Shown here piece by piece: positions 1-64,000 of a stretch of DNA of 64,000 nucleotides. The translations under genes were made by a program, and so were the position numbers. This DNA is from Halarcobacter anaerophilus (lineage in GTDB: Bacteria > Campylobacterota > Campylobacteria > Campylobacterales > Arcobacteraceae): contig NZ_CP041070.1 in the NCBI RefSeq assembly GCF_006459125.1, forward strand, positions 310,001 through 374,000, read 5' to 3'. The stretch's first letter is position 1; every line of letters starts with the position of its first letter. The notes under the pieces were generated by a model. It had not been told where the DNA came from and did not search any database. It saw nothing but the letters and a program-made list of their open reading frames with translations.

Positions 1-37
1 AAATCGAATATATTATGCTGTTAAAGTTTATGTATGA

Positions 38-114
<77 letters not shown>

Positions 115-212
115 AAATATAATTCTATTTTAAGTATACAAAAATTTAGGAAATTATAAGAAATAATTTCATATAATTTTTTTCTCAAAAGATTAATCTA
201 ATCTTTATTATT

Positions 213-289
<77 letters not shown>

Positions 290-302
290 CCGTTTATTTT
301 AT

Positions 303-377
303 TGGGGTATCGCCAAGTGGTAAGGCAACGGTTTTTGGTATCGTCATTCGCAGGTTCGAATCCTGCTACCCCATCCA
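303..377 (+). tRNA. tRNA-Gln (TTG)
   Basis: A 75-nt cloverleaf with acceptor stem TGGGGTA/TACCCCA, anticodon stem ACGGT/ATCGT and anticodon TTG at 335-337. The T1-A72 first pair is typical of glutamine tRNA. CCA is encoded at 375-377. It starts 13 bp after tRNA-Gly, so the two are probably co-transcribed. Confidence 0.95.
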
Positions 378-475
378 CTTCTTAAAAGCTTTTCATTAAA
401 ATAAATTCAAAATAATTTTTAATTTTTTATATTAAGATTCTATTAATAATATTAGAGTAAAATTCATTTCCAATA

Positions 476-492
476 AATGACCGACGGTCATT
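476..492. promoter_or_regulatory. Probable TetR operator upstream of the pump repressor
   Basis: AATGACCGACGGTCATT is a perfect 17-bp palindrome with a single central base. It lies 24 bp before the repressor start codon, where it would cover the promoter or transcript start. GACCG/CGGTC half-sites are common in operators of TetR-family efflux regulators. No second copy is seen between tetR and the pump genes, so autoregulation with read-through into the pump is the simplest reading. Confidence 0.7.
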
Positions 493-515
493 CATTTTTA
501 AGTTTAGGATTTTAA

Positions 516-1112
516 TTGGCAATTATAGTTGATAAAACACAAAAAAGAAAAGATATTGCATTAGCTTGTAAAGATGCTTTGATAAACGACGGGATACATA
601 ATGTATCAATTTCTAAATTGACAAAAGCAGCAGGTATCAGTAAAGGTAGCTTTTATGACTATTTTGAAAATAAAAATGATTTGATTTTCGAAATTATCAA
701 TATCTCTTTATCCAAACACAATGAGTTAAAACAAAATAAATTAAACAGTGTTGAAACTACAAGAGAGAAAGCAAAAGTTTTTTTGCAAATTTTCTATGAT
801 GAAGATGATGAAGAGTTAAAAAACCTATATAAAGAGTTTTTATCTATATCTTTGTCAAATCCTACAAAAGATATTTTGGACTATCATAAAAATAGAAATG
901 ATGAGTATTTTGAATGGTTTGTATCGATTTTTAACGATGGAATTAAAAAAGGTGAGTTAAAACCCGAAGCATTGAATCTCGTTAAAGGTTTGTTTATTTT
1001 AGGGAACGGGTTATTCCTTTCCGGATTAACTTGTAATTTCCATAAAAACGACAGCAATATGGAGGAAGTTAATGAGTTTATTGATGTAATTTTCAATTTT
1101 GTAGAAGTTTAA
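516..1112 (+). CDS. TetR/AcrR-family transcriptional regulator of the adjacent RND pump
   Basis: A 198-residue DNA-binding repressor. Residues about 10-58 form the TetR helix-turn-helix, with the recognition region reading ISKGSFYDYFENKNDL. The rest is the all-helical ligand-binding and dimer domain. The start is TTG, chosen because AGGA at 506-509 sits at good spacing and the helix-turn-helix begins soon after. The gene lies 74 bp upstream of a TolC-MFP-RND set in the same direction, and a 17-bp palindrome precedes it. By analogy with CmeR/CmeABC of Campylobacter it probably represses this locus and is released by pump substrates. The ligand cannot be told from the sequence. Confidence 0.9.
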   Translation: MAIIVDKTQKRKDIALACKDALINDGIHNVSISKLTKAAGISKGSFYDYFENKNDLIFEIINISLSKHNELKQNKLNSVETTREKAKVFLQIFYDEDDEELKNLYKEFLSISLSNPTKDILDYHKNRNDEYFEWFVSIFNDGIKKGELKPEALNLVKGLFILGNGLFLSGLTCNFHKNDSNMEEVNEFIDVIFNFVEV

Positions 1113-1186
1113 AATTTGTAACTGTAAATTGAATAATTTATTATAGAATATATAAAGAACAAAAATCAGACAATCAAGGAAAAAAG

Positions 1187-2422
1187 ATGAAAAAAGTGTT
1201 TATTTTTCTTTTAATTGTTCCTTTTAGCCTTTTTGGTGAGAACTTGGCACAATTAATTGAATTATCAAAAAACAATAAGATGATTGATTCTTCTAGAATT
1301 AACATTGAAAGTACTAAAGAAGAGTACAAAAGTGTTCAAAACAGCTATTTGCCTGAAGTAAAATTGGGGGCAAATTATCAAAGAACAAATAAAGAGACAA
1401 GCTCGGTTCCCGACAATAGAACTACGGTTCAAGGTAGCGTTGATTATGTAATCTACGACGGTGGGAAAAAGTATGACACTTTTGATTCATATGAAGCAAC
1501 AATTAAAAGTCAAAATAATAGTTTGCAAAATCAGAAAAATGAATTGGCATTGGAAGTAACAAACTATTATTATGAGTATTTATCTTTGGAAGCTCAAAAA
1601 GAGGCAAAAATTAAAGAAATTGAGCAATTAAGAGCGCAATATAACAGATTAAAAAGATTTTTGGATGCAGGTACTACCACAGAAGACGAAGTTCAAAAAA
1701 TCATTTCAAGAGGTGAAAGTGCAAATGTTGATTTGCATGAAATAGAGTTAGATATTCAAACAATTATTCATAACCTTGAGTATGTTGTAGGTAAATCAGT
1801 AACAATACAAAAAGGTTCTATAGTAGAAGAGTATACTTCAAATGAAAAAAAATTAAGAGCAGATATCAAAGCACTTGAATTTGAATTGGAATCTTTATTA
1901 GCAACTGCAAAAGGTGTAAAAAGCGGATATTTACCTGATTTAACTTTTAATGATACGTATGCAAAAAATGATTTAAATTATAAAAAAGGTGCTTTTGATG
2001 GCAATTCAGATGATTATGATCAAAATATTGCATCTTTGAATATGTCTTGGAAAATATTTGATTTTGGGGCAACAAGCAGAGAGTATCAAGCTGCATATAA
2101 AAAATATTTATCGTTAAGATCTCAATATGAATATGAGAAAAATAAAGCAGACGTGGATTTAAAACTTGCATTAAAAGCATACAAAATCGGGAAATTAAAA
2201 ATTAAATCGGCACAAGCGGGATTAAAAGCTGCAAACAGTGCGTATGATGTAATTAAATCAAAATATCAAAACGGTTTAGTAGATAATGTTGCTTATTTAG
2301 AAGCATTAAGTGAAAAATATGATGCTCAAAGTGTTTTAAAAATGGCACAGTATGATTTAGAAGTCAAAAAAGCAAATATAATTTATTATAGCGGTGAAAA
2401 ATTAGAGGAGTTTGTAAAATGA
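1187..2422 (+). CDS. TolC-family outer-membrane efflux channel
   Basis: A 411-residue outer-membrane factor. A signal peptide occupies about residues 1-17 (MKKVFIFLLIVPFSLFG). Two repeats rich in coiled-coil heptads follow, as expected for the OEP fold whose alpha-helical tunnel crosses the periplasm. The length fits the family (400-480). RBS AAGGAAAA precedes the ATG. Its stop overlaps the start of the membrane-fusion gene by ATGA, so the two are translationally coupled. It should be the exit duct for the RND pump encoded downstream. Placing the channel gene first in the operon differs from the E. coli acrAB arrangement. Confidence 0.92.
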   Translation: MKKVFIFLLIVPFSLFGENLAQLIELSKNNKMIDSSRINIESTKEEYKSVQNSYLPEVKLGANYQRTNKETSSVPDNRTTVQGSVDYVIYDGGKKYDTFDSYEATIKSQNNSLQNQKNELALEVTNYYYEYLSLEAQKEAKIKEIEQLRAQYNRLKRFLDAGTTTEDEVQKIISRGESANVDLHEIELDIQTIIHNLEYVVGKSVTIQKGSIVEEYTSNEKKLRADIKALEFELESLLATAKGVKSGYLPDLTFNDTYAKNDLNYKKGAFDGNSDDYDQNIASLNMSWKIFDFGATSREYQAAYKKYLSLRSQYEYEKNKADVDLKLALKAYKIGKLKIKSAQAGLKAANSAYDVIKSKYQNGLVDNVAYLEALSEKYDAQSVLKMAQYDLEVKKANIIYYSGEKLEEFVK

Positions 2423-3546
2423 AAAAATTTAGAAGTTTATTAGTTGTTTCTGCTCTTGCATTAACTACAATCAGCGGGAATCTTTTAGCAGAAGATGCTC
2501 CTGCTGCAAATCAGATGCCGGCACCTAAAGCTGATATTTATATTGTGCCTAAAAAGCAGGATTTAAAAATAGATCTAAAATATCCGGCACAAATAAAATC
2601 TTATTTGAATGCAAAAGTTTATTCAAGGGTTTTAGGAGTACTAGAAGAGAAAAGATTTGTTGAAGGAGATAGAGTAGAAAAAGGTCAATCTTTATTTAAA
2701 ATTGAAGATGATTTATATCAAGCAAAAGTTGATGCAGCTGAAGCTTCTGTTATGATGAATCAAGCAACTCTGAATAATGCAACAAGAAATTGGAATAGGA
2801 TTAAAAAGCTTTATAAAAGTAAAGCGGTAAGTGATGAAATGAGAGATAATGCTTTATCTGAATATGAAGAAGCATTAGGAGCCTTAGGTGTTGCTAAAGC
2901 AGAATTAAGACAAGCAAAAATTGATTTAAACTATACAAAAGTAAAAGCTCCTATTTCAGGAATTACAAGTCTTAAAAAAGTTGACAGCGGTAACCTTGTT
3001 ACTCAAAATCCTCCGATGGAACTTGTAACAATTACAAACAATGACAAAGTTTATATTGATTTTTCTATGCCTTTGAGTGATTATAAAAATATACAAAGCG
3101 GTTTATGGGCTATTCCAAAAGATAAAACAATCAATGTAAAAGTAACTGTGGATAATAAACCTGTTAATGTAAAAGGTTATGTAGATTTTATCGATGTAAA
3201 TATTGAAAAAGATACTTCTACGGTTAAAATGAGAGCATTAATAGATAATAAAGAAAAATTTCTTATGCCTGGAAACTTTGTAAGAATATCTTTAGACGGA
3301 ATTGTTCAAAAAAATGTAATTACTATCCCTCAAAAAGCATTATTACAAAATCCGTTAGGAACAGTTGTCTTTGTTGAAAAAGATGGAAAAGCAGCAGTTA
3401 AACCTGTAATAATAGGAAATGAAAGCGGAGATAAATATGTAGTTGCAGGCGGTCCTCTTCAAAGCGGTGACAGAGTAATTGTCAATAATTTCTTTAGAGT
3501 AAAAGCCGGTGAACCTGTTGCAGTTGATAAAATAATTAATAAGTAA
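2419..3546 (+). CDS. RND efflux periplasmic adaptor (HlyD/AcrA family)
   Basis: A 375-residue membrane-fusion protein linking the inner-membrane transporter to the TolC-like channel. Residues 1-24 are a cleavable signal peptide ending LLA. No lipobox cysteine is present, so unlike AcrA it is probably not a lipoprotein. The two lipoyl half-motifs flank an alpha-helical hairpin (about 100-165), and beta-barrel and membrane-proximal domains follow. The start overlaps the tolC-like stop (ATGA). The stop lies 9 bp before the pump gene. Confident as a family assignment; the transported compounds are unknown. Confidence 0.93.
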   Translation: MKKFRSLLVVSALALTTISGNLLAEDAPAANQMPAPKADIYIVPKKQDLKIDLKYPAQIKSYLNAKVYSRVLGVLEEKRFVEGDRVEKGQSLFKIEDDLYQAKVDAAEASVMMNQATLNNATRNWNRIKKLYKSKAVSDEMRDNALSEYEEALGALGVAKAELRQAKIDLNYTKVKAPISGITSLKKVDSGNLVTQNPPMELVTITNNDKVYIDFSMPLSDYKNIQSGLWAIPKDKTINVKVTVDNKPVNVKGYVDFIDVNIEKDTSTVKMRALIDNKEKFLMPGNFVRISLDGIVQKNVITIPQKALLQNPLGTVVFVEKDGKAAVKPVIIGNESGDKYVVAGGPLQSGDRVIVNNFFRVKAGEPVAVDKIINK

Positions 3547-3555
3547 GGAAAATAG

Positions 3556-6500
3556 ATGTTTTCACGTTTTTTTATAAATAGACCCATCTTTGCAACAGTT
3601 GTCTCTATTTTAATAATACTTGCAGGGTTAATTTCAATTAATATTTTACCTATAAAAGAGTACCCTTCAGTAACTCCTCCCCAGATTAATGTAAGAGCTA
3701 CATATCCCGGAGCTGATGCTAAGACTCTATCTGCAACTGTTGCAACTACACTTGAAAATGAGATTAACGGTGTTGACAATATGACATATATGTCTTCAAC
3801 TGCATCGCCAAGTGGAGTATTATCTTTAAGTATAATTTTTGATGTAGGAACTGATGTTGAACAAGCAAAAGTTGATGTAAACAACAGAGTACAATTAGCA
3901 TTAAGTAAATTACCGCAAGAGGTTCAAAGACAAGGAATCTCGGTAAAAGAGAGATCTCCTGATATGTTAAAAGTAATTGCTTTCAGATCAAAAGGGCAAG
4001 TTCATGACCGTCTTTATATATCAAACTACTTAACAGTAAATGTTGTTGATGATTTAAAAAGAATCAAAGGTATCGGAGATGTAAATGTATTTGGAGCTAA
4101 AGATTACTCTATTAGAGTTTGGATTGATCCTGAGAAATTAGCTTTTTATAATTTAGTACCAAGCGATGTAAGAGCTATTGTAGAGAGTCAAAATAATCAA
4201 TATTCAACCGGATCGGTTGCTGCCGAACCAATAGATAATATTCAACCGTTTACTTACTCTTTAACCACAGAGGGTAGATTAAAAACTGTTCAAGAATTTG
4301 AGAATATAATAGTTAGATCTAATCCTGACGGTTCTACGCTTAAATTAAAAGATATTGCAAGAATTGAACTTGGTTCAAATTCTCATGATACAAGTGCTAA
4401 TTATAACAAAGAACCTATGGTACCCGTTGGTATTTTCTTGTCTCCAGGAGCAAATGCTCTTGAAGTTTCAGGAGCATTGGATGAAAAATTAAAAGAGCTT
4501 TCGGAAAAATTCCCTGAAGATTTAGAGTATAAAATACCTTATGATGCAACACAGTTTGTGGATGAATCAATCCAAGAGGTTGTTAAAACATTATTAGAAG
4601 CAGTTGTTCTTGTTATTGTTTTAATATATGTATTCTTAGGAAACTTTAGAGCAACGATTATTCCTGTTTTGGCAATTCCAGTATCGATTATCGGTACCTT
4701 TGCCGGACTTTATGCAGCAGGTTTTTCAATAAACCTTTTAACGCTGTTCGGACTTATTCTGGCCATTGGTCTGGTTGTTGATGATGCCATTATTGTTATT
4801 GAAAATGTTGAAAGGGTTTTACGAACAAGCAAAGGTATTAGCGTAAAAGATGCTACTATTGAAGCGATGAAAGAGTTAACGACTCCGTTAATTGCGATTA
4901 TTCTTGTTTTATCTGCAGTATTTATTCCTGCAGCTCTTACGGGAGGTTTTAGTGGGGTTATGTATAAGCAGTTTGCAATCACAATTGTTATTTCAGTTGT
5001 AATTTCAGGTCTAGTAGCATTAACATTAACTCCTGCCTTATGTGCAATTTTTCTAAAAGAAGAGGAGAAAGAGCCAATATTACCGATTAGAAAATTTAAT
5101 GAATTTTTTGATTGGTCTACAAAAGTTTTTATAGGAATTACTAAAAAAACAATTAGGTTATGGTTTTTCTCTCTAGCACTATTTGCTATTTTACTAGGAG
5201 CGACATATTCAATTATGAAAATAACTCCGACAGGATTAGTTCCTTCTGAAGATAAAGGGGTGTTACTTGTTATTGTTAATATGATGCCTGCAACTTCTTT
5301 AGGTGAATCTAAAAAAATTGCAAATGATATAGAATCACAACTTCTTGATAATCCTGAAGTATTTTCTACAGGTGCTATTACAGGTCTGGATATTTCATCA
5401 TTTGCTTATAAAACCGATGCGGCGTTAATGTTTGCAAAACTAAAACCTTGGGATGAAAGACCTCTTGCTAGCCAAAGTTCTCAAGCAGTTGCGGGACAAT
5501 TAATGGGACACTTTATGATGACAAGTAAAGAGGCATTTGTTATTCCTGTTAACCCGCCTCCGATTATGGGTATGAGTACAACAGGTGGTTTTGAAATGTG
5601 GATTCAAGATAGAACAGGTGGAGATTTAAGTACTTTAAATCAGTATATTCAACAAATTGTTTCAAAAGCAATGCAGGATCCAAGACTTACATCTGTAAGA
5701 ACAACACTTAATACAAATGTTCCTCAATATTTGTTAACAGTTGATAGAGAAAAAGCTAAATCTATGAATGTAAGTATAAGTTCTATATACAATGTAATTC
5801 AAAACAGTTTCGGTATGGGGTATATAAATGACTTCAACCTTTATAGTAGAACATTCCATGTAAATATTCAGTCTGAATCTGAATATAGAAAAACAAGAGA
5901 TGATTTTAAAAATATTTTTGTTAAATCAAGCGAAGGTGATTTGATTCCTGTAAGTGAATTGACTACGTTAGAAAGAAAAGTGGATGCAAGTATTATCGAA
6001 AGATTTAATATGTTTAATGCGGCAAAAATAACAGGTAATCCTGCAATGGGATTTGCTTCAAGTGATGCAACCAATGCAATTGAAGAGATTGCAACTTCAA
6101 TTTTACCAGACGGTTATACTGTAGCTTGGTCAGGAACAACATTTCAAGAGAAAAAACTTGAAAAAGAGGGAAATTATACCTCTCTTTATGCGGCACTTTT
6201 CGTATTCTTGATTCTTGCGGCTCTTTATGAAAGTTGGAGTATTCCTTTATCTGTAATCTTGTCAATACCTTTTGCCATTTTCGGTGCGGCTTTAGGAGTA
6301 TTTTTAAGAGGATTGGAAGCAGATATCTATTTCCAAGTAGGTCTTATTACGCTAGTAGGATTGTCTGCTAAAAATGCAATTTTGATTGTTGAGTTTGCAA
6401 TGGACAAATTACGTGACGGCTTGTCCTTATTTGATGCGACTATTGAGGCAGCAAGACTTAGATTTAGACCTATTGTAATGACGTCTTTGGCATTTATTGC

Positions 6501-6675
6501 CGGAACATTGCCTTTGGCAACAAGTACCGGAGCAGGAAGTGCAAGTAGACATATTTTAGGTACAACAGTTGTTGCAGGTATGATTGCAGCGGTTGTAATA
6601 GGAGTTGTTTTTATTCCTCTGTTTTTCTATGGAGTAATGAGAATAAAACAAAAATTTTCAAAAGATATAGACTAA
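3556..6675 (+). CDS. RND-family multidrug efflux transporter (HAE1 type)
   Basis: A 1039-residue inner-membrane proton/drug antiporter of the AcrB/CmeB class. It shows the expected 12-helix plan, with a first helix at about 10-30 and two large periplasmic loops. The proton-relay residues are present: the paired aspartates of VDDAIIVIENVER in TM4 and the lysine of GLSAKNAILIVEF in TM10. Its length matches AcrB (1049). RBS AAGGA lies just before ATG. It is the last gene of the tetR-tolC-mfp-rnd unit and is followed by a strong hairpin terminator. The HAE1 motifs argue for hydrophobic drug or bile-like substrates rather than metals. Confidence 0.95.
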   Translation: MFSRFFINRPIFATVVSILIILAGLISINILPIKEYPSVTPPQINVRATYPGADAKTLSATVATTLENEINGVDNMTYMSSTASPSGVLSLSIIFDVGTDVEQAKVDVNNRVQLALSKLPQEVQRQGISVKERSPDMLKVIAFRSKGQVHDRLYISNYLTVNVVDDLKRIKGIGDVNVFGAKDYSIRVWIDPEKLAFYNLVPSDVRAIVESQNNQYSTGSVAAEPIDNIQPFTYSLTTEGRLKTVQEFENIIVRSNPDGSTLKLKDIARIELGSNSHDTSANYNKEPMVPVGIFLSPGANALEVSGALDEKLKELSEKFPEDLEYKIPYDATQFVDESIQEVVKTLLEAVVLVIVLIYVFLGNFRATIIPVLAIPVSIIGTFAGLYAAGFSINLLTLFGLILAIGLVVDDAIIVIENVERVLRTSKGISVKDATIEAMKELTTPLIAIILVLSAVFIPAALTGGFSGVMYKQFAITIVISVVISGLVALTLTPALCAIFLKEEEKEPILPIRKFNEFFDWSTKVFIGITKKTIRLWFFSLALFAILLGATYSIMKITPTGLVPSEDKGVLLVIVNMMPATSLGESKKIANDIESQLLDNPEVFSTGAITGLDISSFAYKTDAALMFAKLKPWDERPLASQSSQAVAGQLMGHFMMTSKEAFVIPVNPPPIMGMSTTGGFEMWIQDRTGGDLSTLNQYIQQIVSKAMQDPRLTSVRTTLNTNVPQYLLTVDREKAKSMNVSISSIYNVIQNSFGMGYINDFNLYSRTFHVNIQSESEYRKTRDDFKNIFVKSSEGDLIPVSELTTLERKVDASIIERFNMFNAAKITGNPAMGFASSDATNAIEEIATSILPDGYTVAWSGTTFQEKKLEKEGNYTSLYAALFVFLILAALYESWSIPLSVILSIPFAIFGAALGVFLRGLEADIYFQVGLITLVGLSAKNAILIVEFAMDKLRDGLSLFDATIEAARLRFRPIVMTSLAFIAGTLPLATSTGAGSASRHILGTTVVAGMIAAVVIGVVFIPLFFYGVMRIKQKFSKDID

Positions 6676-6684
6676 TAAATTAAA

Positions 6685-6720
6685 AAGAGACTCTGATAGT
6701 TTATTCTATTAGAGTCTTTT
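6685..6720 (+). terminator. Intrinsic terminator of the efflux operon
   Basis: AGACTCTGATAG (6688-6699) pairs with CTATTAGAGTCT (6706-6717) over 12 bp with one G-T pair and a 6-nt loop, followed by TTT. It begins 12 bp after the RND stop codon. Confidence 0.85.
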
Positions 6721-6843
6721 CTCTCTTTCTAAACTTTAAAATAAAAAAAATCTTAAAAATTATACTAAGCAATTTTACTAAAGGAAAAATATTATCCATT
6801 AATATATACTACATTTAAGATAAAAAATATTAAAGGATAAAAA

Positions 6844-7278
6844 ATGTTAGTAGTAGAACAATTAAAAACAATTCAAGCTAATGCTTTGGTAATGTATGTA
6901 AAATTACATAATCTACATTGGAACGTAAAAGGTATGCAGTTTTATGCAGTACATGAAATGACTGAGTCTATGTACAATAAAATGGCAGAAATTTATGATG
7001 ATACGGCAGAAAGAGTTTTACAAGTGGGAGAAAAACCCTATGTAACAATTAATGATGCCTTAAAAGTGTCAAAAATAGAAGAAGATAAAAGAGTTGAATT
7101 TTCACCTAAAGAGGTACTTGAAATTGTACTAAATGATTATAAAACTTTTTTAAATGATTTTAAAGAGCTATCTATAATATCTGATGATATTAAAGATACG
7201 ACAACAGTTGCTTTTTCCGATGAACAAGTTGCCAAACTTGAAAAAGATATATGGATGATAAAAGCATCTTTATCTTAA
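6844..7278 (+). CDS. dps: Dps-family ferritin-like DNA-protection protein
   Basis: A 144-residue Dps/ferritin-like protein that oxidises Fe2+ with H2O2 and stores ferric iron in a dodecamer, protecting DNA. The inter-subunit ferroxidase signature is visible near the N-terminus (LHNLHWNVKG, then H and E of HEMTE and the run YDDTAERV). The length is slightly below the usual 150-170 residues. RBS AAAGGAT precedes ATG. It is monocistronic and flanked by two hairpin terminators. No lysine-rich DNA-binding tail is present, so DNA binding may be weak, as in some Campylobacterota Dps proteins. Confidence 0.9.
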   Translation: MLVVEQLKTIQANALVMYVKLHNLHWNVKGMQFYAVHEMTESMYNKMAEIYDDTAERVLQVGEKPYVTINDALKVSKIEEDKRVEFSPKEVLEIVLNDYKTFLNDFKELSIISDDIKDTTTVAFSDEQVAKLEKDIWMIKASLS

Positions 7279-7282
7279 ATAT

Positions 7283-7313
7283 AAAAGTATGAAGCCTTAT
7301 CTTCATACTTTTT
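7283..7313 (+). terminator. Intrinsic terminator after dps
   Basis: AAAAGTATGAAG (7283-7294) and CTTCATACTTTT (7301-7312) form a perfect 12-bp stem with a 6-nt loop that runs into a T tract. Confidence 0.88.
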
Positions 7314-7366
7314 GATATTTAATATTAATAAATATTCAGTTAACATTATAAGTAGATTAATTATTA

Positions 7367-7388
7367 AGAGCTATTTATAAATAGTTCT
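7367..7388. repeat. 22-nt near-palindrome upstream of ppsA
   Basis: Extending from the centre at 7377/7378, 11 pairs form with one G-T pair. It lies about 90 bp before the ppsA start in a 199-bp spacer and has no T tract after it. It could be an operator or a weak hairpin; function unknown. Confidence 0.35.
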
Positions 7389-7477
7389 AAACTTTTCAAA
7401 TTTTATGTCTTTATATTTTCAGAAAAATGAGAATAAAACCCTTTTATCAAATTAGATTTTACCGTTAGGAGTAGATT

Positions 7478-9895
7478 ATGATGAGATATATTAAGTTTTT
7501 TGATCAATTAAAGTTGACTGATATTAATACAGTCGGCGGTAAAAATGCAAGTCTTGGTCAAATGTTAAGCGATATGCAGGTTTTAGGATTAAAAGTTCCT
7601 TTTGGATTTGCTACTACAGCGGAAGCTTATTGGCTTTTGATTAACCAAAACAATTTAAAAGATAAAATATCGGAAAAATTAAGCGGTCTTGATATTTCGG
7701 ATATTGATAATCTTCAAGAAAGAGGCAAACAAGTAAGAGAGCTTATTTTAAATGCGACTTTTCCCAAAGAGCTTGAGGAAGAGATAAAACAAGCTTACAA
7801 AATCTTGTCTGAAAAATACTCTTCATCAAATATAGATGTAGCCGTAAGATCTTCTGGAACAGCAGAAGATTTACCCGATGCCAGTTTTGCAGGTCAGCAA
7901 GAGACTTTTTTAAATGTAAAAACGCAAGAAGAATTAATAGAATCTGTAAAAAGATGTTTTGCTTCACTTTTTACAAATAGAGCAATAAGTTACAGACAAA
8001 GCAGAGGCTTTGACCATATGAAAGTTGCACTCTCGGTGGGAGTTCAAAAAATGGTAAGAAGTGATCAAGGAATCAGCGGAATAATGTTTACAATAGATAC
8101 CGAAAGCGCAAATGATAAACTTATTTTGATTAATTCAATATACGGAATAGGTGAAAATATAGTAAGCGGTCGTGTAACTCCCGATGAATTTTTAGTATTT
8201 AAACCTATGCAGAAAAAAGGATATAAAACTATACTAAGAAGAAAAATCGGTAATAAAACATTAAAAATGGTTTATGATGAAAAAGCTAGGACAAAAAATA
8301 TTGAGTGTTCTAAAGAGGAGATAAACAGTTTTTCTTTGAGTGAAGAAGATGTTATAAAATTAGCAGGATACGGATTAAAAATAGAAGAGTATTACTCTAA
8401 ACTTGCAGATGAATATAGACCTATGGATATAGAGTGGGCAAAAGACGGTATTGACGGAGAAATTTATATAGTACAGGCAAGACCTGAAACAGTCGTATCA
8501 AAAGAGCTTAAAAAACAAAAAGAGAATCTGTTTATAAAATACAGATTAATATCAACAGTTTCAAAAAATGATATTTTGGTATCAGGTACGGCAGTCGGGG
8601 AAAAAATAGGAAAAGGGGCAGCTCATTTTATCAGCGATCTAAAATACGCCGATGAGTTTAAAAAAGGAGAAGTTCTTGTAGCTTCAACTACGGATCCCGA
8701 TTGGGAACCTTTGATGAAAAAAGCTTCTGCCGTTGTTACCGATAAAGGAGGTCGTACTTGCCATGCTGCAATTGTTGCAAGAGAGATAGGCGTTCCTACC
8801 GTTGTCGGGGCTCAAAATGCCACACAAATATTAAAAGACGGCACAGACATTACCGTTGATTGTACCTCAAGTGATGAAGGAAAAGTCTATAAAGGTCTGC
8901 TTGAGTTTGAAGAGCAAAAAATTGAGCTGGAAAAACTTGAAGATACCAAAACAAAAATATTTGTAAATGTAGGAAATCCTAATAAAGCCTTTGAAACTGC
9001 TCTTCTTCCAAGTCGAGGAGTAGGACTTGCCAGAATGGAATTTATTATTAATAACTATATAAAAGCTCATCCTATGGCATTAGTAGAGATGAGTAAAGGA
9101 AATAGAGTTGAAGATGAGGAAGAAATAGTTAAATTCTTGAAAGGTTATGATGACTCTAAAAAGTTTTTTATAGATAAACTTTGCGAGGGTATAGGAACTA
9201 TTGCCGCAGCTTTTTATCCAAGACCCGTAATAGTTCGTACAAGTGATTTTAAATCAAATGAGTATAAAAATATGCCGGGCGGCGCACCTTTTGAAAAAGA
9301 TGAAGAGAATCCAATGATAGGATTTAGAGGTGCAAGCAGATATTATTCAAAAGATTATAAAGAGGCTTTTATCTGGGAGTGTGAAGCTTTAAAAAAAGTT
9401 CGTGAGGAAATGGGACTTGAAAATGTAAAAGTGATGCTGCCTTTTGTAAGAACTCCCGATGAAGGAAGAAAAGTAATTGAAATAATGAAAGAAGCGGGAT
9501 TAGAACAGGGTAAAAACAGTCTTGAAATCTATGCTATGTGTGAAATTCCTAGCAATGTTATATATGCCGATGAGTTTTTAAAAGTTTTTGACGGTTACAG
9601 TATAGGTTCAAATGATCTTACTCAGCTAATGTTGGGAGTTGATAGAAACAGTGAACTTATATCTCATATTTTTGATGAGAGAAATGAAGCTGTTAAAAGA
9701 ATGTTTAAAATGGCTATAGATGCTTGTAAACAAAGAGGAAAATATATAGGTATCTGCGGACAGGCACCTTCTGATTATCCCGAAATTACAAAATTTTTGG
9801 TTGAAAATGAAATTGAGTCAATATCTTTAAATCCCGATTCTTTATTAAAAATGCAAGAAATAGTTTCAAAGCTTGAAAAAGAGCTTGAATCTTAA
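7478..9895 (+). CDS. ppsA: Phosphoenolpyruvate synthase (pyruvate, water dikinase)
   Basis: An 805-residue cytoplasmic enzyme converting pyruvate, ATP and water to PEP, AMP and phosphate, the entry step of gluconeogenesis. The N-terminal ATP-grasp domain (about 15-345) includes GGKNASLGQM. The swivelling phospho-histidine domain carries GGRTCHAAIVARE with the catalytic His near residue 429. The C-terminal PEP/pyruvate TIM barrel (about 490-790) ends with the conserved SNDLTQ and ICGQAPSD segments. The length fits PpsA (about 790). AGGAG at 7467-7471 suits either of the two tandem ATG codons. It fits with gap, pgk and tpiA in this window. Confidence 0.96.
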   Translation: MMRYIKFFDQLKLTDINTVGGKNASLGQMLSDMQVLGLKVPFGFATTAEAYWLLINQNNLKDKISEKLSGLDISDIDNLQERGKQVRELILNATFPKELEEEIKQAYKILSEKYSSSNIDVAVRSSGTAEDLPDASFAGQQETFLNVKTQEELIESVKRCFASLFTNRAISYRQSRGFDHMKVALSVGVQKMVRSDQGISGIMFTIDTESANDKLILINSIYGIGENIVSGRVTPDEFLVFKPMQKKGYKTILRRKIGNKTLKMVYDEKARTKNIECSKEEINSFSLSEEDVIKLAGYGLKIEEYYSKLADEYRPMDIEWAKDGIDGEIYIVQARPETVVSKELKKQKENLFIKYRLISTVSKNDILVSGTAVGEKIGKGAAHFISDLKYADEFKKGEVLVASTTDPDWEPLMKKASAVVTDKGGRTCHAAIVAREIGVPTVVGAQNATQILKDGTDITVDCTSSDEGKVYKGLLEFEEQKIELEKLEDTKTKIFVNVGNPNKAFETALLPSRGVGLARMEFIINNYIKAHPMALVEMSKGNRVEDEEEIVKFLKGYDDSKKFFIDKLCEGIGTIAAAFYPRPVIVRTSDFKSNEYKNMPGGAPFEKDEENPMIGFRGASRYYSKDYKEAFIWECEALKKVREEMGLENVKVMLPFVRTPDEGRKVIEIMKEAGLEQGKNSLEIYAMCEIPSNVIYADEFLKVFDGYSIGSNDLTQLMLGVDRNSELISHIFDERNEAVKRMFKMAIDACKQRGKYIGICGQAPSDYPEITKFLVENEIESISLNPDSLLKMQEIVSKLEKELES

Positions 9896-9896
9896 G

Positions 9897-9924
9897 TTTA
9901 AGGAGATCTCTTATCTCCTTAAAA
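9897..9924. terminator. Possible shared terminator between ppsA and the ATPase gene
   Basis: TTTAAGGAGAT (9897-9907) and ATCTCCTTAAA (9913-9923) form a perfect 11-bp stem with a 5-nt loop between two convergent genes. It contains the ATPase stop codon. No long T tract follows on either strand, so strength is uncertain. Confidence 0.5.
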
Positions 9925-12484
9925 AATTAAAAACTACTTTTTGGACTTCCATAATAATTACTAAAACAAAAGCTATGCCAAGCAGATAAAGCCACATAAT
10001 AAAACTTACTGGTTCAACTCCTAAAAGAGATTGCATAAAAGGAGTATATAAACAAAGAATATGAACTATTTGGGCTATTATCACAGAAAGCAGCAAAAAT
10101 ATATTTTTTTTATGATCTATTTTAAAAATAGAGAGATTTTCCGATCTTGAATTAAATACCTGTACATTTTCAAAAAGCACCATTAATAGAAGAGTTAAGT
10201 TTCTTGCTGATTCTTGGGAATACCCTGTTTGAAGTAGATAATAAAAAAGGATAAAAGCAGTTATCCCCATATATAAACCTCCACACAATATTCTGCTTAT
10301 CATTACTTTATTGAAAATTGGTTCTTTGGGATTTCTGGGTTTTCTTTCCAATATCCCTTTTTCGGCTTTTTCAAAACCTAAAGTAACATCTTGTATACCG
10401 TTGGTTACGAGATTTAACCATAACAGTTGAACGGGAAGCAAAGCAATAGGAAGAAAAAAGAGCATACTTAGAACAATAAGTATTATCTCTGCAAAACCTG
10501 TGGAGATAAGAAGATGGATAACTTTTCTAATATTGTCATAAGCTACTCTTCCCTCTTTTATACCGTTTACTATAGAACTGAAAGAATCATCTGTTAGTAT
10601 CAAATCGCTTGATTCTCTTGCCACATCGGTACCGCTTTTACCCATTGCAATTCCGATATTGGAATATTTAAGTGCGGGAGCATCATTTACTCCGTCGCCT
10701 GTAACTGCCACAAAATGTCCTAGTTTTTGAAAAGCGGTTACAATTTTTTGTTTATGTTCAGGTGAAACTCTGGCAAATACGCGTTTTGAAGCTATCTCTT
10801 CTTCCGGTGCACCTTTGTTTATCCACTCTTGGATTTGGGAGCCGCTTATTACTTCTTCCTCATCTATGGCAATATTAAGCTCTTTTGCAATATGAAATGC
10901 TGTACTTGGGTGATCGCCTGTTACCATTGCAACTTCTATACCTGCTTTTTGAGCAGTTTGAACGGCAGAAAAGGCATCTTCTCTTAAAGGATCGATTATA
11001 GCCGCAAAACCTAAGAATTTGTAATTATTTAGAGAAATAGTTTTTTCATCGGATAGTTTATACGCCAGAGCAATATTTCTAAATCCTTTTTGAGCCCATT
11101 GTTTATTAAGATCTAAAATTTTTTCTTTTTCTTCTTTTTGAAGAGTACAAAAATTTAGTATTATCTCTAGGGAACCTTTTATATAATGTACATTTCCAAG
11201 TTTTGTTTCATAAAGTATTGCAGAGTAGGCATTTTGTGATTCATAAGGAATTTCATGTATTTTATTTGATATATTTTTTAGGTTTGCATATTTTTCATCA
11301 ACTGCAATTGCATATTTTGCCAGGGCAATATCTACTTGGTCACCTAAATATACATATCCGTTTTTCTTTTTTTGATAGCTAGACTCATTGCATAGTACAA
11401 AACCGCTTAATATAATAGGGTCAAGTTCTTTTGGATTTTTGAACTCTTTTTCTAAGCTTATAAAGCGTTCGACTTTTAATCTGTTTTGTGTAAGTGTTCC
11501 TGTTTTGTCGCTTGCAATAAGAGTACATGAGCCAAGACCTTCTATTGCCGAGAGTTTTCTTACAATTACGTTTTTTTTACTCATACTCATACTAGCATTG
11601 CTAAGTGCTACTGTTATTGCTACGGGAAGTCCTTCAGGTATAGAAGATACTGCAAGTGCCACTGCAAAGAAAAAGAGTTCTTTTATCCCTATATTTTGAT
11701 AAATTCCCAAAAAAATAAGTAAAATTACCACTACACCTATTATTTGGGCAATATTTAAAGAAAACTTTTCCATTCTAACAATAAGAGGGGCTTTTTTATC
11801 TTTTGCACCTGCAAGCAAAGTTGCAATTTTTCCTATTTGGGTATTTGAACCTATGTTTGTTACTACTGCTTTTCCTCTACCTTTTGTAACAAAAGAGCCT
11901 GCATAAAGCATATTTAATCTGTCACCGATAGGAAGATTTATATCATCTGATATAAAAGAGTGGTTTTTTAAAACATTTATAGACTCGCCTGTAAGTAGTG
12001 ATTCGTCAACAAAAAGTTCGCTTGCTTCTATTAGTCTAACATCCGCAGGAACTTTTGAACCTGATTCAAAAAGTATTATATCTCCTATAGTAACATTAGT
12101 GCTGAGAACTCTTTTTTTTATACCGTCTCTTAATAGATCCACATAGGTTTTAACGGAGCTTTTAAGGGAATCCGCTTTTTTTCGTGCGGTATACTCTTGA
12201 TATGTTCCTATAATTGCATTTATAAAAAGCACTGCCATTATAAAAGCGGCATCGCTATACTCTTTTATCATCACCGATACTATTGATGCAATAAGAAGTA
12301 TATATATTATGGGACTCTTAAATTGCTCTAAAAATATCCTGATAAGAGTTTTCTCTTTCTCTTTTGGAAGGGAATTTTTACCGAAATGTTTCTCTCTTTT
12401 TTGAGCTTCTTTTGTACTTAAGCCTTTTTCAGTTGCCTCTAAAAGTTTAAAAGTTTCATCTATAGATTTAGTATGATAGTTCAT
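9911..12484 (-). CDS. P-type cation-transporting ATPase (P2/SERCA-like)
   Basis: An 857-residue inner-membrane ion pump. It has an N-terminal cation-ATPase domain, the A-domain TGES loop (165-168), PEGLP in M4 (283-287), the phosphorylated Asp326 in DKTGT, the MVTGDHP loop and the hinge motif TGDGVNDAP. About ten membrane helices are expected. It resembles bacterial Ca2+-ATPases. However, M5 reads LISTGFAE where SERCA has LISSNVGE, and M6 reads NLVTNG where SERCA has NLVTDG, so two Ca-site ligands (Asn768 and Asp800 of SERCA) are replaced. The M4 Glu and M5 Glu remain. The transported ion is therefore open. The gene is monocistronic and converges on ppsA. Confidence 0.9.
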   Translation of the reverse strand: MNYHTKSIDETFKLLEATEKGLSTKEAQKREKHFGKNSLPKEKEKTLIRIFLEQFKSPIIYILLIASIVSVMIKEYSDAAFIMAVLFINAIIGTYQEYTARKKADSLKSSVKTYVDLLRDGIKKRVLSTNVTIGDIILFESGSKVPADVRLIEASELFVDESLLTGESINVLKNHSFISDDINLPIGDRLNMLYAGSFVTKGRGKAVVTNIGSNTQIGKIATLLAGAKDKKAPLIVRMEKFSLNIAQIIGVVVILLIFLGIYQNIGIKELFFFAVALAVSSIPEGLPVAITVALSNASMSMSKKNVIVRKLSAIEGLGSCTLIASDKTGTLTQNRLKVERFISLEKEFKNPKELDPIILSGFVLCNESSYQKKKNGYVYLGDQVDIALAKYAIAVDEKYANLKNISNKIHEIPYESQNAYSAILYETKLGNVHYIKGSLEIILNFCTLQKEEKEKILDLNKQWAQKGFRNIALAYKLSDEKTISLNNYKFLGFAAIIDPLREDAFSAVQTAQKAGIEVAMVTGDHPSTAFHIAKELNIAIDEEEVISGSQIQEWINKGAPEEEIASKRVFARVSPEHKQKIVTAFQKLGHFVAVTGDGVNDAPALKYSNIGIAMGKSGTDVARESSDLILTDDSFSSIVNGIKEGRVAYDNIRKVIHLLISTGFAEIILIVLSMLFFLPIALLPVQLLWLNLVTNGIQDVTLGFEKAEKGILERKPRNPKEPIFNKVMISRILCGGLYMGITAFILFYYLLQTGYSQESARNLTLLLMVLFENVQVFNSRSENLSIFKIDHKKNIFLLLSVIIAQIVHILCLYTPFMQSLLGVEPVSFIMWLYLLGIAFVLVIIMEVQKVVFNFLRR

Positions 12485-12562
12485 TATCTTTTCTTTAGAT
12501 TTGATTTATAAATTATTATATCGCAAAAGATTTATAATGAAACTTATTGTTATTTTTAACTT

Positions 12563-12592
12563 AAAAAAGCTCTTTGAAGGTCAAAGAGCTTT
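12563..12592 (-). terminator. Intrinsic terminator after flgE-like gene
   Basis: AAAGCTCTTTGA (12566-12577) and TCAAAGAGCTTT (12581-12592) form a perfect 12-bp stem with a 3-nt loop. Read on the minus strand it is followed by TTT and overlaps the last base pairs of the stop codon. Confidence 0.85.
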
Positions 12593-15560
12593 AATTTTTT
12601 AATTGAATTAATGTAGTAAGAAGTTGATCTGCTGTTGTAATAGATTTTGAATTTGCTTCAAAAGCTCTTTGAAATACCATAAGATTTACCAAACTCTCAC
12701 TTAAATCGGCAGTACTTAGTTCTAAAGTTTCATCTTTTATTACCGTTGTATTATCGTTATTAGTAGAATACACGGCTTTACCGCTTTTTGTCGTTTCTTT
12801 GAGTAAATTATCTCCTATGGCTTCAAGTCCTATATTATTAACAAATTGTGCAATTGCAATTTGCCCTACAACAAAATCAACTCCATCTTGTGTCATAGTA
12901 ATTAATCCAGATTCATCAACTGAAAATTCACTAAAGGATTGATCCGTTAAACCCAAAGTATCGAGTCTTAATTGTAATGAACTCATAGAAGTATCTTGTT
13001 CAACTGTAGAAACGATTTGCATAAATTCGGCACCTGCTCCTTTTCTTCCTGAATAGTTTGCATTTATCTCAATCTTTGTATTTTCGTTTGTTGAGTATTG
13101 AACTGAATCAAATTCATCTTCTGTATCAGTTAAAGAAGTAACGGTTAAAGAAGGAGTTGAGGGAAGACCTTGATACCCTTGAGAACTAATCTTTTCTCTT
13201 ATAATAATATCTGTCCCGTTATTTGTTATTTCTATTTTATCTGCCAAACTGGACTCTTCTGCCAATGCTCCTGCTAAAGCATTTCCTAATTCTGCAACAG
13301 TAGGAGTTTGGTCTGTTTTTACTTTTAATTCAACACCGTCTATTTCTAAAGTAAAAACTGAGGCAGACATATCATCTGCAAGTGTAGGTGAAAAAGCATA
13401 CTCTTCAGGCGTTCCTACAGTTGCTGTTGTTGAACTACTATATGATAGATTTGAAAGAGGAGCTATCGTTACACTTGGAGATAAAGTATCTATTTTTGTT
13501 TGAGAAATATTAAAATCATTGCCTGATAAAGAACCTATATCTACTAAGTTATTGATATTTGAATTTAGATTTATGGCAGAAACAATTCCATTATATATTG
13601 AAGTAGAAGTTGCACCTGTACCTGAATTATAAGTTATTGTTTCTCCTAAAATATCTAAACTATAAGTAGTATTATCAGCAGGTGTAATTGTAAACATACC
13701 CTCTTCTAATACGGTTAAGTTTGCAGGAGTTTGTACTCCTGTTGGATTTACAGGTAAATTTTCTCCGTTTATACTTATTGTTGAACCTTCTAAACTAACC
13801 TCTTTATCTTCTGTATAAATACTAAAATTCCCATCGTTTAAAGGAGTAATTTTTAGTTTGTCCGTAGCAGTTAGATTATAAGTATTTATTTGTGTTTTTA
13901 TATCATTATATATTTGGGATGCGGTTGTAGTATATGGGTTTATTAAAGGATCCGGAGAATAAGTAGATGATATTACTAAAGTTCCGTCTATATTTATATT
14001 AAAAGTGTAATCTGCATTGTCAACTATATTATTTAAAGATACTCCAATAGAGGGTAACTCTTCCATACGACTGCTAAACTCTACATCATAGTTTGAATTA
14101 AGTGTTTGCACAACTAAATTTCCGTTTATGTTTTTTGCTTCTACATATTTTGATAATTCAGAGTTTGCATTTATTTGTTTTGCTGCATCGTCAATTGAAG
14201 TTACGTTTGAAATCAATAAGTCGCTTGAGGGAACAGAGATATTTTCTCCTGCTTCTTTATCGTATATGGTCATTGAATAGGTATAATTTTTAGGTATACC
14301 GTCTATATTTAGGTCATTTGTAGAAAATACATCTTGCTGTTTTCCCGATATTGCTTTTGATAAAGCTTCCATTGCACTAATAACGGCACCTTCTGCACTA
14401 CCTTTTTCAGCCACGCTTAGGGTCGTACTTTTCCCTTCAACTTCAGTTGTTCCCGAAGCTTCAATAACATCTCCTATGGTAAACTCTTCTCCTGGTATTA
14501 TAGAATCTATTTTTACAAGACCGTTTATTACATCTTCAAATGCGGTTGAAGCTTCATTTGTCGTACTATTTACAGTATAAGCATTTAAGCCTGTTTTACT
14601 TGAAATCTCATCTGCCAAGGTTTTATATGTGGCAACTCTGCTTGCTAAAATATCATAATCTCCTTGTCCTCCTACTGTTCCGTCTCCATCCAAATCTGTC
14701 ATTGTAAAAGAGCCGTTTGATACTGCTAAATCAACCTCTTCGATAAAATCTGTAGTAGCAGTGGTATTTACATACTCTGCATAAACTTTATCACCGTTTA
14801 TATAAGTATAAATTTGGTCTTTTTCTCCATCCATAATGCTATTTGTATTATCGGGAAAATCTAAAAGTGTTGATTGTGCAATTGAAGGAGATGAGGTTGC
14901 ATCGGGATTTTCTGCATAATCTTCCAAAGCATTTTGATAGTTTATCATCAAAGTATTAATATCAGAAATTTTATCTGACTGAGACTTTATTCCGGAACCC
15001 GTAAGCACGGTGGAATCACTTTTTGCAGTTGAGGCATAATCAGTAACTTTAGCAGCATAAGTTTCTACTCTATTAGAGAATTGAATGATCTGATTTCCTG
15101 CTTTTTCCGTAAAATTATCATTAAAATATCTCCAATTATTGTTTGTACTTACTATGTCGCTTGTAGGATCCAAACTACTCATAGCCCAACCTTGAACTTC
15201 ATAACCGTTTGCATCTTGTAAGGTTCCGTTCTCACCCATTCTAAGATTTCCTGCTCTTGTATAATAGGTTTCGGAAGTTCCCGTGGGGTTTATATTTGAT
15301 ACTACAAAAAATCCGTCACCGTCAAGAGCTAAATCATAAGAAGAACCTGTAGGGTTCAAACTCCCTTGGGTGTACTGCTTTTCTGCATTTGTTACACTTG
15401 CCCCTTTTCCTATACTGTCTTGATACATCATATCTGCAAAAGATACTCTTGATGCTTTATAACCTACAGTATTAACATTTGCAATATTATTTGATTCATT
15501 GTCCAATGCCGCTCTTGATGCTGATAAACCCGATATTCCAGTCCATAGTGCCCCGATCAT
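12591..15560 (-). CDS. flgE: Flagellar hook protein FlgE, long form
   Basis: A 989-residue hook subunit. Residues 1-130 are the conserved D0/D1 N-terminus (LWTGISGLSASRAALD, SNNIANVNTVGYKAS). Residues about 945-989 are the matching C-terminal helix (MVFQRAFEANSKSI). Enterobacterial FlgE is about 400 residues, and Campylobacter hook proteins (about 840-865) are already long. The extra central part shows four similar beta-rich modules at about 425-500, 517-595, 622-700 and 734-800 resembling the flagellin hook IN motif. An EF-hand-like acidic loop (DLDGDGTV) lies at 289-296. RBS AAAAGGAG precedes ATG. The gene is away from other flagellar genes and 68 bp downstream of the sodium-channel gene. 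Confidence 0.88.
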   Translation of the reverse strand: MIGALWTGISGLSASRAALDNESNNIANVNTVGYKASRVSFADMMYQDSIGKGASVTNAEKQYTQGSLNPTGSSYDLALDGDGFFVVSNINPTGTSETYYTRAGNLRMGENGTLQDANGYEVQGWAMSSLDPTSDIVSTNNNWRYFNDNFTEKAGNQIIQFSNRVETYAAKVTDYASTAKSDSTVLTGSGIKSQSDKISDINTLMINYQNALEDYAENPDATSSPSIAQSTLLDFPDNTNSIMDGEKDQIYTYINGDKVYAEYVNTTATTDFIEEVDLAVSNGSFTMTDLDGDGTVGGQGDYDILASRVATYKTLADEISSKTGLNAYTVNSTTNEASTAFEDVINGLVKIDSIIPGEEFTIGDVIEASGTTEVEGKSTTLSVAEKGSAEGAVISAMEALSKAISGKQQDVFSTNDLNIDGIPKNYTYSMTIYDKEAGENISVPSSDLLISNVTSIDDAAKQINANSELSKYVEAKNINGNLVVQTLNSNYDVEFSSRMEELPSIGVSLNNIVDNADYTFNINIDGTLVISSTYSPDPLINPYTTTASQIYNDIKTQINTYNLTATDKLKITPLNDGNFSIYTEDKEVSLEGSTISINGENLPVNPTGVQTPANLTVLEEGMFTITPADNTTYSLDILGETITYNSGTGATSTSIYNGIVSAINLNSNINNLVDIGSLSGNDFNISQTKIDTLSPSVTIAPLSNLSYSSSTTATVGTPEEYAFSPTLADDMSASVFTLEIDGVELKVKTDQTPTVAELGNALAGALAEESSLADKIEITNNGTDIIIREKISSQGYQGLPSTPSLTVTSLTDTEDEFDSVQYSTNENTKIEINANYSGRKGAGAEFMQIVSTVEQDTSMSSLQLRLDTLGLTDQSFSEFSVDESGLITMTQDGVDFVVGQIAIAQFVNNIGLEAIGDNLLKETTKSGKAVYSTNNDNTTVIKDETLELSTADLSESLVNLMVFQRAFEANSKSITTADQLLTTLIQLKN

Positions 15561-15587
15561 TTAAATCTCCTTTTAAAAATATAGGAG

Positions 15588-15593
15588 ATTATA
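15588..15593 (-). promoter_or_regulatory. Candidate -10 box for flgE
   Basis: TATAAT on the minus strand, 28 bp before the flgE ATG, in the gap after the channel gene. No good -35 was seen, which is usual in this phylum, and no sigma-54 GG-N10-GC element was found. Confidence 0.45.
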
Positions 15594-15628
15594 CTTTCAG
15601 GCTGTGTCAGCTTTGTGGCAGATTATTG

Positions 15629-16432
15629 TCAGTTGTTTTTTGAGTTTACAATTATCTCTTTTAACTCTTTTATCTCATTTTTCAAATCTTCGATCTCTTC
15701 TTTAAGACCGTTTTGTCCTCCTTTTACTTCTGTAATAATATTTGTCTCTTCACTCTCTTTTAAAACAGCCATTGCATCGACGATTATTGCGACAATTAAA
15801 TTTACCATTACGAATGTTGCAACAAAAATAAAAGGAATAAAAAACATCCAGGCAAAAGGATGCTCTTCCATAAGCGGTCTTACTATTCCCATAGACCAAG
15901 ATTCTAAAGTCATAACTTGAAAAAGAGTATAAAAAGATTCTCCCAAAGTTCCGAACCATTGAGGAAAAGTCTCTGAATAAAGATTTGTAGAGATTATGGC
16001 AAAAATATAAAAAATCAAAGACATTAATGCCATAATTGAAAGCATCCCCGGGATTACTCCAAGTAAAGCGGCAACTATTTTTCTCATTTGAGGTACGACT
16101 GTTATTAATCTAAAAAGCCTAAAGACTCTTAGGATTCTAAAGATTGAGAAAGTCTCATTTGCTGGGAACAGAGAAATTGCAACAATAAAAAAATCAAACA
16201 AAGACCAAGGATCTTTAAAAAATGCAAATTTATGAACATAAATTCTAAGTATTATCTCAATAGTGAAGACTGTAATAACAATTTTATCAAATGCCAGAAT
16301 AAATTTTGAATATGACTGCATAATAGAGTTTGAAGTCTCAAAACCCATTGTAATACCGTTTAATATAATCAAAGCAATAATAAAATTTTGGAAAATAGCT
16401 GATTCAACCAAAGATTTAATAATTTTATACAT
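15629..16432 (-). CDS. NavAb-like bacterial voltage-gated sodium channel
   Basis: A 267-residue one-domain voltage-gated Na+ channel subunit that should assemble as an inner-membrane tetramer. S1-S3 occupy about residues 10-90. S4 carries arginines at 99, 102, 105 and 108, followed by VPQMRKIV. The pore helix and filter read [10 protein letters not shown] with TLESWS at 175-180. S6 is about 200-222, and a C-terminal coiled coil (about 243-262) ends the protein. These positions and the total length equal those I recall for NavAb of Arcobacter butzleri. The filter is the Na+-selective type, not K+ (no GYG). AAGGG precedes ATG. It lies directly upstream of flgE in the same direction. Confidence 0.96.
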
Positions 16433-16596
16433 TTTAAAACCCTTTTATTTTTTGAAATTATACAAAGAAAAGTTTAATTTTTGCAGAATTATTTTAATAA
16501 ATTTTTTAGAAGATTAAGCCTTTAAGAATAAAAATAATAGAATACTTTCAATGTAAAGGAAAAGAGTTTGTTTATCTCTAAAAGAAGGGCTGTTTT

Positions 16597-19500
16597 ATGA
16601 ATACAAAATCTGTAGAATCTTTACTTGAAAATTATTTTAAGTCAATTGAAAAAATTATATTATCAAAACAAGATCCGATAACAGGACTGCTTCCTGCTAG
16701 TACGGCGGTTACCGAACACGGTGATTATACCGATGCCTGGGTTAGGGATAATGTTTACAGTATCCTTTGTGTTTGGGGATTGAGTCTTTCCTATAAAAGG
16801 TATAATCCTGACCATTATAAAAGTTATCTGCTCTCTCAAAGCGTAGTTAAACTAATGAGAGGATTACTTATCTCAATGATGAGACAAAAAGATAAAGTAG
16901 AAAAGTTTAAATATACTTTAAATCCTTTTGATGCTCTGCATGCAAAATATAATACAAAAACAGGATTACCCATAGTAGGAGATGATGAATGGGGACATCT
17001 TCAACTTGATGCAACTTCTTTATATCTTTTAATGCTTACTCAAATGATAGCTTCAGGACTTAAGATTATTTATACTCTTGATGAAGTTAATTTTGTTCAA
17101 AATCTAGTTCACTATATCAGCAAAACATATTGTACTGCCGATTTCGGTATTTGGGAAAGGGGACACAAAATAAATACCGGAGATACGGAGATTAACTGTA
17201 GTTCCGTGGGTATGGCAAAAGCTGCATTAGCTGCAATTTCAGGATTTAATCTTTTTGGAAACAGTATTTGTAAAGAGGCTACTATTCATGTAGTACCAAG
17301 TGATATTGCAAGATCAAGATTTACTTTAAGCGAACTTCTTCCAAGAGAATCCAGCTCAAAAGAGACTGATGCCGCACTTTTAAGTATTATAGGTTATCCC
17401 GCATATGCCATAGAAGATGAAGAGTTATTAAAAAAGACAAAAGATAAAATTCTAAAAAAACTTGAAGGGAAATACGGTTGCAAAAGATTTTTACTTGACG
17501 GGCACCAAAGTTGTTTGGAAGACAGCAGCCGACTTCATTATGAAAAATCCGAACTTAAAAAGTTTGAAAATATAGAATCAGAGTGGCCACTGTTTTTTAC
17601 TTATTTGCTTTTAGATGCTTTAATGAGAGAAGATAATATAGAAGTAGAGTATTGGAGTAAAAAACTAGAACCTCTTTTTATTGAACGAAACGGAGAAAAA
17701 CTTCTACCTGAATTATATTATGTTCCAAAAGATTTAATTGAAAAAGAGAAGAATAATCCGGGTTCCCAACAAAGAGTTGCCAATGAAAATTTACCTTTGG
17801 TTTGGGCTCAAAGTCTTTATCTTCTTTCAAGCATGATAAAAGAGGGTATTTTAAATATAAATGATATAGACCCTTTAAACAGAAGACGCAGAATAGGTCA
17901 TAAAAGAAAAACATATCCATTGATTGCCATCCTTTGTGAAGATGATGAAGAGAAACAAAAACTTTTAAACTTAGGAGTTAGTGCACAAACTATTGATGAG
18001 TTAAAACCTTTGAAAATCATACATGCCTCAGAATTGGCTTTGGTTCATAAAATAATAGGGAAAAACGATAAATTAGGTTTAAGCGGCAGACCTTCTTGGG
18101 TACCGCGTTCAATTACCACTGCAAGGTTACATATTTTAGCCGGTGAATATATTATCTTTTTACCTTATTACTTTAATCCTAAGGGATTTTATTTTAATTA
18201 CGATAATACTCTTTTAGTAGAACATTTTAAAGCTTCGTTGAAATTTTTATCAACTCATTGGGATCGTTTAGGACAGCCTATAATACCTTTTTTTGTAAAA
18301 AAAGGTATGCTTGAAACAGACCAAAAAGAGGAGATTGTAGAACTTTTAAATGAGTTGCAAAACGGAGTTTGCAATAAAATAGAAGTAAGAACCGGATTTT
18401 TACAGGAACTTATAAATAGTGCATCTGTTGAAAGAATAGAAAATCTGCACGGGCTGAAATTTGATGATTTTAATTTAAATCTTGGAAATAAAAGTTTTCT
18501 TTCATCTTCTTTGTTCCAATGTGATTTGCATGATATTCCTAAAGATATTTTACAAGGGTATGCTTTTTTAAGTGAAGAAGAACTTCTTTCAAAACTTACG
18601 GAAAAAATTACTTTAGAAGAAAAAGTTAAAATAATAGAACTTTTAAATGAAAAAAGAGGTTTGGATTTTGAAATTTTTATTGATGAAAAATATACTAAAC
18701 TTCGTGATTTGGCACAACACTATTATGAATTTTCAGCTGTTTGCCAAAAGTGGTCAAGTATTAGAACCTTAAGTGATATTATTGGATCTTTTGATGAGCG
18801 TTTGGAAGATGCTTTGCTTGAAATTGTTATTAGACAAAAAAGATTGGCAGTAGGAAGAGCATACAGTGAAGAGGCTACTTTATCAAAATCTATAGATAAC
18901 CATTCTATTTTGGAGGCAATAAAAAGGTTTTGCGGTAAAAATCAGGCAGAAAGAGCTTTAACCCAAGAGATTGTATTACATCTTGGACATTTAATCAGAG
19001 TTGAACCTAAACTCTTTGAAGGGATACTTACGATTAGAACTTGGTATTTTGTACAGTTATTAGTAAGTAATATCTCAAAAGAGAAAAAAATTCCTATTGC
19101 AGATGCTTATGAGTATTTGATTACTCTCTCACCTCATACTATTTATAATAATCTAAAAAATATATTGATATCTTTTTCCTCAAATGTAGTAGATATGAAA
19201 AAACAAGAGAATCTTTATGTGTCAAAAGTTCCTAATTTGAACTCTATATTGACTCAAAAAGAGTTAAGAGAAGATATTAAAATCGAAGATTGGGCACAAT
19301 ACAGAAAAGATATAGGAATGTTGTCAAGACTTCCAAACAGTTTTTATAAAGGTTTGTGGTATCTTTTACAGCAATGCAAAGGTTTAGTAATAGGAGATAA
19401 ATATAATTTAAACAATAGAATAGGTTCAGAGTTGACTTTTGATACAACAGCAGGTGAAAGAAATTTTGAACTAAGAGTTGAATCTCTGCTTCAAAGTATA

Positions 19501-19782
19501 GAAGCCTCTGATTATAGACAGCTGAATCTGGAGCTTTTGCAAACTCTTTCAAGAATTCTCAAGGAGAATCCCGATATTAAAATTGAGGCTGATTTGATGC
19601 TTGACGTGATAATCGGTCATGCTGTAAGAATAGCCTGGCAGAAAACACACAAAGAGGGTAATTATGATGAGCAAAAAGCACAAGCATGGAATGCTTTTTA
19701 CAAACTCTCACCTCAAAAAACAGAAGAGTACTTTATTGAAGCTTTTATGTATTTATTAACATTACAAGAGGAGAACGGATGA
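16597..19782 (+). CDS. Glycoside hydrolase family 15-like protein, phosphorylase-kinase alpha/beta subunit homologue
   Basis: A 1061-residue protein whose N-terminal (alpha/alpha)6 region and C-terminus resemble eukaryotic phosphorylase kinase regulatory subunits. Telling stretches are DAWVRDNVYS (about 46-55), DDEWGHLQLDATSLYLL (about 128-144), FGIWERG and SSVGMAKAAL, and near the C-terminus LSRLPNSFYKGLW and ESLLQSIEASDYRQL. Residues 1 to about 430 are GH15 (glucoamylase)-like. No signal peptide is present, so it is cytoplasmic. GAAGGG precedes ATG. The stop overlaps glk by ATGA, tying it to glucose metabolism. It may hydrolyse an alpha-glucan or only bind one; catalytic residues could not be assigned by eye. 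Confidence 0.82.
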   Translation: MNTKSVESLLENYFKSIEKIILSKQDPITGLLPASTAVTEHGDYTDAWVRDNVYSILCVWGLSLSYKRYNPDHYKSYLLSQSVVKLMRGLLISMMRQKDKVEKFKYTLNPFDALHAKYNTKTGLPIVGDDEWGHLQLDATSLYLLMLTQMIASGLKIIYTLDEVNFVQNLVHYISKTYCTADFGIWERGHKINTGDTEINCSSVGMAKAALAAISGFNLFGNSICKEATIHVVPSDIARSRFTLSELLPRESSSKETDAALLSIIGYPAYAIEDEELLKKTKDKILKKLEGKYGCKRFLLDGHQSCLEDSSRLHYEKSELKKFENIESEWPLFFTYLLLDALMREDNIEVEYWSKKLEPLFIERNGEKLLPELYYVPKDLIEKEKNNPGSQQRVANENLPLVWAQSLYLLSSMIKEGILNINDIDPLNRRRRIGHKRKTYPLIAILCEDDEEKQKLLNLGVSAQTIDELKPLKIIHASELALVHKIIGKNDKLGLSGRPSWVPRSITTARLHILAGEYIIFLPYYFNPKGFYFNYDNTLLVEHFKASLKFLSTHWDRLGQPIIPFFVKKGMLETDQKEEIVELLNELQNGVCNKIEVRTGFLQELINSASVERIENLHGLKFDDFNLNLGNKSFLSSSLFQCDLHDIPKDILQGYAFLSEEELLSKLTEKITLEEKVKIIELLNEKRGLDFEIFIDEKYTKLRDLAQHYYEFSAVCQKWSSIRTLSDIIGSFDERLEDALLEIVIRQKRLAVGRAYSEEATLSKSIDNHSILEAIKRFCGKNQAERALTQEIVLHLGHLIRVEPKLFEGILTIRTWYFVQLLVSNISKEKKIPIADAYEYLITLSPHTIYNNLKNILISFSSNVVDMKKQENLYVSKVPNLNSILTQKELREDIKIEDWAQYRKDIGMLSRLPNSFYKGLWYLLQQCKGLVIGDKYNLNNRIGSELTFDTTAGERNFELRVESLLQSIEASDYRQLNLELLQTLSRILKENPDIKIEADLMLDVIIGHAVRIAWQKTHKEGNYDEQKAQAWNAFYKLSPQKTEEYFIEAFMYLLTLQEENG

Positions 19783-20765
19783 TTTTAGCTGGAGACATCG
19801 GTGCAACAAAGACGAATTTAGCTCTTTTTGAAGTAAAAAAAGGAAAACTTAAAAATGTTTTCCAAGATCAATTTCAAAGTAAAAAATATGAAAAATTCGA
19901 TGATATTTTAGCCTTGTTTGAAGAGCAGATACCCAATATAAAAATTAAGGCTGTTTGTATAGGTGTTGCAGGAGCAATTATAGAGCAGAAATGTAAAACT
20001 ACAAATCTGCCTTGGGATATAGATGCAGAAGTTTTAAAAGAGCGTTTTAAAACCTCAAAAGTAAGATTGTTAAATGATTTAGAAACAACAGCCTACGGAA
20101 TGTTGTATCTAAAAGACGAAGAGTTTTTAGAATTAAATTCAAATGCAAGAAAAACAGAAGGGAATATTGCAGTTATTGCTGCGGGAACTGGACTTGGTGA
20201 AGCAATTTTACATTTTGACGGTAAGCACTTTACTCCAATAGGAACAGAAGGGGGGCACAGTGATTTTGCACCCCTTACGGCACAACAAGATGAACTTTTA
20301 TTTTGGCTTAGAAAGAGATTTCCCGGACATGTAAGTTATGAACGGGTAGTTTCAGGCATGGGAATATATACAATTTATGAATTTCTTTTAGAAAGCGGTT
20401 TTGCAAAAGAACCAAATGAAATGAAGAATTTATCTTTGGATGCGGATAAAAGTGCAATGATAAGCCAATGCGCAATGCAATTAAAAGATCCTTTATGTTT
20501 GGAAACTTTAAGACTTTTTTCAGAGATATATGCAGCTGAAGCCGGAAATTTGGCTTTAAAATATATGTCATTGGGAGGTGTTTATATAGGAGGAGGAATT
20601 GCTCCTAAAATTTTGCCTTTTATAAAAAGTGAATATTTTTTGAATGCTTTTGTAAGTAAAGGAAGATTTGAAGAGTTGTTAAGAAGAGTACCTTTAAAAG
20701 TTTCGTTAAATCAAGAGACTGCACTTCTTGGTGCGGTAAAATTTGCTTATAACAAACTTCTTTAG
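19779..20765 (+). CDS. glk: Glucokinase
   Basis: A 328-residue cytoplasmic ATP-dependent glucokinase (Glk/ROK-like fold) making glucose 6-phosphate. Visible are the phosphate-1 loop GDIGATKTN at 5-13, the catalytic-loop region LNDLETTAYG, the ATP-binding AAGTGLGEA and the glucose-binding TEGGHSDF typical of E. coli-type Glk. Length matches the family (about 320). It starts inside the end of the GH15/PHK-like gene (ATGA), so the two are translationally coupled. Glucose released by that protein would be its natural substrate, since few members of this phylum import glucose. Confidence 0.92.
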   Translation: MILAGDIGATKTNLALFEVKKGKLKNVFQDQFQSKKYEKFDDILALFEEQIPNIKIKAVCIGVAGAIIEQKCKTTNLPWDIDAEVLKERFKTSKVRLLNDLETTAYGMLYLKDEEFLELNSNARKTEGNIAVIAAGTGLGEAILHFDGKHFTPIGTEGGHSDFAPLTAQQDELLFWLRKRFPGHVSYERVVSGMGIYTIYEFLLESGFAKEPNEMKNLSLDADKSAMISQCAMQLKDPLCLETLRLFSEIYAAEAGNLALKYMSLGGVYIGGGIAPKILPFIKSEYFLNAFVSKGRFEELLRRVPLKVSLNQETALLGAVKFAYNKLL

Positions 20766-20775
20766 AAAGGCTTTT

Positions 20776-23541
20776 TTGAATCAATTAATTACAAATAATC
20801 AAAACAGCAATTTTTATAATCATCTCACAAAACTTTTATTAGAGTGCAACTCTTTTATTTTTAATGTGGCTTTTATAAATTATTCGGGGGTACAGCTTCT
20901 TTTAAACTGCTTAGAAGAGCTTAAAAAAAAAGGAATAAAAGGAAAAATTTTAAGTTCTACTTATCTTAATTTTACGGAAGTTGAGGCTCTAAAAAAACTT
21001 CAAGAGTTTGAAAATATAGAACTTAAAATATATGATTGTACAAATAAAGGTTTTCATGCAAAAGCCTATATTTTTGAATTTGAAGAGGAATATAAAATTT
21101 TGCTTGGTTCTTCAAATATAACTTCAAGTGCTTTTAAAACAAATATTGAGTGGAATATAAAATCAATTTCAAAAAAAAATGAAGAGTTTTCAACTAATAT
21201 TCTACAAGAGTTTAAGACTCTTTGGGAGGACTCTTTTTTTGTAACAAAGGACTTTTTACAACAGTACGGTCAATATAAACTAAAAACAAAAGTAGAAAAT
21301 TTTGTTTATGAAAAAGAGCTAAAAATAAACTCTATGCAAAAACAGGCTTTGGAAAAATTAGATTTTTTTAGAAGAAAAAAAGAGACGAAGGCTTTGGCAA
21401 TAGCTGCAACGGGAACGGGAAAAACTTATCTTGCCGCTTTTGACGTAAAAGCTTTTAGTCCTAAGAAAATGCTTTTTATAGTACATAGAGAAAATATTTT
21501 GCAAAAAGCAAAAAAGAGTTTTGAAGCAGTAATAAAAAATATAGAGTGCGGTTTTTTTACGGGAAATAAAAAAGAACAAAAAGCCTCTTATCTTTTTGCA
21601 ACGGTTCAAACTCTAAGTGCAAATTATAAAAAGTTCTCAAAAGAGGAGTTTGATTATATAATTTATGATGAAGCTCATCATATAACTTCCCCTTCTTATG
21701 AAAAAATTACAAACTATTTTAAACCGAAATTTTCTTTAGGTCTTACGGCAACTCCGAATAGGATGGACGGTAACTCTATTTATGAAGTTTTTGATGATAA
21801 TATAGCTTGCGATATAAGATTGAATGAAGCGCTTGAAAACAATCTTGTGGTTCCTTTTCACTATTACGGGGTTACGGATATTAAAGAGATTGATTATGAA
21901 AGTGTTGATTTAAAAGATATAGTTTTATTATCCAAACTTTTAATGGTAAACAAAAGAGTTGATTTTATTATTCAAAAATTAAATTTTTACGGAAACTCAG
22001 GAGATAAAAGAAGAGTTTTAGGTTTTTGTGCCTCTAAAGAGCATGCAAAATTTATGAGTGATGAATTTAATAAAAAAGGCATAGTATCGGCTTTTTTGAC
22101 AAGTGAAGATTCTGTTTTAAAAAGAGAGAAAATAATAAAAGAGTTAGAAAATGAAAAAAACTCTTTAGAAGTAGTTTTCAGTGTAGATATTTTTAATGAA
22201 GGAGTTGATATCCCTTCCGTAAACACGGTATTGATGTTAAGACCTACAAACTCTCCTATCGTATTTATCCAACAACTAGGACGAGGTTTAAGAAAATATA
22301 AAAGCAAAGAGTTTTTGACAATAATAGATTTTATAGGTAACCATAAAAAAGCTTTTTTAATAGCTCTAGCTTTATGCGGAAATAAAATTTTAGATAAAGA
22401 GAGTATAAAATTTTCTCTTTTAAACAATTTTGCCGATTTTGCAAATGCGCATATCGTAATTGATGAAATCTCTAAACAAAGAGTTTTAGAGCAGATTAAC
22501 AGTGAAAATCTAAGTAGTTTTAAATATCTAAAATCAAGATATTTTGAGTTTAAAGCTTTACTTGGAAACAAAGTGCCTAAGATAGAAGATTTTATAAATT
22601 ATGATGAGTTTATCTCTCCCGTACCTTTTATACTTGAATCAAAATCATATATTGAATTTTTGCAAAAAGTTGAAAAAACAGAAGAGTTAAAAGAACTTTG
22701 CAGTGATGAAAACTTTTTAAAAGCTGTAAGATTTATAGATTTTTACCTTCCTCTTAGAAGAGTTTATGAATTTGTTATCTTAAAATATCTGCTTTCAAAT
22801 GAGTGTTGTAGTTTGGAAAAAGCTTTTAAAATCTTAGATAAATATTTAAATAGGGTTGATAAAGAGACAATCAAACATAGTTTTTCTTATCTAAATCAAG
22901 AGTTTTTTGACTCTTCTCAAAAAAAGAGATTTTTAAAGTTGGTCTTTTGGGAAAATGAAGAGTTAAAAAGAACTCAAGAGTTTGAAAAACTTTTGGAAAA
23001 CAAAGATAAAAAAAATATAATTGAAAATAGTTTAAACTACGGAATTTTAACCTATGAAAAGAGTTTCGGCTCTTTTGATTTTGGCTTACCGTTTTTAAAA
23101 CTTTATGAAAAATATAATATGCAGGAAATAGCGCTTTTAAGTAATTTTGATAAAATTCACAGCTCTTTTAGAGGAAGCGGTTTTTTAAAATTTAAAGATG
23201 ATTTCTTTTTATTTATCACTTTGGAAAAGGATAAATTTGCAAAAGGAAGTCATTATGAAAACAATTTTTTATCAAAAGATTGTTTTACTTTTATTAGCAA
23301 ACCTAAAATGTCTCAAGACAAAGGTGACGGAAAAAGATTAATCAATAATAAAAAAGAGAAAGCAAAACTTCATATTTTTGTTAGAAAATTTTCCCATGTG
23401 GATAAAAAAGTCCAAAAGTTTTTATATTTAGGTTTGGCAAATTGTATAAAATATGAAGGTAACCAGCCTATTAAAACCTGGCTTAAACTTGAAAAGCCTT
23501 TAAATAATAAAATCTATGAAGAGTTTACTAAGATTATTTAA
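20776..23541 (+). CDS. PLD-domain SF2 helicase with DUF3427-type C-terminus
   Basis: About 921 residues. The N-terminus carries a phospholipase D-like nuclease motif (HAKAY, then GSSN, about 94-114). A DEAD/DEAH superfamily II helicase follows, with Walker A AATGTGKT (about 210-217), DEAHH (about 298-302), LTATPNRMDG and the C-terminal helicase motif QQLGRGLRKY. The last 300 residues match the DUF3427 type by architecture and by segments such as SFRGSGFLKF. I chose the TTG at 20776 because AGAAAGG precedes it. The in-frame ATG at 20743 lies inside glk with no RBS. Such proteins are linked to DNA processing and sometimes to defence; here no defence partner is adjacent. The substrate is unknown. 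Confidence 0.82.
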   Translation: MNQLITNNQNSNFYNHLTKLLLECNSFIFNVAFINYSGVQLLLNCLEELKKKGIKGKILSSTYLNFTEVEALKKLQEFENIELKIYDCTNKGFHAKAYIFEFEEEYKILLGSSNITSSAFKTNIEWNIKSISKKNEEFSTNILQEFKTLWEDSFFVTKDFLQQYGQYKLKTKVENFVYEKELKINSMQKQALEKLDFFRRKKETKALAIAATGTGKTYLAAFDVKAFSPKKMLFIVHRENILQKAKKSFEAVIKNIECGFFTGNKKEQKASYLFATVQTLSANYKKFSKEEFDYIIYDEAHHITSPSYEKITNYFKPKFSLGLTATPNRMDGNSIYEVFDDNIACDIRLNEALENNLVVPFHYYGVTDIKEIDYESVDLKDIVLLSKLLMVNKRVDFIIQKLNFYGNSGDKRRVLGFCASKEHAKFMSDEFNKKGIVSAFLTSEDSVLKREKIIKELENEKNSLEVVFSVDIFNEGVDIPSVNTVLMLRPTNSPIVFIQQLGRGLRKYKSKEFLTIIDFIGNHKKAFLIALALCGNKILDKESIKFSLLNNFADFANAHIVIDEISKQRVLEQINSENLSSFKYLKSRYFEFKALLGNKVPKIEDFINYDEFISPVPFILESKSYIEFLQKVEKTEELKELCSDENFLKAVRFIDFYLPLRRVYEFVILKYLLSNECCSLEKAFKILDKYLNRVDKETIKHSFSYLNQEFFDSSQKKRFLKLVFWENEELKRTQEFEKLLENKDKKNIIENSLNYGILTYEKSFGSFDFGLPFLKLYEKYNMQEIALLSNFDKIHSSFRGSGFLKFKDDFFLFITLEKDKFAKGSHYENNFLSKDCFTFISKPKMSQDKGDGKRLINNKKEKAKLHIFVRKFSHVDKKVQKFLYLGLANCIKYEGNQPIKTWLKLEKPLNNKIYEEFTKII

Positions 23542-25313
23542 CGTTTTAATTCAATAGTAAAAATTGCCCCGTTTTTGCCGTTTTCAACTTTTAAAGTTCC
23601 TTTTAAATGTTTTTCAATAATCGTTTTACTCATATAAAGCCCCAGACCTGTTCCTTGGAACTGATGTTTGGTAGTAAAATAAGGATTAAATATTTTTGGA
23701 ATAATCTCCTCTTTTATTCCTCCTGCATTATCTTCAATAGTTATAATAACTCTCTCTTTTAGGGATTTTTGGGTAATTTTTATCCACCCTTTTTCTATGT
23801 TTTTTTGGCTTATTGCATCTTTTGCATTATTTAAAATATTTATTATAACCTGAGATAATTCATCTGAAATCATTTTTATTGTAACAGGTTTTTTATAATC
23901 GATTTTTTTTATTAGTTTTATATGATAGTTATCTAACGTAGCTTGGACAATTTTTAAGCTTTCATCTATTTTTTCTTGTATTATGACCTCTTTTTCCACT
24001 TTTTTCTCTTTTATAAAGTCTCTAAAGGTATCAATAGTTTTTGAAAGATATTTTGTATTTTCGACTATTAAGTCCATATTTTTAGCCACATCTTTCTCTT
24101 CTAAAAGTCCGAACTCTTGATTAAGTTTAAGACCGCTTGCAATTGTACTAATGGCACTTAAAGGTTGTCTCCATTGATGTGCAATATTTCCCAACATCTC
24201 TCCCATTTGTGCCATTTTTGCTTGTTCTAAAAGTTGCTGGTCTTTTTTCATCATTTTTTGCGTCAACTCTTTATCTTTGATATTTTTGATTTTTTGTTGT
24301 AAAAATAGAAGTATTACCGTTGCATAAAGGAAAATAAATAGAAGAAGTATGGTTAGATAGTTGTTATTTAAAAGATTTATAGTAGTTCCTTTGCTTATTA
24401 TCGAAACAAAACCTTCATATTCACCTGATATCTTATGAAAAATAGGAATTATTGTAATAATTGAGGTTTTCTCTTTTATAAAAATTGATGCGGGCTCTTT
24501 TTTTTGTCCTAGTTCATAAAGTTTTTTTGACGATGTTTTAGAGGGTTTTAGATCTTGAATATTTTGATTTGTAATCTCTTGTAAATCTTTTAATATAGCT
24601 TGATTGTGTAAAAAACCTTTAAAATGAGCCTCTTTGTAATAGTTATTGTTTTTTAAAAAATTTTTATTGAAATTTAAATCACTAATTATAAAATTGCTTA
24701 ATATCTCATACTGCTTCATTAAAGCTTTAGTTATAGCTTCTTCACTGAAAGTTAAAGAGACAACTCCTAAATATAAACCATCTTTTATTAAAGGGTATAA
24801 AAATTTGTAGCCTGAGGTATTATTAGTTACTTCATGGGTGAAAGTAGGCAGTTTATACTTTTGTACATAATTGATTCCTTTATTTTTACTATCTACTTTG
24901 TTTCCTTTTTGTTTAGGATTACTTAATCTTAGAAATATAGTATTATTAGGAAGAATATAATCAATATTTATGATTTTTTTCTTTTTTAGCAGATTAAATC
25001 TTTTTATAGTTTGAAGATATAACTCTTGTCTTATTTTCTCTTTTTGATTAAAATTTTTTGTCTGGATTTTATACAATTTTTCATCAACTTTTGTAAAATT
25101 TAATAAACCTGTAAAAATGACTTCCGATAACTCTTTATATTGATGAATAATACTATGATAAGCCTTTACATAGCTGTGAGTAGTCTGTACCAAAACTTTT
25201 TCTTTATTGCTGTTTGTTATAAAATTAAGGGTTAAATAGGTTAATATTGATAATATAAAAAAATATAGTGTGTATTTTAATTTTAGAGTTTTTAAAACTT
25301 TTCTTGTTTCTAT
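23538..25313 (-). CDS. Sensor histidine kinase with periplasmic sensor domain; probable ATA start
   Basis: A membrane sensor kinase without a neighbouring response regulator. The ATP-binding core is complete: H-box NIAHQWRQPLS, N-box NILNNAKDAI, G boxes EDNAGGI and GTGLGLYMS. A second membrane helix precedes it near LLLFIFLYATVILLFL. From the first ordinary start (TTG at 25193) the protein is 551 residues and lacks an N-terminal anchor. The frame stays open upstream, and 40 codons further back an ATA at 25311-25313 sits six bases after AAGGA. That start adds a basic stretch and the membrane helix YTLYFFILSILTYLTLNF, giving 591 residues. The 3' end overlaps the convergent helicase gene by 4 bp. 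Confidence 0.85.
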   Translation of the reverse strand: METRKVLKTLKLKYTLYFFILSILTYLTLNFITNSNKEKVLVQTTHSYVKAYHSIIHQYKELSEVIFTGLLNFTKVDEKLYKIQTKNFNQKEKIRQELYLQTIKRFNLLKKKKIINIDYILPNNTIFLRLSNPKQKGNKVDSKNKGINYVQKYKLPTFTHEVTNNTSGYKFLYPLIKDGLYLGVVSLTFSEEAITKALMKQYEILSNFIISDLNFNKNFLKNNNYYKEAHFKGFLHNQAILKDLQEITNQNIQDLKPSKTSSKKLYELGQKKEPASIFIKEKTSIITIIPIFHKISGEYEGFVSIISKGTTINLLNNNYLTILLLFIFLYATVILLFLQQKIKNIKDKELTQKMMKKDQQLLEQAKMAQMGEMLGNIAHQWRQPLSAISTIASGLKLNQEFGLLEEKDVAKNMDLIVENTKYLSKTIDTFRDFIKEKKVEKEVIIQEKIDESLKIVQATLDNYHIKLIKKIDYKKPVTIKMISDELSQVIINILNNAKDAISQKNIEKGWIKITQKSLKERVIITIEDNAGGIKEEIIPKIFNPYFTTKHQFQGTGLGLYMSKTIIEKHLKGTLKVENGKNGAIFTIELKR

Positions 25314-25354
25314 AAAAAATCCTTGAAAAAGTAAAAATTTTGTAAATTATTGTA

Positions 25355-25846
25355 TCATAACTCTCTTAATACCTTTTCTAAATCACCTACTATAATTTTT
25401 TTGACGGAGCATGAAATCATTAGATTTAAAGGCAAACCAAAATCTTCTATAGTTCTATTTTTCATATCATATGTAATATTATCAATACTTATTTTCTCTT
25501 TTTCTTCAAATTGTTCTATATAAGTTCTTTTCTTTGAGATATATCCGTAAACCTCTTTTTTTAAGCCAAAAGCATAACCGCACTCCCAAACGGTTCCACT
25601 GTCACTCTCTTTTCCTCTAAAAGAGTTTAAATTTGCAATTACTATATCGCACTTTTCAATTAGTTTTTTATTTGCCAAAAAGATATCTTGGGCAATTTTT
25701 TGTTTTGGTTGGTCAAAATCTATAACATTATCAAGAGGATAAAGTCCTTCAAAACCGTATTTTTTGCAAAGTGCAACATATTTTTTACCTATTTGGATTG
25801 AATCTTTTTCAAAAACATCAGGTCCTGCGAGATATATTTTTTTCAT
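25355..25846 (-). CDS. Nucleoside 2-deoxyribosyltransferase family protein
   Basis: A 163-residue cytoplasmic enzyme of the NDT fold, which moves a deoxyribose between bases or hydrolyses deoxynucleotides. The N-terminal IYLAGPDVF is the family opening motif. The active-site segment DSGTVWECGYA contains the catalytic Glu in the SGT-x-x-E-x-G pattern. Length is typical. It follows a MazG-like pyrophosphatase gene by 9 bp, so both probably act in nucleotide-pool cleaning. A histidine-kinase gene follows it on the same strand. Confidence 0.88.
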   Translation of the reverse strand: MKKIYLAGPDVFEKDSIQIGKKYVALCKKYGFEGLYPLDNVIDFDQPKQKIAQDIFLANKKLIEKCDIVIANLNSFRGKESDSGTVWECGYAFGLKKEVYGYISKKRTYIEQFEEKEKISIDNITYDMKNRTIEDFGLPLNLMISCSVKKIIVGDLEKVLREL

Positions 25847-25855
25847 TTTAAGCCT

Positions 25856-26203
25856 TTAGTTCTTTTTTCCGTACTCAATTTTTTTGCCGCTTTTATCAAA
25901 GAGGGGATATTTTTTTTCATTTAATTTCATTTTTTTTATAATAGCTTCTTCCAAATTTATATTATAGTGCATACATATTCTAAGTAAATAAACGGCAATA
26001 TCTGCAACTTCTTGTTTTAGATGCTCTTTTTTATCTTCACTTAGATTTGCTGCTTGTTCAAAATCAAGCCATTGGAAAATTTCTACTAATTCCGAAGTTT
26101 CTACGCTTAAAGCCATTGCCAGATTTTTAGGATTATGAAACTTGTCCCAGTCTCTATTTGCAGAAAAATCTTTAATTATCTGTTCAATTTTTTTAATATC
26201 CAT
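25856..26203 (-). CDS. MazG-like nucleotide pyrophosphohydrolase
   Basis: A 115-residue all-alpha NTP pyrophosphatase of the MazG/RS21-C6 (dCTPase-like) type. The metal-binding motifs are visible as ETSELVE (E-x-x-E pattern) and KQEVADIAVYLLR (E-x-x-D). It should hydrolyse dNTPs such as modified dCTP to monophosphates. It heads a two-gene unit with the deoxyribosyltransferase. It is divergent from truD, with 60 bp between the starts. Confidence 0.86.
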   Translation of the reverse strand: MDIKKIEQIIKDFSANRDWDKFHNPKNLAMALSVETSELVEIFQWLDFEQAANLSEDKKEHLKQEVADIAVYLLRICMHYNINLEEAIIKKMKLNEKKYPLFDKSGKKIEYGKKN

Positions 26204-26263
26204 AATAAGCCTTTTAAATGATAAATGATTATATAATACCTAAAATTTAAAAAAAGAATTAAG

Positions 26264-27265
26264 ATGGTAAAAAGAGAGTTTGTACAAAAACATAAACCTT
26301 TGGATTTTCAATTTTTTCAAAACGAGAATGATTTTATTGTTGAAGAAAATCCCATAGAGTTTTCAAACAGAGGTAATTTTATTATTGCAAAAATAAAAAA
26401 AAAGAATTTAGGAACCTGGGATTTAATAGAAAAACTCTCAAAACAGTTAAAGATTTATGAAAATGAGATAGGTTATGCAGGATTAAAAGATAAAAATGCA
26501 ACAACTACCCAATATATTTCAATACCCAAAAAATACTCAAAAGAGCTGAAAAAATTCAAAGCAAAAAATATTGAGATATTGCAGACTACTTTACATAACA
26601 GCAAGTTGAATATAGGAGATTTGATTTCAAACAGTTTTAAAATAAACCTTCATGAAGTAAAAATCGAAGATATAGGGAAAATAGAAAAAATTATAAATCA
26701 AATTGCAAAAATAGGAATGCCCAACTATTTTGGATTTCAAAGATTCGGGAAAGAAGCAGATTTGAATATAAAAAAAGCTAAATCTCTTGTTTATGAGGAT
26801 TTAGTAATAAAAGATAAAAAAATAGCAAAAATGTTGATTTCTTTGTATCAAAGTAATTTTTTCAATGCATGGCTAGTTAAAAGGTTAAACTTAAGTCAAA
26901 AAGAGTTTCAACTTTTAAAAGGAGATGTTTTTAGAAATACTCAAAATAATAAGTTTTTTACTCCAAAACAGTTAAATGAGAAAATTATGGAAGATTTTCA
27001 TTTAAAAAAAATAGTTCCTACAGGTTTGCTTCCGGGAAGAAAAGTCTTTAGAAGTATAAATGAAGCAAGAGAAATTGAAGAGAAATTCGATGATATCTAT
27101 ATTCAGGAAAAAGGATTTAGACGTGATGCGATAGTTTTTCCAAAAAATGTAAAAATAGGTTATAATAGTCATGAAAAAATATTATCTTTAAATTTTACCC
27201 TTCCTAAGGGTTCTTATGCAACGGTTTTAATTGAAAACATTGCCAATAAAAATCTAAATAACTAA
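26264..27265 (+). CDS. truD: tRNA pseudouridine(13) synthase TruD
   Basis: A 333-residue enzyme converting U13 of tRNA-Glu to pseudouridine. The catalytic aspartate is Asp76 in GYAGLKDKNATTTQ, the TruD signature. The segment NYFGFQRFG and the late motif VPTGLLPG also fit. It is a little shorter than E. coli TruD (349), in line with Campylobacterota members. No recognisable strong RBS. Followed after 33 bp by a diguanylate cyclase gene in the same direction. Confidence 0.94.
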   Translation: MVKREFVQKHKPLDFQFFQNENDFIVEENPIEFSNRGNFIIAKIKKKNLGTWDLIEKLSKQLKIYENEIGYAGLKDKNATTTQYISIPKKYSKELKKFKAKNIEILQTTLHNSKLNIGDLISNSFKINLHEVKIEDIGKIEKIINQIAKIGMPNYFGFQRFGKEADLNIKKAKSLVYEDLVIKDKKIAKMLISLYQSNFFNAWLVKRLNLSQKEFQLLKGDVFRNTQNNKFFTPKQLNEKIMEDFHLKKIVPTGLLPGRKVFRSINEAREIEEKFDDIYIQEKGFRRDAIVFPKNVKIGYNSHEKILSLNFTLPKGSYATVLIENIANKNLNN

Positions 27266-27298
27266 AAAAAGAGTTTTTATAAGAGGAGGTTAAATAGT

Positions 27299-28777
27299 AT
27301 GAATTCAGATAATCTAAAAAAAAATCTACTTTCACTCTTTTTTTCTTACCTTTTATTAGTAACTGTTTTAGCAGTGATAAGTTATAAATTTTTTATTAAC
27401 GATTTTATCTCTCTTGAACAGAAACATAATAAAAACAGTATTATATCTTTTACAAAGATGATGGATAACGAACTCTCAAATTTAAGAAATATTATAAATG
27501 ATTATGCAAAATGGGATGATACTTATGATTTTATCTCAAATGCCAATAAAAACTATATCTATAACAACTTCAGAGAGGATTCAAATACTCTAAAAGATTT
27601 GGGAATAGACGGAATATTGTTTGTAAAAACAAACGGGCATGTAGTATATTCAAAGTATAATAAAAACAATCGCTTTTCCTCTTTTTTTAAAAAAGAGTTT
27701 GAACTGTTTCTTATGAAAAAATTAGAGAATGAAGATGAGGTTTCAACTCTTCTAAATTATAATTCAAAACCTTTTTTCGTCGTTAAATCAACAATCTTAC
27801 AAAGTGATTTTAAAGGTGAAAAAAGAGGTCATATAATAGCTTTTAAATTTTTAGACAAAAAGACTCTTTTGGAAGATTCAAAAGCACTCTTTAATGAAAT
27901 AAAAATTTTAGATAAAAGTACGCAAAATCATAAAAATAGTTTTATCATCTCTTTTGAAAATATGAAAACAATGAAAGTATTTTCTCAAAATAGTAAAGGG
28001 AAAATTATCAGTTTTATAGACTTTTATGATTTTAAAAACGAGTTTGCATTAACCTTGCAACTTTCAAACAATAGTTTAATTATAGCAGAAGGTGAAAAAA
28101 CGATTTTAATATTCTGTTTTATCTCTTCAATAATTTTACTTTTTGTTTTTATAGTAATTTATAAAAATCAAAAACTGATAATAAATCAAAATATAATTCT
28201 TAATGAAAAAGTTGAAAAAAGAACAAACCAGTTAACAAGAGCATACAGAACATTAAAGAGTAAAAACAAAGAGCTTTACAAATTGGCAAATACAGATTTT
28301 TTGACAAAAATAAGAAACAGGGCAAACTTTTTTGAACAGAGTATTAAACTGCTAAAAAAATCAAATAAAGAGAATCTCTCTTTTTCCGTTTTGATGATGG
28401 ATATTGATTATTTCAAAAAAATAAATGATAGATACGGACACAGTGTAGGAGATAAAGTTTTAATAAAATTTTGTGAAATAGTTTCTGAAATCATAGATAA
28501 AAACATGGTTTTCGGAAGATTAGGAGGAGAAGAATTTGCTATTTCTATAATTGAAAAAGATGAAAAAAGCGTAGAGCAAATCTCTGAAAAGATAAGAGAA
28601 AAATGCAGCTCTACTTCAATTGAAGTAAAACAGAACAGTATTAAATTTACAGTTTCGGTAGGAACAGTGTTCAAACAGTCAAAATATGAAACAATAGATG
28701 AAATTCTGCATAAAGCGGATGAACTCTTGTATAAAGCAAAAGAGCAGGGTAGAAACAGAGTTATCCGTTCTTTATGA
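27299..28777 (+). CDS. Membrane diguanylate cyclase with CHASE4-like sensor
   Basis: A 492-residue cyclic-di-GMP synthase. A membrane helix lies at about 11-32. A periplasmic domain with the CHASE4 look (IINDYAKWDDTYDF) follows, then a second helix near 265-290, a coiled coil, and a C-terminal GGDEF domain (about 325-492) with an active GGEEF motif at about 409-413. The upstream I-site Arg-x-x-Asp is absent (the aligned stretch reads DKNM), so product inhibition at that site is unlikely. A strong RBS, GAGGAGG, precedes ATG. The 3' end overlaps the convergent kinase gene by 6 bp. The signal is unknown. Confidence 0.92.
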   Translation: MNSDNLKKNLLSLFFSYLLLVTVLAVISYKFFINDFISLEQKHNKNSIISFTKMMDNELSNLRNIINDYAKWDDTYDFISNANKNYIYNNFREDSNTLKDLGIDGILFVKTNGHVVYSKYNKNNRFSSFFKKEFELFLMKKLENEDEVSTLLNYNSKPFFVVKSTILQSDFKGEKRGHIIAFKFLDKKTLLEDSKALFNEIKILDKSTQNHKNSFIISFENMKTMKVFSQNSKGKIISFIDFYDFKNEFALTLQLSNNSLIIAEGEKTILIFCFISSIILLFVFIVIYKNQKLIINQNIILNEKVEKRTNQLTRAYRTLKSKNKELYKLANTDFLTKIRNRANFFEQSIKLLKKSNKENLSFSVLMMDIDYFKKINDRYGHSVGDKVLIKFCEIVSEIIDKNMVFGRLGGEEFAISIIEKDEKSVEQISEKIREKCSSTSIEVKQNSIKFTVSVGTVFKQSKYETIDEILHKADELLYKAKEQGRNRVIRSL

Positions 28778-30871
28778 TAAAGGTAAGGTTATTGTAAATT
28801 TCGCACCGTGGTATTTTTTTGAATCTAATTCAAAATCGGCATTACATACTGTGATTCTGCCGTCAAAATGTTTATTTATGATTTGTTCACTCATATATAA
28901 ACCGATTCCCGTTCCTTGGGATTTATGTTTTGTAGTAAAATAAGGTTCAAAGATTTTATCAATTATATCTTTGTTAATTCCTTTTGCACTGTCTTGAAAA
29001 GATATCTCGACACTGTTTTTTACTTTTTCAATATTTATTAAAATAATTCTATTCTCATCTTCCATATTTTTAAAAGTATCAATACTGTTATTTATAAGAT
29101 TTAAAAAGACTTGTATAAATTCATTTTTAAATCCTTCTATAATAACCTTTGAATCATCTCTAAGATAAGTTTTTACCGAATTAGAGTTGATTTTTAATCT
29201 TAATATATTAAATGATTCTTGAATAGCAGTAGATATTTGAAACTTCTCTTTATTATCGCTATGTTTAAAAAAGTTTCTAAAATCCTCAATGGTCTGGGAA
29301 AGATAGTTTGCAGATCTGATTATAATTCCTACTGAATCATTAAAAAAAGTGTCATCAAGAAGTCCAAACTCTTTTTTTAGTTTTATTCCCGATGCTGCTG
29401 TTGTTATGGTAGATAAAGGTTGTCTCCATTGATGTGCAATATTCTCAAGCATTTCACCCATTGATGCCATTTTTGCTTGTTGATAAAAAAGTTTTTGTTT
29501 CTCTTCAAACTCTTTTTTTAATTTTAGCTCTTCTGTTATATCTCTTATTATTGAGTATATAAGTTTTTTGTTATCAACATCTATTAATGAAGAGTAAACC
29601 TCCACATCTCTTATTTTACCGTTTGCCAGTTTATGTTTAAAATAAAAAATATTCTTCTGCTCTTTTAAAATATCTTTAAAGATATTTTCATTCTCTTTTA
29701 TATTGATATTAATATCACTACTTTTTAATTTCTTTATCTCTTCTTTTGAATAGCCGTAAAAATCAAGTGCTGCTTTGTTTGCATCGAAAATATTCATGGA
29801 TTGGGGGTCTACTACTATTTTTATTGCTCTTGAGCCTTCAAATAACTGTTTATATCTTCTTATTAATTGATTTAATGCTTTTGTTCTGTTTTTTACCTCT
29901 TTTTCCAAAGTTTTTGCATATTTTGATTTATTAAAATAGTAATATGTTGAAAAAATGGCTATTATGATTAAAGTACTTAAATATCCTATAATTCTCAAAG
30001 AGTTTTCCAAACTTTGAATCTCATTTAGAAAAATTTTATTATAGTTTTGAAATGTCAGAACATTTGCCATTTCATTGTTTTTAAAATCTTTTATTTCATA
30101 TCTTGTTATAAACTTATTAGAATTTATTTCATAGTTTTTTATATTAAGAAATTCACTCAGATTATTTTTTGTCAAATTAAGAAGCTCTTTTTTAGCATTT
30201 ATATTTGCTACATAATAATCGTCAATAAAAAGTTTGCTGAAAGGTTTTTTTATTTGCTTTTTATATTTTTTGTCAACTAAGATAAGAAAATCTATCCCTT
30301 TTTCATGAAATTTTTTTGCTATTGAATTAAATTTTGTAATTGTTTCAATTAACCCCATAAATTTTTCGCCCTCATAAATAGGAACAATACTTTTAAAACT
30401 GATATCAAAAATTCCGACACTTATTAAATTTACTATTTTGGGTTTTTTTAATAAAGGAATTAACTCTTTTCTTACGTTTAATAGATAATCTCCGCTTTTT
30501 TCAGACCAGTTTCTATATCTGCTTATACCTTTTGCATCTACAACATGAATCCAAAGGTTTCTAAAATTACTGTTTTTTTCTATTTTCATAGATATATTTT
30601 TTAAATTTTTTAACTCTTCTTTATTTTGTTTGGATAAAAGTTTATGGGATGATGCATATTCCGATATTGATATGGCAAGATTAAGAGTTGAATAGATTTT
30701 ATCTTCTATTGCTTGATCGATCAGCATTTTTACATTATTTGAAATAGTACTGAATTTATCTTTTTTTATGGAATCGACTTTAAGTTCTACAAAGTAGTTA
30801 ATAGTAAAAAAAGCAGATATTGAAATTATAGAGATAAGTAGTAGGTACTTTAAGTTGCTTTTCAAATCCAT
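28772..30871 (-). CDS. Sensor histidine kinase with double-Cache-like and PAS domains
   Basis: A 699-residue membrane kinase. The first helix is about 8-27. A long periplasmic sensor region (about 30-290, with segments like IHVVDAKGISRYRNW suggesting a Cache fold) and a second helix (about 295-315) follow. A PAS domain (about 345-460) and the kinase core come next: H-box NIAHQWRQPLS, N-box NLINNSID, G boxes QDSAKGI and GTGIGLYMS. No response regulator is adjacent. Its core closely resembles the kinase at 23538-25313, so the pair may be related by duplication. It converges with the diguanylate cyclase gene and overlaps it by 6 bp. Confidence 0.92.
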   Translation of the reverse strand: MDLKSNLKYLLLISIISISAFFTINYFVELKVDSIKKDKFSTISNNVKMLIDQAIEDKIYSTLNLAISISEYASSHKLLSKQNKEELKNLKNISMKIEKNSNFRNLWIHVVDAKGISRYRNWSEKSGDYLLNVRKELIPLLKKPKIVNLISVGIFDISFKSIVPIYEGEKFMGLIETITKFNSIAKKFHEKGIDFLILVDKKYKKQIKKPFSKLFIDDYYVANINAKKELLNLTKNNLSEFLNIKNYEINSNKFITRYEIKDFKNNEMANVLTFQNYNKIFLNEIQSLENSLRIIGYLSTLIIIAIFSTYYYFNKSKYAKTLEKEVKNRTKALNQLIRRYKQLFEGSRAIKIVVDPQSMNIFDANKAALDFYGYSKEEIKKLKSSDININIKENENIFKDILKEQKNIFYFKHKLANGKIRDVEVYSSLIDVDNKKLIYSIIRDITEELKLKKEFEEKQKLFYQQAKMASMGEMLENIAHQWRQPLSTITTAASGIKLKKEFGLLDDTFFNDSVGIIIRSANYLSQTIEDFRNFFKHSDNKEKFQISTAIQESFNILRLKINSNSVKTYLRDDSKVIIEGFKNEFIQVFLNLINNSIDTFKNMEDENRIILINIEKVKNSVEISFQDSAKGINKDIIDKIFEPYFTTKHKSQGTGIGLYMSEQIINKHFDGRITVCNADFELDSKKYHGAKFTITLPLS

Positions 30872-30929
30872 AGTTTTGTTTTTCTAAAGTTCTATTTAAT
30901 AATAGTCACGAAGAGATTAAATAGATAGA

Positions 30930-30960
30930 TAAAAAGTATATTATTTTAAAATAATATACT
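30930..30960 (-). terminator. Terminator embedded in the stop of the BamB-like gene
   Basis: A perfect 26-bp palindrome (30935-30960, two 13-base arms) includes the stop codon at 30941-30943. On the minus strand it is followed by TTTT. The stem is AT-only apart from one G-C pair, so the T tract matters. Confidence 0.65.
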
Positions 30961-31915
30961 CATCATCATAATAGATTGTATCTCCTAATGCAATAACTTT
31001 TTTTTCATTATCAAAAGAGAAATCGTAAATAGTATCTGTTTTAAAATCATCAGAGATATTGATTAAATAACCTTGAGACTCCAAAGCATATAATGAAGTT
31101 CCGTATGCAAGTGCATAAACTTTTGCAAATTTATATTTTTTTCTATTTATAATATTTAAAGAGATATCGGTTTTAATAATTTGCCCGTCTATTGTAGCTA
31201 TATAAATATAGTTATCTTTTGAAATTATATCTCTAACTCTATAATCTTTTAAGTTAAGTACACCGTCTCCCACAGAGATTACTTTATTTGCTGTTGCCGC
31301 AACTAAAGTGTCGTTAATTACATCTAAGAAAATAATATTGTTAAATTGACCGTCCGCATCAACAACAATATTTCTGATAACTTTGTTATTCTCATTTGCA
31401 ACAACCGTAATTTTCCCGTCTAAAGTAGGAAATAAAATAATATTACTCATAAAATAAGGGTTTGCAATTCTAGTATCATTTACATATGAGTGAGGATAAT
31501 ACTCTTTTAGAAGAATTTTACTTGAAGCTAGATCATACAATTGAATTGAGTTATCTGAAAAAAGCATAGCAAGTTTATTCTCTTTTACCGAAGCAGCAAC
31601 TACAACTCCTCCTACTTTGATAACTTTTTTATCAAGCATTACGCTATCTTTATAATTAGAAGTAATTACTTTATCGTCACTGATATTTAAAAATTTATAC
31701 CCTTCAGGAATTTTAAATTTTGAAACGCCTCTTTTTGTTATTATCTCTTTGCTATCTAAAGTAGCACCGTCTCTGTTCATATAAACAATATCACCCTCTA
31801 AGTAGGCTTTTGTATTATCATAGTCTCCCGCAGTATTTTCAGGCTCGAAATACTCTTTGCTAGAACAACCAGCAAAGATAACCAGTAGTGGAAGTAAGAA
31901 AAATAGTTGTTTCAT
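30941..31915 (-). CDS. BamB-like beta-propeller lipoprotein
   Basis: A 324-residue lipoprotein. Residues 1-17 form a lipoprotein signal with lipobox FAGC (Cys17). The rest is built of repeated beta strands (e.g. DGKITVVANENN, DGQIIKTDISLN) in the PQQ/WD-like propeller style of BamB. It lies 9 bp downstream of a YfgM-like gene, and yfgM-bamB is also the E. coli order, which supports an outer-membrane protein assembly role. Sequence likeness alone is weak, so BamB is an inference from fold and order. Another envelope propeller role is possible. Confidence 0.6.
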   Translation of the reverse strand: MKQLFFLLPLLVIFAGCSSKEYFEPENTAGDYDNTKAYLEGDIVYMNRDGATLDSKEIITKRGVSKFKIPEGYKFLNISDDKVITSNYKDSVMLDKKVIKVGGVVVAASVKENKLAMLFSDNSIQLYDLASSKILLKEYYPHSYVNDTRIANPYFMSNIILFPTLDGKITVVANENNKVIRNIVVDADGQFNNIIFLDVINDTLVAATANKVISVGDGVLNLKDYRVRDIISKDNYIYIATIDGQIIKTDISLNIINRKKYKFAKVYALAYGTSLYALESQGYLINISDDFKTDTIYDFSFDNEKKVIALGDTIYYDDEYIILK

Positions 31916-31924
31916 ATTATCCCT

Positions 31925-32506
31925 TTATTTTGTTGCTAAATAGTGTTTAAGTACGTTAACTAAATCATTAACTTTTGAATCAGCAGGAATCAACTTCAAG
32001 GTTGCTTTTGCATCTTCATATTTGCCGTTTTGTGTCTGTATTAAAGCTTTGTTAAAAATTGCAAACTCTTTTAGTAAAAAATCGTTTTGCATTGAAACTT
32101 CATTGAGTTTTTCAATATTTTTCTCTTTTAATGCTTTTTCATATTCAGTAATCTCTTTTAAAAACTTGATATCAACTTGAACTGTTTTACCTTCATCTTT
32201 TGCATTTAAATATTGTGCTATTTCATAAAGTTTTTCATCTTTTTGTTTTAAAGTCTCCAAAGCAGCACTATCTTTAGGATTTTGTAAAACTTTATTAAGA
32301 GCAATGTTGGCTTCAAGTTTATTTGATGCATTAACAGACTTGCTTATATAAAAACCTATAACTAAAGCAATCAAAACAACTATTACAGTGATAATTATAA
32401 TTTTATTCTTGTTGTAAAATCTCTCTACTTTTACAAAACTTTCGAGAAATTTCTCTTCACTGTTTAATTCCTCTTTTACATAATCTACATTATCTTTTAG
32501 ACTCAT
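31925..32506 (-). CDS. YfgM-like membrane-anchored TPR protein
   Basis: A 193-residue protein with a short cytoplasmic N-terminus, one helix at about 34-53 (IIIITVIVVLIALVIGFYI) and a helical C-terminal region with TPR character (FNKALIQTQNGKYEDAKATL). Size, topology and the downstream BamB-like gene match YfgM, which in E. coli joins the SecYEG translocon to periplasmic chaperones. AAGAAGG precedes ATG. The pair is divergent from the protease gene at 32618. Confidence 0.65.
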   Translation of the reverse strand: MSLKDNVDYVKEELNSEEKFLESFVKVERFYNKNKIIIITVIVVLIALVIGFYISKSVNASNKLEANIALNKVLQNPKDSAALETLKQKDEKLYEIAQYLNAKDEGKTVQVDIKFLKEITEYEKALKEKNIEKLNEVSMQNDFLLKEFAIFNKALIQTQNGKYEDAKATLKLIPADSKVNDLVNVLKHYLATK

Positions 32507-32580
32507 TCAAAACCTTCTTGAAAAATTAGACAATATCATACTAAAAAAATTATAAAACCTTACTTTTATATAAAATCTTA

Positions 32581-32586
32581 TATAAT
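32581..32586 (+). promoter_or_regulatory. -10 box upstream of ctp protease gene
   Basis: A consensus TATAAT 31 bp before the ATG at 32618, with AAAAGG RBS at 32606-32611 between them. An earlier ATG at 32613 is out of frame and meets a stop at once. Confidence 0.55.
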
Positions 32587-32617
32587 TCAAGCTCTTATAA
32601 TAAATAAAAGGTATGAA

Positions 32618-33916
32618 ATGAAAAAATTGAATAAGTTTTTTTTGATAGCATCTTTTTTGCTTGTTTTATCACAATCTGTAATCGCAAAAGAGGAGGCTAA
32701 AGAGAGTAATCAAAGTAGATTTGAATCTTTGTCAAAACTTACTCAAGTTATAGGCACAGTTGAAAAATATTATGTGGATGATATAAAGCTTGAAGAGATT
32801 GTAGACAAGGCTTTAAAAGGTTTAATGCAAGAGTTGGATGCCCATTCGACTTATCTTGATAAAAAATCTTCAAAAGAGATGAGTATTCAAACAAGCGGAG
32901 AATTCGGCGGTTTAGGTATAACTGTAGGAATGAGAGATGCGGCATTGACGGTAATTTCACCTATTGATGATACTCCGGCAGATAAAGCAGGTGTTGAACC
33001 AGGAGATATAATCCTAAAAATAGATGATAAATCGACTCTTAATATGACGCTAGACGAAGCTGTGTCTTTGATGAGAGGAAAACCAAAAACAAAAATAGCT
33101 TTAACTGTTGTTAGAGAAGGTGAAAACAAACCTATAAAAATTGATATTGTAAGAGATATTATAAAAATCAAATCTGTTTTTGCAAAAAATATTGAAAATG
33201 AAGATTTGCTTTATATCAGAGTAGCAAGTTTTGATAAAAATGTTACAACTACAATGAGAAAAGAGATAAAAGCTAACCCTAAAACCAAAGGGATAATTTT
33301 AGATTTAAGAAATAATCCGGGCGGACTTTTAACTCAGGCAATAGGAGCAGTAGATCTTTTTGTAGATAACGGAGTTATTGTTTCTCAAAAAGGTAGAGAT
33401 GTAACAGATGAAGAAAAATTTAATGCAAAACCTTCAACTACGGTAACAAAAGTGCCTGTTGTTGTTCTTGTAAACGGTGGTTCGGCATCAGCTTCTGAAA
33501 TTGTAAGCGGAGCTTTACAAGATCATAAAAGAGCAATTATCGTTGGAGAAAAAACTTTTGGTAAAGGTTCTGTTCAAGCAATCTTACCTATAACACAAGA
33601 CAGATCTGAAAATATAAAATTGACAGTTGCAAAATATTATCTTCCAAGCGGAAGAACTATACAAGCAACAGGAATTACTCCGGATGTTCTTGCTTATGCG
33701 GGAGAAGCTGTAAAAGAGAAAAACTCTGAATTTAAAATTAAAGAGGCAGACTTAAAAAAACATTTGGAAGTTGAATTAAAAAAAGATAACGGTAGTAAAG
33801 AAGTAAAAGAAAAAGAGGAAGAAGATAGTAAAGTTCTGACAAAAGAGGATATCTCAAAAGATAACCAGTTAACTGTCGGAATAGGTATCTTAAAAAGTTT
33901 AATAATTATAAAATAA
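32618..33916 (+). CDS. ctpA: C-terminal processing protease (S41 family, Ctp)
   Basis: A 432-residue periplasmic serine protease that trims envelope proteins. A signal peptide occupies about 1-23 (ending VIA). The PDZ domain is about 95-175 (GGLGITVG, GVEPGDIILKID). The S41 core contains GGSASASE and TFGKGSVQ. By spacing, Ser291, Lys316 and Gln320 form the usual Ser-Lys-Gln set. The C-terminal 70 residues are charged and lysine/glutamate rich. Length matches bacterial CtpA/B (about 440). It may pair functionally with the NlpC/P60 peptidoglycan enzymes seen later, but that is conjecture. Confidence 0.94.
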   Translation: MKKLNKFFLIASFLLVLSQSVIAKEEAKESNQSRFESLSKLTQVIGTVEKYYVDDIKLEEIVDKALKGLMQELDAHSTYLDKKSSKEMSIQTSGEFGGLGITVGMRDAALTVISPIDDTPADKAGVEPGDIILKIDDKSTLNMTLDEAVSLMRGKPKTKIALTVVREGENKPIKIDIVRDIIKIKSVFAKNIENEDLLYIRVASFDKNVTTTMRKEIKANPKTKGIILDLRNNPGGLLTQAIGAVDLFVDNGVIVSQKGRDVTDEEKFNAKPSTTVTKVPVVVLVNGGSASASEIVSGALQDHKRAIIVGEKTFGKGSVQAILPITQDRSENIKLTVAKYYLPSGRTIQATGITPDVLAYAGEAVKEKNSEFKIKEADLKKHLEVELKKDNGSKEVKEKEEEDSKVLTKEDISKDNQLTVGIGILKSLIIIK

Positions 33917-33942
33917 GAATAATTTCAAAAGGAAAAATAAAA

Positions 33943-34896
33943 ATGAAAATCAGTGATATTGTAGAGCTTGGTCTTTGGCCGAAATCAAAAAAAACTACAT
34001 CACAAAAAGGTATTTCTGAATTAGAAGAGTTAGGTTATAATCTATTTTATATAGGTAAAAATGCCGATTTATACACTTGCCCGGGAGAAGAAGCAAAAGT
34101 TTTATTAGTAAGAACAGATCGTTGTTCTGTATTTGATATTCCTTTAAATTTAGAGATTGAAGGGAAAGGTATTTTACAAACTGCAATCTCTAACAGCGGT
34201 GCAAAATTTGCAAAAGAGTCTGGAATTAGAACAGCTATTTTATCACAAAACGTAGATGAAAAATTAAAAATATATCCAAGATGCCAGCTTATGGAACTAT
34301 GTAAACCTTTAGAAGCCGAAATTGACGGAGATATTGTTCAATTTGAGCTGATTTTTAGAAACTATCTTACAGGTTCACTGTTTGAAGCATGTCAAAACGG
34401 TAAAGACCCTTATGGTTTAGAACTATCTTCAAATCTTTCTCAATGGCATAAATTTGAGACACCTATTTTTACGCCTACCACAAAAGGGCTTAAAGACGAA
34501 CCTTTAAATTCTGCAAAAGTGAGAGAAACTTTTCCCGAAATCGTATCAAGTCTTGAAAAACTCTTTAAAGATTTTACTAAATATGCTCATGATAACGGCA
34601 TTGTAGTAGTTGATACTAAATTTGAGATTTTTGTTAATTCAAAAGGAGAGTGGGTTTTAGGAGATGAAGTATTAACTCCTGAAAGTTCAAGATTTATATC
34701 TCTTGAAAATTTTGAAGCGGGAAATTATATCTCAATGGATAAACAAATTCTTAGAAATTTTGCTAAGAAAAACAGCTGGAAAGAGAAAGCAAAAGATTTG
34801 AAACCAGGTCAAAAATTAGATGTAGAAGTACCTGCTTCTATTAAAGATGAGATTTTAAACGGGTACAGTACAATAAAAGAGAGATTAAGTAAATAG
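33943..34896 (+). CDS. purC: Phosphoribosylaminoimidazole-succinocarboxamide synthase
   Basis: A 317-residue enzyme ligating aspartate to CAIR in step 8 of purine synthesis. SAICAR-synthetase segments are visible: KVLLVRTDRCSVFDI, the RNYLTGSL substrate loop, DTKFEIFV and GDEVLTPESSRF. It is longer than E. coli PurC (237), closer to the eukaryote-like long bacterial form. RBS AAAGGAAAAA precedes ATG. It is the first of three purine genes here, but purS has its own promoter. Confidence 0.93.
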   Translation: MKISDIVELGLWPKSKKTTSQKGISELEELGYNLFYIGKNADLYTCPGEEAKVLLVRTDRCSVFDIPLNLEIEGKGILQTAISNSGAKFAKESGIRTAILSQNVDEKLKIYPRCQLMELCKPLEAEIDGDIVQFELIFRNYLTGSLFEACQNGKDPYGLELSSNLSQWHKFETPIFTPTTKGLKDEPLNSAKVRETFPEIVSSLEKLFKDFTKYAHDNGIVVVDTKFEIFVNSKGEWVLGDEVLTPESSRFISLENFEAGNYISMDKQILRNFAKKNSWKEKAKDLKPGQKLDVEVPASIKDEILNGYSTIKERLSK

Positions 34897-34925
34897 GCTA
34901 AGAAAGGAAATCCTTTTTTAACCTA
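34894..34925 (+). terminator. Hairpin after purC
   Basis: The stop codon of purC opens an imperfect inverted repeat (34894-34908 against 34911-34925; 14 of 15 positions pair, one as G-T), followed by ATTTTAAT. The core AAAGGA/TCCTTT carries six T residues in its right arm. It probably ends purC transcripts before the purS promoter. Confidence 0.55.
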
Positions 34926-34947
34926 ATTTTAATAAGGCAAATTTAGA

Positions 34948-34953
34948 TATAAT
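34948..34953 (+). promoter_or_regulatory. -10 box of purS-purQ
   Basis: TATAAT 26 bp before the purS ATG. GAGG at 34970-34973 serves as RBS. Confidence 0.6.
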
Positions 34954-34979
34954 CGCAAAAATATAAATTGAGGTAATAA

Positions 34980-35225
34980 ATGAAAGCAATCGTAAATGTA
35001 GCATTAAAACAAGGTGTACTAGATGATCAAGGTAAAGCAACTCATCATGCTTTAGATACATTAGGATTTAAAGATGTAGTAAAAGATGTAAGAATCGGTA
35101 AACAAATAATTATGGAATTGAATGCTTTAAATGAAGAAGAGGCAAAAGAAGAGGTTACAAAAATGTGTGAAAAACTTCTTGCTAATACTGTAATTGAAGA
35201 TTACCAAATTGAAATTGTAGGTTAA
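34980..35225 (+). CDS. purS: FGAM synthase subunit PurS
   Basis: An 81-residue small subunit of the three-part phosphoribosylformylglycinamidine synthase. It channels ammonia between PurQ and PurL. The opening KAIVNVALKQGVLDDQGKA and the centre VKDVRIGKQI are family hallmarks, and the size is right. purQ follows 4 bp later. purL, the third subunit, is not in the window. Confidence 0.95.
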   Translation: MKAIVNVALKQGVLDDQGKATHHALDTLGFKDVVKDVRIGKQIIMELNALNEEEAKEEVTKMCEKLLANTVIEDYQIEIVG

Positions 35226-35229
35226 TATT

Positions 35230-35901
35230 ATGAACGTAACTGTATTACAATTTCCAGGTACAAATTGTGAGTATGATACTAAATACGCTTTTGAAAAACT
35301 AGGATGTGATGTGTCGATTATTTGGCATAAAGAGAAAGAACTTCCTGAAAATACGGAACTTTTAGTAATTCCCGGAGGATTCTCATACGGTGATTATTTA
35401 AGAAGCGGAGCAATTGCAAGATTTGCAAATATAATGGATTCTGTTCAAAAGTATGCCGCTAAGGGAGGAAAAATTTTAGGAATTTGTAACGGTTTTCAAA
35501 TTCTTTTAGAAGCAGGACTTCTTCCAGGAGCTATGAAAAGAAACAGCACTTTGAATTTTATCTCAAAATTTAATCACTTAAAAGTAATAAACAATGATAA
35601 TATCTTTTTATCAAAATTAAAAAAAGATCAAATTATAAATATACCCGTTGCTCATCAAGACGGTAACTATTATATAGATAATGAGGGTTTAAAAGAGCTT
35701 GAAGAGAATAATCAAATTATTTTAAGATATTGTGATGAAAAGGGAAAAGAAGAGAGCATAAACGGTTCAGTATCTTTTATAGCAGGAATTTGTAATAAAG
35801 AGAAAAATGTTTTTGGACTTATGCCTCACCCTGAAAGAGCAATGGAAGATCTTTTGGGTTGTGCTGACGGAGAACTTATGTTAAAAGGGTTTTTGAAATA
35901 G
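35230..35901 (+). CDS. purQ: FGAM synthase glutaminase subunit PurQ
   Basis: A 223-residue class I glutamine amidotransferase supplying ammonia for FGAM synthesis. The nucleophile elbow GICNGFQIL holds the catalytic Cys. The catalytic His and Glu are in LMPHPERAME. VTVLQFPGTNCEYDT at the N-terminus is typical. Its stop TAG shares a base with the GTG start of the next gene, so the two are probably coupled. Confidence 0.95.
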   Translation: MNVTVLQFPGTNCEYDTKYAFEKLGCDVSIIWHKEKELPENTELLVIPGGFSYGDYLRSGAIARFANIMDSVQKYAAKGGKILGICNGFQILLEAGLLPGAMKRNSTLNFISKFNHLKVINNDNIFLSKLKKDQIINIPVAHQDGNYYIDNEGLKELEENNQIILRYCDEKGKEESINGSVSFIAGICNKEKNVFGLMPHPERAMEDLLGCADGELMLKGFLK

Positions 35902-37061
35902 TGAAAAAAGTATTAGCACTTCTTCTTGTTTTTTGTATATCTTTGTTTGCAAATGAATTTGTAAAAGAGGAGAGTTCCGCTTTTGCAGCTTCAAGTAATC
36001 AAGAAGATGTGTCGATTCCTACGGCAAATACACCGAATATTCCCAAAAATCTCTATCTTAATTATTTAAAATACCCTAAACATATTTATAAAAATCAACG
36101 TTTTGAAATTGAAGTAAAAGCTTTAATTACAAGATCAAATTTCGATTCAATTAAAACCGAATTTTCCGATGATATAAATATGACTCCTCTAAATGCTGAA
36201 GAATCATGGGTAAAATCATCGGATAATAGAAATACATATATAAATAAGTTTTATTTTAAAGCATATGAAGAAAATTTTAAAATGCCTAAAATTACAGTTT
36301 TTTTATATGACGGTGATAATTTGGTCGAAGCAAGAAGTTTAGAACCTCTTGAAATGACTTTTTCCGAGATTGCAAAAGGGGATGAAAGATTTTCAAACGT
36401 AATTGCAAAAAATCTTACTTTATTAGGATCAAAATCCAAACAATATACAAATAAAGAGGCTTTAACCATTTTAGACATAAATGCTTTTGAATCAAATTTG
36501 GAAGATTTCTATCTAAAAGGTATTGAAGATCAAGGCTTTACGGTAATTGAAGATGAATATCCGAATCAGCATATTATATATTATGCAGTAATCCCGATTC
36601 ATAAAAAAAATATCATATTTGACTACTATAATACAGATAAAAAAAGATTAGAAAAAATTGAAGTTCCTGTTGTCTTTACCGAAGAATTGGTAAGTACGCA
36701 AACAGATCTAAATCCAAACAACTCAAGTTTTGAGTTTTATAAAAAAATTATAGTAGCGGTTCTTGCTATGTTTTTCTTAATTTTGTTTATTTGGAAAAGA
36801 AAATATTATATTTTAATTCTATTTTTGATTTTTACAATAGTTTTTGTATTTTCTGCTATTCCTAACAAAACAGTTAGACTAAAAGCAAACAGTGTTATCT
36901 ACATATTGCCGACTAAAAATTCAACTATCTTTAAAAAAGTTCCAAGCGATATGATTGTTGAAGATATGAAAGAGAGAAGCGGATTTATAAAAATTATGTT
37001 TAAAAGCGGCGAAAACAATTTTATTGGATGGGTGAAAAAAGAAGATGTTATCAAGAATTAG
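35901..37061 (+). CDS. Exported protein with a membrane helix and C-terminal SH3-like domain
   Basis: A 386-residue protein. The signal peptide is about 1-17 (ALLLVFCISLFA). A beta-rich periplasmic part, about 40-265, follows with the feel of BatD/BACON-type domains (FEIEVKALITRSNFDSI). Two close helices lie at about 278-315, and the last 65 residues look like a bacterial SH3 domain (VRLKANSVIYILP ... GWVKKEDVI). The GTG start overlaps the purQ stop by one base. The plsC-like gene begins 17 bp before its end. I do not recognise a named family; a periplasmic scaffold role is a guess. Confidence 0.75.
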   Translation: MKKVLALLLVFCISLFANEFVKEESSAFAASSNQEDVSIPTANTPNIPKNLYLNYLKYPKHIYKNQRFEIEVKALITRSNFDSIKTEFSDDINMTPLNAEESWVKSSDNRNTYINKFYFKAYEENFKMPKITVFLYDGDNLVEARSLEPLEMTFSEIAKGDERFSNVIAKNLTLLGSKSKQYTNKEALTILDINAFESNLEDFYLKGIEDQGFTVIEDEYPNQHIIYYAVIPIHKKNIIFDYYNTDKKRLEKIEVPVVFTEELVSTQTDLNPNNSSFEFYKKIIVAVLAMFFLILFIWKRKYYILILFLIFTIVFVFSAIPNKTVRLKANSVIYILPTKNSTIFKKVPSDMIVEDMKERSGFIKIMFKSGENNFIGWVKKEDVIKN

Positions 37062-37725
37062 AGGTTTTGTAGTTTTAATACAATTTTCAATTACGGTTGG
37101 AATTGTAATCGTTCTAATGTATACTTTTAGGAATCATACCCATAAAGTAATAAAAGGTTGGATGAAAATTCAAATGTTTCTTCTTGGAATAAAATTAGAA
37201 CAAGAGGGTAAACTTGATACGACTTGCGATATGGTGATATTAAATCATCAAAGTCTGTTGGATATTATCGTAATGGAGTATATTCATCCAAGAAATTTAG
37301 CATGGATAGCAAAAAAAGAGATTACCGATCTTGTTTTTTTCGGACATATAATAAAAGCTCCTAGAATGATATCTGTTGACAGAGAAGACAAAGCAGGTAT
37401 TATTGCTTTATTAAAAGATTGTAAAGATAGATTAAGTAAAGGCAGACCAATAGCAATGTTCCCGGAAGGTACAAGAAGTACAGGCAAAAAGATGCTTAAG
37501 TTTAAACCCGGTGCTAAAATGATTGCAAATAAATTTAATCTAAAAGTTCAACCTGCAATAATCATAAATACAAAAAATATTTTAGATTCAAAAAGTTTGA
37601 AACAGACTCCGGGAAGAGTAAAAGTAATATATTTAGATCCGGTTCAAGCAGATAAAAAAAGTGATTGGTTTGAAAAATTAGAAGAAGATATGAATGCCGT
37701 TTATAACAAAGAAATGGAGAAATAA
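37045..37725 (+). CDS. plsC: 1-acyl-sn-glycerol-3-phosphate acyltransferase
   Basis: A 226-residue inner-membrane acyltransferase making phosphatidic acid from lysophosphatidate. The catalytic H-x4-D is NHQSLLD (His68, Asp73), and the glycerophosphate-binding FPEGTRS is at 139-145. One membrane helix at about 9-26. It overlaps the SH3 gene's 3' end by 17 bp and its stop overlaps the crcB start (TAATG). Length is usual for PlsC (about 240). Confidence 0.93.
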   Translation: MLSRIRGFVVLIQFSITVGIVIVLMYTFRNHTHKVIKGWMKIQMFLLGIKLEQEGKLDTTCDMVILNHQSLLDIIVMEYIHPRNLAWIAKKEITDLVFFGHIIKAPRMISVDREDKAGIIALLKDCKDRLSKGRPIAMFPEGTRSTGKKMLKFKPGAKMIANKFNLKVQPAIIINTKNILDSKSLKQTPGRVKVIYLDPVQADKKSDWFEKLEEDMNAVYNKEMEK

Positions 37726-38111
37726 TGGCTATCTCATGGCAAACTCTTCTAGCCATTGGAACAGGTGGATTTTTAGGAGCAATATCAAGAGCATATGCAA
37801 TTCATTTTGCAAATAAACATGTTCCTTTAGAGTTTCCTGTTGGAGTATTGCTTGTAAATGTTATAGGAAGTTTTGTTATTGGAATATTATTTGCCGTTTT
37901 TGCACATTTTACTTTTAGTGAATCAATAAAAGCTTTTTTAACAACAGGATTTCTAGGGGCATTAACAACTTACTCAACTTTTGCTATTGAGAGTTTCTTC
38001 CTTTTACAAAATTCAATTTTTCTAGGTATTACTAATATGGTTTTAAATCTTTTTGGAACTATTTTAGCAGCAGCTAGCGGATATAAACTAATACATTTTT
38101 TTCTTAAGTAA
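37725..38111 (+). CDS. crcB: Fluoride exporter CrcB/FluC
   Basis: A 128-residue four-helix membrane protein that works as a dual-topology dimer fluoride channel. The signatures GGFLGAISRAY near the N-terminus, LLVNVIGSFVIG and GFLGALTTYSTF are present. The ATG overlaps the plsC stop (TAATG) and GGAG precedes it. No fluoride riboswitch was seen, as expected for an internal operon position. Confidence 0.95.
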   Translation: MAISWQTLLAIGTGGFLGAISRAYAIHFANKHVPLEFPVGVLLVNVIGSFVIGILFAVFAHFTFSESIKAFLTTGFLGALTTYSTFAIESFFLLQNSIFLGITNMVLNLFGTILAAASGYKLIHFFLK

Positions 38112-38123
38112 AGAGTGCAAATA

Positions 38124-38150
38124 ACTTAATTTGATTTAAGTCATTTTTTT
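38124..38150 (+). terminator. Weak terminator after crcB
   Basis: ACTTAA (38124-38129) pairs with TTAAGT (38136-38141) over 6 bp, followed by CA and a run of seven T. A short stem but a good T tract. Confidence 0.45.
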
Positions 38151-38165
38151 TAAGCTTCAAAAAGA

Positions 38166-38171
38166 TATAAT
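38166..38171 (+). promoter_or_regulatory. -10 box of tatA
   Basis: A consensus TATAAT 32 bp upstream of the tatA ATG, with AAGGA at 38193-38197 as RBS. Confidence 0.6.
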
Positions 38172-38203
38172 ATTTACCAAAAATTAGAAATTAAGGATAT
38201 GAA

Positions 38204-38431
38204 ATGGGTATGCCAGGTGGTATTGAATGGGTAATTATTGCCCTAGTAGTATTATTGTTATTCGGTGGAAAGAAAATTCCTGAATTAGCTAAAGGTTTAG
38301 GTAGCGGTATTAAAAACTTCAAAAAAGCTGTAAAAGATGATGAAGAGAGTGCTTCTACTGAAAAAAAAGAAGAGATAGAGAAAAAAGCGGAAGCTAAAGA
38401 AGAAGAACCAAAAGAAAATAAAACTGTATAA
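38204..38431 (+). CDS. tatA: Sec-independent translocase component TatA
   Basis: A 75-residue pore-forming subunit of the twin-arginine translocon. One N-terminal helix (about 7-21) is followed by the conserved [14 protein letters not shown] hinge and amphipathic helix, then an acidic/lysine-rich tail. The N-terminal MGMPGG start is usual for Campylobacterota TatA. tatB and tatC are not nearby. It is followed by argS, 14 bp away. Confidence 0.95.
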
Positions 38432-38445
38432 ATAAGAGAAGATAA

Positions 38446-40035
38446 TTGCAAAGTAAAGTAAAAGAACATATTGAAAATATTTTAGAAAAAGAGATTGTTT
38501 TAGAAAAACCTAAAGATGTCTCATTGGGACATTTTGCAACGCCGGTTGCTTTTTCGCTGGCAAAAGAGTTTAGAAAATCTCCTATGATAATAGCTCAGGA
38601 GTTAGCATCAAAATTTGTTGATGACGAAATGTTTGAAAAAGTTGAAGCAGTAAAAGGCTTTTTAAATTTTAAACTCTCTAATCTATTTTTGGAAAAAAAA
38701 TCAAAAGAGGCACTTCTTAAAGGTTCTTCTTTTGCAAAAGAAGAGACTAAAAAAGAGAAAATACTTCTTGAATATGTAAGTGCAAATCCTACGGGACCTT
38801 TACATATAGGACATGCAAGAGGTGCAGTTTTAGGTGACACTTTGGCAAGAGTCGGTAGACATTTAGGGTATCAAATCACAACAGAATATTATATCAATGA
38901 TGCTGGTGCTCAAATGGATATGCTGGGACTTTCAGTATCATTAGCAGGAAGAGATTTTATCTTGCATGAAGAAGTTGAATATCCCGAAAACTATTACAGA
39001 GGCGATTACCTTGTAGATATTGCAAAAAAAATCTATGACAAATACGGCGGAGATATTTTCCATGATGAGTCAAGATATAGAGAAATGGCGGACTTTGCAA
39101 AAAACATAGTAATGGATATTATTGTATCTGATTTAAATGATGTGGGAATAAAATTTGATAATTTTGTTTCTGAAGCATCACTTTATAATTTATGGAAAGA
39201 TACAAAAGAAGTTTTGTTAAAAAACGGTTCTTTATATGAAAAAGACGACAAACTATTCTTAAGATCTACCCTTCACGGAGATGATAATGACAGAGTAGTT
39301 GTCAGAGAAAACGGAATACCTACATATTTAGCAGGTGATATTATCTATCATAAAGATAAATTTGATAGAAAATATGACCATTACATAAATATTTGGGGTG
39401 CAGATCACCATGGATATATAAAAAGAGTACACGCTGCTTTAGAATTTTTAGGTGAAGATTCTAAAAAGCTTGAAATACTGCTTTCTCAAATGGTTCAGCT
39501 TTTAAAAGGCGGAGAACCGTATAAAATGAGCAAAAGAGCAGGTAACGTAATCTTAATGAGTGATATCTCTCAAGAGGTTGGAGCGGACGCTTTGAGATTT
39601 ATTTTCTTAACCAAAAAAAGTGATACGCATTTGGAGTTTGATCTTGATATGTTAAAAAATCAAGATAGTTCAAATCCTATCTTTTATATTAATTATGCAT
39701 ATGCTAGAATAAACCAAGTTTTCAAAAAAGCCGGAAAAACACCGAAAGATGTTTTAGATATTTCATATGAAAATCTAAATGAAGAGGCTTTGAATCTTGT
39801 TTATGAATCTTTACTTTTACCGTCTGTTTTAGATGAGGCTTTTAGTAAAAGAGATATGCAAAAGATTACTGATTATCTTTATACTTTAGCGTCTTCTATA
39901 CATAGATTTTACAATCAGTATAAGATTGTAGGAAGTGCAGAGGAAGATAAATATTTGAAAGTTTTAAGTCTTTGTGCTTTAACTATTAAAGTAACTTTAA
40001 ATATTCTAGGAATAAAGGAAAAAGAGGTGATGTAA
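38446..40035 (+). CDS. argS: Arginyl-tRNA synthetase
   Basis: A 529-residue class I synthetase. The HIGH motif appears as GPLHIGHARG and the KMSKS loop as YKMSKRAGN. The C-terminal DALR helical domain ends the protein, and the N-terminal Add1 domain is short. The TTG start at 38446 follows a weak AAGAGAAG. The length agrees with ArgS from related bacteria (about 530). Its stop overlaps the start of a 43-codon gene (TAATG). Confidence 0.95.
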   Translation: MQSKVKEHIENILEKEIVLEKPKDVSLGHFATPVAFSLAKEFRKSPMIIAQELASKFVDDEMFEKVEAVKGFLNFKLSNLFLEKKSKEALLKGSSFAKEETKKEKILLEYVSANPTGPLHIGHARGAVLGDTLARVGRHLGYQITTEYYINDAGAQMDMLGLSVSLAGRDFILHEEVEYPENYYRGDYLVDIAKKIYDKYGGDIFHDESRYREMADFAKNIVMDIIVSDLNDVGIKFDNFVSEASLYNLWKDTKEVLLKNGSLYEKDDKLFLRSTLHGDDNDRVVVRENGIPTYLAGDIIYHKDKFDRKYDHYINIWGADHHGYIKRVHAALEFLGEDSKKLEILLSQMVQLLKGGEPYKMSKRAGNVILMSDISQEVGADALRFIFLTKKSDTHLEFDLDMLKNQDSSNPIFYINYAYARINQVFKKAGKTPKDVLDISYENLNEEALNLVYESLLLPSVLDEAFSKRDMQKITDYLYTLASSIHRFYNQYKIVGSAEEDKYLKVLSLCALTIKVTLNILGIKEKEVM

Positions 40036-40166
40036 TGAAGTGGTTTATAATTATTCTTATAATCTTGCTAGGAATAGCAATTTCAACGGGTTATATGGGT
40101 GGTGCAAAAGATGCAGCAGGTAATTATAATAAACTCTTGTCGGGAAGACCCGCAGCAGATAAATAA
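40035..40166 (+). CDS. 43-residue single-pass membrane microprotein
   Basis: The ATG overlaps the argS stop (TAATG), and GAGGTG precedes it inside argS. The product starts with one strongly hydrophobic helix (about 3-19, WFIIILIILLGIAIS) and ends with a short hydrophilic tail (AGNYNKLLSGRPAADK). The coupling to argS, the clear codon structure and the hairpin terminator right after its stop argue that it is a real gene. Function unknown. Confidence 0.7.
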   Translation: MKWFIIILIILLGIAISTGYMGGAKDAAGNYNKLLSGRPAADK

Positions 40167-40186
40167 AAGGTTTTAACCTTTTATTT
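40161..40186. terminator. Bidirectional terminator between the argS unit and rsfS
   Basis: AAATAAAAGGTT and AACCTTTTATTT form a perfect 12-bp stem (about 10 bp with a workable loop), with T-rich sequence on either outgoing strand. It starts in the stop of the microprotein and touches the rsfS stop, so it serves both convergent units. Confidence 0.75.
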
Positions 40187-40512
40187 TAGTTGTTTTTATT
40201 CTCTAATTCGCTTAAAAACTCTTCTAATGAGTATTTCTCTCTATGTTTTTCACTCATTAAGTGGATGAAAATATCTCCCAAATCTATAATTGTCCAGTTT
40301 TCATCATCGTCTACTCTTAAAAACTCTTCACCAAGAGGTTTTAATTCTGCTTTTAGATAGTTTAAAAGTGCAAATGCATGCTTTGGATTTAAAGTTGTTG
40401 CAATAACAACATAATCAACAATATACTCTTTTGACGTTAAATCAATAATATCAATATTTTCAGCTTTTTTATCGCTTAAAATTGATTTTATTTTTTCTAC
40501 TCTTTTATTCAA
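40186..40512 (-). CDS. rsfS: Ribosomal silencing factor RsfS
   Basis: A 108-residue RsfS/Iojap protein that binds ribosomal protein uL14 and blocks subunit joining in starvation. The core DYVVIATTLNPKHAFALL and the VDDDENWTIIDLGDIFIHLM segment are the family's conserved part. It overlaps nadD by 4 bp, the usual nadD-rsfS pairing in bacteria. Confidence 0.93.
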   Translation of the reverse strand: MNKRVEKIKSILSDKKAENIDIIDLTSKEYIVDYVVIATTLNPKHAFALLNYLKAELKPLGEEFLRVDDDENWTIIDLGDIFIHLMSEKHREKYSLEEFLSELENKNN

Positions 40513-41063
40513 ACTTTACCTTTTTTATGCCAAATTTTTTTTATGTCTTTTCTTATTTTTTTAGGTATATACTCCAAATTAAAAGTATTCCTAAGTTGGG
40601 TTGAACTGATTTTTATATTGACTTTAAGTCTTTTTATTTTGCCGTCTTTTTTAGGTTGTTCTATTCCGTCTCTTGTCACAACAACTAAAGTGACCAGCTT
40701 TTCAATCTCTTCGTAACTATCCCAAAGATGAAAAGATTTATAATTATCAGCTCCAATTACTAAATATAATTTTTCAGGCTTATATTTTTTAATTATATGT
40801 TTAATCGTTTCTATTGAATAAACAGCTCTTTGTTTATCTATCTCATATGAAGAGACAATAACTTTCTCTTTTTTTGAAAAAAGTTTTTTAAGAAGTTTAT
40901 ACCGTAACTTTGCATCTAAAAAAGACCGTACTTTCAAAGGATTTAAATAAGCAGGAACTACAATTAGCAGATCAATATCAAGTTTTTTCAAAACTTTTTT
41001 GACAATTGTCTGATGACCTATATGGGGTGGATCGAAACTTCCACCGAAAATTGCAATATGCAC
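40509..41063 (-). CDS. nadD: Nicotinate-nucleotide adenylyltransferase
   Basis: A 184-residue enzyme making deamido-NAD from nicotinate mononucleotide and ATP. The nucleotidyltransferase motif GGSFDPPHIGH (7-17) and the C-terminal ISSTQLR are both clear. Length is typical. It is divergent from gap, with 89 bp between the starts. Confidence 0.95.
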   Translation of the reverse strand: MHIAIFGGSFDPPHIGHQTIVKKVLKKLDIDLLIVVPAYLNPLKVRSFLDAKLRYKLLKKLFSKKEKVIVSSYEIDKQRAVYSIETIKHIIKKYKPEKLYLVIGADNYKSFHLWDSYEEIEKLVTLVVVTRDGIEQPKKDGKIKRLKVNIKISSTQLRNTFNLEYIPKKIRKDIKKIWHKKGKV

Positions 41064-41152
41064 CTAAAATAGCCTTTGAAATATGATTAAATAATATTAT
41101 AGCAATATTTTGATAAAATATCCACCAATTTTATTATTACAAAAGGGAAGAA

Positions 41153-42154
41153 ATGGCTGTTAAAGTTGCAATTAATGGATTTGGTAGAATAGGTAGATGT
41201 GTAGCAAGAATTATAGAAAAAAGAGATGATGTTGAACTTGTTGCTGTAAATGATACTGCCACACCTGAAATGTTAGAATATATTACAAAATATGACACAG
41301 TACATGGAACATTTGACGGTGAAGTAAAAGTTGAAAACGGATTTTTAAAAATGGGAAAAGTCAATGCAAAACTTTATTCAACAAGAGATGCAAAAGAGTT
41401 GACTTTCAGTAAAGATTGCGGAGCTCAAGTTGTTTTAGAGTGCACAGGAGCATATTTAACTCAAGAAAAATGTCAAGTGCATTTAGATAACGGAGCAAAA
41501 AAAGTCGTAATGAGTGCACCTGCAAAAGATGAAAATACGCCGACTTACGTAATGGGAGTAAATAATGACCAATATAAAGGTGAAGCAATAATTTCAAACG
41601 CATCTTGTACAACAAACTGCTTAGGACCTGTTGCTAAAATAATTGATGATGCTTTCGGGATTGAAAAAGGTTTGATGACAACAATCCACTCATATACGAA
41701 TGACCAAAATATTTTAGATGTAAAACATAAAAAAGATAAAAGAAGATCAAGAGCAGGGGCTCTTAATATGATACCTACAACAACAGGTGCTGCAAAAGCA
41801 ATGAAACTTATTATGCCCAAACTAGACGGAAAATTACATGGGCAAAGCGTAAGAGTTCCGACTCCAAACGTATCTATGGTTGATGTAAATTTTATAATTT
41901 CAAAACCAACTACAAAAGAGGAATTAAACGCACTATTTGAAGCAAAAGCAGAAGAGTTGGCAGGAGTAGTAGCGGTTGATAATGATATGATGGTATCTTC
42001 TGATTTAGTAGGAAATACAAACTCTACAATTATCGCGGCAGATTTAACTCAAGTAATTGACGGAAATATGATAAAAGTTATGACTTGGTATGACAATGAG
42101 TGGGGATATTCAAGCAGATTAGTCGATATGGCTGTTTTTGTATCAAATAAATAA
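41153..42154 (+). CDS. gap: Glyceraldehyde-3-phosphate dehydrogenase, type I
   Basis: A 333-residue enzyme interconverting glyceraldehyde 3-phosphate and 1,3-bisphosphoglycerate. The Rossmann start INGFGRIGR and the active-site ASCTTNC with Cys152 are clear. AAAAGGGAAG precedes ATG, and TAAAAT at 41114-41119 is a possible -10. It heads the gap-pgk-tpiA-fabI unit. With PEP synthase nearby, the gluconeogenic direction seems likely. Confidence 0.97.
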   Translation: MAVKVAINGFGRIGRCVARIIEKRDDVELVAVNDTATPEMLEYITKYDTVHGTFDGEVKVENGFLKMGKVNAKLYSTRDAKELTFSKDCGAQVVLECTGAYLTQEKCQVHLDNGAKKVVMSAPAKDENTPTYVMGVNNDQYKGEAIISNASCTTNCLGPVAKIIDDAFGIEKGLMTTIHSYTNDQNILDVKHKKDKRRSRAGALNMIPTTTGAAKAMKLIMPKLDGKLHGQSVRVPTPNVSMVDVNFIISKPTTKEELNALFEAKAEELAGVVAVDNDMMVSSDLVGNTNSTIIAADLTQVIDGNMIKVMTWYDNEWGYSSRLVDMAVFVSNK

Positions 42155-42163
42155 GGAATGGCA

Positions 42164-43360
42164 ATGAAACTTCAAGAGATTAAAAATATTGATATAGACG
42201 GTAAAAGAGTATTTATAAGATGTGATTTTAACGTACCTATGGATGAGTATAATAATATCACCGATGATAGAAGAATCAGAAGTGCATTGAATACTATCAG
42301 ATATTGTATAGATAGAGATTGTTCTATTATCTTAGCTTCGCATTTCGGTAGACCAAAAGAACCAGGTGAAGAAAAATTCTCTTTAAAACCTGTAGCAAAA
42401 AGATTACATACTCTTCTAAAACAAGATATAAAAATGGCAAAAAACGTTGTAGATGAAGATACTTTGGAAATGGCAAAAAATCTGCAATCGGGTGAAATTA
42501 TGCTTCTTGAAAATTTAAGATACGAAGCAGGTGAAAAAGCAAATGAGAGTGAATTTGCAAAAAAACTAGCTTCTATGGCTGAAATTTATATTAATGATGC
42601 TTTTGGAGTATCTCACAGAGCTCACGCTTCTGTTGAAGCGATTACAAAGTATTTTGATATAGAACATAAAGCAGCAGGTTTTTTACTTGCAAAAGAGATT
42701 AAATTTTTCCATAATATAGTAGAAAATCCAAAAAGACCATTTGTATCAATTGTCGGAGGATCAAAAGTATCAGGAAAACTGGAAGTTCTACATAATCTGA
42801 TTACAAAGGTTGATAAAATCTTAATAGGCGGAGGAATGGCATTTACCTTTCTAAAAGCACAAGGTTATGAAGTAGGAAAATCTTTAGTTGAAGATGATTT
42901 AATTCCTGAAGCTTTAAAAATTATTGATGAAGCAAAAGAGCTGGGTGTAAAACTCTATTTGCCTGTTGATGTAGTTGCAGCAGAAGCTTTTGACGCAGAA
43001 GCTATAGCAAAACTTGTTACAACACAAGAGATTCCTGAAAACTGGATGGGCCTTGATATAGGACCGGCAACGGCGCAACTGTTCAGACTTGCTTTAGGTG
43101 ATGCAAATACGATTTTATGGAATGGACCGATGGGTGTTTATGAAATGGAAAAATTTGCAAAAGGAAGTACAAGAATCTCAAATGCCGTTGCACAATCATA
43201 TGCAACAACTGTAGTAGGCGGTGGAGATACTGCCGATTTAGTTAGAGTAACAGGAGATGAAGAAGATATGACTTTTATCTCAACGGGTGGTGGAGCTTCA
43301 TTGGAGCTAATAGAAGGAAAAGTTTTACCGGGTGTTAAAGCTTTAGTTTTAGAGGAATAA
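42164..43360 (+). CDS. pgk: Phosphoglycerate kinase
   Basis: About 398 residues. Transfers phosphate between 1,3-bisphosphoglycerate and ADP. Signatures include [17 protein letters not shown], the KVSGKLEVL region and the nucleotide loop GGGDTADLV. Two starts compete: ATG at 42158 touches the AAGGA at 42153-42157 with no spacer, while ATG at 42164 has a six-base spacer and begins [10 protein letters not shown] therefore prefer 42164. It follows gap directly. Confidence 0.96.
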
Positions 43361-43362
43361 AT

Positions 43363-44900
<1,538 letters not shown>

Positions 44901-44922
44901 TCATAAAGCGAAAGCTTTATGA
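44901..44922 (+). terminator. Stem-loop directly after fabI
   Basis: TCATAAAGC and GCTTTATGA form a perfect 9-bp stem capped by a GAAA tetraloop, starting one base after the fabI stop. The following sequence is only moderately T-rich (TTATTC), and a second AT-only palindrome lies at about 44929-44947. Confidence 0.6.
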
Positions 44923-44998
44923 TTATTCAAATAAAAAATTTTTATTTAAGATTTAGTGAAATTTTAAATTAAAATTTTAAAAAGAGTATAGGAAAAAG

Positions 44999-46207
44999 AT
45001 GAATATAGATTTTAAAAAATTGGCAGACAAATATCAAACACCGTATTATGTATATGATTTTGATTATATTTCAAATCAATATAATGAGTTAAAAACAGCT
45101 TTTAAAGCAAGAAAATCTTTAATTGCATATGCCGTTAAAGCGAACTCAAATTTGTCTGTAATAAAACATTTGGCAAATCTTGGAGCGGGAGCAGACTGTG
45201 TTAGTATCGGTGAAGTTAAAAGAGCTTTAAAAGTAGGTATTCCTTCTTATAAAATCATTTTTTCAGGTGTTGGAAAAATAGATGATGAGATTAGAACTGC
45301 ACTTGAACTTGATATTTTGATGATAAACGTAGAGAGTGCCGCAGAACTTGACAGAGTGGAACTAATTGCAAAAGAGCTTGGAAAAGTAGCAAGAATATCT
45401 ATTAGAGTTAATCCCAATATAGATCCTCAAACTCATCCATATATTTCAACAGGATTGCATGAAAATAAATTCGGAGTCGATATTGATACGGCAAAAAGAA
45501 TGTATATTCAATGTAATAATTCTGAAAATCTTGAACCTGTGGGGATTCATTGTCATATCGGTTCTCAATTAACACAATTAGAGCCTATTAAAGAGTCTGT
45601 AAAAATAGTTGCCGATTTAGTGAAAAATCTAAAAGCTATTAAAATAGAACTCTCTTTTATGGATGTGGGCGGAGGTCTGGGTATTATTTACAATGAGGAA
45701 AAACTTATTGATACAAATGAGTATGCACAGGCAATTTTAGAAACAATGTTCGGTCTTGATATAACGGTTGTTTGTGAACCTGGAAGATTTATTGTAGGAA
45801 ATGCAGGTACTTTTATTACAAAAGTTTTATATGAAAAAATAAACGGTGAAAAAAGATTTGTTATTGTTGACGGAGCGATGAATGATTTAATTAGACCCTC
45901 TTTATACAATGCTTATCATAAAATAGAAGTGCTAAACGATAATAAAGAGTTAAGTCTGTGTAATTTAGTAGGTCCGGTTTGTGAAAGCGGAGACTTTTTT
46001 GCAAAAGATGTAGAGTTGCCTAAAACAAAACATAATGATTTAGTAGCTATTTACAGTGCGGGAGCATACTGTTTTACAATGGCAAGCAACTACAATACAA
46101 GAGGAAGAGTAGCTGAAATAGCAGTGCAAAACGGTGTTGACAAACTTATAAGAAAAAGAGAAACATTTGAAGATATAATTGCATTAGAAGAGGAGTTTAT
46201 AAACTAA
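44999..46207 (+). CDS. lysA: Diaminopimelate decarboxylase
   Basis: A 402-residue PLP enzyme converting meso-diaminopimelate to lysine. The PLP lysine is Lys47 in YAVKANSN. HIGSQ, GGGLGI and EPGRFIVGNAG are the other conserved blocks, and the late CESGDFF motif supplies the partner active-site Cys. Length fits. It is followed after 4 bp by a HAD gene, then pheA and hisC, an amino-acid cluster. Confidence 0.95.
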   Translation: MNIDFKKLADKYQTPYYVYDFDYISNQYNELKTAFKARKSLIAYAVKANSNLSVIKHLANLGAGADCVSIGEVKRALKVGIPSYKIIFSGVGKIDDEIRTALELDILMINVESAAELDRVELIAKELGKVARISIRVNPNIDPQTHPYISTGLHENKFGVDIDTAKRMYIQCNNSENLEPVGIHCHIGSQLTQLEPIKESVKIVADLVKNLKAIKIELSFMDVGGGLGIIYNEEKLIDTNEYAQAILETMFGLDITVVCEPGRFIVGNAGTFITKVLYEKINGEKRFVIVDGAMNDLIRPSLYNAYHKIEVLNDNKELSLCNLVGPVCESGDFFAKDVELPKTKHNDLVAIYSAGAYCFTMASNYNTRGRVAEIAVQNGVDKLIRKRETFEDIIALEEEFIN

Positions 46208-46211
46208 ATTT

Positions 46212-46991
46212 ATGAAAAAAGGTTTTTTTATAGATGTTCAAGGTACTTTAATAGATGATATTGCTAAAAAACCTATAAAAGGTGCCTGTGAATTTATCAA
46301 ATATTTAAATAATAACAATATTCCCTATGTTGTTATTACAAATAACAGCAAACATAAAAGTGAAGATTTTATTGAAGAGTTAAAACAAAAAGGTTTTGAT
46401 ATAAAAAATTATATTGATCCTTTTTATATCTTAAAAAAGGTTCTTAAAACAAAAAAGATTGCAGCTTTCGGAACTGACAAATTTTTGGAAGTTTTAAAAC
46501 AAATGGGATATCAATTAGATTTTAAAGATTTTGATTCTTTGATTGTTTCAATCAGGCAAGATTATACAAACGAAGATTATGCAAAGATGATTGAATGTGC
46601 TTTTAAAACAGATGATTTAATAGCAATGCACGGAACATCGACTTACAGTAAAGAGGGGAAAAGATATCCCGGAGTCGGTGCAATAATGAGCATGATTAAG
46701 TTTGCGGTGAATAAGGATTATGAAACGGTGGGAAAACCGAGTTTTGAATTCTATGAAAAAGCAAGAAAACTTATAGATTTAGATTTCAAGAATATTACCG
46801 TAATAAGCGATGATATGATTGGAGATTTATTAGGGGCAAAAGCTCTAAAAATGAAAACAAATCTTGTATTAAGCGGAAAAACAAAATCTAAAGAAGAGAT
46901 TGTAAATACTTTAGATAAAAAAGATTTGCCGGATAAAATTTTCAATGATATGAGTGAAATATTAGCAAGTTTGAAAAAAGGTGAGATATGA
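46212..46991 (+). CDS. HAD-IIA (NagD-like) hydrolase with altered motif I
   Basis: A 259-residue HAD-superfamily phosphatase of the NagD type. Motif I reads DVQGT (8-12), so Asp8, the nucleophile, is present, but the usual second Asp, the acid/base, is Gln10. Motif II (VITNNS) and the metal site ISDDMIGD are intact. The substitution should slow phosphoester hydrolysis or shift the reaction. The gene sits between lysA and pheA and overlaps pheA by 4 bp. The substrate is not known. Confidence 0.85.
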   Translation: MKKGFFIDVQGTLIDDIAKKPIKGACEFIKYLNNNNIPYVVITNNSKHKSEDFIEELKQKGFDIKNYIDPFYILKKVLKTKKIAAFGTDKFLEVLKQMGYQLDFKDFDSLIVSIRQDYTNEDYAKMIECAFKTDDLIAMHGTSTYSKEGKRYPGVGAIMSMIKFAVNKDYETVGKPSFEFYEKARKLIDLDFKNITVISDDMIGDLLGAKALKMKTNLVLSGKTKSKEEIVNTLDKKDLPDKIFNDMSEILASLKKGEI

Positions 46992-48058
46992 CAGAGCAGG
47001 GTTTAAAAGAACTAAGGGATAAATTAGATAAAATAGATAACCAACTTTTAGAACTTATAAACGAAAGAATGGAATTAGTTCATCAAGTAGGTGTTGTAAA
47101 AGCACAAAGCGGTGGAGCTATTTATAGACCTGAAAGAGAAAAAGCCATTATTAATAGATTAGTCTCATTAAATAAAGGCGGAAGATTAAATAAAAAAGCA
47201 ATAGAGGCTCTGTTTTTAGAAATTTTTGCAATTTCAAGAAATATTGAGTTACCTGAAAATATAGCTTATTTAGGACCTGAAGGAAGTTTTACCCATCAAG
47301 CGGCAGAAGCTAGATTCGGTGCTATGAGTTCTTATATTTCAATAGGTTCTATAAAAGGTGTATTTAGAGAAGTAAGCACCAAAAAAGCAAAATTCGGAGT
47401 AATTCCTATTGAAAACTCCTCAAACGGTATTGTAAGTGATACAATTAACTGTTTAAGCAGCTATAATCTTAAAATTATTGCTGAGGTAATTTTGGATATA
47501 CATCATACTTTTGCTTCAACTTGTGATAAAGTAAATGATATAAAAAAGATATATTCAAAAGATATTGCTTTTGATCAATGTCATAATTTTTTAGAAAATT
47601 TCGGATTAGACGAGATTGAACATATTCCCGTAGAATCAACTACAAAAGCTGCAAAACTTGCGTTAAGCGAACCAAACAGTGCGGCAATATGTTCTCATGT
47701 AGGAGCTAAACTTTATAATCTTCCGATTCTATTTGAAAATATTGAAGATATTGATAATAATAGAACAAGATTTTTTATAATAAGTGATTTTGATAATGCT
47801 CCTTCAGGAAACGATAAAACGTCAATTTTAGTTAAGTTACCTAATACGCCGGGAACTTTAGTTGATTTTCTGACAGAGTTTGACCAAGAGGGAATAAACT
47901 TAACAAAAATAAAATCTCATATTGTTGAGGGAGTATCGATATTTTTTATTGATTTTGACGGGCACCGAAATGATGAAAATATTAAAAAGATTTTTGATAA
48001 ACACGGTAAAAATATAAAATTTTTAGGCTCTTACGTAAAAGAGATAGATGATATTTGA
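46988..48058 (+). CDS. pheA: Chorismate mutase / prephenate dehydratase
   Basis: A 356-residue two-activity enzyme for phenylalanine synthesis. Residues 1-85 form the AroQ-type chorismate mutase (LDKIDNQLLELINERMELV). The dehydratase domain, about 94-270, opens with AYLGPEGSFTHQAA and has the IPIENSSNGIV block. The ACT domain, about 280-350, carries the phenylalanine-sensing site. It overlaps the HAD gene by 4 bp and is followed by an aminotransferase. Confidence 0.95.
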   Translation: MTEQGLKELRDKLDKIDNQLLELINERMELVHQVGVVKAQSGGAIYRPEREKAIINRLVSLNKGGRLNKKAIEALFLEIFAISRNIELPENIAYLGPEGSFTHQAAEARFGAMSSYISIGSIKGVFREVSTKKAKFGVIPIENSSNGIVSDTINCLSSYNLKIIAEVILDIHHTFASTCDKVNDIKKIYSKDIAFDQCHNFLENFGLDEIEHIPVESTTKAAKLALSEPNSAAICSHVGAKLYNLPILFENIEDIDNNRTRFFIISDFDNAPSGNDKTSILVKLPNTPGTLVDFLTEFDQEGINLTKIKSHIVEGVSIFFIDFDGHRNDENIKKIFDKHGKNIKFLGSYVKEIDDI

Positions 48059-48069
48059 AAGAAGGAAAA

Positions 48070-49179
48070 ATGAAATTTAACAAATTATTAGAAAATTGTA
48101 AAATATATGAAGCTGGAAAACCGATTGAATTGGTTGTAAGAGAGTATGGAGTTAAACAAGAAGATATTATAAAACTTGCTTCAAACGAGAACCCTTACGG
48201 AACTTCTACAAAAGTAGTTAAAAAGATTCAAGAATTAGCAAAAAATATGTTTATGTATCCTGATGATTCTATGTATGAATTAAAAGAGGCATTGGGTGAA
48301 AAATTTGATGTAAATAGCAAAAATGTGATAATCGGAGCAGGAAGTGACCAAATAATCGAGTTTTTAATCAAAGCAAAATGTAGTGAAAACTCTAAAATTC
48401 TTATGGCTAAAACAACTTTTGCGATGTATGAAATTTACGGAAGACAAGAAGGGTGTGTTGCTTTAAAAACTGAAGACGGTATGCACAATCTTGAACAGTT
48501 TGAGGCTTTATATAAAGAGCATAATCCCGAAATGATTTTTCTTTGTATTCCAAACAATCCTTTAGGGGAGTGTTTAGATAAAGAAGAAGTTTATAAATTT
48601 TTGGAAAAAGTCAGCAGTGAAACTTTGATTGTTGTTGACGGAGCCTATCAAGAGTATGCGGCATATAAAGATCCTAAAAAAAGAATTGATCCAAAAGAAC
48701 TAATTACAAAATTTCCAAATGCGGTATATTTAGGAACATTTTCAAAAGCTTATGCTCTTGGAGGAATGAGAGTAGGGTATGGAATAGGTGATGAAGCGAT
48801 TATAAAAACTTTATATAAACTAAGACCTCCTTTTAATATTACGACTCTATCTTTAGCTGCTGCAATTGAGGCTTTAAAAGACCAAGAGTTTGTAAACGAG
48901 TGTATAAAACTTAACTTTAAGGAAATGAAAAGATATGAAGAGTATGCTAAGAAAAAAGGTTTTTCTTATATAGAAAGTTATACCAACTTTATAACTTTTA
49001 AATTTGAAAACAAATATATCTCTTCTGATGTTGCTCAAAAACTTTTAGAAAGAGGAATTATTGTTAGAGATTTAAAAAGTTATAGTGTAAATGCTATTAG
49101 AATAACAATAGGAAGAGAAGATCAAAATACAAAAGTTTTCAAAGTCTTAGATGAAGTTTTGGATGAATTAAAAAAATAA
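48070..49179 (+). CDS. hisC: Histidinol-phosphate aminotransferase (possibly also aromatic)
   Basis: About 369 residues, a fold-type I PLP aminotransferase. LASNENPYG, PNNPLGE and the PLP-lysine motif FSKAYALGGMRVGYG are visible. I chose ATG 48070 because GAAGGA lies just before it; a TTG at 48055 overlapping pheA is weaker. The location right after pheA suggests it may also transaminate phenylpyruvate, as reported for some HisC paralogues. Whether a second hisC exists elsewhere is unknown from this window. Confidence 0.9.
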   Translation: MKFNKLLENCKIYEAGKPIELVVREYGVKQEDIIKLASNENPYGTSTKVVKKIQELAKNMFMYPDDSMYELKEALGEKFDVNSKNVIIGAGSDQIIEFLIKAKCSENSKILMAKTTFAMYEIYGRQEGCVALKTEDGMHNLEQFEALYKEHNPEMIFLCIPNNPLGECLDKEEVYKFLEKVSSETLIVVDGAYQEYAAYKDPKKRIDPKELITKFPNAVYLGTFSKAYALGGMRVGYGIGDEAIIKTLYKLRPPFNITTLSLAAAIEALKDQEFVNECIKLNFKEMKRYEEYAKKKGFSYIESYTNFITFKFENKYISSDVAQKLLERGIIVRDLKSYSVNAIRITIGREDQNTKVFKVLDEVLDELKK

Positions 49180-49194
49180 AAGAATAGTTGAATT

Positions 49195-50997
49195 ATGGAA
49201 ATAAAAGATAAAAACTTAGAAGAATTAGAGAAAATTTGTTCGGATATTAGAGATAGAATAATTGATGTAGTATCTAGAAAAGGCGGGCACTTCTCTTCAA
49301 CACTGGGTGCTGTTGAATTAACAGTTGCCATGCATAAAGTTTTTGATATCAAAAAAGATCCATTTATTTATGATGTTTCTCATCAATGTTATCCTCACAA
49401 ACTTATAAACGGTAGATGGGATGAGTTTGAAACAATCAGACAGTTTGGCGGCTTAAGCGGATTTACTAAACCAAAAGAGTCTGATGCCGATTATTTTGTG
49501 GCAGGTCACAGTTCAACCTCAATCTCACTTGCAGTCGGTGCTGCTAAAGCAATAAAACTAAAAGGTGAAGATAGAACTCCCGTTGTTATGATAGGTGACG
49601 GTTCCATGACTGCCGGGATGGTTTATGAAGCTTTAAATGAATTAGGAGACAGAAAATATCCCGTTGTCATTATTTTAAACGATAATGAGATGTCAATAGC
49701 TAAACCAATAGGCTCAATCTCTAAGTATTTATCAAAAATCCTGGCAGGAAAATATTATCAGGCTTTTAAAGAAAGAGTCGATAAAAATATAATTCAACAC
49801 CTTCCTACAGGTGCAACTTATATAGCCAAAAAAATAGAAGAGAGTATGAAACTTATTACTCCGGGAATAATTTTTGAAGAGATGGGAATAGACTATATAG
49901 GACCTATTGACGGGCATAATCTTGAAGAGATAATTGAGACTTTAGAGATAGCAAAAGCTATGAAAAAGCCTGTTATCGTTCATGCAAGAACAGTTAAAGG
50001 AAAAGGTTATAAATTTGCCGAAGGTCAGCACGAACGTTGGCACGGAGTAGGACCTTTTAATGTGGATAACGGGAAATTTGTTAAGAAAAATTCAGCAAAA
50101 TCCGCAACGGCAGTATTTGCAGATGCTTTATTAGAATTGGCAAAAAAACATGAGAATATAGTAGGTGTAACAGCAGCAATGCCAAGCGGTACGGGAATTG
50201 ACAAGCTAATGGAAGAGTTTCCTTCAAGATTTTGGGATGTTGCAATAGCAGAACAACATGCCGTAACTTCAATGGCAGCTATGGCAAAAGAGGGTTTTAA
50301 ACCTTTTATTACAATCTATTCTACTTTTTTACAAAGAGCCTATGACCAAATTATTCATGATGTATGTTTAATGGGTTTGCCCGTAGTTTTTGCAATAGAT
50401 AGAGCAGGAATTGTTGGAAATGACGGTGAAACGCATCAAGGAGCTTTTGATATCTCATATTTAAGATTTCTTCCTAATATGATTTTATGTGCACCAAGAG
50501 ATGATAAAACATTAGAGTACTCTTTAGAGTTCGGTTATGAAGCTACAAGTCCCTGTGCTATTAGATATCCAAGAGGAGCATTTAAACAGCTGCCTTATAA
50601 AGCTTCCAAATTTGAATTAGGAATTTCGGAACTTCTTAAAGAGGGAACTTCAAATAAACTTTTTATAGGTTACGGAGCTGGAGTTTCAAGAGCCTGTGAT
50701 ACGGAAGCTTTACATAAAGAGGATATCTCAATTTTAGATTTAAGGTTTGTGAAACCTTTAGATGAAAAAAAATTAAAAGAGTTAGCTTCTAAATATGATG
50801 ATTGGTATGTTTTCAGCGATTCTCAAAAACAAGGGGGAGTTGCAAGTGCGATTTTAGAGTTTTTAGATAAACAAAAAGTTTGCATCAATGTTACTTCTTT
50901 TGAATATGAAGATAGCTTTATCCATCATGGAGATACGAAAAAAGTAGAAGAGAGTCTGGGGCTTTTACCTGAACAATTAGTATTAAAAGTTAAATAG
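49195..50997 (+). CDS. dxs: 1-deoxy-D-xylulose-5-phosphate synthase
   Basis: A 600-residue thiamine-diphosphate enzyme joining pyruvate and glyceraldehyde 3-phosphate, the first step of the MEP isoprenoid route. The ThDP motif GDGSMTAGMVYEALN, the AEQHAVT active-site block and the C-terminal transketolase domain (FVKPLDEKKL) are visible. Length is slightly under E. coli Dxs (620). Its 3' end overlaps the convergent peptidase gene by 15 bp. Confidence 0.96.
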   Translation: MEIKDKNLEELEKICSDIRDRIIDVVSRKGGHFSSTLGAVELTVAMHKVFDIKKDPFIYDVSHQCYPHKLINGRWDEFETIRQFGGLSGFTKPKESDADYFVAGHSSTSISLAVGAAKAIKLKGEDRTPVVMIGDGSMTAGMVYEALNELGDRKYPVVIILNDNEMSIAKPIGSISKYLSKILAGKYYQAFKERVDKNIIQHLPTGATYIAKKIEESMKLITPGIIFEEMGIDYIGPIDGHNLEEIIETLEIAKAMKKPVIVHARTVKGKGYKFAEGQHERWHGVGPFNVDNGKFVKKNSAKSATAVFADALLELAKKHENIVGVTAAMPSGTGIDKLMEEFPSRFWDVAIAEQHAVTSMAAMAKEGFKPFITIYSTFLQRAYDQIIHDVCLMGLPVVFAIDRAGIVGNDGETHQGAFDISYLRFLPNMILCAPRDDKTLEYSLEFGYEATSPCAIRYPRGAFKQLPYKASKFELGISELLKEGTSNKLFIGYGAGVSRACDTEALHKEDISILDLRFVKPLDEKKLKELASKYDDWYVFSDSQKQGGVASAILEFLDKQKVCINVTSFEYEDSFIHHGDTKKVEESLGLLPEQLVLKVK

Positions 50998-51399
50998 TTT
51001 TGTAAAAACAACAGCTAACAATATAGCAGGTGCCATAGGGGCACTTCTTCTTTTTTTTATTTTTTTAAAGTATATTAAAAAAAACATCTGAACCAAACCT
51101 GCAATTATCAAAAAAAACGGAAAATGACTAGGCTCCAAATAAAGAGTTGAAACAGCCATATATTTTATATCTCCTCCTCCTAAAATCTGTTTTGGAAAAA
51201 GAAGTAAAACTATTATATAAAAAAGAGTGATTACAAAAAGATTTAAAAAAGAGAAAAGATTTAACTTATCTTCAAAATATCCAAAAATAAATAAAAAGAC
51301 TAAAAGTGTGCCTAAAAGAGCATTTGGAATTATACGTTTTTTACAATCAAAATAGAGTAGAAAAAAAGAAAAAATATAAAAAGATATATGAAAAATCAT
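50983..51399 (-). CDS. Stand-alone A24-type prepilin peptidase
   Basis: A 138-residue membrane aspartyl peptidase. The catalytic pair is Asp18 (DCKKRIIPN) and Asp77 in the GGGD motif followed by IKYM. About five to six helices. It lacks the N-terminal methyltransferase part of PilD, so it resembles TadV/CpaA or other short A24 enzymes. It lies 12 bp after a gene for a small pilin-like membrane protein, its likely substrate. No other pilus genes are in the window. Confidence 0.85.
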   Translation of the reverse strand: MIFHISFYIFSFFLLYFDCKKRIIPNALLGTLLVFLFIFGYFEDKLNLFSFLNLFVITLFYIIVLLLFPKQILGGGDIKYMAVSTLYLEPSHFPFFLIIAGLVQMFFLIYFKKIKKRRSAPMAPAILLAVVFTKLFNF

Positions 51400-51411
51400 T
51401 AGTAGAAGATT

Positions 51412-51612
51412 TTATATGTTTTTAGAAGAGACCTTTTCTTCCAAACTTTGGGATTTTATTAAAGAGTTGCCTAAACTTGGACTTTTTTTCTGCATCCAAA
51501 ATTGTAATCCTGCTACAATTGCAATTCCTAGAACAATAAGAAAAAACGTAACGAGAATTCTATCCATAGAGCCTTTTTCCGATTTAAGCCTTCTTTTTAA
51601 AAATTCAAACAT
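51412..51612 (-). CDS. Small pilin-like membrane protein
   Basis: About 66 residues from ATG 51612, which has AGGAG at good spacing (51618-51622). An upstream in-frame ATG at 51648 would give 78 residues but has no RBS. The N-terminus is basic (FLKRRLKSEKG), followed by SMD and a 19-residue hydrophobic stretch, the general plan of a class III prepilin signal with possible cleavage after Gly14. The usual Glu at +5 is missing. It is tightly linked to an A24 peptidase gene. It could instead be a plain membrane anchor. Confidence 0.65.
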   Translation of the reverse strand: MFEFLKRRLKSEKGSMDRILVTFFLIVLGIAIVAGLQFWMQKKSPSLGNSLIKSQSLEEKVSSKNI

Positions 51613-51694
51613 TCTTTCTCCTACTACTTTGTTAGCGAATTTTAACATAAAAGATTTTAAGCTATTTAAAAATATTAATATTTGTATAAATTTA

Positions 51695-52240
51695 TTACAT
51701 AAAAGTTTTTAATTTTTCTACGCAAAGTCCCATGGCGGTACTTTCATATCCTTTTACTTTTTTGATGTAGGGTTTGCAAAAACCTTCAACCATAATAGCT
51801 CCGGCTTTACCGAAACATTCTCCTGATTCTATATAGGCTTCCATATCATTTTTGTCAAAAGCTGCAAACTCATAAGTTGTAATAGATAAGTCTAAAAGCT
51901 CTATGTTTTTACTTTTATATATCATACAAGTGATAACAGAAGTTTTATTCCCGCTTTGAAGTTGCAACATTCTTCTTGCATCATTTTCATCTTTTGCTTT
52001 TCTAAGAAGTTCATTATTTGCCGTTACTACTGAATCTGCAACCAATAAAGGCATATCATCAATACCGTATTTTTTATAAAGTTCTTTGTATTTTCCCAAA
52101 GTTGCCTCATAAACAAAAGATTTTGGATTTTTTGTTTTTATTGAATCTTCATTAAAATTTCCGCCGTTTTGTATAAATTCAATATTATTATTTTTTAGTA
52201 ATAAAGCTCTTGTAGGAGAGTTTGAGCCAAGTCTTATCAA
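51695..52240 (-). CDS. maf: Maf-family nucleotide pyrophosphatase
   Basis: A 181-residue house-cleaning pyrophosphatase acting on non-canonical or m5-type nucleotides such as dTTP/UTP or m7GTP. The N-terminal SNSPTR corresponds to the S-x-SPRR motif, and VADSVV holds the catalytic Asp. The later block GKAGAIMVEGF is also typical. It is upstream of the pilin-like and peptidase genes on the same strand and divergent from the membrane protein at 52316. Confidence 0.9.
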   Translation of the reverse strand: MIRLGSNSPTRALLLKNNNIEFIQNGGNFNEDSIKTKNPKSFVYEATLGKYKELYKKYGIDDMPLLVADSVVTANNELLRKAKDENDARRMLQLQSGNKTSVITCMIYKSKNIELLDLSITTYEFAAFDKNDMEAYIESGECFGKAGAIMVEGFCKPYIKKVKGYESTAMGLCVEKLKTFM

Positions 52241-52303
52241 TAGAATCCTTTTTTTGATTTAGGTATTGTACAGCAGCTTGAGAAAAAATGAAATAAATTT
52301 CAG

Positions 52304-52309
52304 TATAAT
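52304..52309 (+). promoter_or_regulatory. -10 box immediately before the ATG at 52316
   Basis: TATAAT ends six bases before the start codon, so transcription would begin at or next to the ATG. No RBS is visible. This suggests a leaderless mRNA. Confidence 0.5.
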
Positions 52310-52315
52310 TACGAA

Positions 52316-53596
52316 ATGAATATACAAAAATTATCGGGCATTTTGATTTTTGCCTCTTTTTTAATTACAGTAATTAGTTATTTTTTAGAAGATGAACTTT
52401 CGGTTTTTTCAGGAATTTTTGCTTGGGTTGCTTTACTTTTTCTTTTTAGAAAAGCTGCAAATATAAAACTTTTGATTGTTTTACTGCTTCTGTCGATTTC
52501 AATTTTTATGTACTGCCTTTTAAACGGTTTTGAAGTAGATTTTAAAAGAGCAATCTTAGCAAATCAATACTTGCTTACACTTCTTATTGGAGTAGGTTTT
52601 TTAAGACTTATAGCAACGCCTAAAAATGAAAAAGTAAAAGAGCTTCCAAAAGGAGAGAACTCTTTTATAAAAACCTATTGGGGAGTACATCTTTTCGGTT
52701 CGGTTATAAATATCTCTTCTTTGATTTTAGTAGCCGATAAGCTTTATAAAAGGGCAAAATTTACAAAAGAGCAAACAATACTTTTAACAAGAGCTTTCTC
52801 TACAGATGCTTTTTGGTCTCCTTTTTTCGTGGCTTTTGCAGCCGCAACTACATATGCTCCTAATTTAGTAACGTCAAAAATTTTAATTTCAGGGCTTGTT
52901 TTAACTATAATAGCTTTTTTTGTAACACTTTTAGATGTTAAAAGAAATTATAATATAGAAGAGTTTCGAGGTTATCCAATACAGTTTGATACGCTGCTTT
53001 TACCTTTTTTACTGGCTGCTTTGGTTTTAATAACAAATCATTATTATCCAAGTTTAAAAGTGATTGTTTTAATCTCTTTTTTCTCTATTGTTTTAACAAG
53101 TTTGATACTTCCTTTAAAAGTGGGAATAAGAAAAGCAATAGAGCAGTTAAACTCTCATGTAAGCACGGATTTACCTAAAATGAAAAATGAAATTTCACTG
53201 TTTTTAGTAGCAGGAATGTTTGGAGTTAGCGTAAGTTGCGTTTTAATGGCATATAATATTGAGTTTCCTTTTGAACATTTTAATGCCGCAAGCGGTTCTG
53301 TTATGCTGCTTGTAATTATACTTTTATCATACGTGGGTATTCACCCTATTATTTCAATTGCCGTAATAGGAAACTGGACAATGGGGTTAAATCACACCTT
53401 TTTAGCTACAATATTTCTAATGGCTTGGTCGATTTCCGTTTCAACATCACCTTTTAGCGGAGTAAATCTAACAATGCAGGCAAGATATGATTTAAATGCA
53501 GTAGAGATATTTAAACTAAATCTTTTTTATGGAATAAAAATGTATATTTTTTCTGTAATAATTCTATTTGTCCTGGCAAACTATTTAGGACTTTAA
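52316..53596 (+). CDS. Multi-pass membrane protein of unknown function
   Basis: A 426-residue protein with about 11 membrane helices by eye and a central hydrophilic loop (about 280-295). Motifs that stand out are TRAFSTDAFWSPFFVAFAAA and SVSTSPFSGVNLT, whose small/polar residues within helices look like the paired re-entrant loops of ion-transporter superfamily members. I do not recognise a named family. It is followed with no gap by an AEC-type carrier gene, so the two may be co-expressed. Transport is an inference. Confidence 0.72.
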   Translation: MNIQKLSGILIFASFLITVISYFLEDELSVFSGIFAWVALLFLFRKAANIKLLIVLLLLSISIFMYCLLNGFEVDFKRAILANQYLLTLLIGVGFLRLIATPKNEKVKELPKGENSFIKTYWGVHLFGSVINISSLILVADKLYKRAKFTKEQTILLTRAFSTDAFWSPFFVAFAAATTYAPNLVTSKILISGLVLTIIAFFVTLLDVKRNYNIEEFRGYPIQFDTLLLPFLLAALVLITNHYYPSLKVIVLISFFSIVLTSLILPLKVGIRKAIEQLNSHVSTDLPKMKNEISLFLVAGMFGVSVSCVLMAYNIEFPFEHFNAASGSVMLLVIILLSYVGIHPIISIAVIGNWTMGLNHTFLATIFLMAWSISVSTSPFSGVNLTMQARYDLNAVEIFKLNLFYGIKMYIFSVIILFVLANYLGL

Positions 53597-54523
53597 TTGA
53601 AAATTTTATTTATAATTTTAGGAAAAATTTTTCCTTTGTATTTGACTATTTTTGCAGGATATATCCTTGCTAGATATTTTAAAATAAAAAGAGAACATAT
53701 AGCTTTTCTTCTTATTTATATATTAGGTCCCATTGTAATATTTTTTGCCGTATTATCTATCAATATAAATTTTCAATTGATTTTTCTTCCTCTGTTTATT
53801 TTCCTTTTTGGAAGTTTAATTGCTTTTTATATTTTAAAAAAGTATAAAAACGAGTGGAAAGATGCCAGCGTAAATACTTTGGCATTTACCTGCGGAACGG
53901 GAAATACCGGATATTTTGGAATTCCTCTTGCTATGATTTTACTTGAACCTAATAGTGCAAATATTTTTATTTTCGGGACTTTAGCTTCACTTCTTTATGA
54001 AAATACGACAGGTTTTTTCGTAACCGCAAAAGGGAATTTTACTGCAAGACAATCTATTATGAAAGTTTTAAAACTGCCTCTTTTATATGCTTTTATAGCA
54101 GGAGTCTCTTTTAATATTTTAGGTTTTAGAACGCCAGAGTTTATCGTTCCTTATTTTGAAAATTTCAAATGGGCTTACGGTTTGCTTGGAATGATGATGC
54201 TTGGAATGGGAATGAAAGGTTTTAATCTAAATGAAGATTTTGACAAAAAATATATAAAAATATCATACTTCTTTAAATTTATTTTTTGGCCGGGAGTCAT
54301 CTTGGCTTTGATTTTTATAGATAAAACTTTTATTAATTTTTTAAATGATGAAATCTATAGAGTAATGTTTCTTTTCTCTATTGTTCCCCTTGCAGGCAAT
54401 ACTGTAACTTTGGCGGTATTATTAAAAGCAAAACCCGAAAAAGCCTCTTTTACCGTTTTGCTTTCAACACTGATTTCTGTTATCTATATTCCTGTCGTGC
54501 TTGCTATATACGGTGGATTTTGA
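53597..54523 (+). CDS. AEC (auxin efflux carrier) family transporter
   Basis: A 308-residue inner-membrane carrier with about ten helices. The conserved GTGNTGYFGIPLA in the first half and the SIVPLAGNTVTLAVL block in the second are AEC hallmarks. Bacterial members move malate or related organic acids. The start is TTG directly after the preceding stop, so translation is probably coupled. The last 40 bp overlap the convergent NlpC/P60 gene. Confidence 0.86.
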   Translation: MKILFIILGKIFPLYLTIFAGYILARYFKIKREHIAFLLIYILGPIVIFFAVLSININFQLIFLPLFIFLFGSLIAFYILKKYKNEWKDASVNTLAFTCGTGNTGYFGIPLAMILLEPNSANIFIFGTLASLLYENTTGFFVTAKGNFTARQSIMKVLKLPLLYAFIAGVSFNILGFRTPEFIVPYFENFKWAYGLLGMMMLGMGMKGFNLNEDFDKKYIKISYFFKFIFWPGVILALIFIDKTFINFLNDEIYRVMFLFSIVPLAGNTVTLAVLLKAKPEKASFTVLLSTLISVIYIPVVLAIYGGF

Positions 54524-55032
54524 TCTATAACTCTTTTTGAAGTCCAATAAGCTTTTTTATAAAAGGGTTTATTTAGTTTTGTTACTTTAACCCCTTTTAT
54601 TGAAGCATGCATAAATTTTCCCTCTCCTATATAAATCCCCACATGTCTATCAACTCTTCCTGTTTTAAAGAAAATCAAATCTCCTAATTCAAGCTCGGAT
54701 TTTTTTACAGTTGTTCCTATTTTAACTTGAGTTCTAGTTGTTCTTGGAATATCTAAATCAAATTTCTCTTTAAAAACTTTTTGTGTAAAAGCCGAACAGT
54801 CGATTCCTTTTCTATCATCTCCTCCAAACTTATACTTTACGCCTTTCCATTTGTTATAGAAATCCATTAAAGCATTGTGAACATATTCTGCTCTTTGAAG
54901 TTCTATTTTTCTATTGTTCTTCTTTATTTTATCTTGTATGCTTTTATCACTTTGTACATATTTTGAGTTTGTTGAAGTACACCCTGTGATAAATGCAGCA
55001 AATAAAGATAAAAAAACTACTTTTTTAATCAT
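54484..55032 (-). CDS. NlpC/P60 lipoprotein (murein endopeptidase), copy 2
   Basis: A 182-residue lipoprotein with lipobox ITGC (Cys18). The NlpC/P60 domain, about 55-165, carries catalytic Cys79 (GIDCSAF), His130 (RHVGIY) and a third polar residue, probably His142. It should cut peptide cross-links of peptidoglycan, as E. coli MepS does. It is 10 bp downstream of a paralogue with the same plan, a tandem duplication. The 3' end overlaps the AEC gene by 40 bp. Confidence 0.92.
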   Translation of the reverse strand: MIKKVVFLSLFAAFITGCTSTNSKYVQSDKSIQDKIKKNNRKIELQRAEYVHNALMDFYNKWKGVKYKFGGDDRKGIDCSAFTQKVFKEKFDLDIPRTTRTQVKIGTTVKKSELELGDLIFFKTGRVDRHVGIYIGEGKFMHASIKGVKVTKLNKPFYKKAYWTSKRVIDQNPPYIASTTGI

Positions 55033-55042
55033 TTATCCCCTT

Positions 55043-55540
55043 TTAATATAAGACTCTTCTTATTTTCCATAAATGTTTGGAAAAATAAGGATTATCAAGT
55101 CTTGAAATAATTACGCCTTTTTTTGTAGATACATGCATAAATCTTCCGTTTTTTAGATATATACCCACATGATTTGTTTTAAAACCCGTTTTAAAAAATA
55201 GTAAATCTCCCGTAGCTAAATCTTCGGGACTGATGTCTTCTCCTATTTTAAGCTGCATATAAGTGGTTCTTGGAAGATTAAAGTTTAATTTCTCTTTAAA
55301 GGTTTTTTGTACAAAAGCAGAGCAGTCAATTCCTTTTTTTGAATAACCGCCGTATTTATACTTTACGCCTTCCCAGTTTTTATATTGTGTAAGTAAATTA
55401 TTATATATTTTATTATAATCTAAAGATTCAGAGGGTTTGTTATTTATAGTTTTATAATCGATAGAATCATACTTGCTGCTACAGCCTTGTAGTATCAGAA
55501 TAAGCAGTAAAAAGATAAATTTCAAACAGTTTTTAAACAC
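55043..55540 (-). CDS. NlpC/P60 lipoprotein (murein endopeptidase), copy 1
   Basis: A 165-residue lipoprotein with lipobox LQGC (Cys20). Catalytic Cys73 (GIDCSAF), His124 (NHVGIY) and His136 are in place. It shares blocks with the next gene (WEGVKYKYGG versus WKGVKYKFGG; PRTTYMQLKIG versus PRTTRTQVKIG). The promoter region is shared with the divergent SIMPL gene and carries an 11-bp-spaced direct repeat. Confidence 0.92.
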   Translation of the reverse strand: MFKNCLKFIFLLLILILQGCSSKYDSIDYKTINNKPSESLDYNKIYNNLLTQYKNWEGVKYKYGGYSKKGIDCSAFVQKTFKEKLNFNLPRTTYMQLKIGEDISPEDLATGDLLFFKTGFKTNHVGIYLKNGRFMHVSTKKGVIISRLDNPYFSKHLWKIRRVLY

Positions 55541-55562
55541 TAATATACCTAAAAATAGAGAT

Positions 55563-55603
55563 TTGTAACTCTATTGTAACTTAAATTTTCTTAAGTTTAA
55601 AAA
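55563..55603. promoter_or_regulatory. Repeated GTAACT elements between divergent envelope genes
   Basis: TTGTAACT occurs at 55563-55570 and 55574-55581, exactly 11 bp apart. The inverted form AAGTTAC is at 55597-55603. One-turn spacing of 6-bp direct repeats is the plan used by OmpR/CpxR-class regulators. It lies between the NlpC/P60 and SIMPL genes. Confidence 0.45.
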
Positions 55604-55630
55604 ATTAAGTTACTTTATCAAAGGATTTAT

Positions 55631-56350
55631 ATGACGAATTTAAATACAAAATCAATGTTTACCCTGGGAATTTTTATTTTTTTAGGCTTAAGTTCATTAG
55701 GATATTTTATCTCTTCTAGCGTAGTTAAGTTTAAACAGTACGATAGATCTGTTACCGTAAAAGGTCTTTCTCAAAAAGAGTATAAAGCCGATATTGTTTT
55801 ATGGCCTATAAAGTTTGTTCTTCCCGATAACGACTTTTTTAAATTAAATGAAAATATTGAAAAAAATACGAAAATCATACTTGATTTTTTAAAAAATAAT
55901 GGCGTAACAGATGATGAAATAACAGTTCAATCTCCTTCTATAACCGATAGACTGGCAAGTGATTACTCAAACAGCAGAAATTTTGAATATAGATATTTAG
56001 GAAAAAGAACAATAAATATATATTCAAAAAACGTTGATAAAATAAGGGAAACTATTTCCAAACTAAATGAGTTGACAAAAGAGGGTATTGTTTTTAAAAT
56101 TGATGATTATGATACACGAATTGAGTATATTTTTACAAAATTAAATGAAGTAAAACCTTTGATGATAGAAGAGTCTACAAAAAAAGCAAGAGAAGTAGCT
56201 TTAAAGTTTGCAAAAGATTCAAGCAGTAAATTAGGAAAAATCAAAAAAGCCAGACAAGGACAGTTTAGTATTACTAACAGAGATAAAAACACTCCTTATA
56301 TAAAAACAGTCAGGGTTGTTTCTACCGTTGAGTATTATTTAAGCGATTAA
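55631..56350 (+). CDS. SIMPL-domain (DUF541) periplasmic protein
   Basis: A 239-residue protein with one N-terminal helix or uncleaved signal (about 10-32) and a SIMPL domain, seen from SVTVKGLSQKEYKADI and the C-terminal REVALKFAKDSSSKLG. Related proteins such as E. coli YggE affect oxidative stress tolerance, but a molecular role is not settled. AAAGGAT precedes ATG. It is divergent from the NlpC/P60 pair and converges on echF with a 4-bp overlap. Confidence 0.85.
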   Translation: MTNLNTKSMFTLGIFIFLGLSSLGYFISSSVVKFKQYDRSVTVKGLSQKEYKADIVLWPIKFVLPDNDFFKLNENIEKNTKIILDFLKNNGVTDDEITVQSPSITDRLASDYSNSRNFEYRYLGKRTINIYSKNVDKIRETISKLNELTKEGIVFKIDDYDTRIEYIFTKLNEVKPLMIEESTKKAREVALKFAKDSSSKLGKIKKARQGQFSITNRDKNTPYIKTVRVVSTVEYYLSD

Positions 56351-56769
56351 GAGGACTCCTCTTTTTTAGCTTTTTTAAGATTTTTATAATCAATTCTGCT
56401 CTGTTTTGCATCATTGTAGAGTTTTTTCCAGTTTGTCACAAGAAAATTGTCTTTTATTCCAATTTCCGGTTTATTTTCGCTATGAGTTAAGGCTTGATCT
56501 GTTTTTGGGCAGTTTCTAACGCATTCACCGCAATAGATACAAAGATATTCATTATAATTATACTCTTTTGTGCCGTCTTCATTTTGATGAAAAACTATGG
56601 CTTTGGGAGGACAGACTTTCTCGCATTTATCACAAAAAATACACTCATTTACATCATAAACAATCAAACCTCTATATTTTGGAAAATGTTTAATAGTTTC
56701 AGCCGGATAGTTTTTTGTTACGGGTTTTTTAAAAATATTTGTAAAAGATTCAACTATTGATTTAAACAT
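56347..56769 (-). CDS. echF: Ech-type hydrogenase ferredoxin subunit (EchF/NuoI-like)
   Basis: A 140-residue iron-sulfur protein. Two [4Fe-4S] motifs are visible, CIFCDKCEKVCP and CIYCGECVRNCP. It relays electrons between ferredoxin and the small subunit. It is the last of six hydrogenase genes in the order echA-F, 6 bp after the large subunit. The highly charged C-terminus (KKAKKEESS) is coded across the terminator of the opposite SIMPL gene. Confidence 0.88.
   Translation of the reverse strand: MFKSIVESFTNIFKKPVTKNYPAETIKHFPKYRGLIVYDVNECIFCDKCEKVCPPKAIVFHQNEDGTKEYNYNEYLCIYCGECVRNCPKTDQALTHSENKPEIGIKDNFLVTNWKKLYNDAKQSRIDYKNLKKAKKEESS
56349..56367 (+). terminator. Terminator of the SIMPL gene inside echF
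   Basis: AAGAGG (56349-56354) pairs with CCTCTT (56358-56363) with loop ACT, running into six T. It is GC-rich for this genome. It lies within the last codons of the convergent echF. Confidence 0.7.
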
Positions 56770-56775
56770 AATTCT

Positions 56776-57867
56776 CTACTTTGCCGTACATGACATACAA
56801 GGATCAAATGAGGCTAAAATTGCATGAGCATCTGCATAATTAGCACCTTTAAAAACATTTACCATTGCAGGAATTTGAGAAAAAGTAGGTGTTTTTATTC
56901 TTACTCTTTGAAGCATATTTTTTCCTGTTGCATTAAGATAATAAAATATTTCACCCCTTGGAGCTTCTATTCTCATAAAAGTTTCCCCTTTTGGTTTACC
57001 TTTAACTTTTTCCATAATTTCACCTTCCGGAACTCCGTCAACTATATTTCTAACCATTTTAATAGAGTTTTTTATCTCCCTTAATCTAACCATATTTCTT
57101 GAATGAATATCTCCTCCTTGTTCTAAAACAAGTTCATATCCCACTTCATCGTAAGGAAAATCGGAAGTTTCAAGTCTTACGTCTATCTTAGCTCCGCAGG
57201 CTCTCGCCATCGGTCCTAAAGCGTTCATATTATAAGCATCTTCTTTGCTTAAGTGCCCTATGTTTTTATATTTTAAACTTAAAGACCAGTTATTTGTAAA
57301 TTTATCTATTAAGTCATCAATTTTTTCTTCAAGCAAGGAAATATTTTTTTTCAAAAGTTTTTCCGTTTCCAAGTCTAGATCCCTGTTTACTCCACCTATT
57401 GAGACATAATCAAACTGAACTCTGTTTCCCGAGATTGCTTCTTGAATATCCATTACAAGTTCTCTGTCAGCCATTATTTTCATAAACATACCTTCAAAGC
57501 CTGCATTTTCGCTTACATGGGCAAGACATAGCATATGAGAGTGGATTCTGTCTAATTCAAGCATTAAAAGTCTTAGATATTTTATCTTTTTATTAACTTC
57601 ATGATCTAACAGTTTTTCAACACCAATGGTATAAGATAAAGAGTGGGTAATAGCACAAAGTCCGCAAACTCTTGCAACTACATATCCTACTTGCTTAAAC
57701 TCAAAATTTGTAGTGCAGGCTTTCTCTATTCCTCTGTGAACAAAACCTACATCCCAATCTACATCGACTATTTTTTCGTTTTGTGTTGAAAAGTTAAATC
57801 GAATTGGTTCCAAAAGGGAAATATGTTGGGAACCAAGAGGTATATTTATTGTTTTTTTAGTTGCCAT
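56776..57867 (-). CDS. echE: Ech-type [NiFe] hydrogenase large subunit
   Basis: A 363-residue catalytic subunit of a group 4 membrane hydrogenase. Both nickel-binding pairs are present: Cys68 and Cys71 in RVCGLCAITHS, and Cys357 and Cys360 in DPCMSCTAK, so it is a true hydrogenase and not NuoD. The protein ends three residues after the last Cys, so the C-terminal peptide cut off during maturation of most [NiFe] hydrogenases is missing. It overlaps echD by 11 bp. Confidence 0.92.
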   Translation of the reverse strand: MATKKTINIPLGSQHISLLEPIRFNFSTQNEKIVDVDWDVGFVHRGIEKACTTNFEFKQVGYVVARVCGLCAITHSLSYTIGVEKLLDHEVNKKIKYLRLLMLELDRIHSHMLCLAHVSENAGFEGMFMKIMADRELVMDIQEAISGNRVQFDYVSIGGVNRDLDLETEKLLKKNISLLEEKIDDLIDKFTNNWSLSLKYKNIGHLSKEDAYNMNALGPMARACGAKIDVRLETSDFPYDEVGYELVLEQGGDIHSRNMVRLREIKNSIKMVRNIVDGVPEGEIMEKVKGKPKGETFMRIEAPRGEIFYYLNATGKNMLQRVRIKTPTFSQIPAMVNVFKGANYADAHAILASFDPCMSCTAK

Positions 57868-58207
57868 TTTTTTCCTTTAAAGGAGTTTGTTGTGAAGTTT
57901 CATCAAGATAAAGACCTTTTTTTATAGTTTGAATTTTTAAACCGAATAGATCAACTATCTCCATCTCACTCATTATTGCACTTGGGATTATATCTGTTAT
58001 TGTAGGAACTGTTGCATTAAAAGCTACGTCACATTCAAAAACCGTGAAATTCTCTTTTTCTTCATACTTTGAAAATATCCATTGCAGCTTGCAGGTCCCT
58101 TCTATATCATTCGCATTTAAACATACAAAATGCCAAAGATCAGGTTTATAAAACTCTTTGATTTTGTTTTTTACTTCATCTATATTTACTTCAATTTTTT
58201 CTATCAT
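57857..58207 (-). CDS. echD: Ech-type hydrogenase NuoC-like subunit
   Basis: A 116-residue subunit related to the 30-kDa NuoC subunit of complex I. The segment EMEIVDLFGLKI matches the conserved E-REI-DLFGI block. It is overlapped by neighbours at both ends (17 bp with echC, 11 bp with echE). It has no cofactor motif and should be structural, holding the large and small subunits together. Confidence 0.82.
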   Translation of the reverse strand: MIEKIEVNIDEVKNKIKEFYKPDLWHFVCLNANDIEGTCKLQWIFSKYEEKENFTVFECDVAFNATVPTITDIIPSAIMSEMEIVDLFGLKIQTIKKGLYLDETSQQTPLKEKNGN

Positions 58208-58715
58208 CTATATTTCCTGCAAATTTTGTTCTGTCGATACTAGCTTTGCTTTCATCAAGCTCTCCTAAGAGTTTTTTAGGTTTTTCTATCTCTTTTGTTT
58301 TTTGCTCTAAAATTTCCAAACCTTTTACAACACCGTCAATTATAAGTTCCGGACTTGCCGCACAGCCCGGAATATATACATCAACAGGAATATATTTATC
58401 TATTCCGTTTTCCACATTGTACATATCATTAAATACTCCACCCGTACAAGTACAACTTCCAACTGCAACTACGACTTTTGGTTCGGGCATTTGGGTATAA
58501 AGTTCTACTAATCTCTCTCTTGAACGATAGGTTAAAGGACCTGTTACCAAAAAAATATCCGACTGTTTTGGATTCCCGTTGTTTAAAATACCGAATCTTT
58601 CCAAATCATATTTAGGAGCCAAAGCTGCAAGTATCTCTATATCGCAGCCGTTACAGCTTCCGCAGTTGTAATGAAGTATCCAAGGGGATTTTTTTCTATA
58701 TTTTTTTAAACTCAT
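58191..58715 (-). CDS. echC: Ech-type hydrogenase small subunit (NuoB-like)
   Basis: A 174-residue subunit carrying the proximal [4Fe-4S] cluster. The ligands are Cys21 and Cys24 (CGSCNGCD), Cys88 (GSCTC) and Cys118 (PGCAASP). The C-terminal 35 residues are charged. It overlaps echB by 4 bp. C-x-x-C rather than the paired Cys-Cys of NuoB favours the hydrogenase assignment. Confidence 0.9.
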   Translation of the reverse strand: MSLKKYRKKSPWILHYNCGSCNGCDIEILAALAPKYDLERFGILNNGNPKQSDIFLVTGPLTYRSRERLVELYTQMPEPKVVVAVGSCTCTGGVFNDMYNVENGIDKYIPVDVYIPGCAASPELIIDGVVKGLEILEQKTKEIEKPKKLLGELDESKASIDRTKFAGNIDDRKN

Positions 58716-59539
58716 AGAACACTTCCTAAAATATTTATACTAACTAAAATCACTCCTAAGCCTAAAACAATTTTTACCATATGATTTATTTTTATCCTAG
58801 CTGTAGAGTTATCTACTAAATTTACAAATAAAAAGGTAAAAAGAACTAAAATTGTTCCAAGAAGATGATTACTCCCTGCTAAAATATAGACGAAACTATA
58901 AGCAAAAATCATCTCTAAAAATTTTGCGGCATATAAGAACTCGTAAAATATTGAGCCGAACTCTATTTCTATTCCTCCTACTATCTCTTGGTGAGCTTTA
59001 GGTGCATCAAAAGGAGAGAGTTTTGTAATTGAAGGGATTATAAGCAAAAGGGCAAAATATACAAAAAGCAAAGATAAAAAATGTGAAGGTGAGTTTAAAA
59101 TTTCACTTATTTCAAAACTTCCGTATACTAAATATATTGCAATACAGACCAAAAGAAGTACGGGTTCATATGCAACGATTGAGAGAAGTTTTCTATTTGA
59201 CCCTAAATGAGAAAAGATAGATTTCACGCTAAAGCCTGCAAGTATTAAAATAATAGAAGATAATAGATGTAAAAATATTATATAAAGAAGATTAAATCCC
59301 ATATAAATTAACCCTACTACGCACCAAAGGGTGACAAAATAAAAAAGTCCCAAAAGGGTATGGGTTTTGTTTACTATTAAGGCTCTTTTATCCATAAGTT
59401 TATACATATCAAAAATAGGCTGCATAAGAGGAGGTCCTATTCTTCTTTGCATTTTTGCTTTTAAAACTCTTTGTGCACCTTCAAAAAAAGCTGCATATAC
59501 AGGAGCAAAAAGGATTAAAAAAAATGTTATTGTATTCAT
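58712..59539 (-). CDS. echB: Ech-type hydrogenase membrane subunit (NuoH-like)
   Basis: A 275-residue membrane protein with about eight helices. KMQRRIGPPLMQP near residue 30 and the acidic PFDAPKAHQEIVGGIEIEFG loop are conserved in NuoH/EchB/HycD and couple electron transfer to ion movement. It overlaps echA by 4 bp. Confidence 0.9.
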   Translation of the reverse strand: MNTITFFLILFAPVYAAFFEGAQRVLKAKMQRRIGPPLMQPIFDMYKLMDKRALIVNKTHTLLGLFYFVTLWCVVGLIYMGFNLLYIIFLHLLSSIILILAGFSVKSIFSHLGSNRKLLSIVAYEPVLLLVCIAIYLVYGSFEISEILNSPSHFLSLLFVYFALLLIIPSITKLSPFDAPKAHQEIVGGIEIEFGSIFYEFLYAAKFLEMIFAYSFVYILAGSNHLLGTILVLFTFLFVNLVDNSTARIKINHMVKIVLGLGVILVSINILGSVL

Positions 59540-61284
59540 AAAGCCAATCCTAATATAACTATTGCAAAAAGCATAAATATAAAACTATTTTGAAGTATAG
59601 TTTTATATTTGTCAAAATCATAATAAAATACTCCCACATTGTGGGTATATTTCTCTCCGCACGAATACTCTTTAACTCTGTCTATGCCTTTAAATTTTGC
59701 TTTTTTCAGAAAAATAAAAAAAGCAAAAAAGAGTAAAAGGATTATAATTGTAAACATTATAAGACTTAATTTGGAATAAACAATTACAAGTAATGAAACA
59801 AGTGCAATAAAAAATAAGATATAAGAGGTAAAGGTAAACTCTTTTGGTATTTTATGCTCTAAAACCTCATGTTCGGTTGAAGATCTGTCTATTAGTTTTG
59901 AAGCAACTTTAAAATATAGAAGAACCAAAATTGAGGAACCTATAACTAAAGAGATTACAACTAAAAGATAAAAAGGGTTTTGTTTTATTAAAAAGCTTAA
60001 ATACTCTATTGAAAATAATTTCGCAAAAAACAGACCAAAAGGAGGAAGCGTAATTGAAGCAAAAGCCAAAAGAATAAAAATAGTAAGTTTTGGTGCTTTT
60101 TCAAAAAGCAGAGTAAAATCTTCAATACTTTTTATATGAAACTCTTTTTCCAAAATCCCCGCAATCATAAAAAGCAAGGCTTTTGAAACAGCATGGAAAA
60201 ATATCAGATATAAAGTAATAGTAAAAGCCTCTTTTGTACCGATTGCCGCAATACTTACCATTAAAGCCAAAAGTGCGATGGTAGAGTAGGCTAAAATCTC
60301 TTTGAAATTATCTTTCCCTAAAGATTGTAAAGATACTACGACAAAAACAAGCATCGCAAAACAACTTATTAAAAAAGAGATTAAAGGAGAAAAGGCATAA
60401 GAGATTTTAAGTATTAAAAAGGGTGCAATTTTTACCATAGTAGCACTATGAAGTATGGCACTAACAGGTGTTGGCGCAACCATCGCCCCTAAAAGCCAGC
60501 TTTCAAAAGGTTTTGAAGCACCTTTTACAAAAGCTGCAAAAGCTAAAAATATAGTTATTAAAACAGCATTATTGTTTATATTTGTAAAATAGATAGAACT
60601 GTTTGTATGAATTGCTATAATTACAGCAAAAAGAATAAAAACTCCGCCTATTTGATTTATCCACAAAGCTCGAAGAGAATTGTTTATGGAAATTTCATCT
60701 TCTCTGAATCTAATTAAAAGATACGAAGATAGAGTTGTTAATTCAAAAAAGAAGAAAAAGAGCATAAAACTATTTGAGATAACTACCATATTCATAATAA
60801 AAATAAAAAACCATAAATAAGAAAGAAAAAAGGTTTTTCTTTCTTGTGAACAATCCTCATACTCTATATATTTGAGAGCATAAATAGCAATTATAGAACC
60901 TACTAGATTTATAACTAAAAGCATAAAAAAAGATAATTTGTCTGCATAAAAATCACTAAATATCTCATTTTCTAAAAAAGTCTCGCCGTAAGTAAATAAA
61001 AATAGTTGAATTAAAGCTAAGCAGAGTACTTTTAGACTTTTAAACTTAAATCCTATATAAGCAAAATAGAGTAAAAGCAGAGTGTCTAAACTTATAATTA
61101 TATAGTGCAAAGTGCTGTTTATAGAGAACTGGACAACTGCATCAATAGATAAAAGATATAAAGAAACTGCACTTAAAACTATAGCCGAAATTGCTGAAAA
61201 CGTATAAATAATTTTCTTATTATTGGATAAAACAGAGGCTGAAACAAAAAGAGGAAGTAAAATATAAAGAATGAGCATATACAT
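59536..61284 (-). CDS. echA: Ech-type hydrogenase ion-pumping subunit (NuoL/Mrp antiporter-like)
   Basis: A 582-residue membrane subunit of the antiporter-like family with about 15 helices. The conserved Glu in FFFELTTLSSY and the Lys and His in GASKPFESWLLGAM and AILHSATMVK are the expected proton-path residues. AAGGAT precedes ATG. It is the first gene of the six-gene unit. The upstream region has a 14-bp palindrome. Confidence 0.9.
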   Translation of the reverse strand: MYMLILYILLPLFVSASVLSNNKKIIYTFSAISAIVLSAVSLYLLSIDAVVQFSINSTLHYIIISLDTLLLLYFAYIGFKFKSLKVLCLALIQLFLFTYGETFLENEIFSDFYADKLSFFMLLVINLVGSIIAIYALKYIEYEDCSQERKTFFLSYLWFFIFIMNMVVISNSFMLFFFFFELTTLSSYLLIRFREDEISINNSLRALWINQIGGVFILFAVIIAIHTNSSIYFTNINNNAVLITIFLAFAAFVKGASKPFESWLLGAMVAPTPVSAILHSATMVKIAPFLILKISYAFSPLISFLISCFAMLVFVVVSLQSLGKDNFKEILAYSTIALLALMVSIAAIGTKEAFTITLYLIFFHAVSKALLFMIAGILEKEFHIKSIEDFTLLFEKAPKLTIFILLAFASITLPPFGLFFAKLFSIEYLSFLIKQNPFYLLVVISLVIGSSILVLLYFKVASKLIDRSSTEHEVLEHKIPKEFTFTSYILFFIALVSLLVIVYSKLSLIMFTIIILLLFFAFFIFLKKAKFKGIDRVKEYSCGEKYTHNVGVFYYDFDKYKTILQNSFIFMLFAIVILGLAL

Positions 61285-61305
61285 TATTTTATATCCTTAA
61301 AATTT

Positions 61306-61319
61306 TATACTTAAGTATA
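61306..61319. promoter_or_regulatory. 14-bp palindrome upstream of echA
   Basis: TATACTTAAGTATA, a perfect palindrome 22 bp before the echA ATG. It could be an operator overlapping the promoter. AT-only palindromes arise easily in this DNA. Confidence 0.35.
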
Positions 61320-61370
61320 GTAAAAAAAAGTTACAGAACTATTTAATAAAGGCTGATTTTACCAATAAAA

Positions 61371-61402
61371 TAAGAAGTTGTTTTGATTTTTTACAACTTC
61401 TT
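61371..61402 (-). terminator. Terminator after the CopD-like gene
   Basis: AAGAAGTTGT (61372-61381) pairs with ACAACTTCTT (61393-61402) in a perfect 10-bp stem with an 11-nt loop. On the minus strand ATTTTATT follows. It separates the alaS unit from the hydrogenase operon. Confidence 0.65.
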
Positions 61403-61407
61403 GATTT

Positions 61408-61887
61408 TTAAAATCCTCTTAGTGTAATTCCTAAATAAATAGCAACAATTCCTAAAAGTATATTAAGGGGAATAAGATAGTTGGCTATTGGAGCCAATTT
61501 CTCTTTTGCCAAAGGAAGTTTTCCTTCATCAAAAGCTTTTTGTGCTTGGTTTCTTTTTATAAAAATTACGGCAAAAACTATAGTCATAATAGTCCAAACA
61601 CTCTCTTTTGCTATAACGATTGAGTATAAAGGAGTTCCTTTAAATCCAAGAGCAATTATCATAATTATTGCAGTTAAAAGCAAAACAATAATTGAAGGGA
61701 TTACCATATTAAAAAATCTTCTAAGATTTTCCAGTGTTCTTCCAAGTTTTATTTTAGGATCTTGAACCTCTTGCATAGAGTAATGAACGGCAAGTCTTAT
61801 TGCTATCATTCCTCCAACCCAGATTACGGCACTTATAACATGTAAAAAAACAATTATTGAAGAGAAGTTATGAAATAGTGTTTCCAT
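61408..61887 (-). CDS. CopD/HemJ-like four-helix membrane protein
   Basis: A 159-residue protein with four helices. The N-terminal FLHVISAVIWVGGMIAIRLAVHYS resembles the first helix of CopD and HemJ proteins, with a conserved His and Trp-Gly-Gly. It could bind copper or heme or act in protoporphyrinogen oxidation; the match is not strong enough to decide. It lies 3 bp after alaS and is probably co-transcribed with it. Confidence 0.65.
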   Translation of the reverse strand: METLFHNFSSIIVFLHVISAVIWVGGMIAIRLAVHYSMQEVQDPKIKLGRTLENLRRFFNMVIPSIIVLLLTAIIMIIALGFKGTPLYSIVIAKESVWTIMTIVFAVIFIKRNQAQKAFDEGKLPLAKEKLAPIANYLIPLNILLGIVAIYLGITLRGF

Positions 61888-61890
61888 CTC

Positions 61891-64000
61891 TTATAAATTC
61901 TCCTTTACAAATTTTAGTGCCGCTTCTTTTGCTTCATCGATTTTTGAAATATCTTTTCCTCCTGCTTGGGCAAAGTCGGGTCTTCCACCTCCGCCTCCGC
62001 CTACAATAGGAGCAATATTTTTAATCCAGTCGCCTGCTTTGATTGCCGTATTTTTAGATCCTGCAACCAACATTACTTTTTCGCCTTTTGGCTGAATAAG
62101 CATAATAGCGACTTTCTCATTTCCGTTTTTATAATCATCAACTATTTTTTTAATATCACCGTTTTTTACGATATCTACAACTATTTTTGTATCGCCTATA
62201 AGCTCTTCATTAATAGGAGCGGCAACTGAGTTTTGTGCAAGTTCCAACTCTTTTTTAAGCTCTTTTATTTGATCTTTTAATTTTTTAATACCTAAAAGGA
62301 CATCACTGTTTTTAACTTCTGTTTGCACTTCATTCATTTTAGAGATAATATCTTTTGTGTATTTAATAGCCGACAATCCGCAAACAGCTTCTATTCTTCT
62401 AACTCCTGCACTGACTCCCGATTCTTTTGTAATATAAAAAGAACCTATATCATGAGTATTTCTTACGTGAGTTCCACCGCAAAATTCAACAGAAGCATCT
62501 TCAAAGCTTACAACTCTTACAACATCTCCGTATTTCTCACCGAACATAGCTATTGCGCCTTTTTCTTTGGCTTCTTCAATAGGTAACTCTTCGGTTTTTC
62601 CTTCAATACCTCTTGCAATCATTGTATTTACTAGATCTTCAACTTCTTCTATCTCTTCGTTTGTCATAGCTTTAGGGTAAGTAAAGTCAAATCTTAGTCT
62701 ATTTGCATCATTTAATGAACCTGCTTGTGAAACAGTATCTCCAAGTACCATTTTTAAAGCACTTTGAAGTAAATGCGTTGCAGAGTGGTGTTTTGCTATT
62801 TCCCATCTGTTTACTACAACTGCCGAAACTTTTTCATCTTTTGTTAAAGTTGATTTTTCAACCGATACTTTAGATAAATTAACTCCGTGGAATTTTTGAG
62901 TTGTTTTAACAATAGCAATATGTTCATCATCTTCTAATGCGCCCACATCTCCTTCTTGTCCACCGCTTGTAGCATAAAACGGAGTTTTGTCAAGCATCAC
63001 CCAACCTTTTTCACCTTTAGATAATTTTTCTACTTCATTGAAACTTTCATCTAGCAGTGCAACTATTTTACTGTCGTATGTTGTATGATTATATCCTACG
63101 AATTCATTTATTCCGTATTTTTCAATTAAGGCTTTGAAATCACCCTCTTTAGCAGCGTCTCCGCTACCTTTCCAAGCAGCTTTTGCTTTTGTTTTCTGCT
63201 CATTCATAAGTTCGTCAAATTTTTCTACATCAACTTGGATATTTTTGTCTCTTAACATATCTTGAGTTAAGTCTAAAGGGAAACCTTTTTCATCATAAAG
63301 TTTAAATGCAATTTCACCGCTGAACAGCTCTTTTGTTTTTTCAAGCTCTTCATTAAATAAAGCCATACCCGATTCAATAGTTTTGAAAAATCTCTCTTCT
63401 TCTAAAGTTAATTGTTCTTTTACATATTTTTTCTGTTCAATAAGCTCTTTATAATGAGAACCCATAATATCGCAAAGTGTATCATAAAGTTTTGCCATAA
63501 AAGGCTCTCTAAAGCCAAGAAGGTATCCGTGTCTTACGGCTCTTCTCATAATTCTTCTGTTTACATAAGGTCTTCCTTCATTTCCAAAAAGAATACCTTG
63601 GCTTAACATAAAAGCATTGGCTCTTAAATGATCCGCAATTACTCTATATGAACCGATTGTTTCAGATGTTACTTTTTTACCTGATAATTCTTCAATCTTT
63701 TTTATAATAGGTTGAAAGTTAGATGAATCAAAGTTATTAAAAACACCTTCTTTGATTGCAATAACTCTTTCTAAACCCATACCTGTATCTATTGAAGGTT
63801 TAGGAAGAGGTGTTAAAGTACCGTCTGCACTTCTTTCATACTGCATAAAAACTAAATTCCAGATCTCTAAAAATCTGTCACCGTCTCCACCCATTTTATC
63901 TTCAGGAGAGTTGAAATTTTCTGCACCTTGATCATAAAAAATTTCAGAACAAGGTCCACATGCACCGGTGTCACCCATTGACCAAAAATTATCTTTATCC
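61891..64000 (-). CDS. alaS: Alanyl-tRNA synthetase, 5' end beyond the window
   Basis: About 702 codons are visible. The frame is open to the right edge, and the visible part starts around [18 protein letters not shown], roughly residue 155 of a protein near 850. The editing domain shows [12 protein letters not shown] and the zinc-binding CGGTHVRNT. The C-terminal domain ends with a glycine-rich [15 protein letters not shown]. The ATG at 63978 is an internal methionine, not the start. Class II catalytic motif 1 lies outside the window. Confidence 0.95.

Follow-up and report, generated by a model that had tools for sequence, protein, structure and literature searches.

In the window, which is the whole 64,000-nucleotide stretch of Halarcobacter anaerophilus DNA analyzed here, a complete echABCDEF set was identified on the minus strand (61284-56347), with all six open reading frames (ORFs) lying where the original prediction had placed them. 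The predicted order echA-B-C-D-E-F is indeed the canonical one, and the Butyrivibrio locus L053 is arranged likewise; the description of six overlapping genes was slightly loose, since overlap occurs at four of the five junctions and a gap of 6 bp separates echE from echF. The first gene, echA (59536..61284), encodes a 582-aa NuoL/MrpA-like ion-pump subunit with Pfam Proton_antipo_M and Proton_antipo_N matches above cut-off, in which the Glu of FFELTTLSS, the Lys of FVKGASKPFESW, and the Lys of HAVSKALLF have aligned Glu and Lys counterparts in 4he8_L that we take to be channel residues. It is followed, all on the minus strand, by echB (58712..59539; 275-aa NuoH-like membrane subunit; Pfam NADHdh PF00146, 127.5 bits), echC (58191..58715; 174-aa NuoB-like small subunit; Pfam Oxidored_q6 above cut-off), echD (57857..58207; 116-aa NuoC-like subunit; Pfam Complex1_30kDa PF00329, 32.6 bits against a cut-off of 22.5), echE (56776..57867; 363-aa [NiFe] catalytic large subunit; Pfam Complex1_49kDa and NiFeSe_Hases above cut-off), and echF (56347..56769), whose 140-aa product carries two 4Fe-4S motifs, CIFCDKCEKVCP and CIYCGECVRNCP, and matches Pfam Fer4 families above cut-off. 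The predicted nickel ligands were found in EchE as both CxxC pairs, RVCGLCAITH and DPCMSCTAK, the latter at the very C terminus. Among solved structures, Pyrococcus furiosus Mbh (6cfw) is closest for both EchE (6cfw_L, E 2.9e-57) and EchC (MbhJ, E 2.2e-45); Mbh has more subunits, including an Mrp module.

The operon occupies a slot bordered by a gene for a small membrane protein (61408..61887, minus strand), with CopD/UPF0093 similarity below cut-off, and by a gene for a SIMPL-family protein (55631..56350, plus strand), and these two genes directly abut in five of nine inspected ech-less genomes of the genus. A G+C comparison between ech (30.6%) and the window (30.3%) gave no signal of foreign base composition. 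Moreover, the metagenome-assembled genome "Arcobacter sp. isolate SZUA-449" carries an 85% identical ech set in the same neighborhood, with alaS and the small membrane gene alongside, in agreement with the view of an Arcobacter-like genome. In the intergenic stretch 5' of echA (61285..61407), no convincing sigma-54 site was found, the best candidate having four mismatches, nor any sigma-70-like site in the echA direction; upstream of nifH, the sigma-54-like sites are weak only. The predicted absence of adjacent hyp, CO dehydrogenase, and formate dehydrogenase genes held in a survey by eye of the listed ORFs (80 aa or longer) between 50000 and 64000, of which 10 proteins were profile-scanned.

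Regarding the class of the enzyme, the original prediction had set a group 4 [NiFe] hydrogenase against a complex I fragment, naming an EchE placed within NuoD as the contrary outcome. In the tree, EchE stands apart from the NuoD and NuoCD of the same genome, both of which are devoid of the two cysteine motifs, although NuoD is represented in this comparison by the two proteins of this genome alone, with long branches and a long-branch warning. With NuoD included, and with five rows dropped (the two very long branches L068_427aa and L070_474aa, and three duplicates), the branch separating the Ech set from the rest was not starred (SH-aLRT 90.6). A Nuo paralogue or complex I fragment would agree with the NCBIfam ranking, where NuoD models come top for EchE, every one below its cut-off, and with one NuoB subfamily model above its cut-off for EchC; nevertheless, the two nickel cysteine pairs, missing from the separately placed NuoD proteins, and the NiFeSe_Hases match of EchE make such an identity hardly credible, and NuoD itself was rejected on the same grounds.

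Furthermore, 39 Campylobacterota EchE rows, of which two are identical, group together in a single clade (100/100), and the closest row outside it is the Butyrivibrio Ech (90/91, with a long-branch warning on the join). The outside references for this placement, which bears on membership of subgroup 4e, were Butyrivibrio, Azospirillum, and Rhodovastum rows, and named references were few because the scan of genome contigs yielded two loci only. Two other group 4 identities were rejected. Coo hydrogenases (group 4c) are marked by a long CooM, a ferredoxin gene within the operon, and CO dehydrogenase; here EchA has 582 aa, against approximately 1150-1170 aa in L057, L058, and L070, EchF is encoded last in the operon, and no match to the Prismane family (PF03063) was found genome-wide in the search for CO dehydrogenase. 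As for Hyf/Hyc (group 4a), EchE has 363 aa and ends three residues past its last Cys, compared with 35-37 in seven Hyf rows. Thus, we assign the operon, with a probability of about 93%, to a complete six-subunit Ech-type group 4 [NiFe] hydrogenase acting as a reversible H2/ferredoxin ion pump, a figure that covers the identity of the enzyme and its type of chemistry, and leaves the nitrogen link discussed below outside.

Within the phylum, such an operon is nothing unusual: Ech has been described before in Nautilia, Sulfurimonas, and mangrove Campylobacteria. The ech of Nautilia profundicola is described as a group 4 hydrogenase with a gene order identical to the ech of Desulfovibrio vulgaris and Methanosarcina barkeri (PMC2628731). 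Similarly, loci L066 and L067 of family f5, presumably Nautiliaceae, carry A-F in the order of the window, and the f5 EchE rows are basal in the Campylobacterota clade; they differ in that their EchE is 50-55% identical to that of the window, and intact nifH is present in none of the seven ech-positive f5 genomes. Among mesophilic Campylobacteria, the consulted sections of three papers report Ech in Sulfurimonas gotlandica and in mangrove isolates, where nif occurred in 7/7 and Ech in five (PMC4584964, PMC7952632, PMC12403661); a test of ech-nif association is absent from those sections. These mangrove isolates are described there as having ATP-citrate lyase, whereas the sole PF16114 match in our genome is a succinyl-CoA ligase.

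Outside the phylum, Butyrivibrio fibrisolvens plasmid pNP243 has an Ech, so named by gene order and not by its record, with the same six-gene order; it differs in adjoining hypA and hypFCDE, and its EchE is 37.8% identical to the window protein. The "Ech-like" hydrogenase reported for Sulfurospirillum (PMC6242987) probably corresponds to our loci L060 and L061, which share a group 4-type large subunit with the window but fall in a different clade, have no EchA or EchB match alongside, and, in L060, show CALC in the first nickel motif. The same text also reports a group 4 hydrogenase, Hyf, for Arcobacter spp. (PMC6242987), which differs by a large subunit of approximately 580 aa with a C-terminal tail and by its clade separate from EchE. 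In a non-exhaustive literature search, no earlier report of Ech in Arcobacteraceae was found.

Elsewhere in the genome, the maturation and electron-supply genes on which the original prediction would have foundered or gained were recovered. HypF, B, D, E, A, and HypC are encoded approximately 0.78 Mb from ech. The genome also encodes three 2-oxoacid:ferredoxin oxidoreductases (a 1189-aa pyruvate enzyme, PFOR; a second 2-oxoacid enzyme; and a 2-oxoglutarate enzyme) and four further [NiFe] large subunits, group-1-like and Hox-like hydrogenases being among the hydrogenases present. In this context, EchF and EchC would relay electrons between the nickel site of EchE and either ferredoxin or flavodoxin, while EchA and EchB, by analogy with characterized relatives, would tie this transfer to ion movement across the membrane. 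With 2-oxoacid:ferredoxin oxidoreductases encoded, the enzyme could evolve H2 when reduced ferredoxin is abundant; conversely, ferredoxin could be reduced at the expense of H2 and the ion gradient. That Halarcobacter anaerophilus uses the enzyme, and the direction in which it would run in the cell, are points that we infer.

One use would be fermentative, with Ech oxidizing PFOR-made ferredoxin, venting H2, and pumping ions, and having no special tie to nitrogen fixation. This fits the three oxidoreductases, and Sulfurospirillum is reported to evolve H2 from pyruvate, an activity credited in that study to Hyf (PMC6242987). We give this explanation slightly less than an even chance, since it does not by itself predict the association with nif described next, which persists under control for genome size in three families.

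In Arcobacteraceae, ech is rare, being detected in at least five of 104 genomes (all ech counts are lower bounds, with the five best candidates per genome scored), and the carriers do not form one clade (EchE tree test, p-AU 1.7e-42); its distribution in the family is patchy, with multiple acquisitions. All five carriers have nifH, compared with 30/104 genomes overall, and nifH was also present in 15/17 and 4/5 ech-positive genomes of two other families. In three Campylobacterota families, Ech carriers usually also have nifH. These numbers include as nifH-positive G453 (nifH truncated where its contig stops), G435 (a 171-residue piece), and G110 (63% identity), and as nifH-negative G316, with a nifH split in two; the EchE match of G273 is partial (residues 3-297), and the two ech-positive, nifH-negative genomes of f7 (G407 and G396) were counted despite non-contiguous operons. 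The idea arose from the nifH of the present genome, and was counted first in f1, then in f4 and f7. In Mantel-Haenszel tests excluding f3 (one ech-positive genome, with nifH), f13 (one, without), and ech-free families, z was 4.6 by family and 3.0 within genera. The association did not hold in f10, where nifH was found in 0/2 ech-positive vs. 16/20 ech-negative genomes, or in f5, with 0/7 ech-positive genomes. A group-4 gene located approximately 11-24 kb from nifH in 12 f10/g41 genomes was first read as support for the nitrogen link and then dropped: it has no EchA/EchB match, in the two of these 12 genomes that were read, other genes lie between it and nifH, and a further member of the genus, G221, carries it but has no nifH.

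The association could be indirect, ech and nif both belonging to the accessory gene pool of environmental lineages whose genomes are larger. Indeed, in f1, f4, and f7 the mean genome size is higher for ech-positive and for nifH-positive genomes, and f5 carries ech without intact nifH. Such an origin seems unlikely, however, because the association holds within genera and also in family-by-size strata, where nifH occurred in 24/27 ech-positive genomes against 16.0 expected (p 5e-5), a test covering only f1, f4, and f7, the families where the association is positive. On the other hand, Hox-like hydrogenases are over-represented among ech-positive genomes (3/5 vs. 13/104), and the link of ech may accordingly be to general H2 metabolism.

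A further possibility is that Ech works mainly in reverse and, from H2 and the ion gradient, provides nitrogenase and biosynthesis with reduced ferredoxin or flavodoxin. The 24/27 ech-positive genomes with nifH are consistent with this direction, as are the nifHDK genes of this genome, the flavodoxin gene of its nif region, and its group-1-like and Hox-like hydrogenases. We nonetheless consider it doubtful, as ech and nifH lie approximately 283 kb apart with no sign of a common promoter, 25 of the 30 nifH-positive Arcobacteraceae have no ech, ech-positive f5 and f10 genomes have no intact nifH, and PFOR could provide the ferredoxin.

In brief, because Ech is patchy in Arcobacteraceae and so far always accompanied by nifH, it may plausibly serve nitrogen fixers in handling H2 and low-potential electrons. 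The stronger proposal, that mesophilic Campylobacterota have repeatedly acquired Ech as an accessory to nitrogen fixation, which would use H2 (nitrogenase-derived H2 included) together with the ion gradient to supply nitrogenase with reduced ferredoxin or flavodoxin, is one that we regard as improbable at present; if true, such an Ech would resemble Rnf or Fix in other diazotrophs. The ech slot, empty in close relatives, offers a natural with/without comparison inside one genus, and the statistical tie of ech to nifH, seen in three families, offers a testable answer on how these bacteria may shuttle low-potential electrons around nitrogenase.

The six successive ORFs on the minus strand at 61284-56347 (582, 275, 174, 116, 363, and 140 aa) make up echABCDEF, and each of the six proteins exceeded the Pfam cut-off for its expected Ech subunit family. 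The original prediction of six overlapping genes holds at four junctions (overlaps of 4, 4, 17, and 11 bp), but echE and echF are spaced 6 bp apart. Among the NCBIfam matches listed, no model was named Ech and complex I and antiporter models took the top ranks; for EchE all complex I-type models fell under the cut-off, and for EchC one NuoB subfamily model was above it. Against solved structures, EchE came closest to 6cfw, a membrane-bound hydrogenase (E 2.9e-57), and next to 7z0s, a formate hydrogenlyase (1.1e-55), with NuoD chains behind them; the nearest solved relative of EchC was MbhJ. EchA could be aligned with NuoL (4he8_L), and the aligned positions include Glu and Lys residues that we take to act in pumping.

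EchE, the catalytic large subunit, carries the nickel ligands claimed for it (RVCGLCAITH and the C-terminal end DPCMSCTAK), and both motifs are absent from the 544-aa NuoCD and 409-aa NuoD of the same genome (G000:C1:2530989-2531810 and 2856970-2857800). These two different NuoD-type genes, also found in many genomes of Arcobacteraceae, suggest two complex I types. In a 63-row EchE tree, 39 Campylobacterota EchE rows, two of them identical, formed a single clade (100/100) separate from Hyf rows and from the Coo-like group, with Butyrivibrio Ech as the closest row outside it (90/91, flagged by the program for a possible long-branch effect). An origin of EchE within NuoD was not recovered when NuoD was added: a branch with SH-aLRT 90.6 (not starred) kept the EchE set and Butyrivibrio together on one side, and the NuoD rows joined those of Azospirillum, a placement that also drew a long-branch warning. 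Since only three residues follow the last Cys of EchE, versus 35-37 in seven Hyf rows, this subunit may need no maturation protease.

Elsewhere, the first nickel motif was CSLC or CALC in Coo-like and Ech-like large subunits at five loci (L016, L057, L059, L060, and L063), and a CGxC match was likewise absent at five others (L017, L058, L061, L062, and L064). Near a Coo-type operon in a genome of the same genus (G066), a NuoD-like protein of ~474 aa (L070:7641-9062) has degraded nickel motifs (SFSSNN, DLCESC), and is possibly an inactive partner subunit.

Ech is already known in Campylobacterota. Published papers describe it in Nautilia profundicola (PMC2628731), in Sulfurimonas (PMC4584964; PMC7952632), and in five of seven mangrove isolates, all seven with nif (PMC12403661), as well as an "Ech-like" enzyme in Sulfurospirillum and a formate-linked Hyf in Arcobacter (PMC6242987). 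For Arcobacteraceae, papers name NiFe groups 1 and 3 (PMC11265409), a group 1b enzyme (PMC5037454), and uptake [NiFe] hydrogenases with nifHDK in some genomes (PMC12453579); in the accessible part of PMC10654671, "Ech hydrogenase" is confined to the reference list. Our search of non-subscription papers, available in part, found no report of Ech in Arcobacteraceae and no test of an ech-nif association.

EchE of this clade occurred in 5/104 Arcobacteraceae genomes (63-100% identity) and, counting the best five candidates per genome, in at least 37 of 397 genomes of the phylum sample at 50% identity or more. The MAG "Arcobacter sp. isolate SZUA-449" has a full ech operon, with an EchE 85% identical to that of the window and identical to that of G060, a genome of the window's genus. 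The order A-B-C-D-E-F was seen in the six clade loci longer than 10 kb (L023, L024, L066-L069), B to F or fewer genes being visible in the 4-kb loci; Butyrivibrio also has A-F, followed by hypFCDE. A single clade of Arcobacteraceae EchE rows was rejected (lnL 142.6 lower, p-AU 1.7e-42), and the EchE of the window and of G060 clustered with those of G161 and a Sulfurovum MAG (L024). The latter is perhaps an exception or a binning error, because PMC11406935 reports that the typical vent strains of Sulfurovum and other such genera lack Ech.

Within the genus, ech is present in 2/16 genomes, in the window between a SIMPL-family gene (55631-56350, plus strand) and a small membrane protein gene (61408-61887, minus strand). 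Of the 14 genomes without ech, nine were read at this place: the two genes directly abut in five of them, three also lack the SIMPL gene, and one (L092) has another ORF of 491 aa there. In G060, ech lies at the same border, with the SIMPL homologue on a different contig. These arrangements are compatible with gain and loss of ech alike.

The genome of H. anaerophilus (one contig of 3,016,922 bases, 99.99% complete) encodes the Ech subunits with their ligands, maturation genes, and possible electron partners. The hyp genes sought outside the window were located at ~1.14-1.15 Mb (HypF, B, D, E, A, and HypC). Ferredoxin-linked enzymes are encoded in the genome too: a pyruvate:ferredoxin oxidoreductase of 1189 aa, a 2-oxoglutarate synthase, and one further 2-oxoacid enzyme. 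A genome-wide search gave zero Prismane family matches, so a CO dehydrogenase of that family is absent; ATP-citrate lyase was not found via PF16114, since its single borderline match was succinyl-CoA ligase. Further hydrogenases comprise two group-1-like [NiFe] large subunits, a shorter one of 451 aa whose sequence stops with the final pair of cysteines, and a Hox-like set (L010:7155-12380, ~2.725-2.730 Mb) in which NuoE-, NuoF-, and NuoG-like proteins are the partners and a small gene resembles one for a maturation protease. The same locus holds a 1490-aa ORF (L010:7-4479) with many near-identical, Leu/His/Tyr-rich repeats of ~100 codons, perhaps a repeat-protein gene read in the wrong frame or on the wrong strand.

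H. anaerophilus is a likely diazotroph, as nifH, nifD, and nifK (G000:C1:81997-82902 and L082/L083) are present, with transport-like genes as neighbours and a flavodoxin gene in the same region. Across Arcobacteraceae, nifH was present in 5/5 genomes with ech versus 25/99 without (Fisher p 0.0015), with similar comparisons in families f7 (15/17 versus 13/34, p 0.0009) and f4 (4/5 versus 4/24, p 0.013), which are probably Sulfurimonas- and Sulfurovum-like. The single ech-positive genomes of f6 and f3 also carry nifH (1/1 each). The direction was opposite in f10, apparently Sulfurospirillum-like (0/2 versus 16/20, p 0.065), and no ech-positive genome was scored as nifH-positive in f5, presumably Nautiliaceae-like (0/7), f11 (0/1), or f13 (0/1). 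One of those f5 genomes has nifH in two pieces with an internal TGA in the first (G316:C1:1435831-1436647), either broken or mis-assembled. The two f7 genomes with ech and without nifH both have a non-contiguous operon: in G407, A-D and E-F are ~5.5 kb apart with other genes between (L101), and in G396, E-F stand alone within the 19 kb read (L102).

The Mantel-Haenszel association, only partly corrected for shared descent like the other tests, gave z 4.6 by family and z 3.0 by genus (p 0.003). A permutation of labels inside strata of family and size tertile, restricted to the three positive families (Arcobacteraceae, f4, and f7), gave an expectation of 16.0 ech-positive genomes with nifH, against 24/27 observed (p 5e-5). 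The Hox-like large subunit, present in 13/104 Arcobacteraceae genomes, is also enriched among those with ech (3/5). Dedicated co-regulation of ech and nif is mildly disfavoured by their lack of linkage and by a search upstream of echA that found no sigma-54-like site.

According to HydDB, group 4e enzymes are ferredoxin-coupled and physiologically reversible through ion translocation (PMC5037454). By analogy, the Ech of H. anaerophilus would perform reversible, ion-coupled H2/ferredoxin chemistry, and the organism may use it for fermentative H2 release or, in reverse, for electron flow toward nitrogenase.
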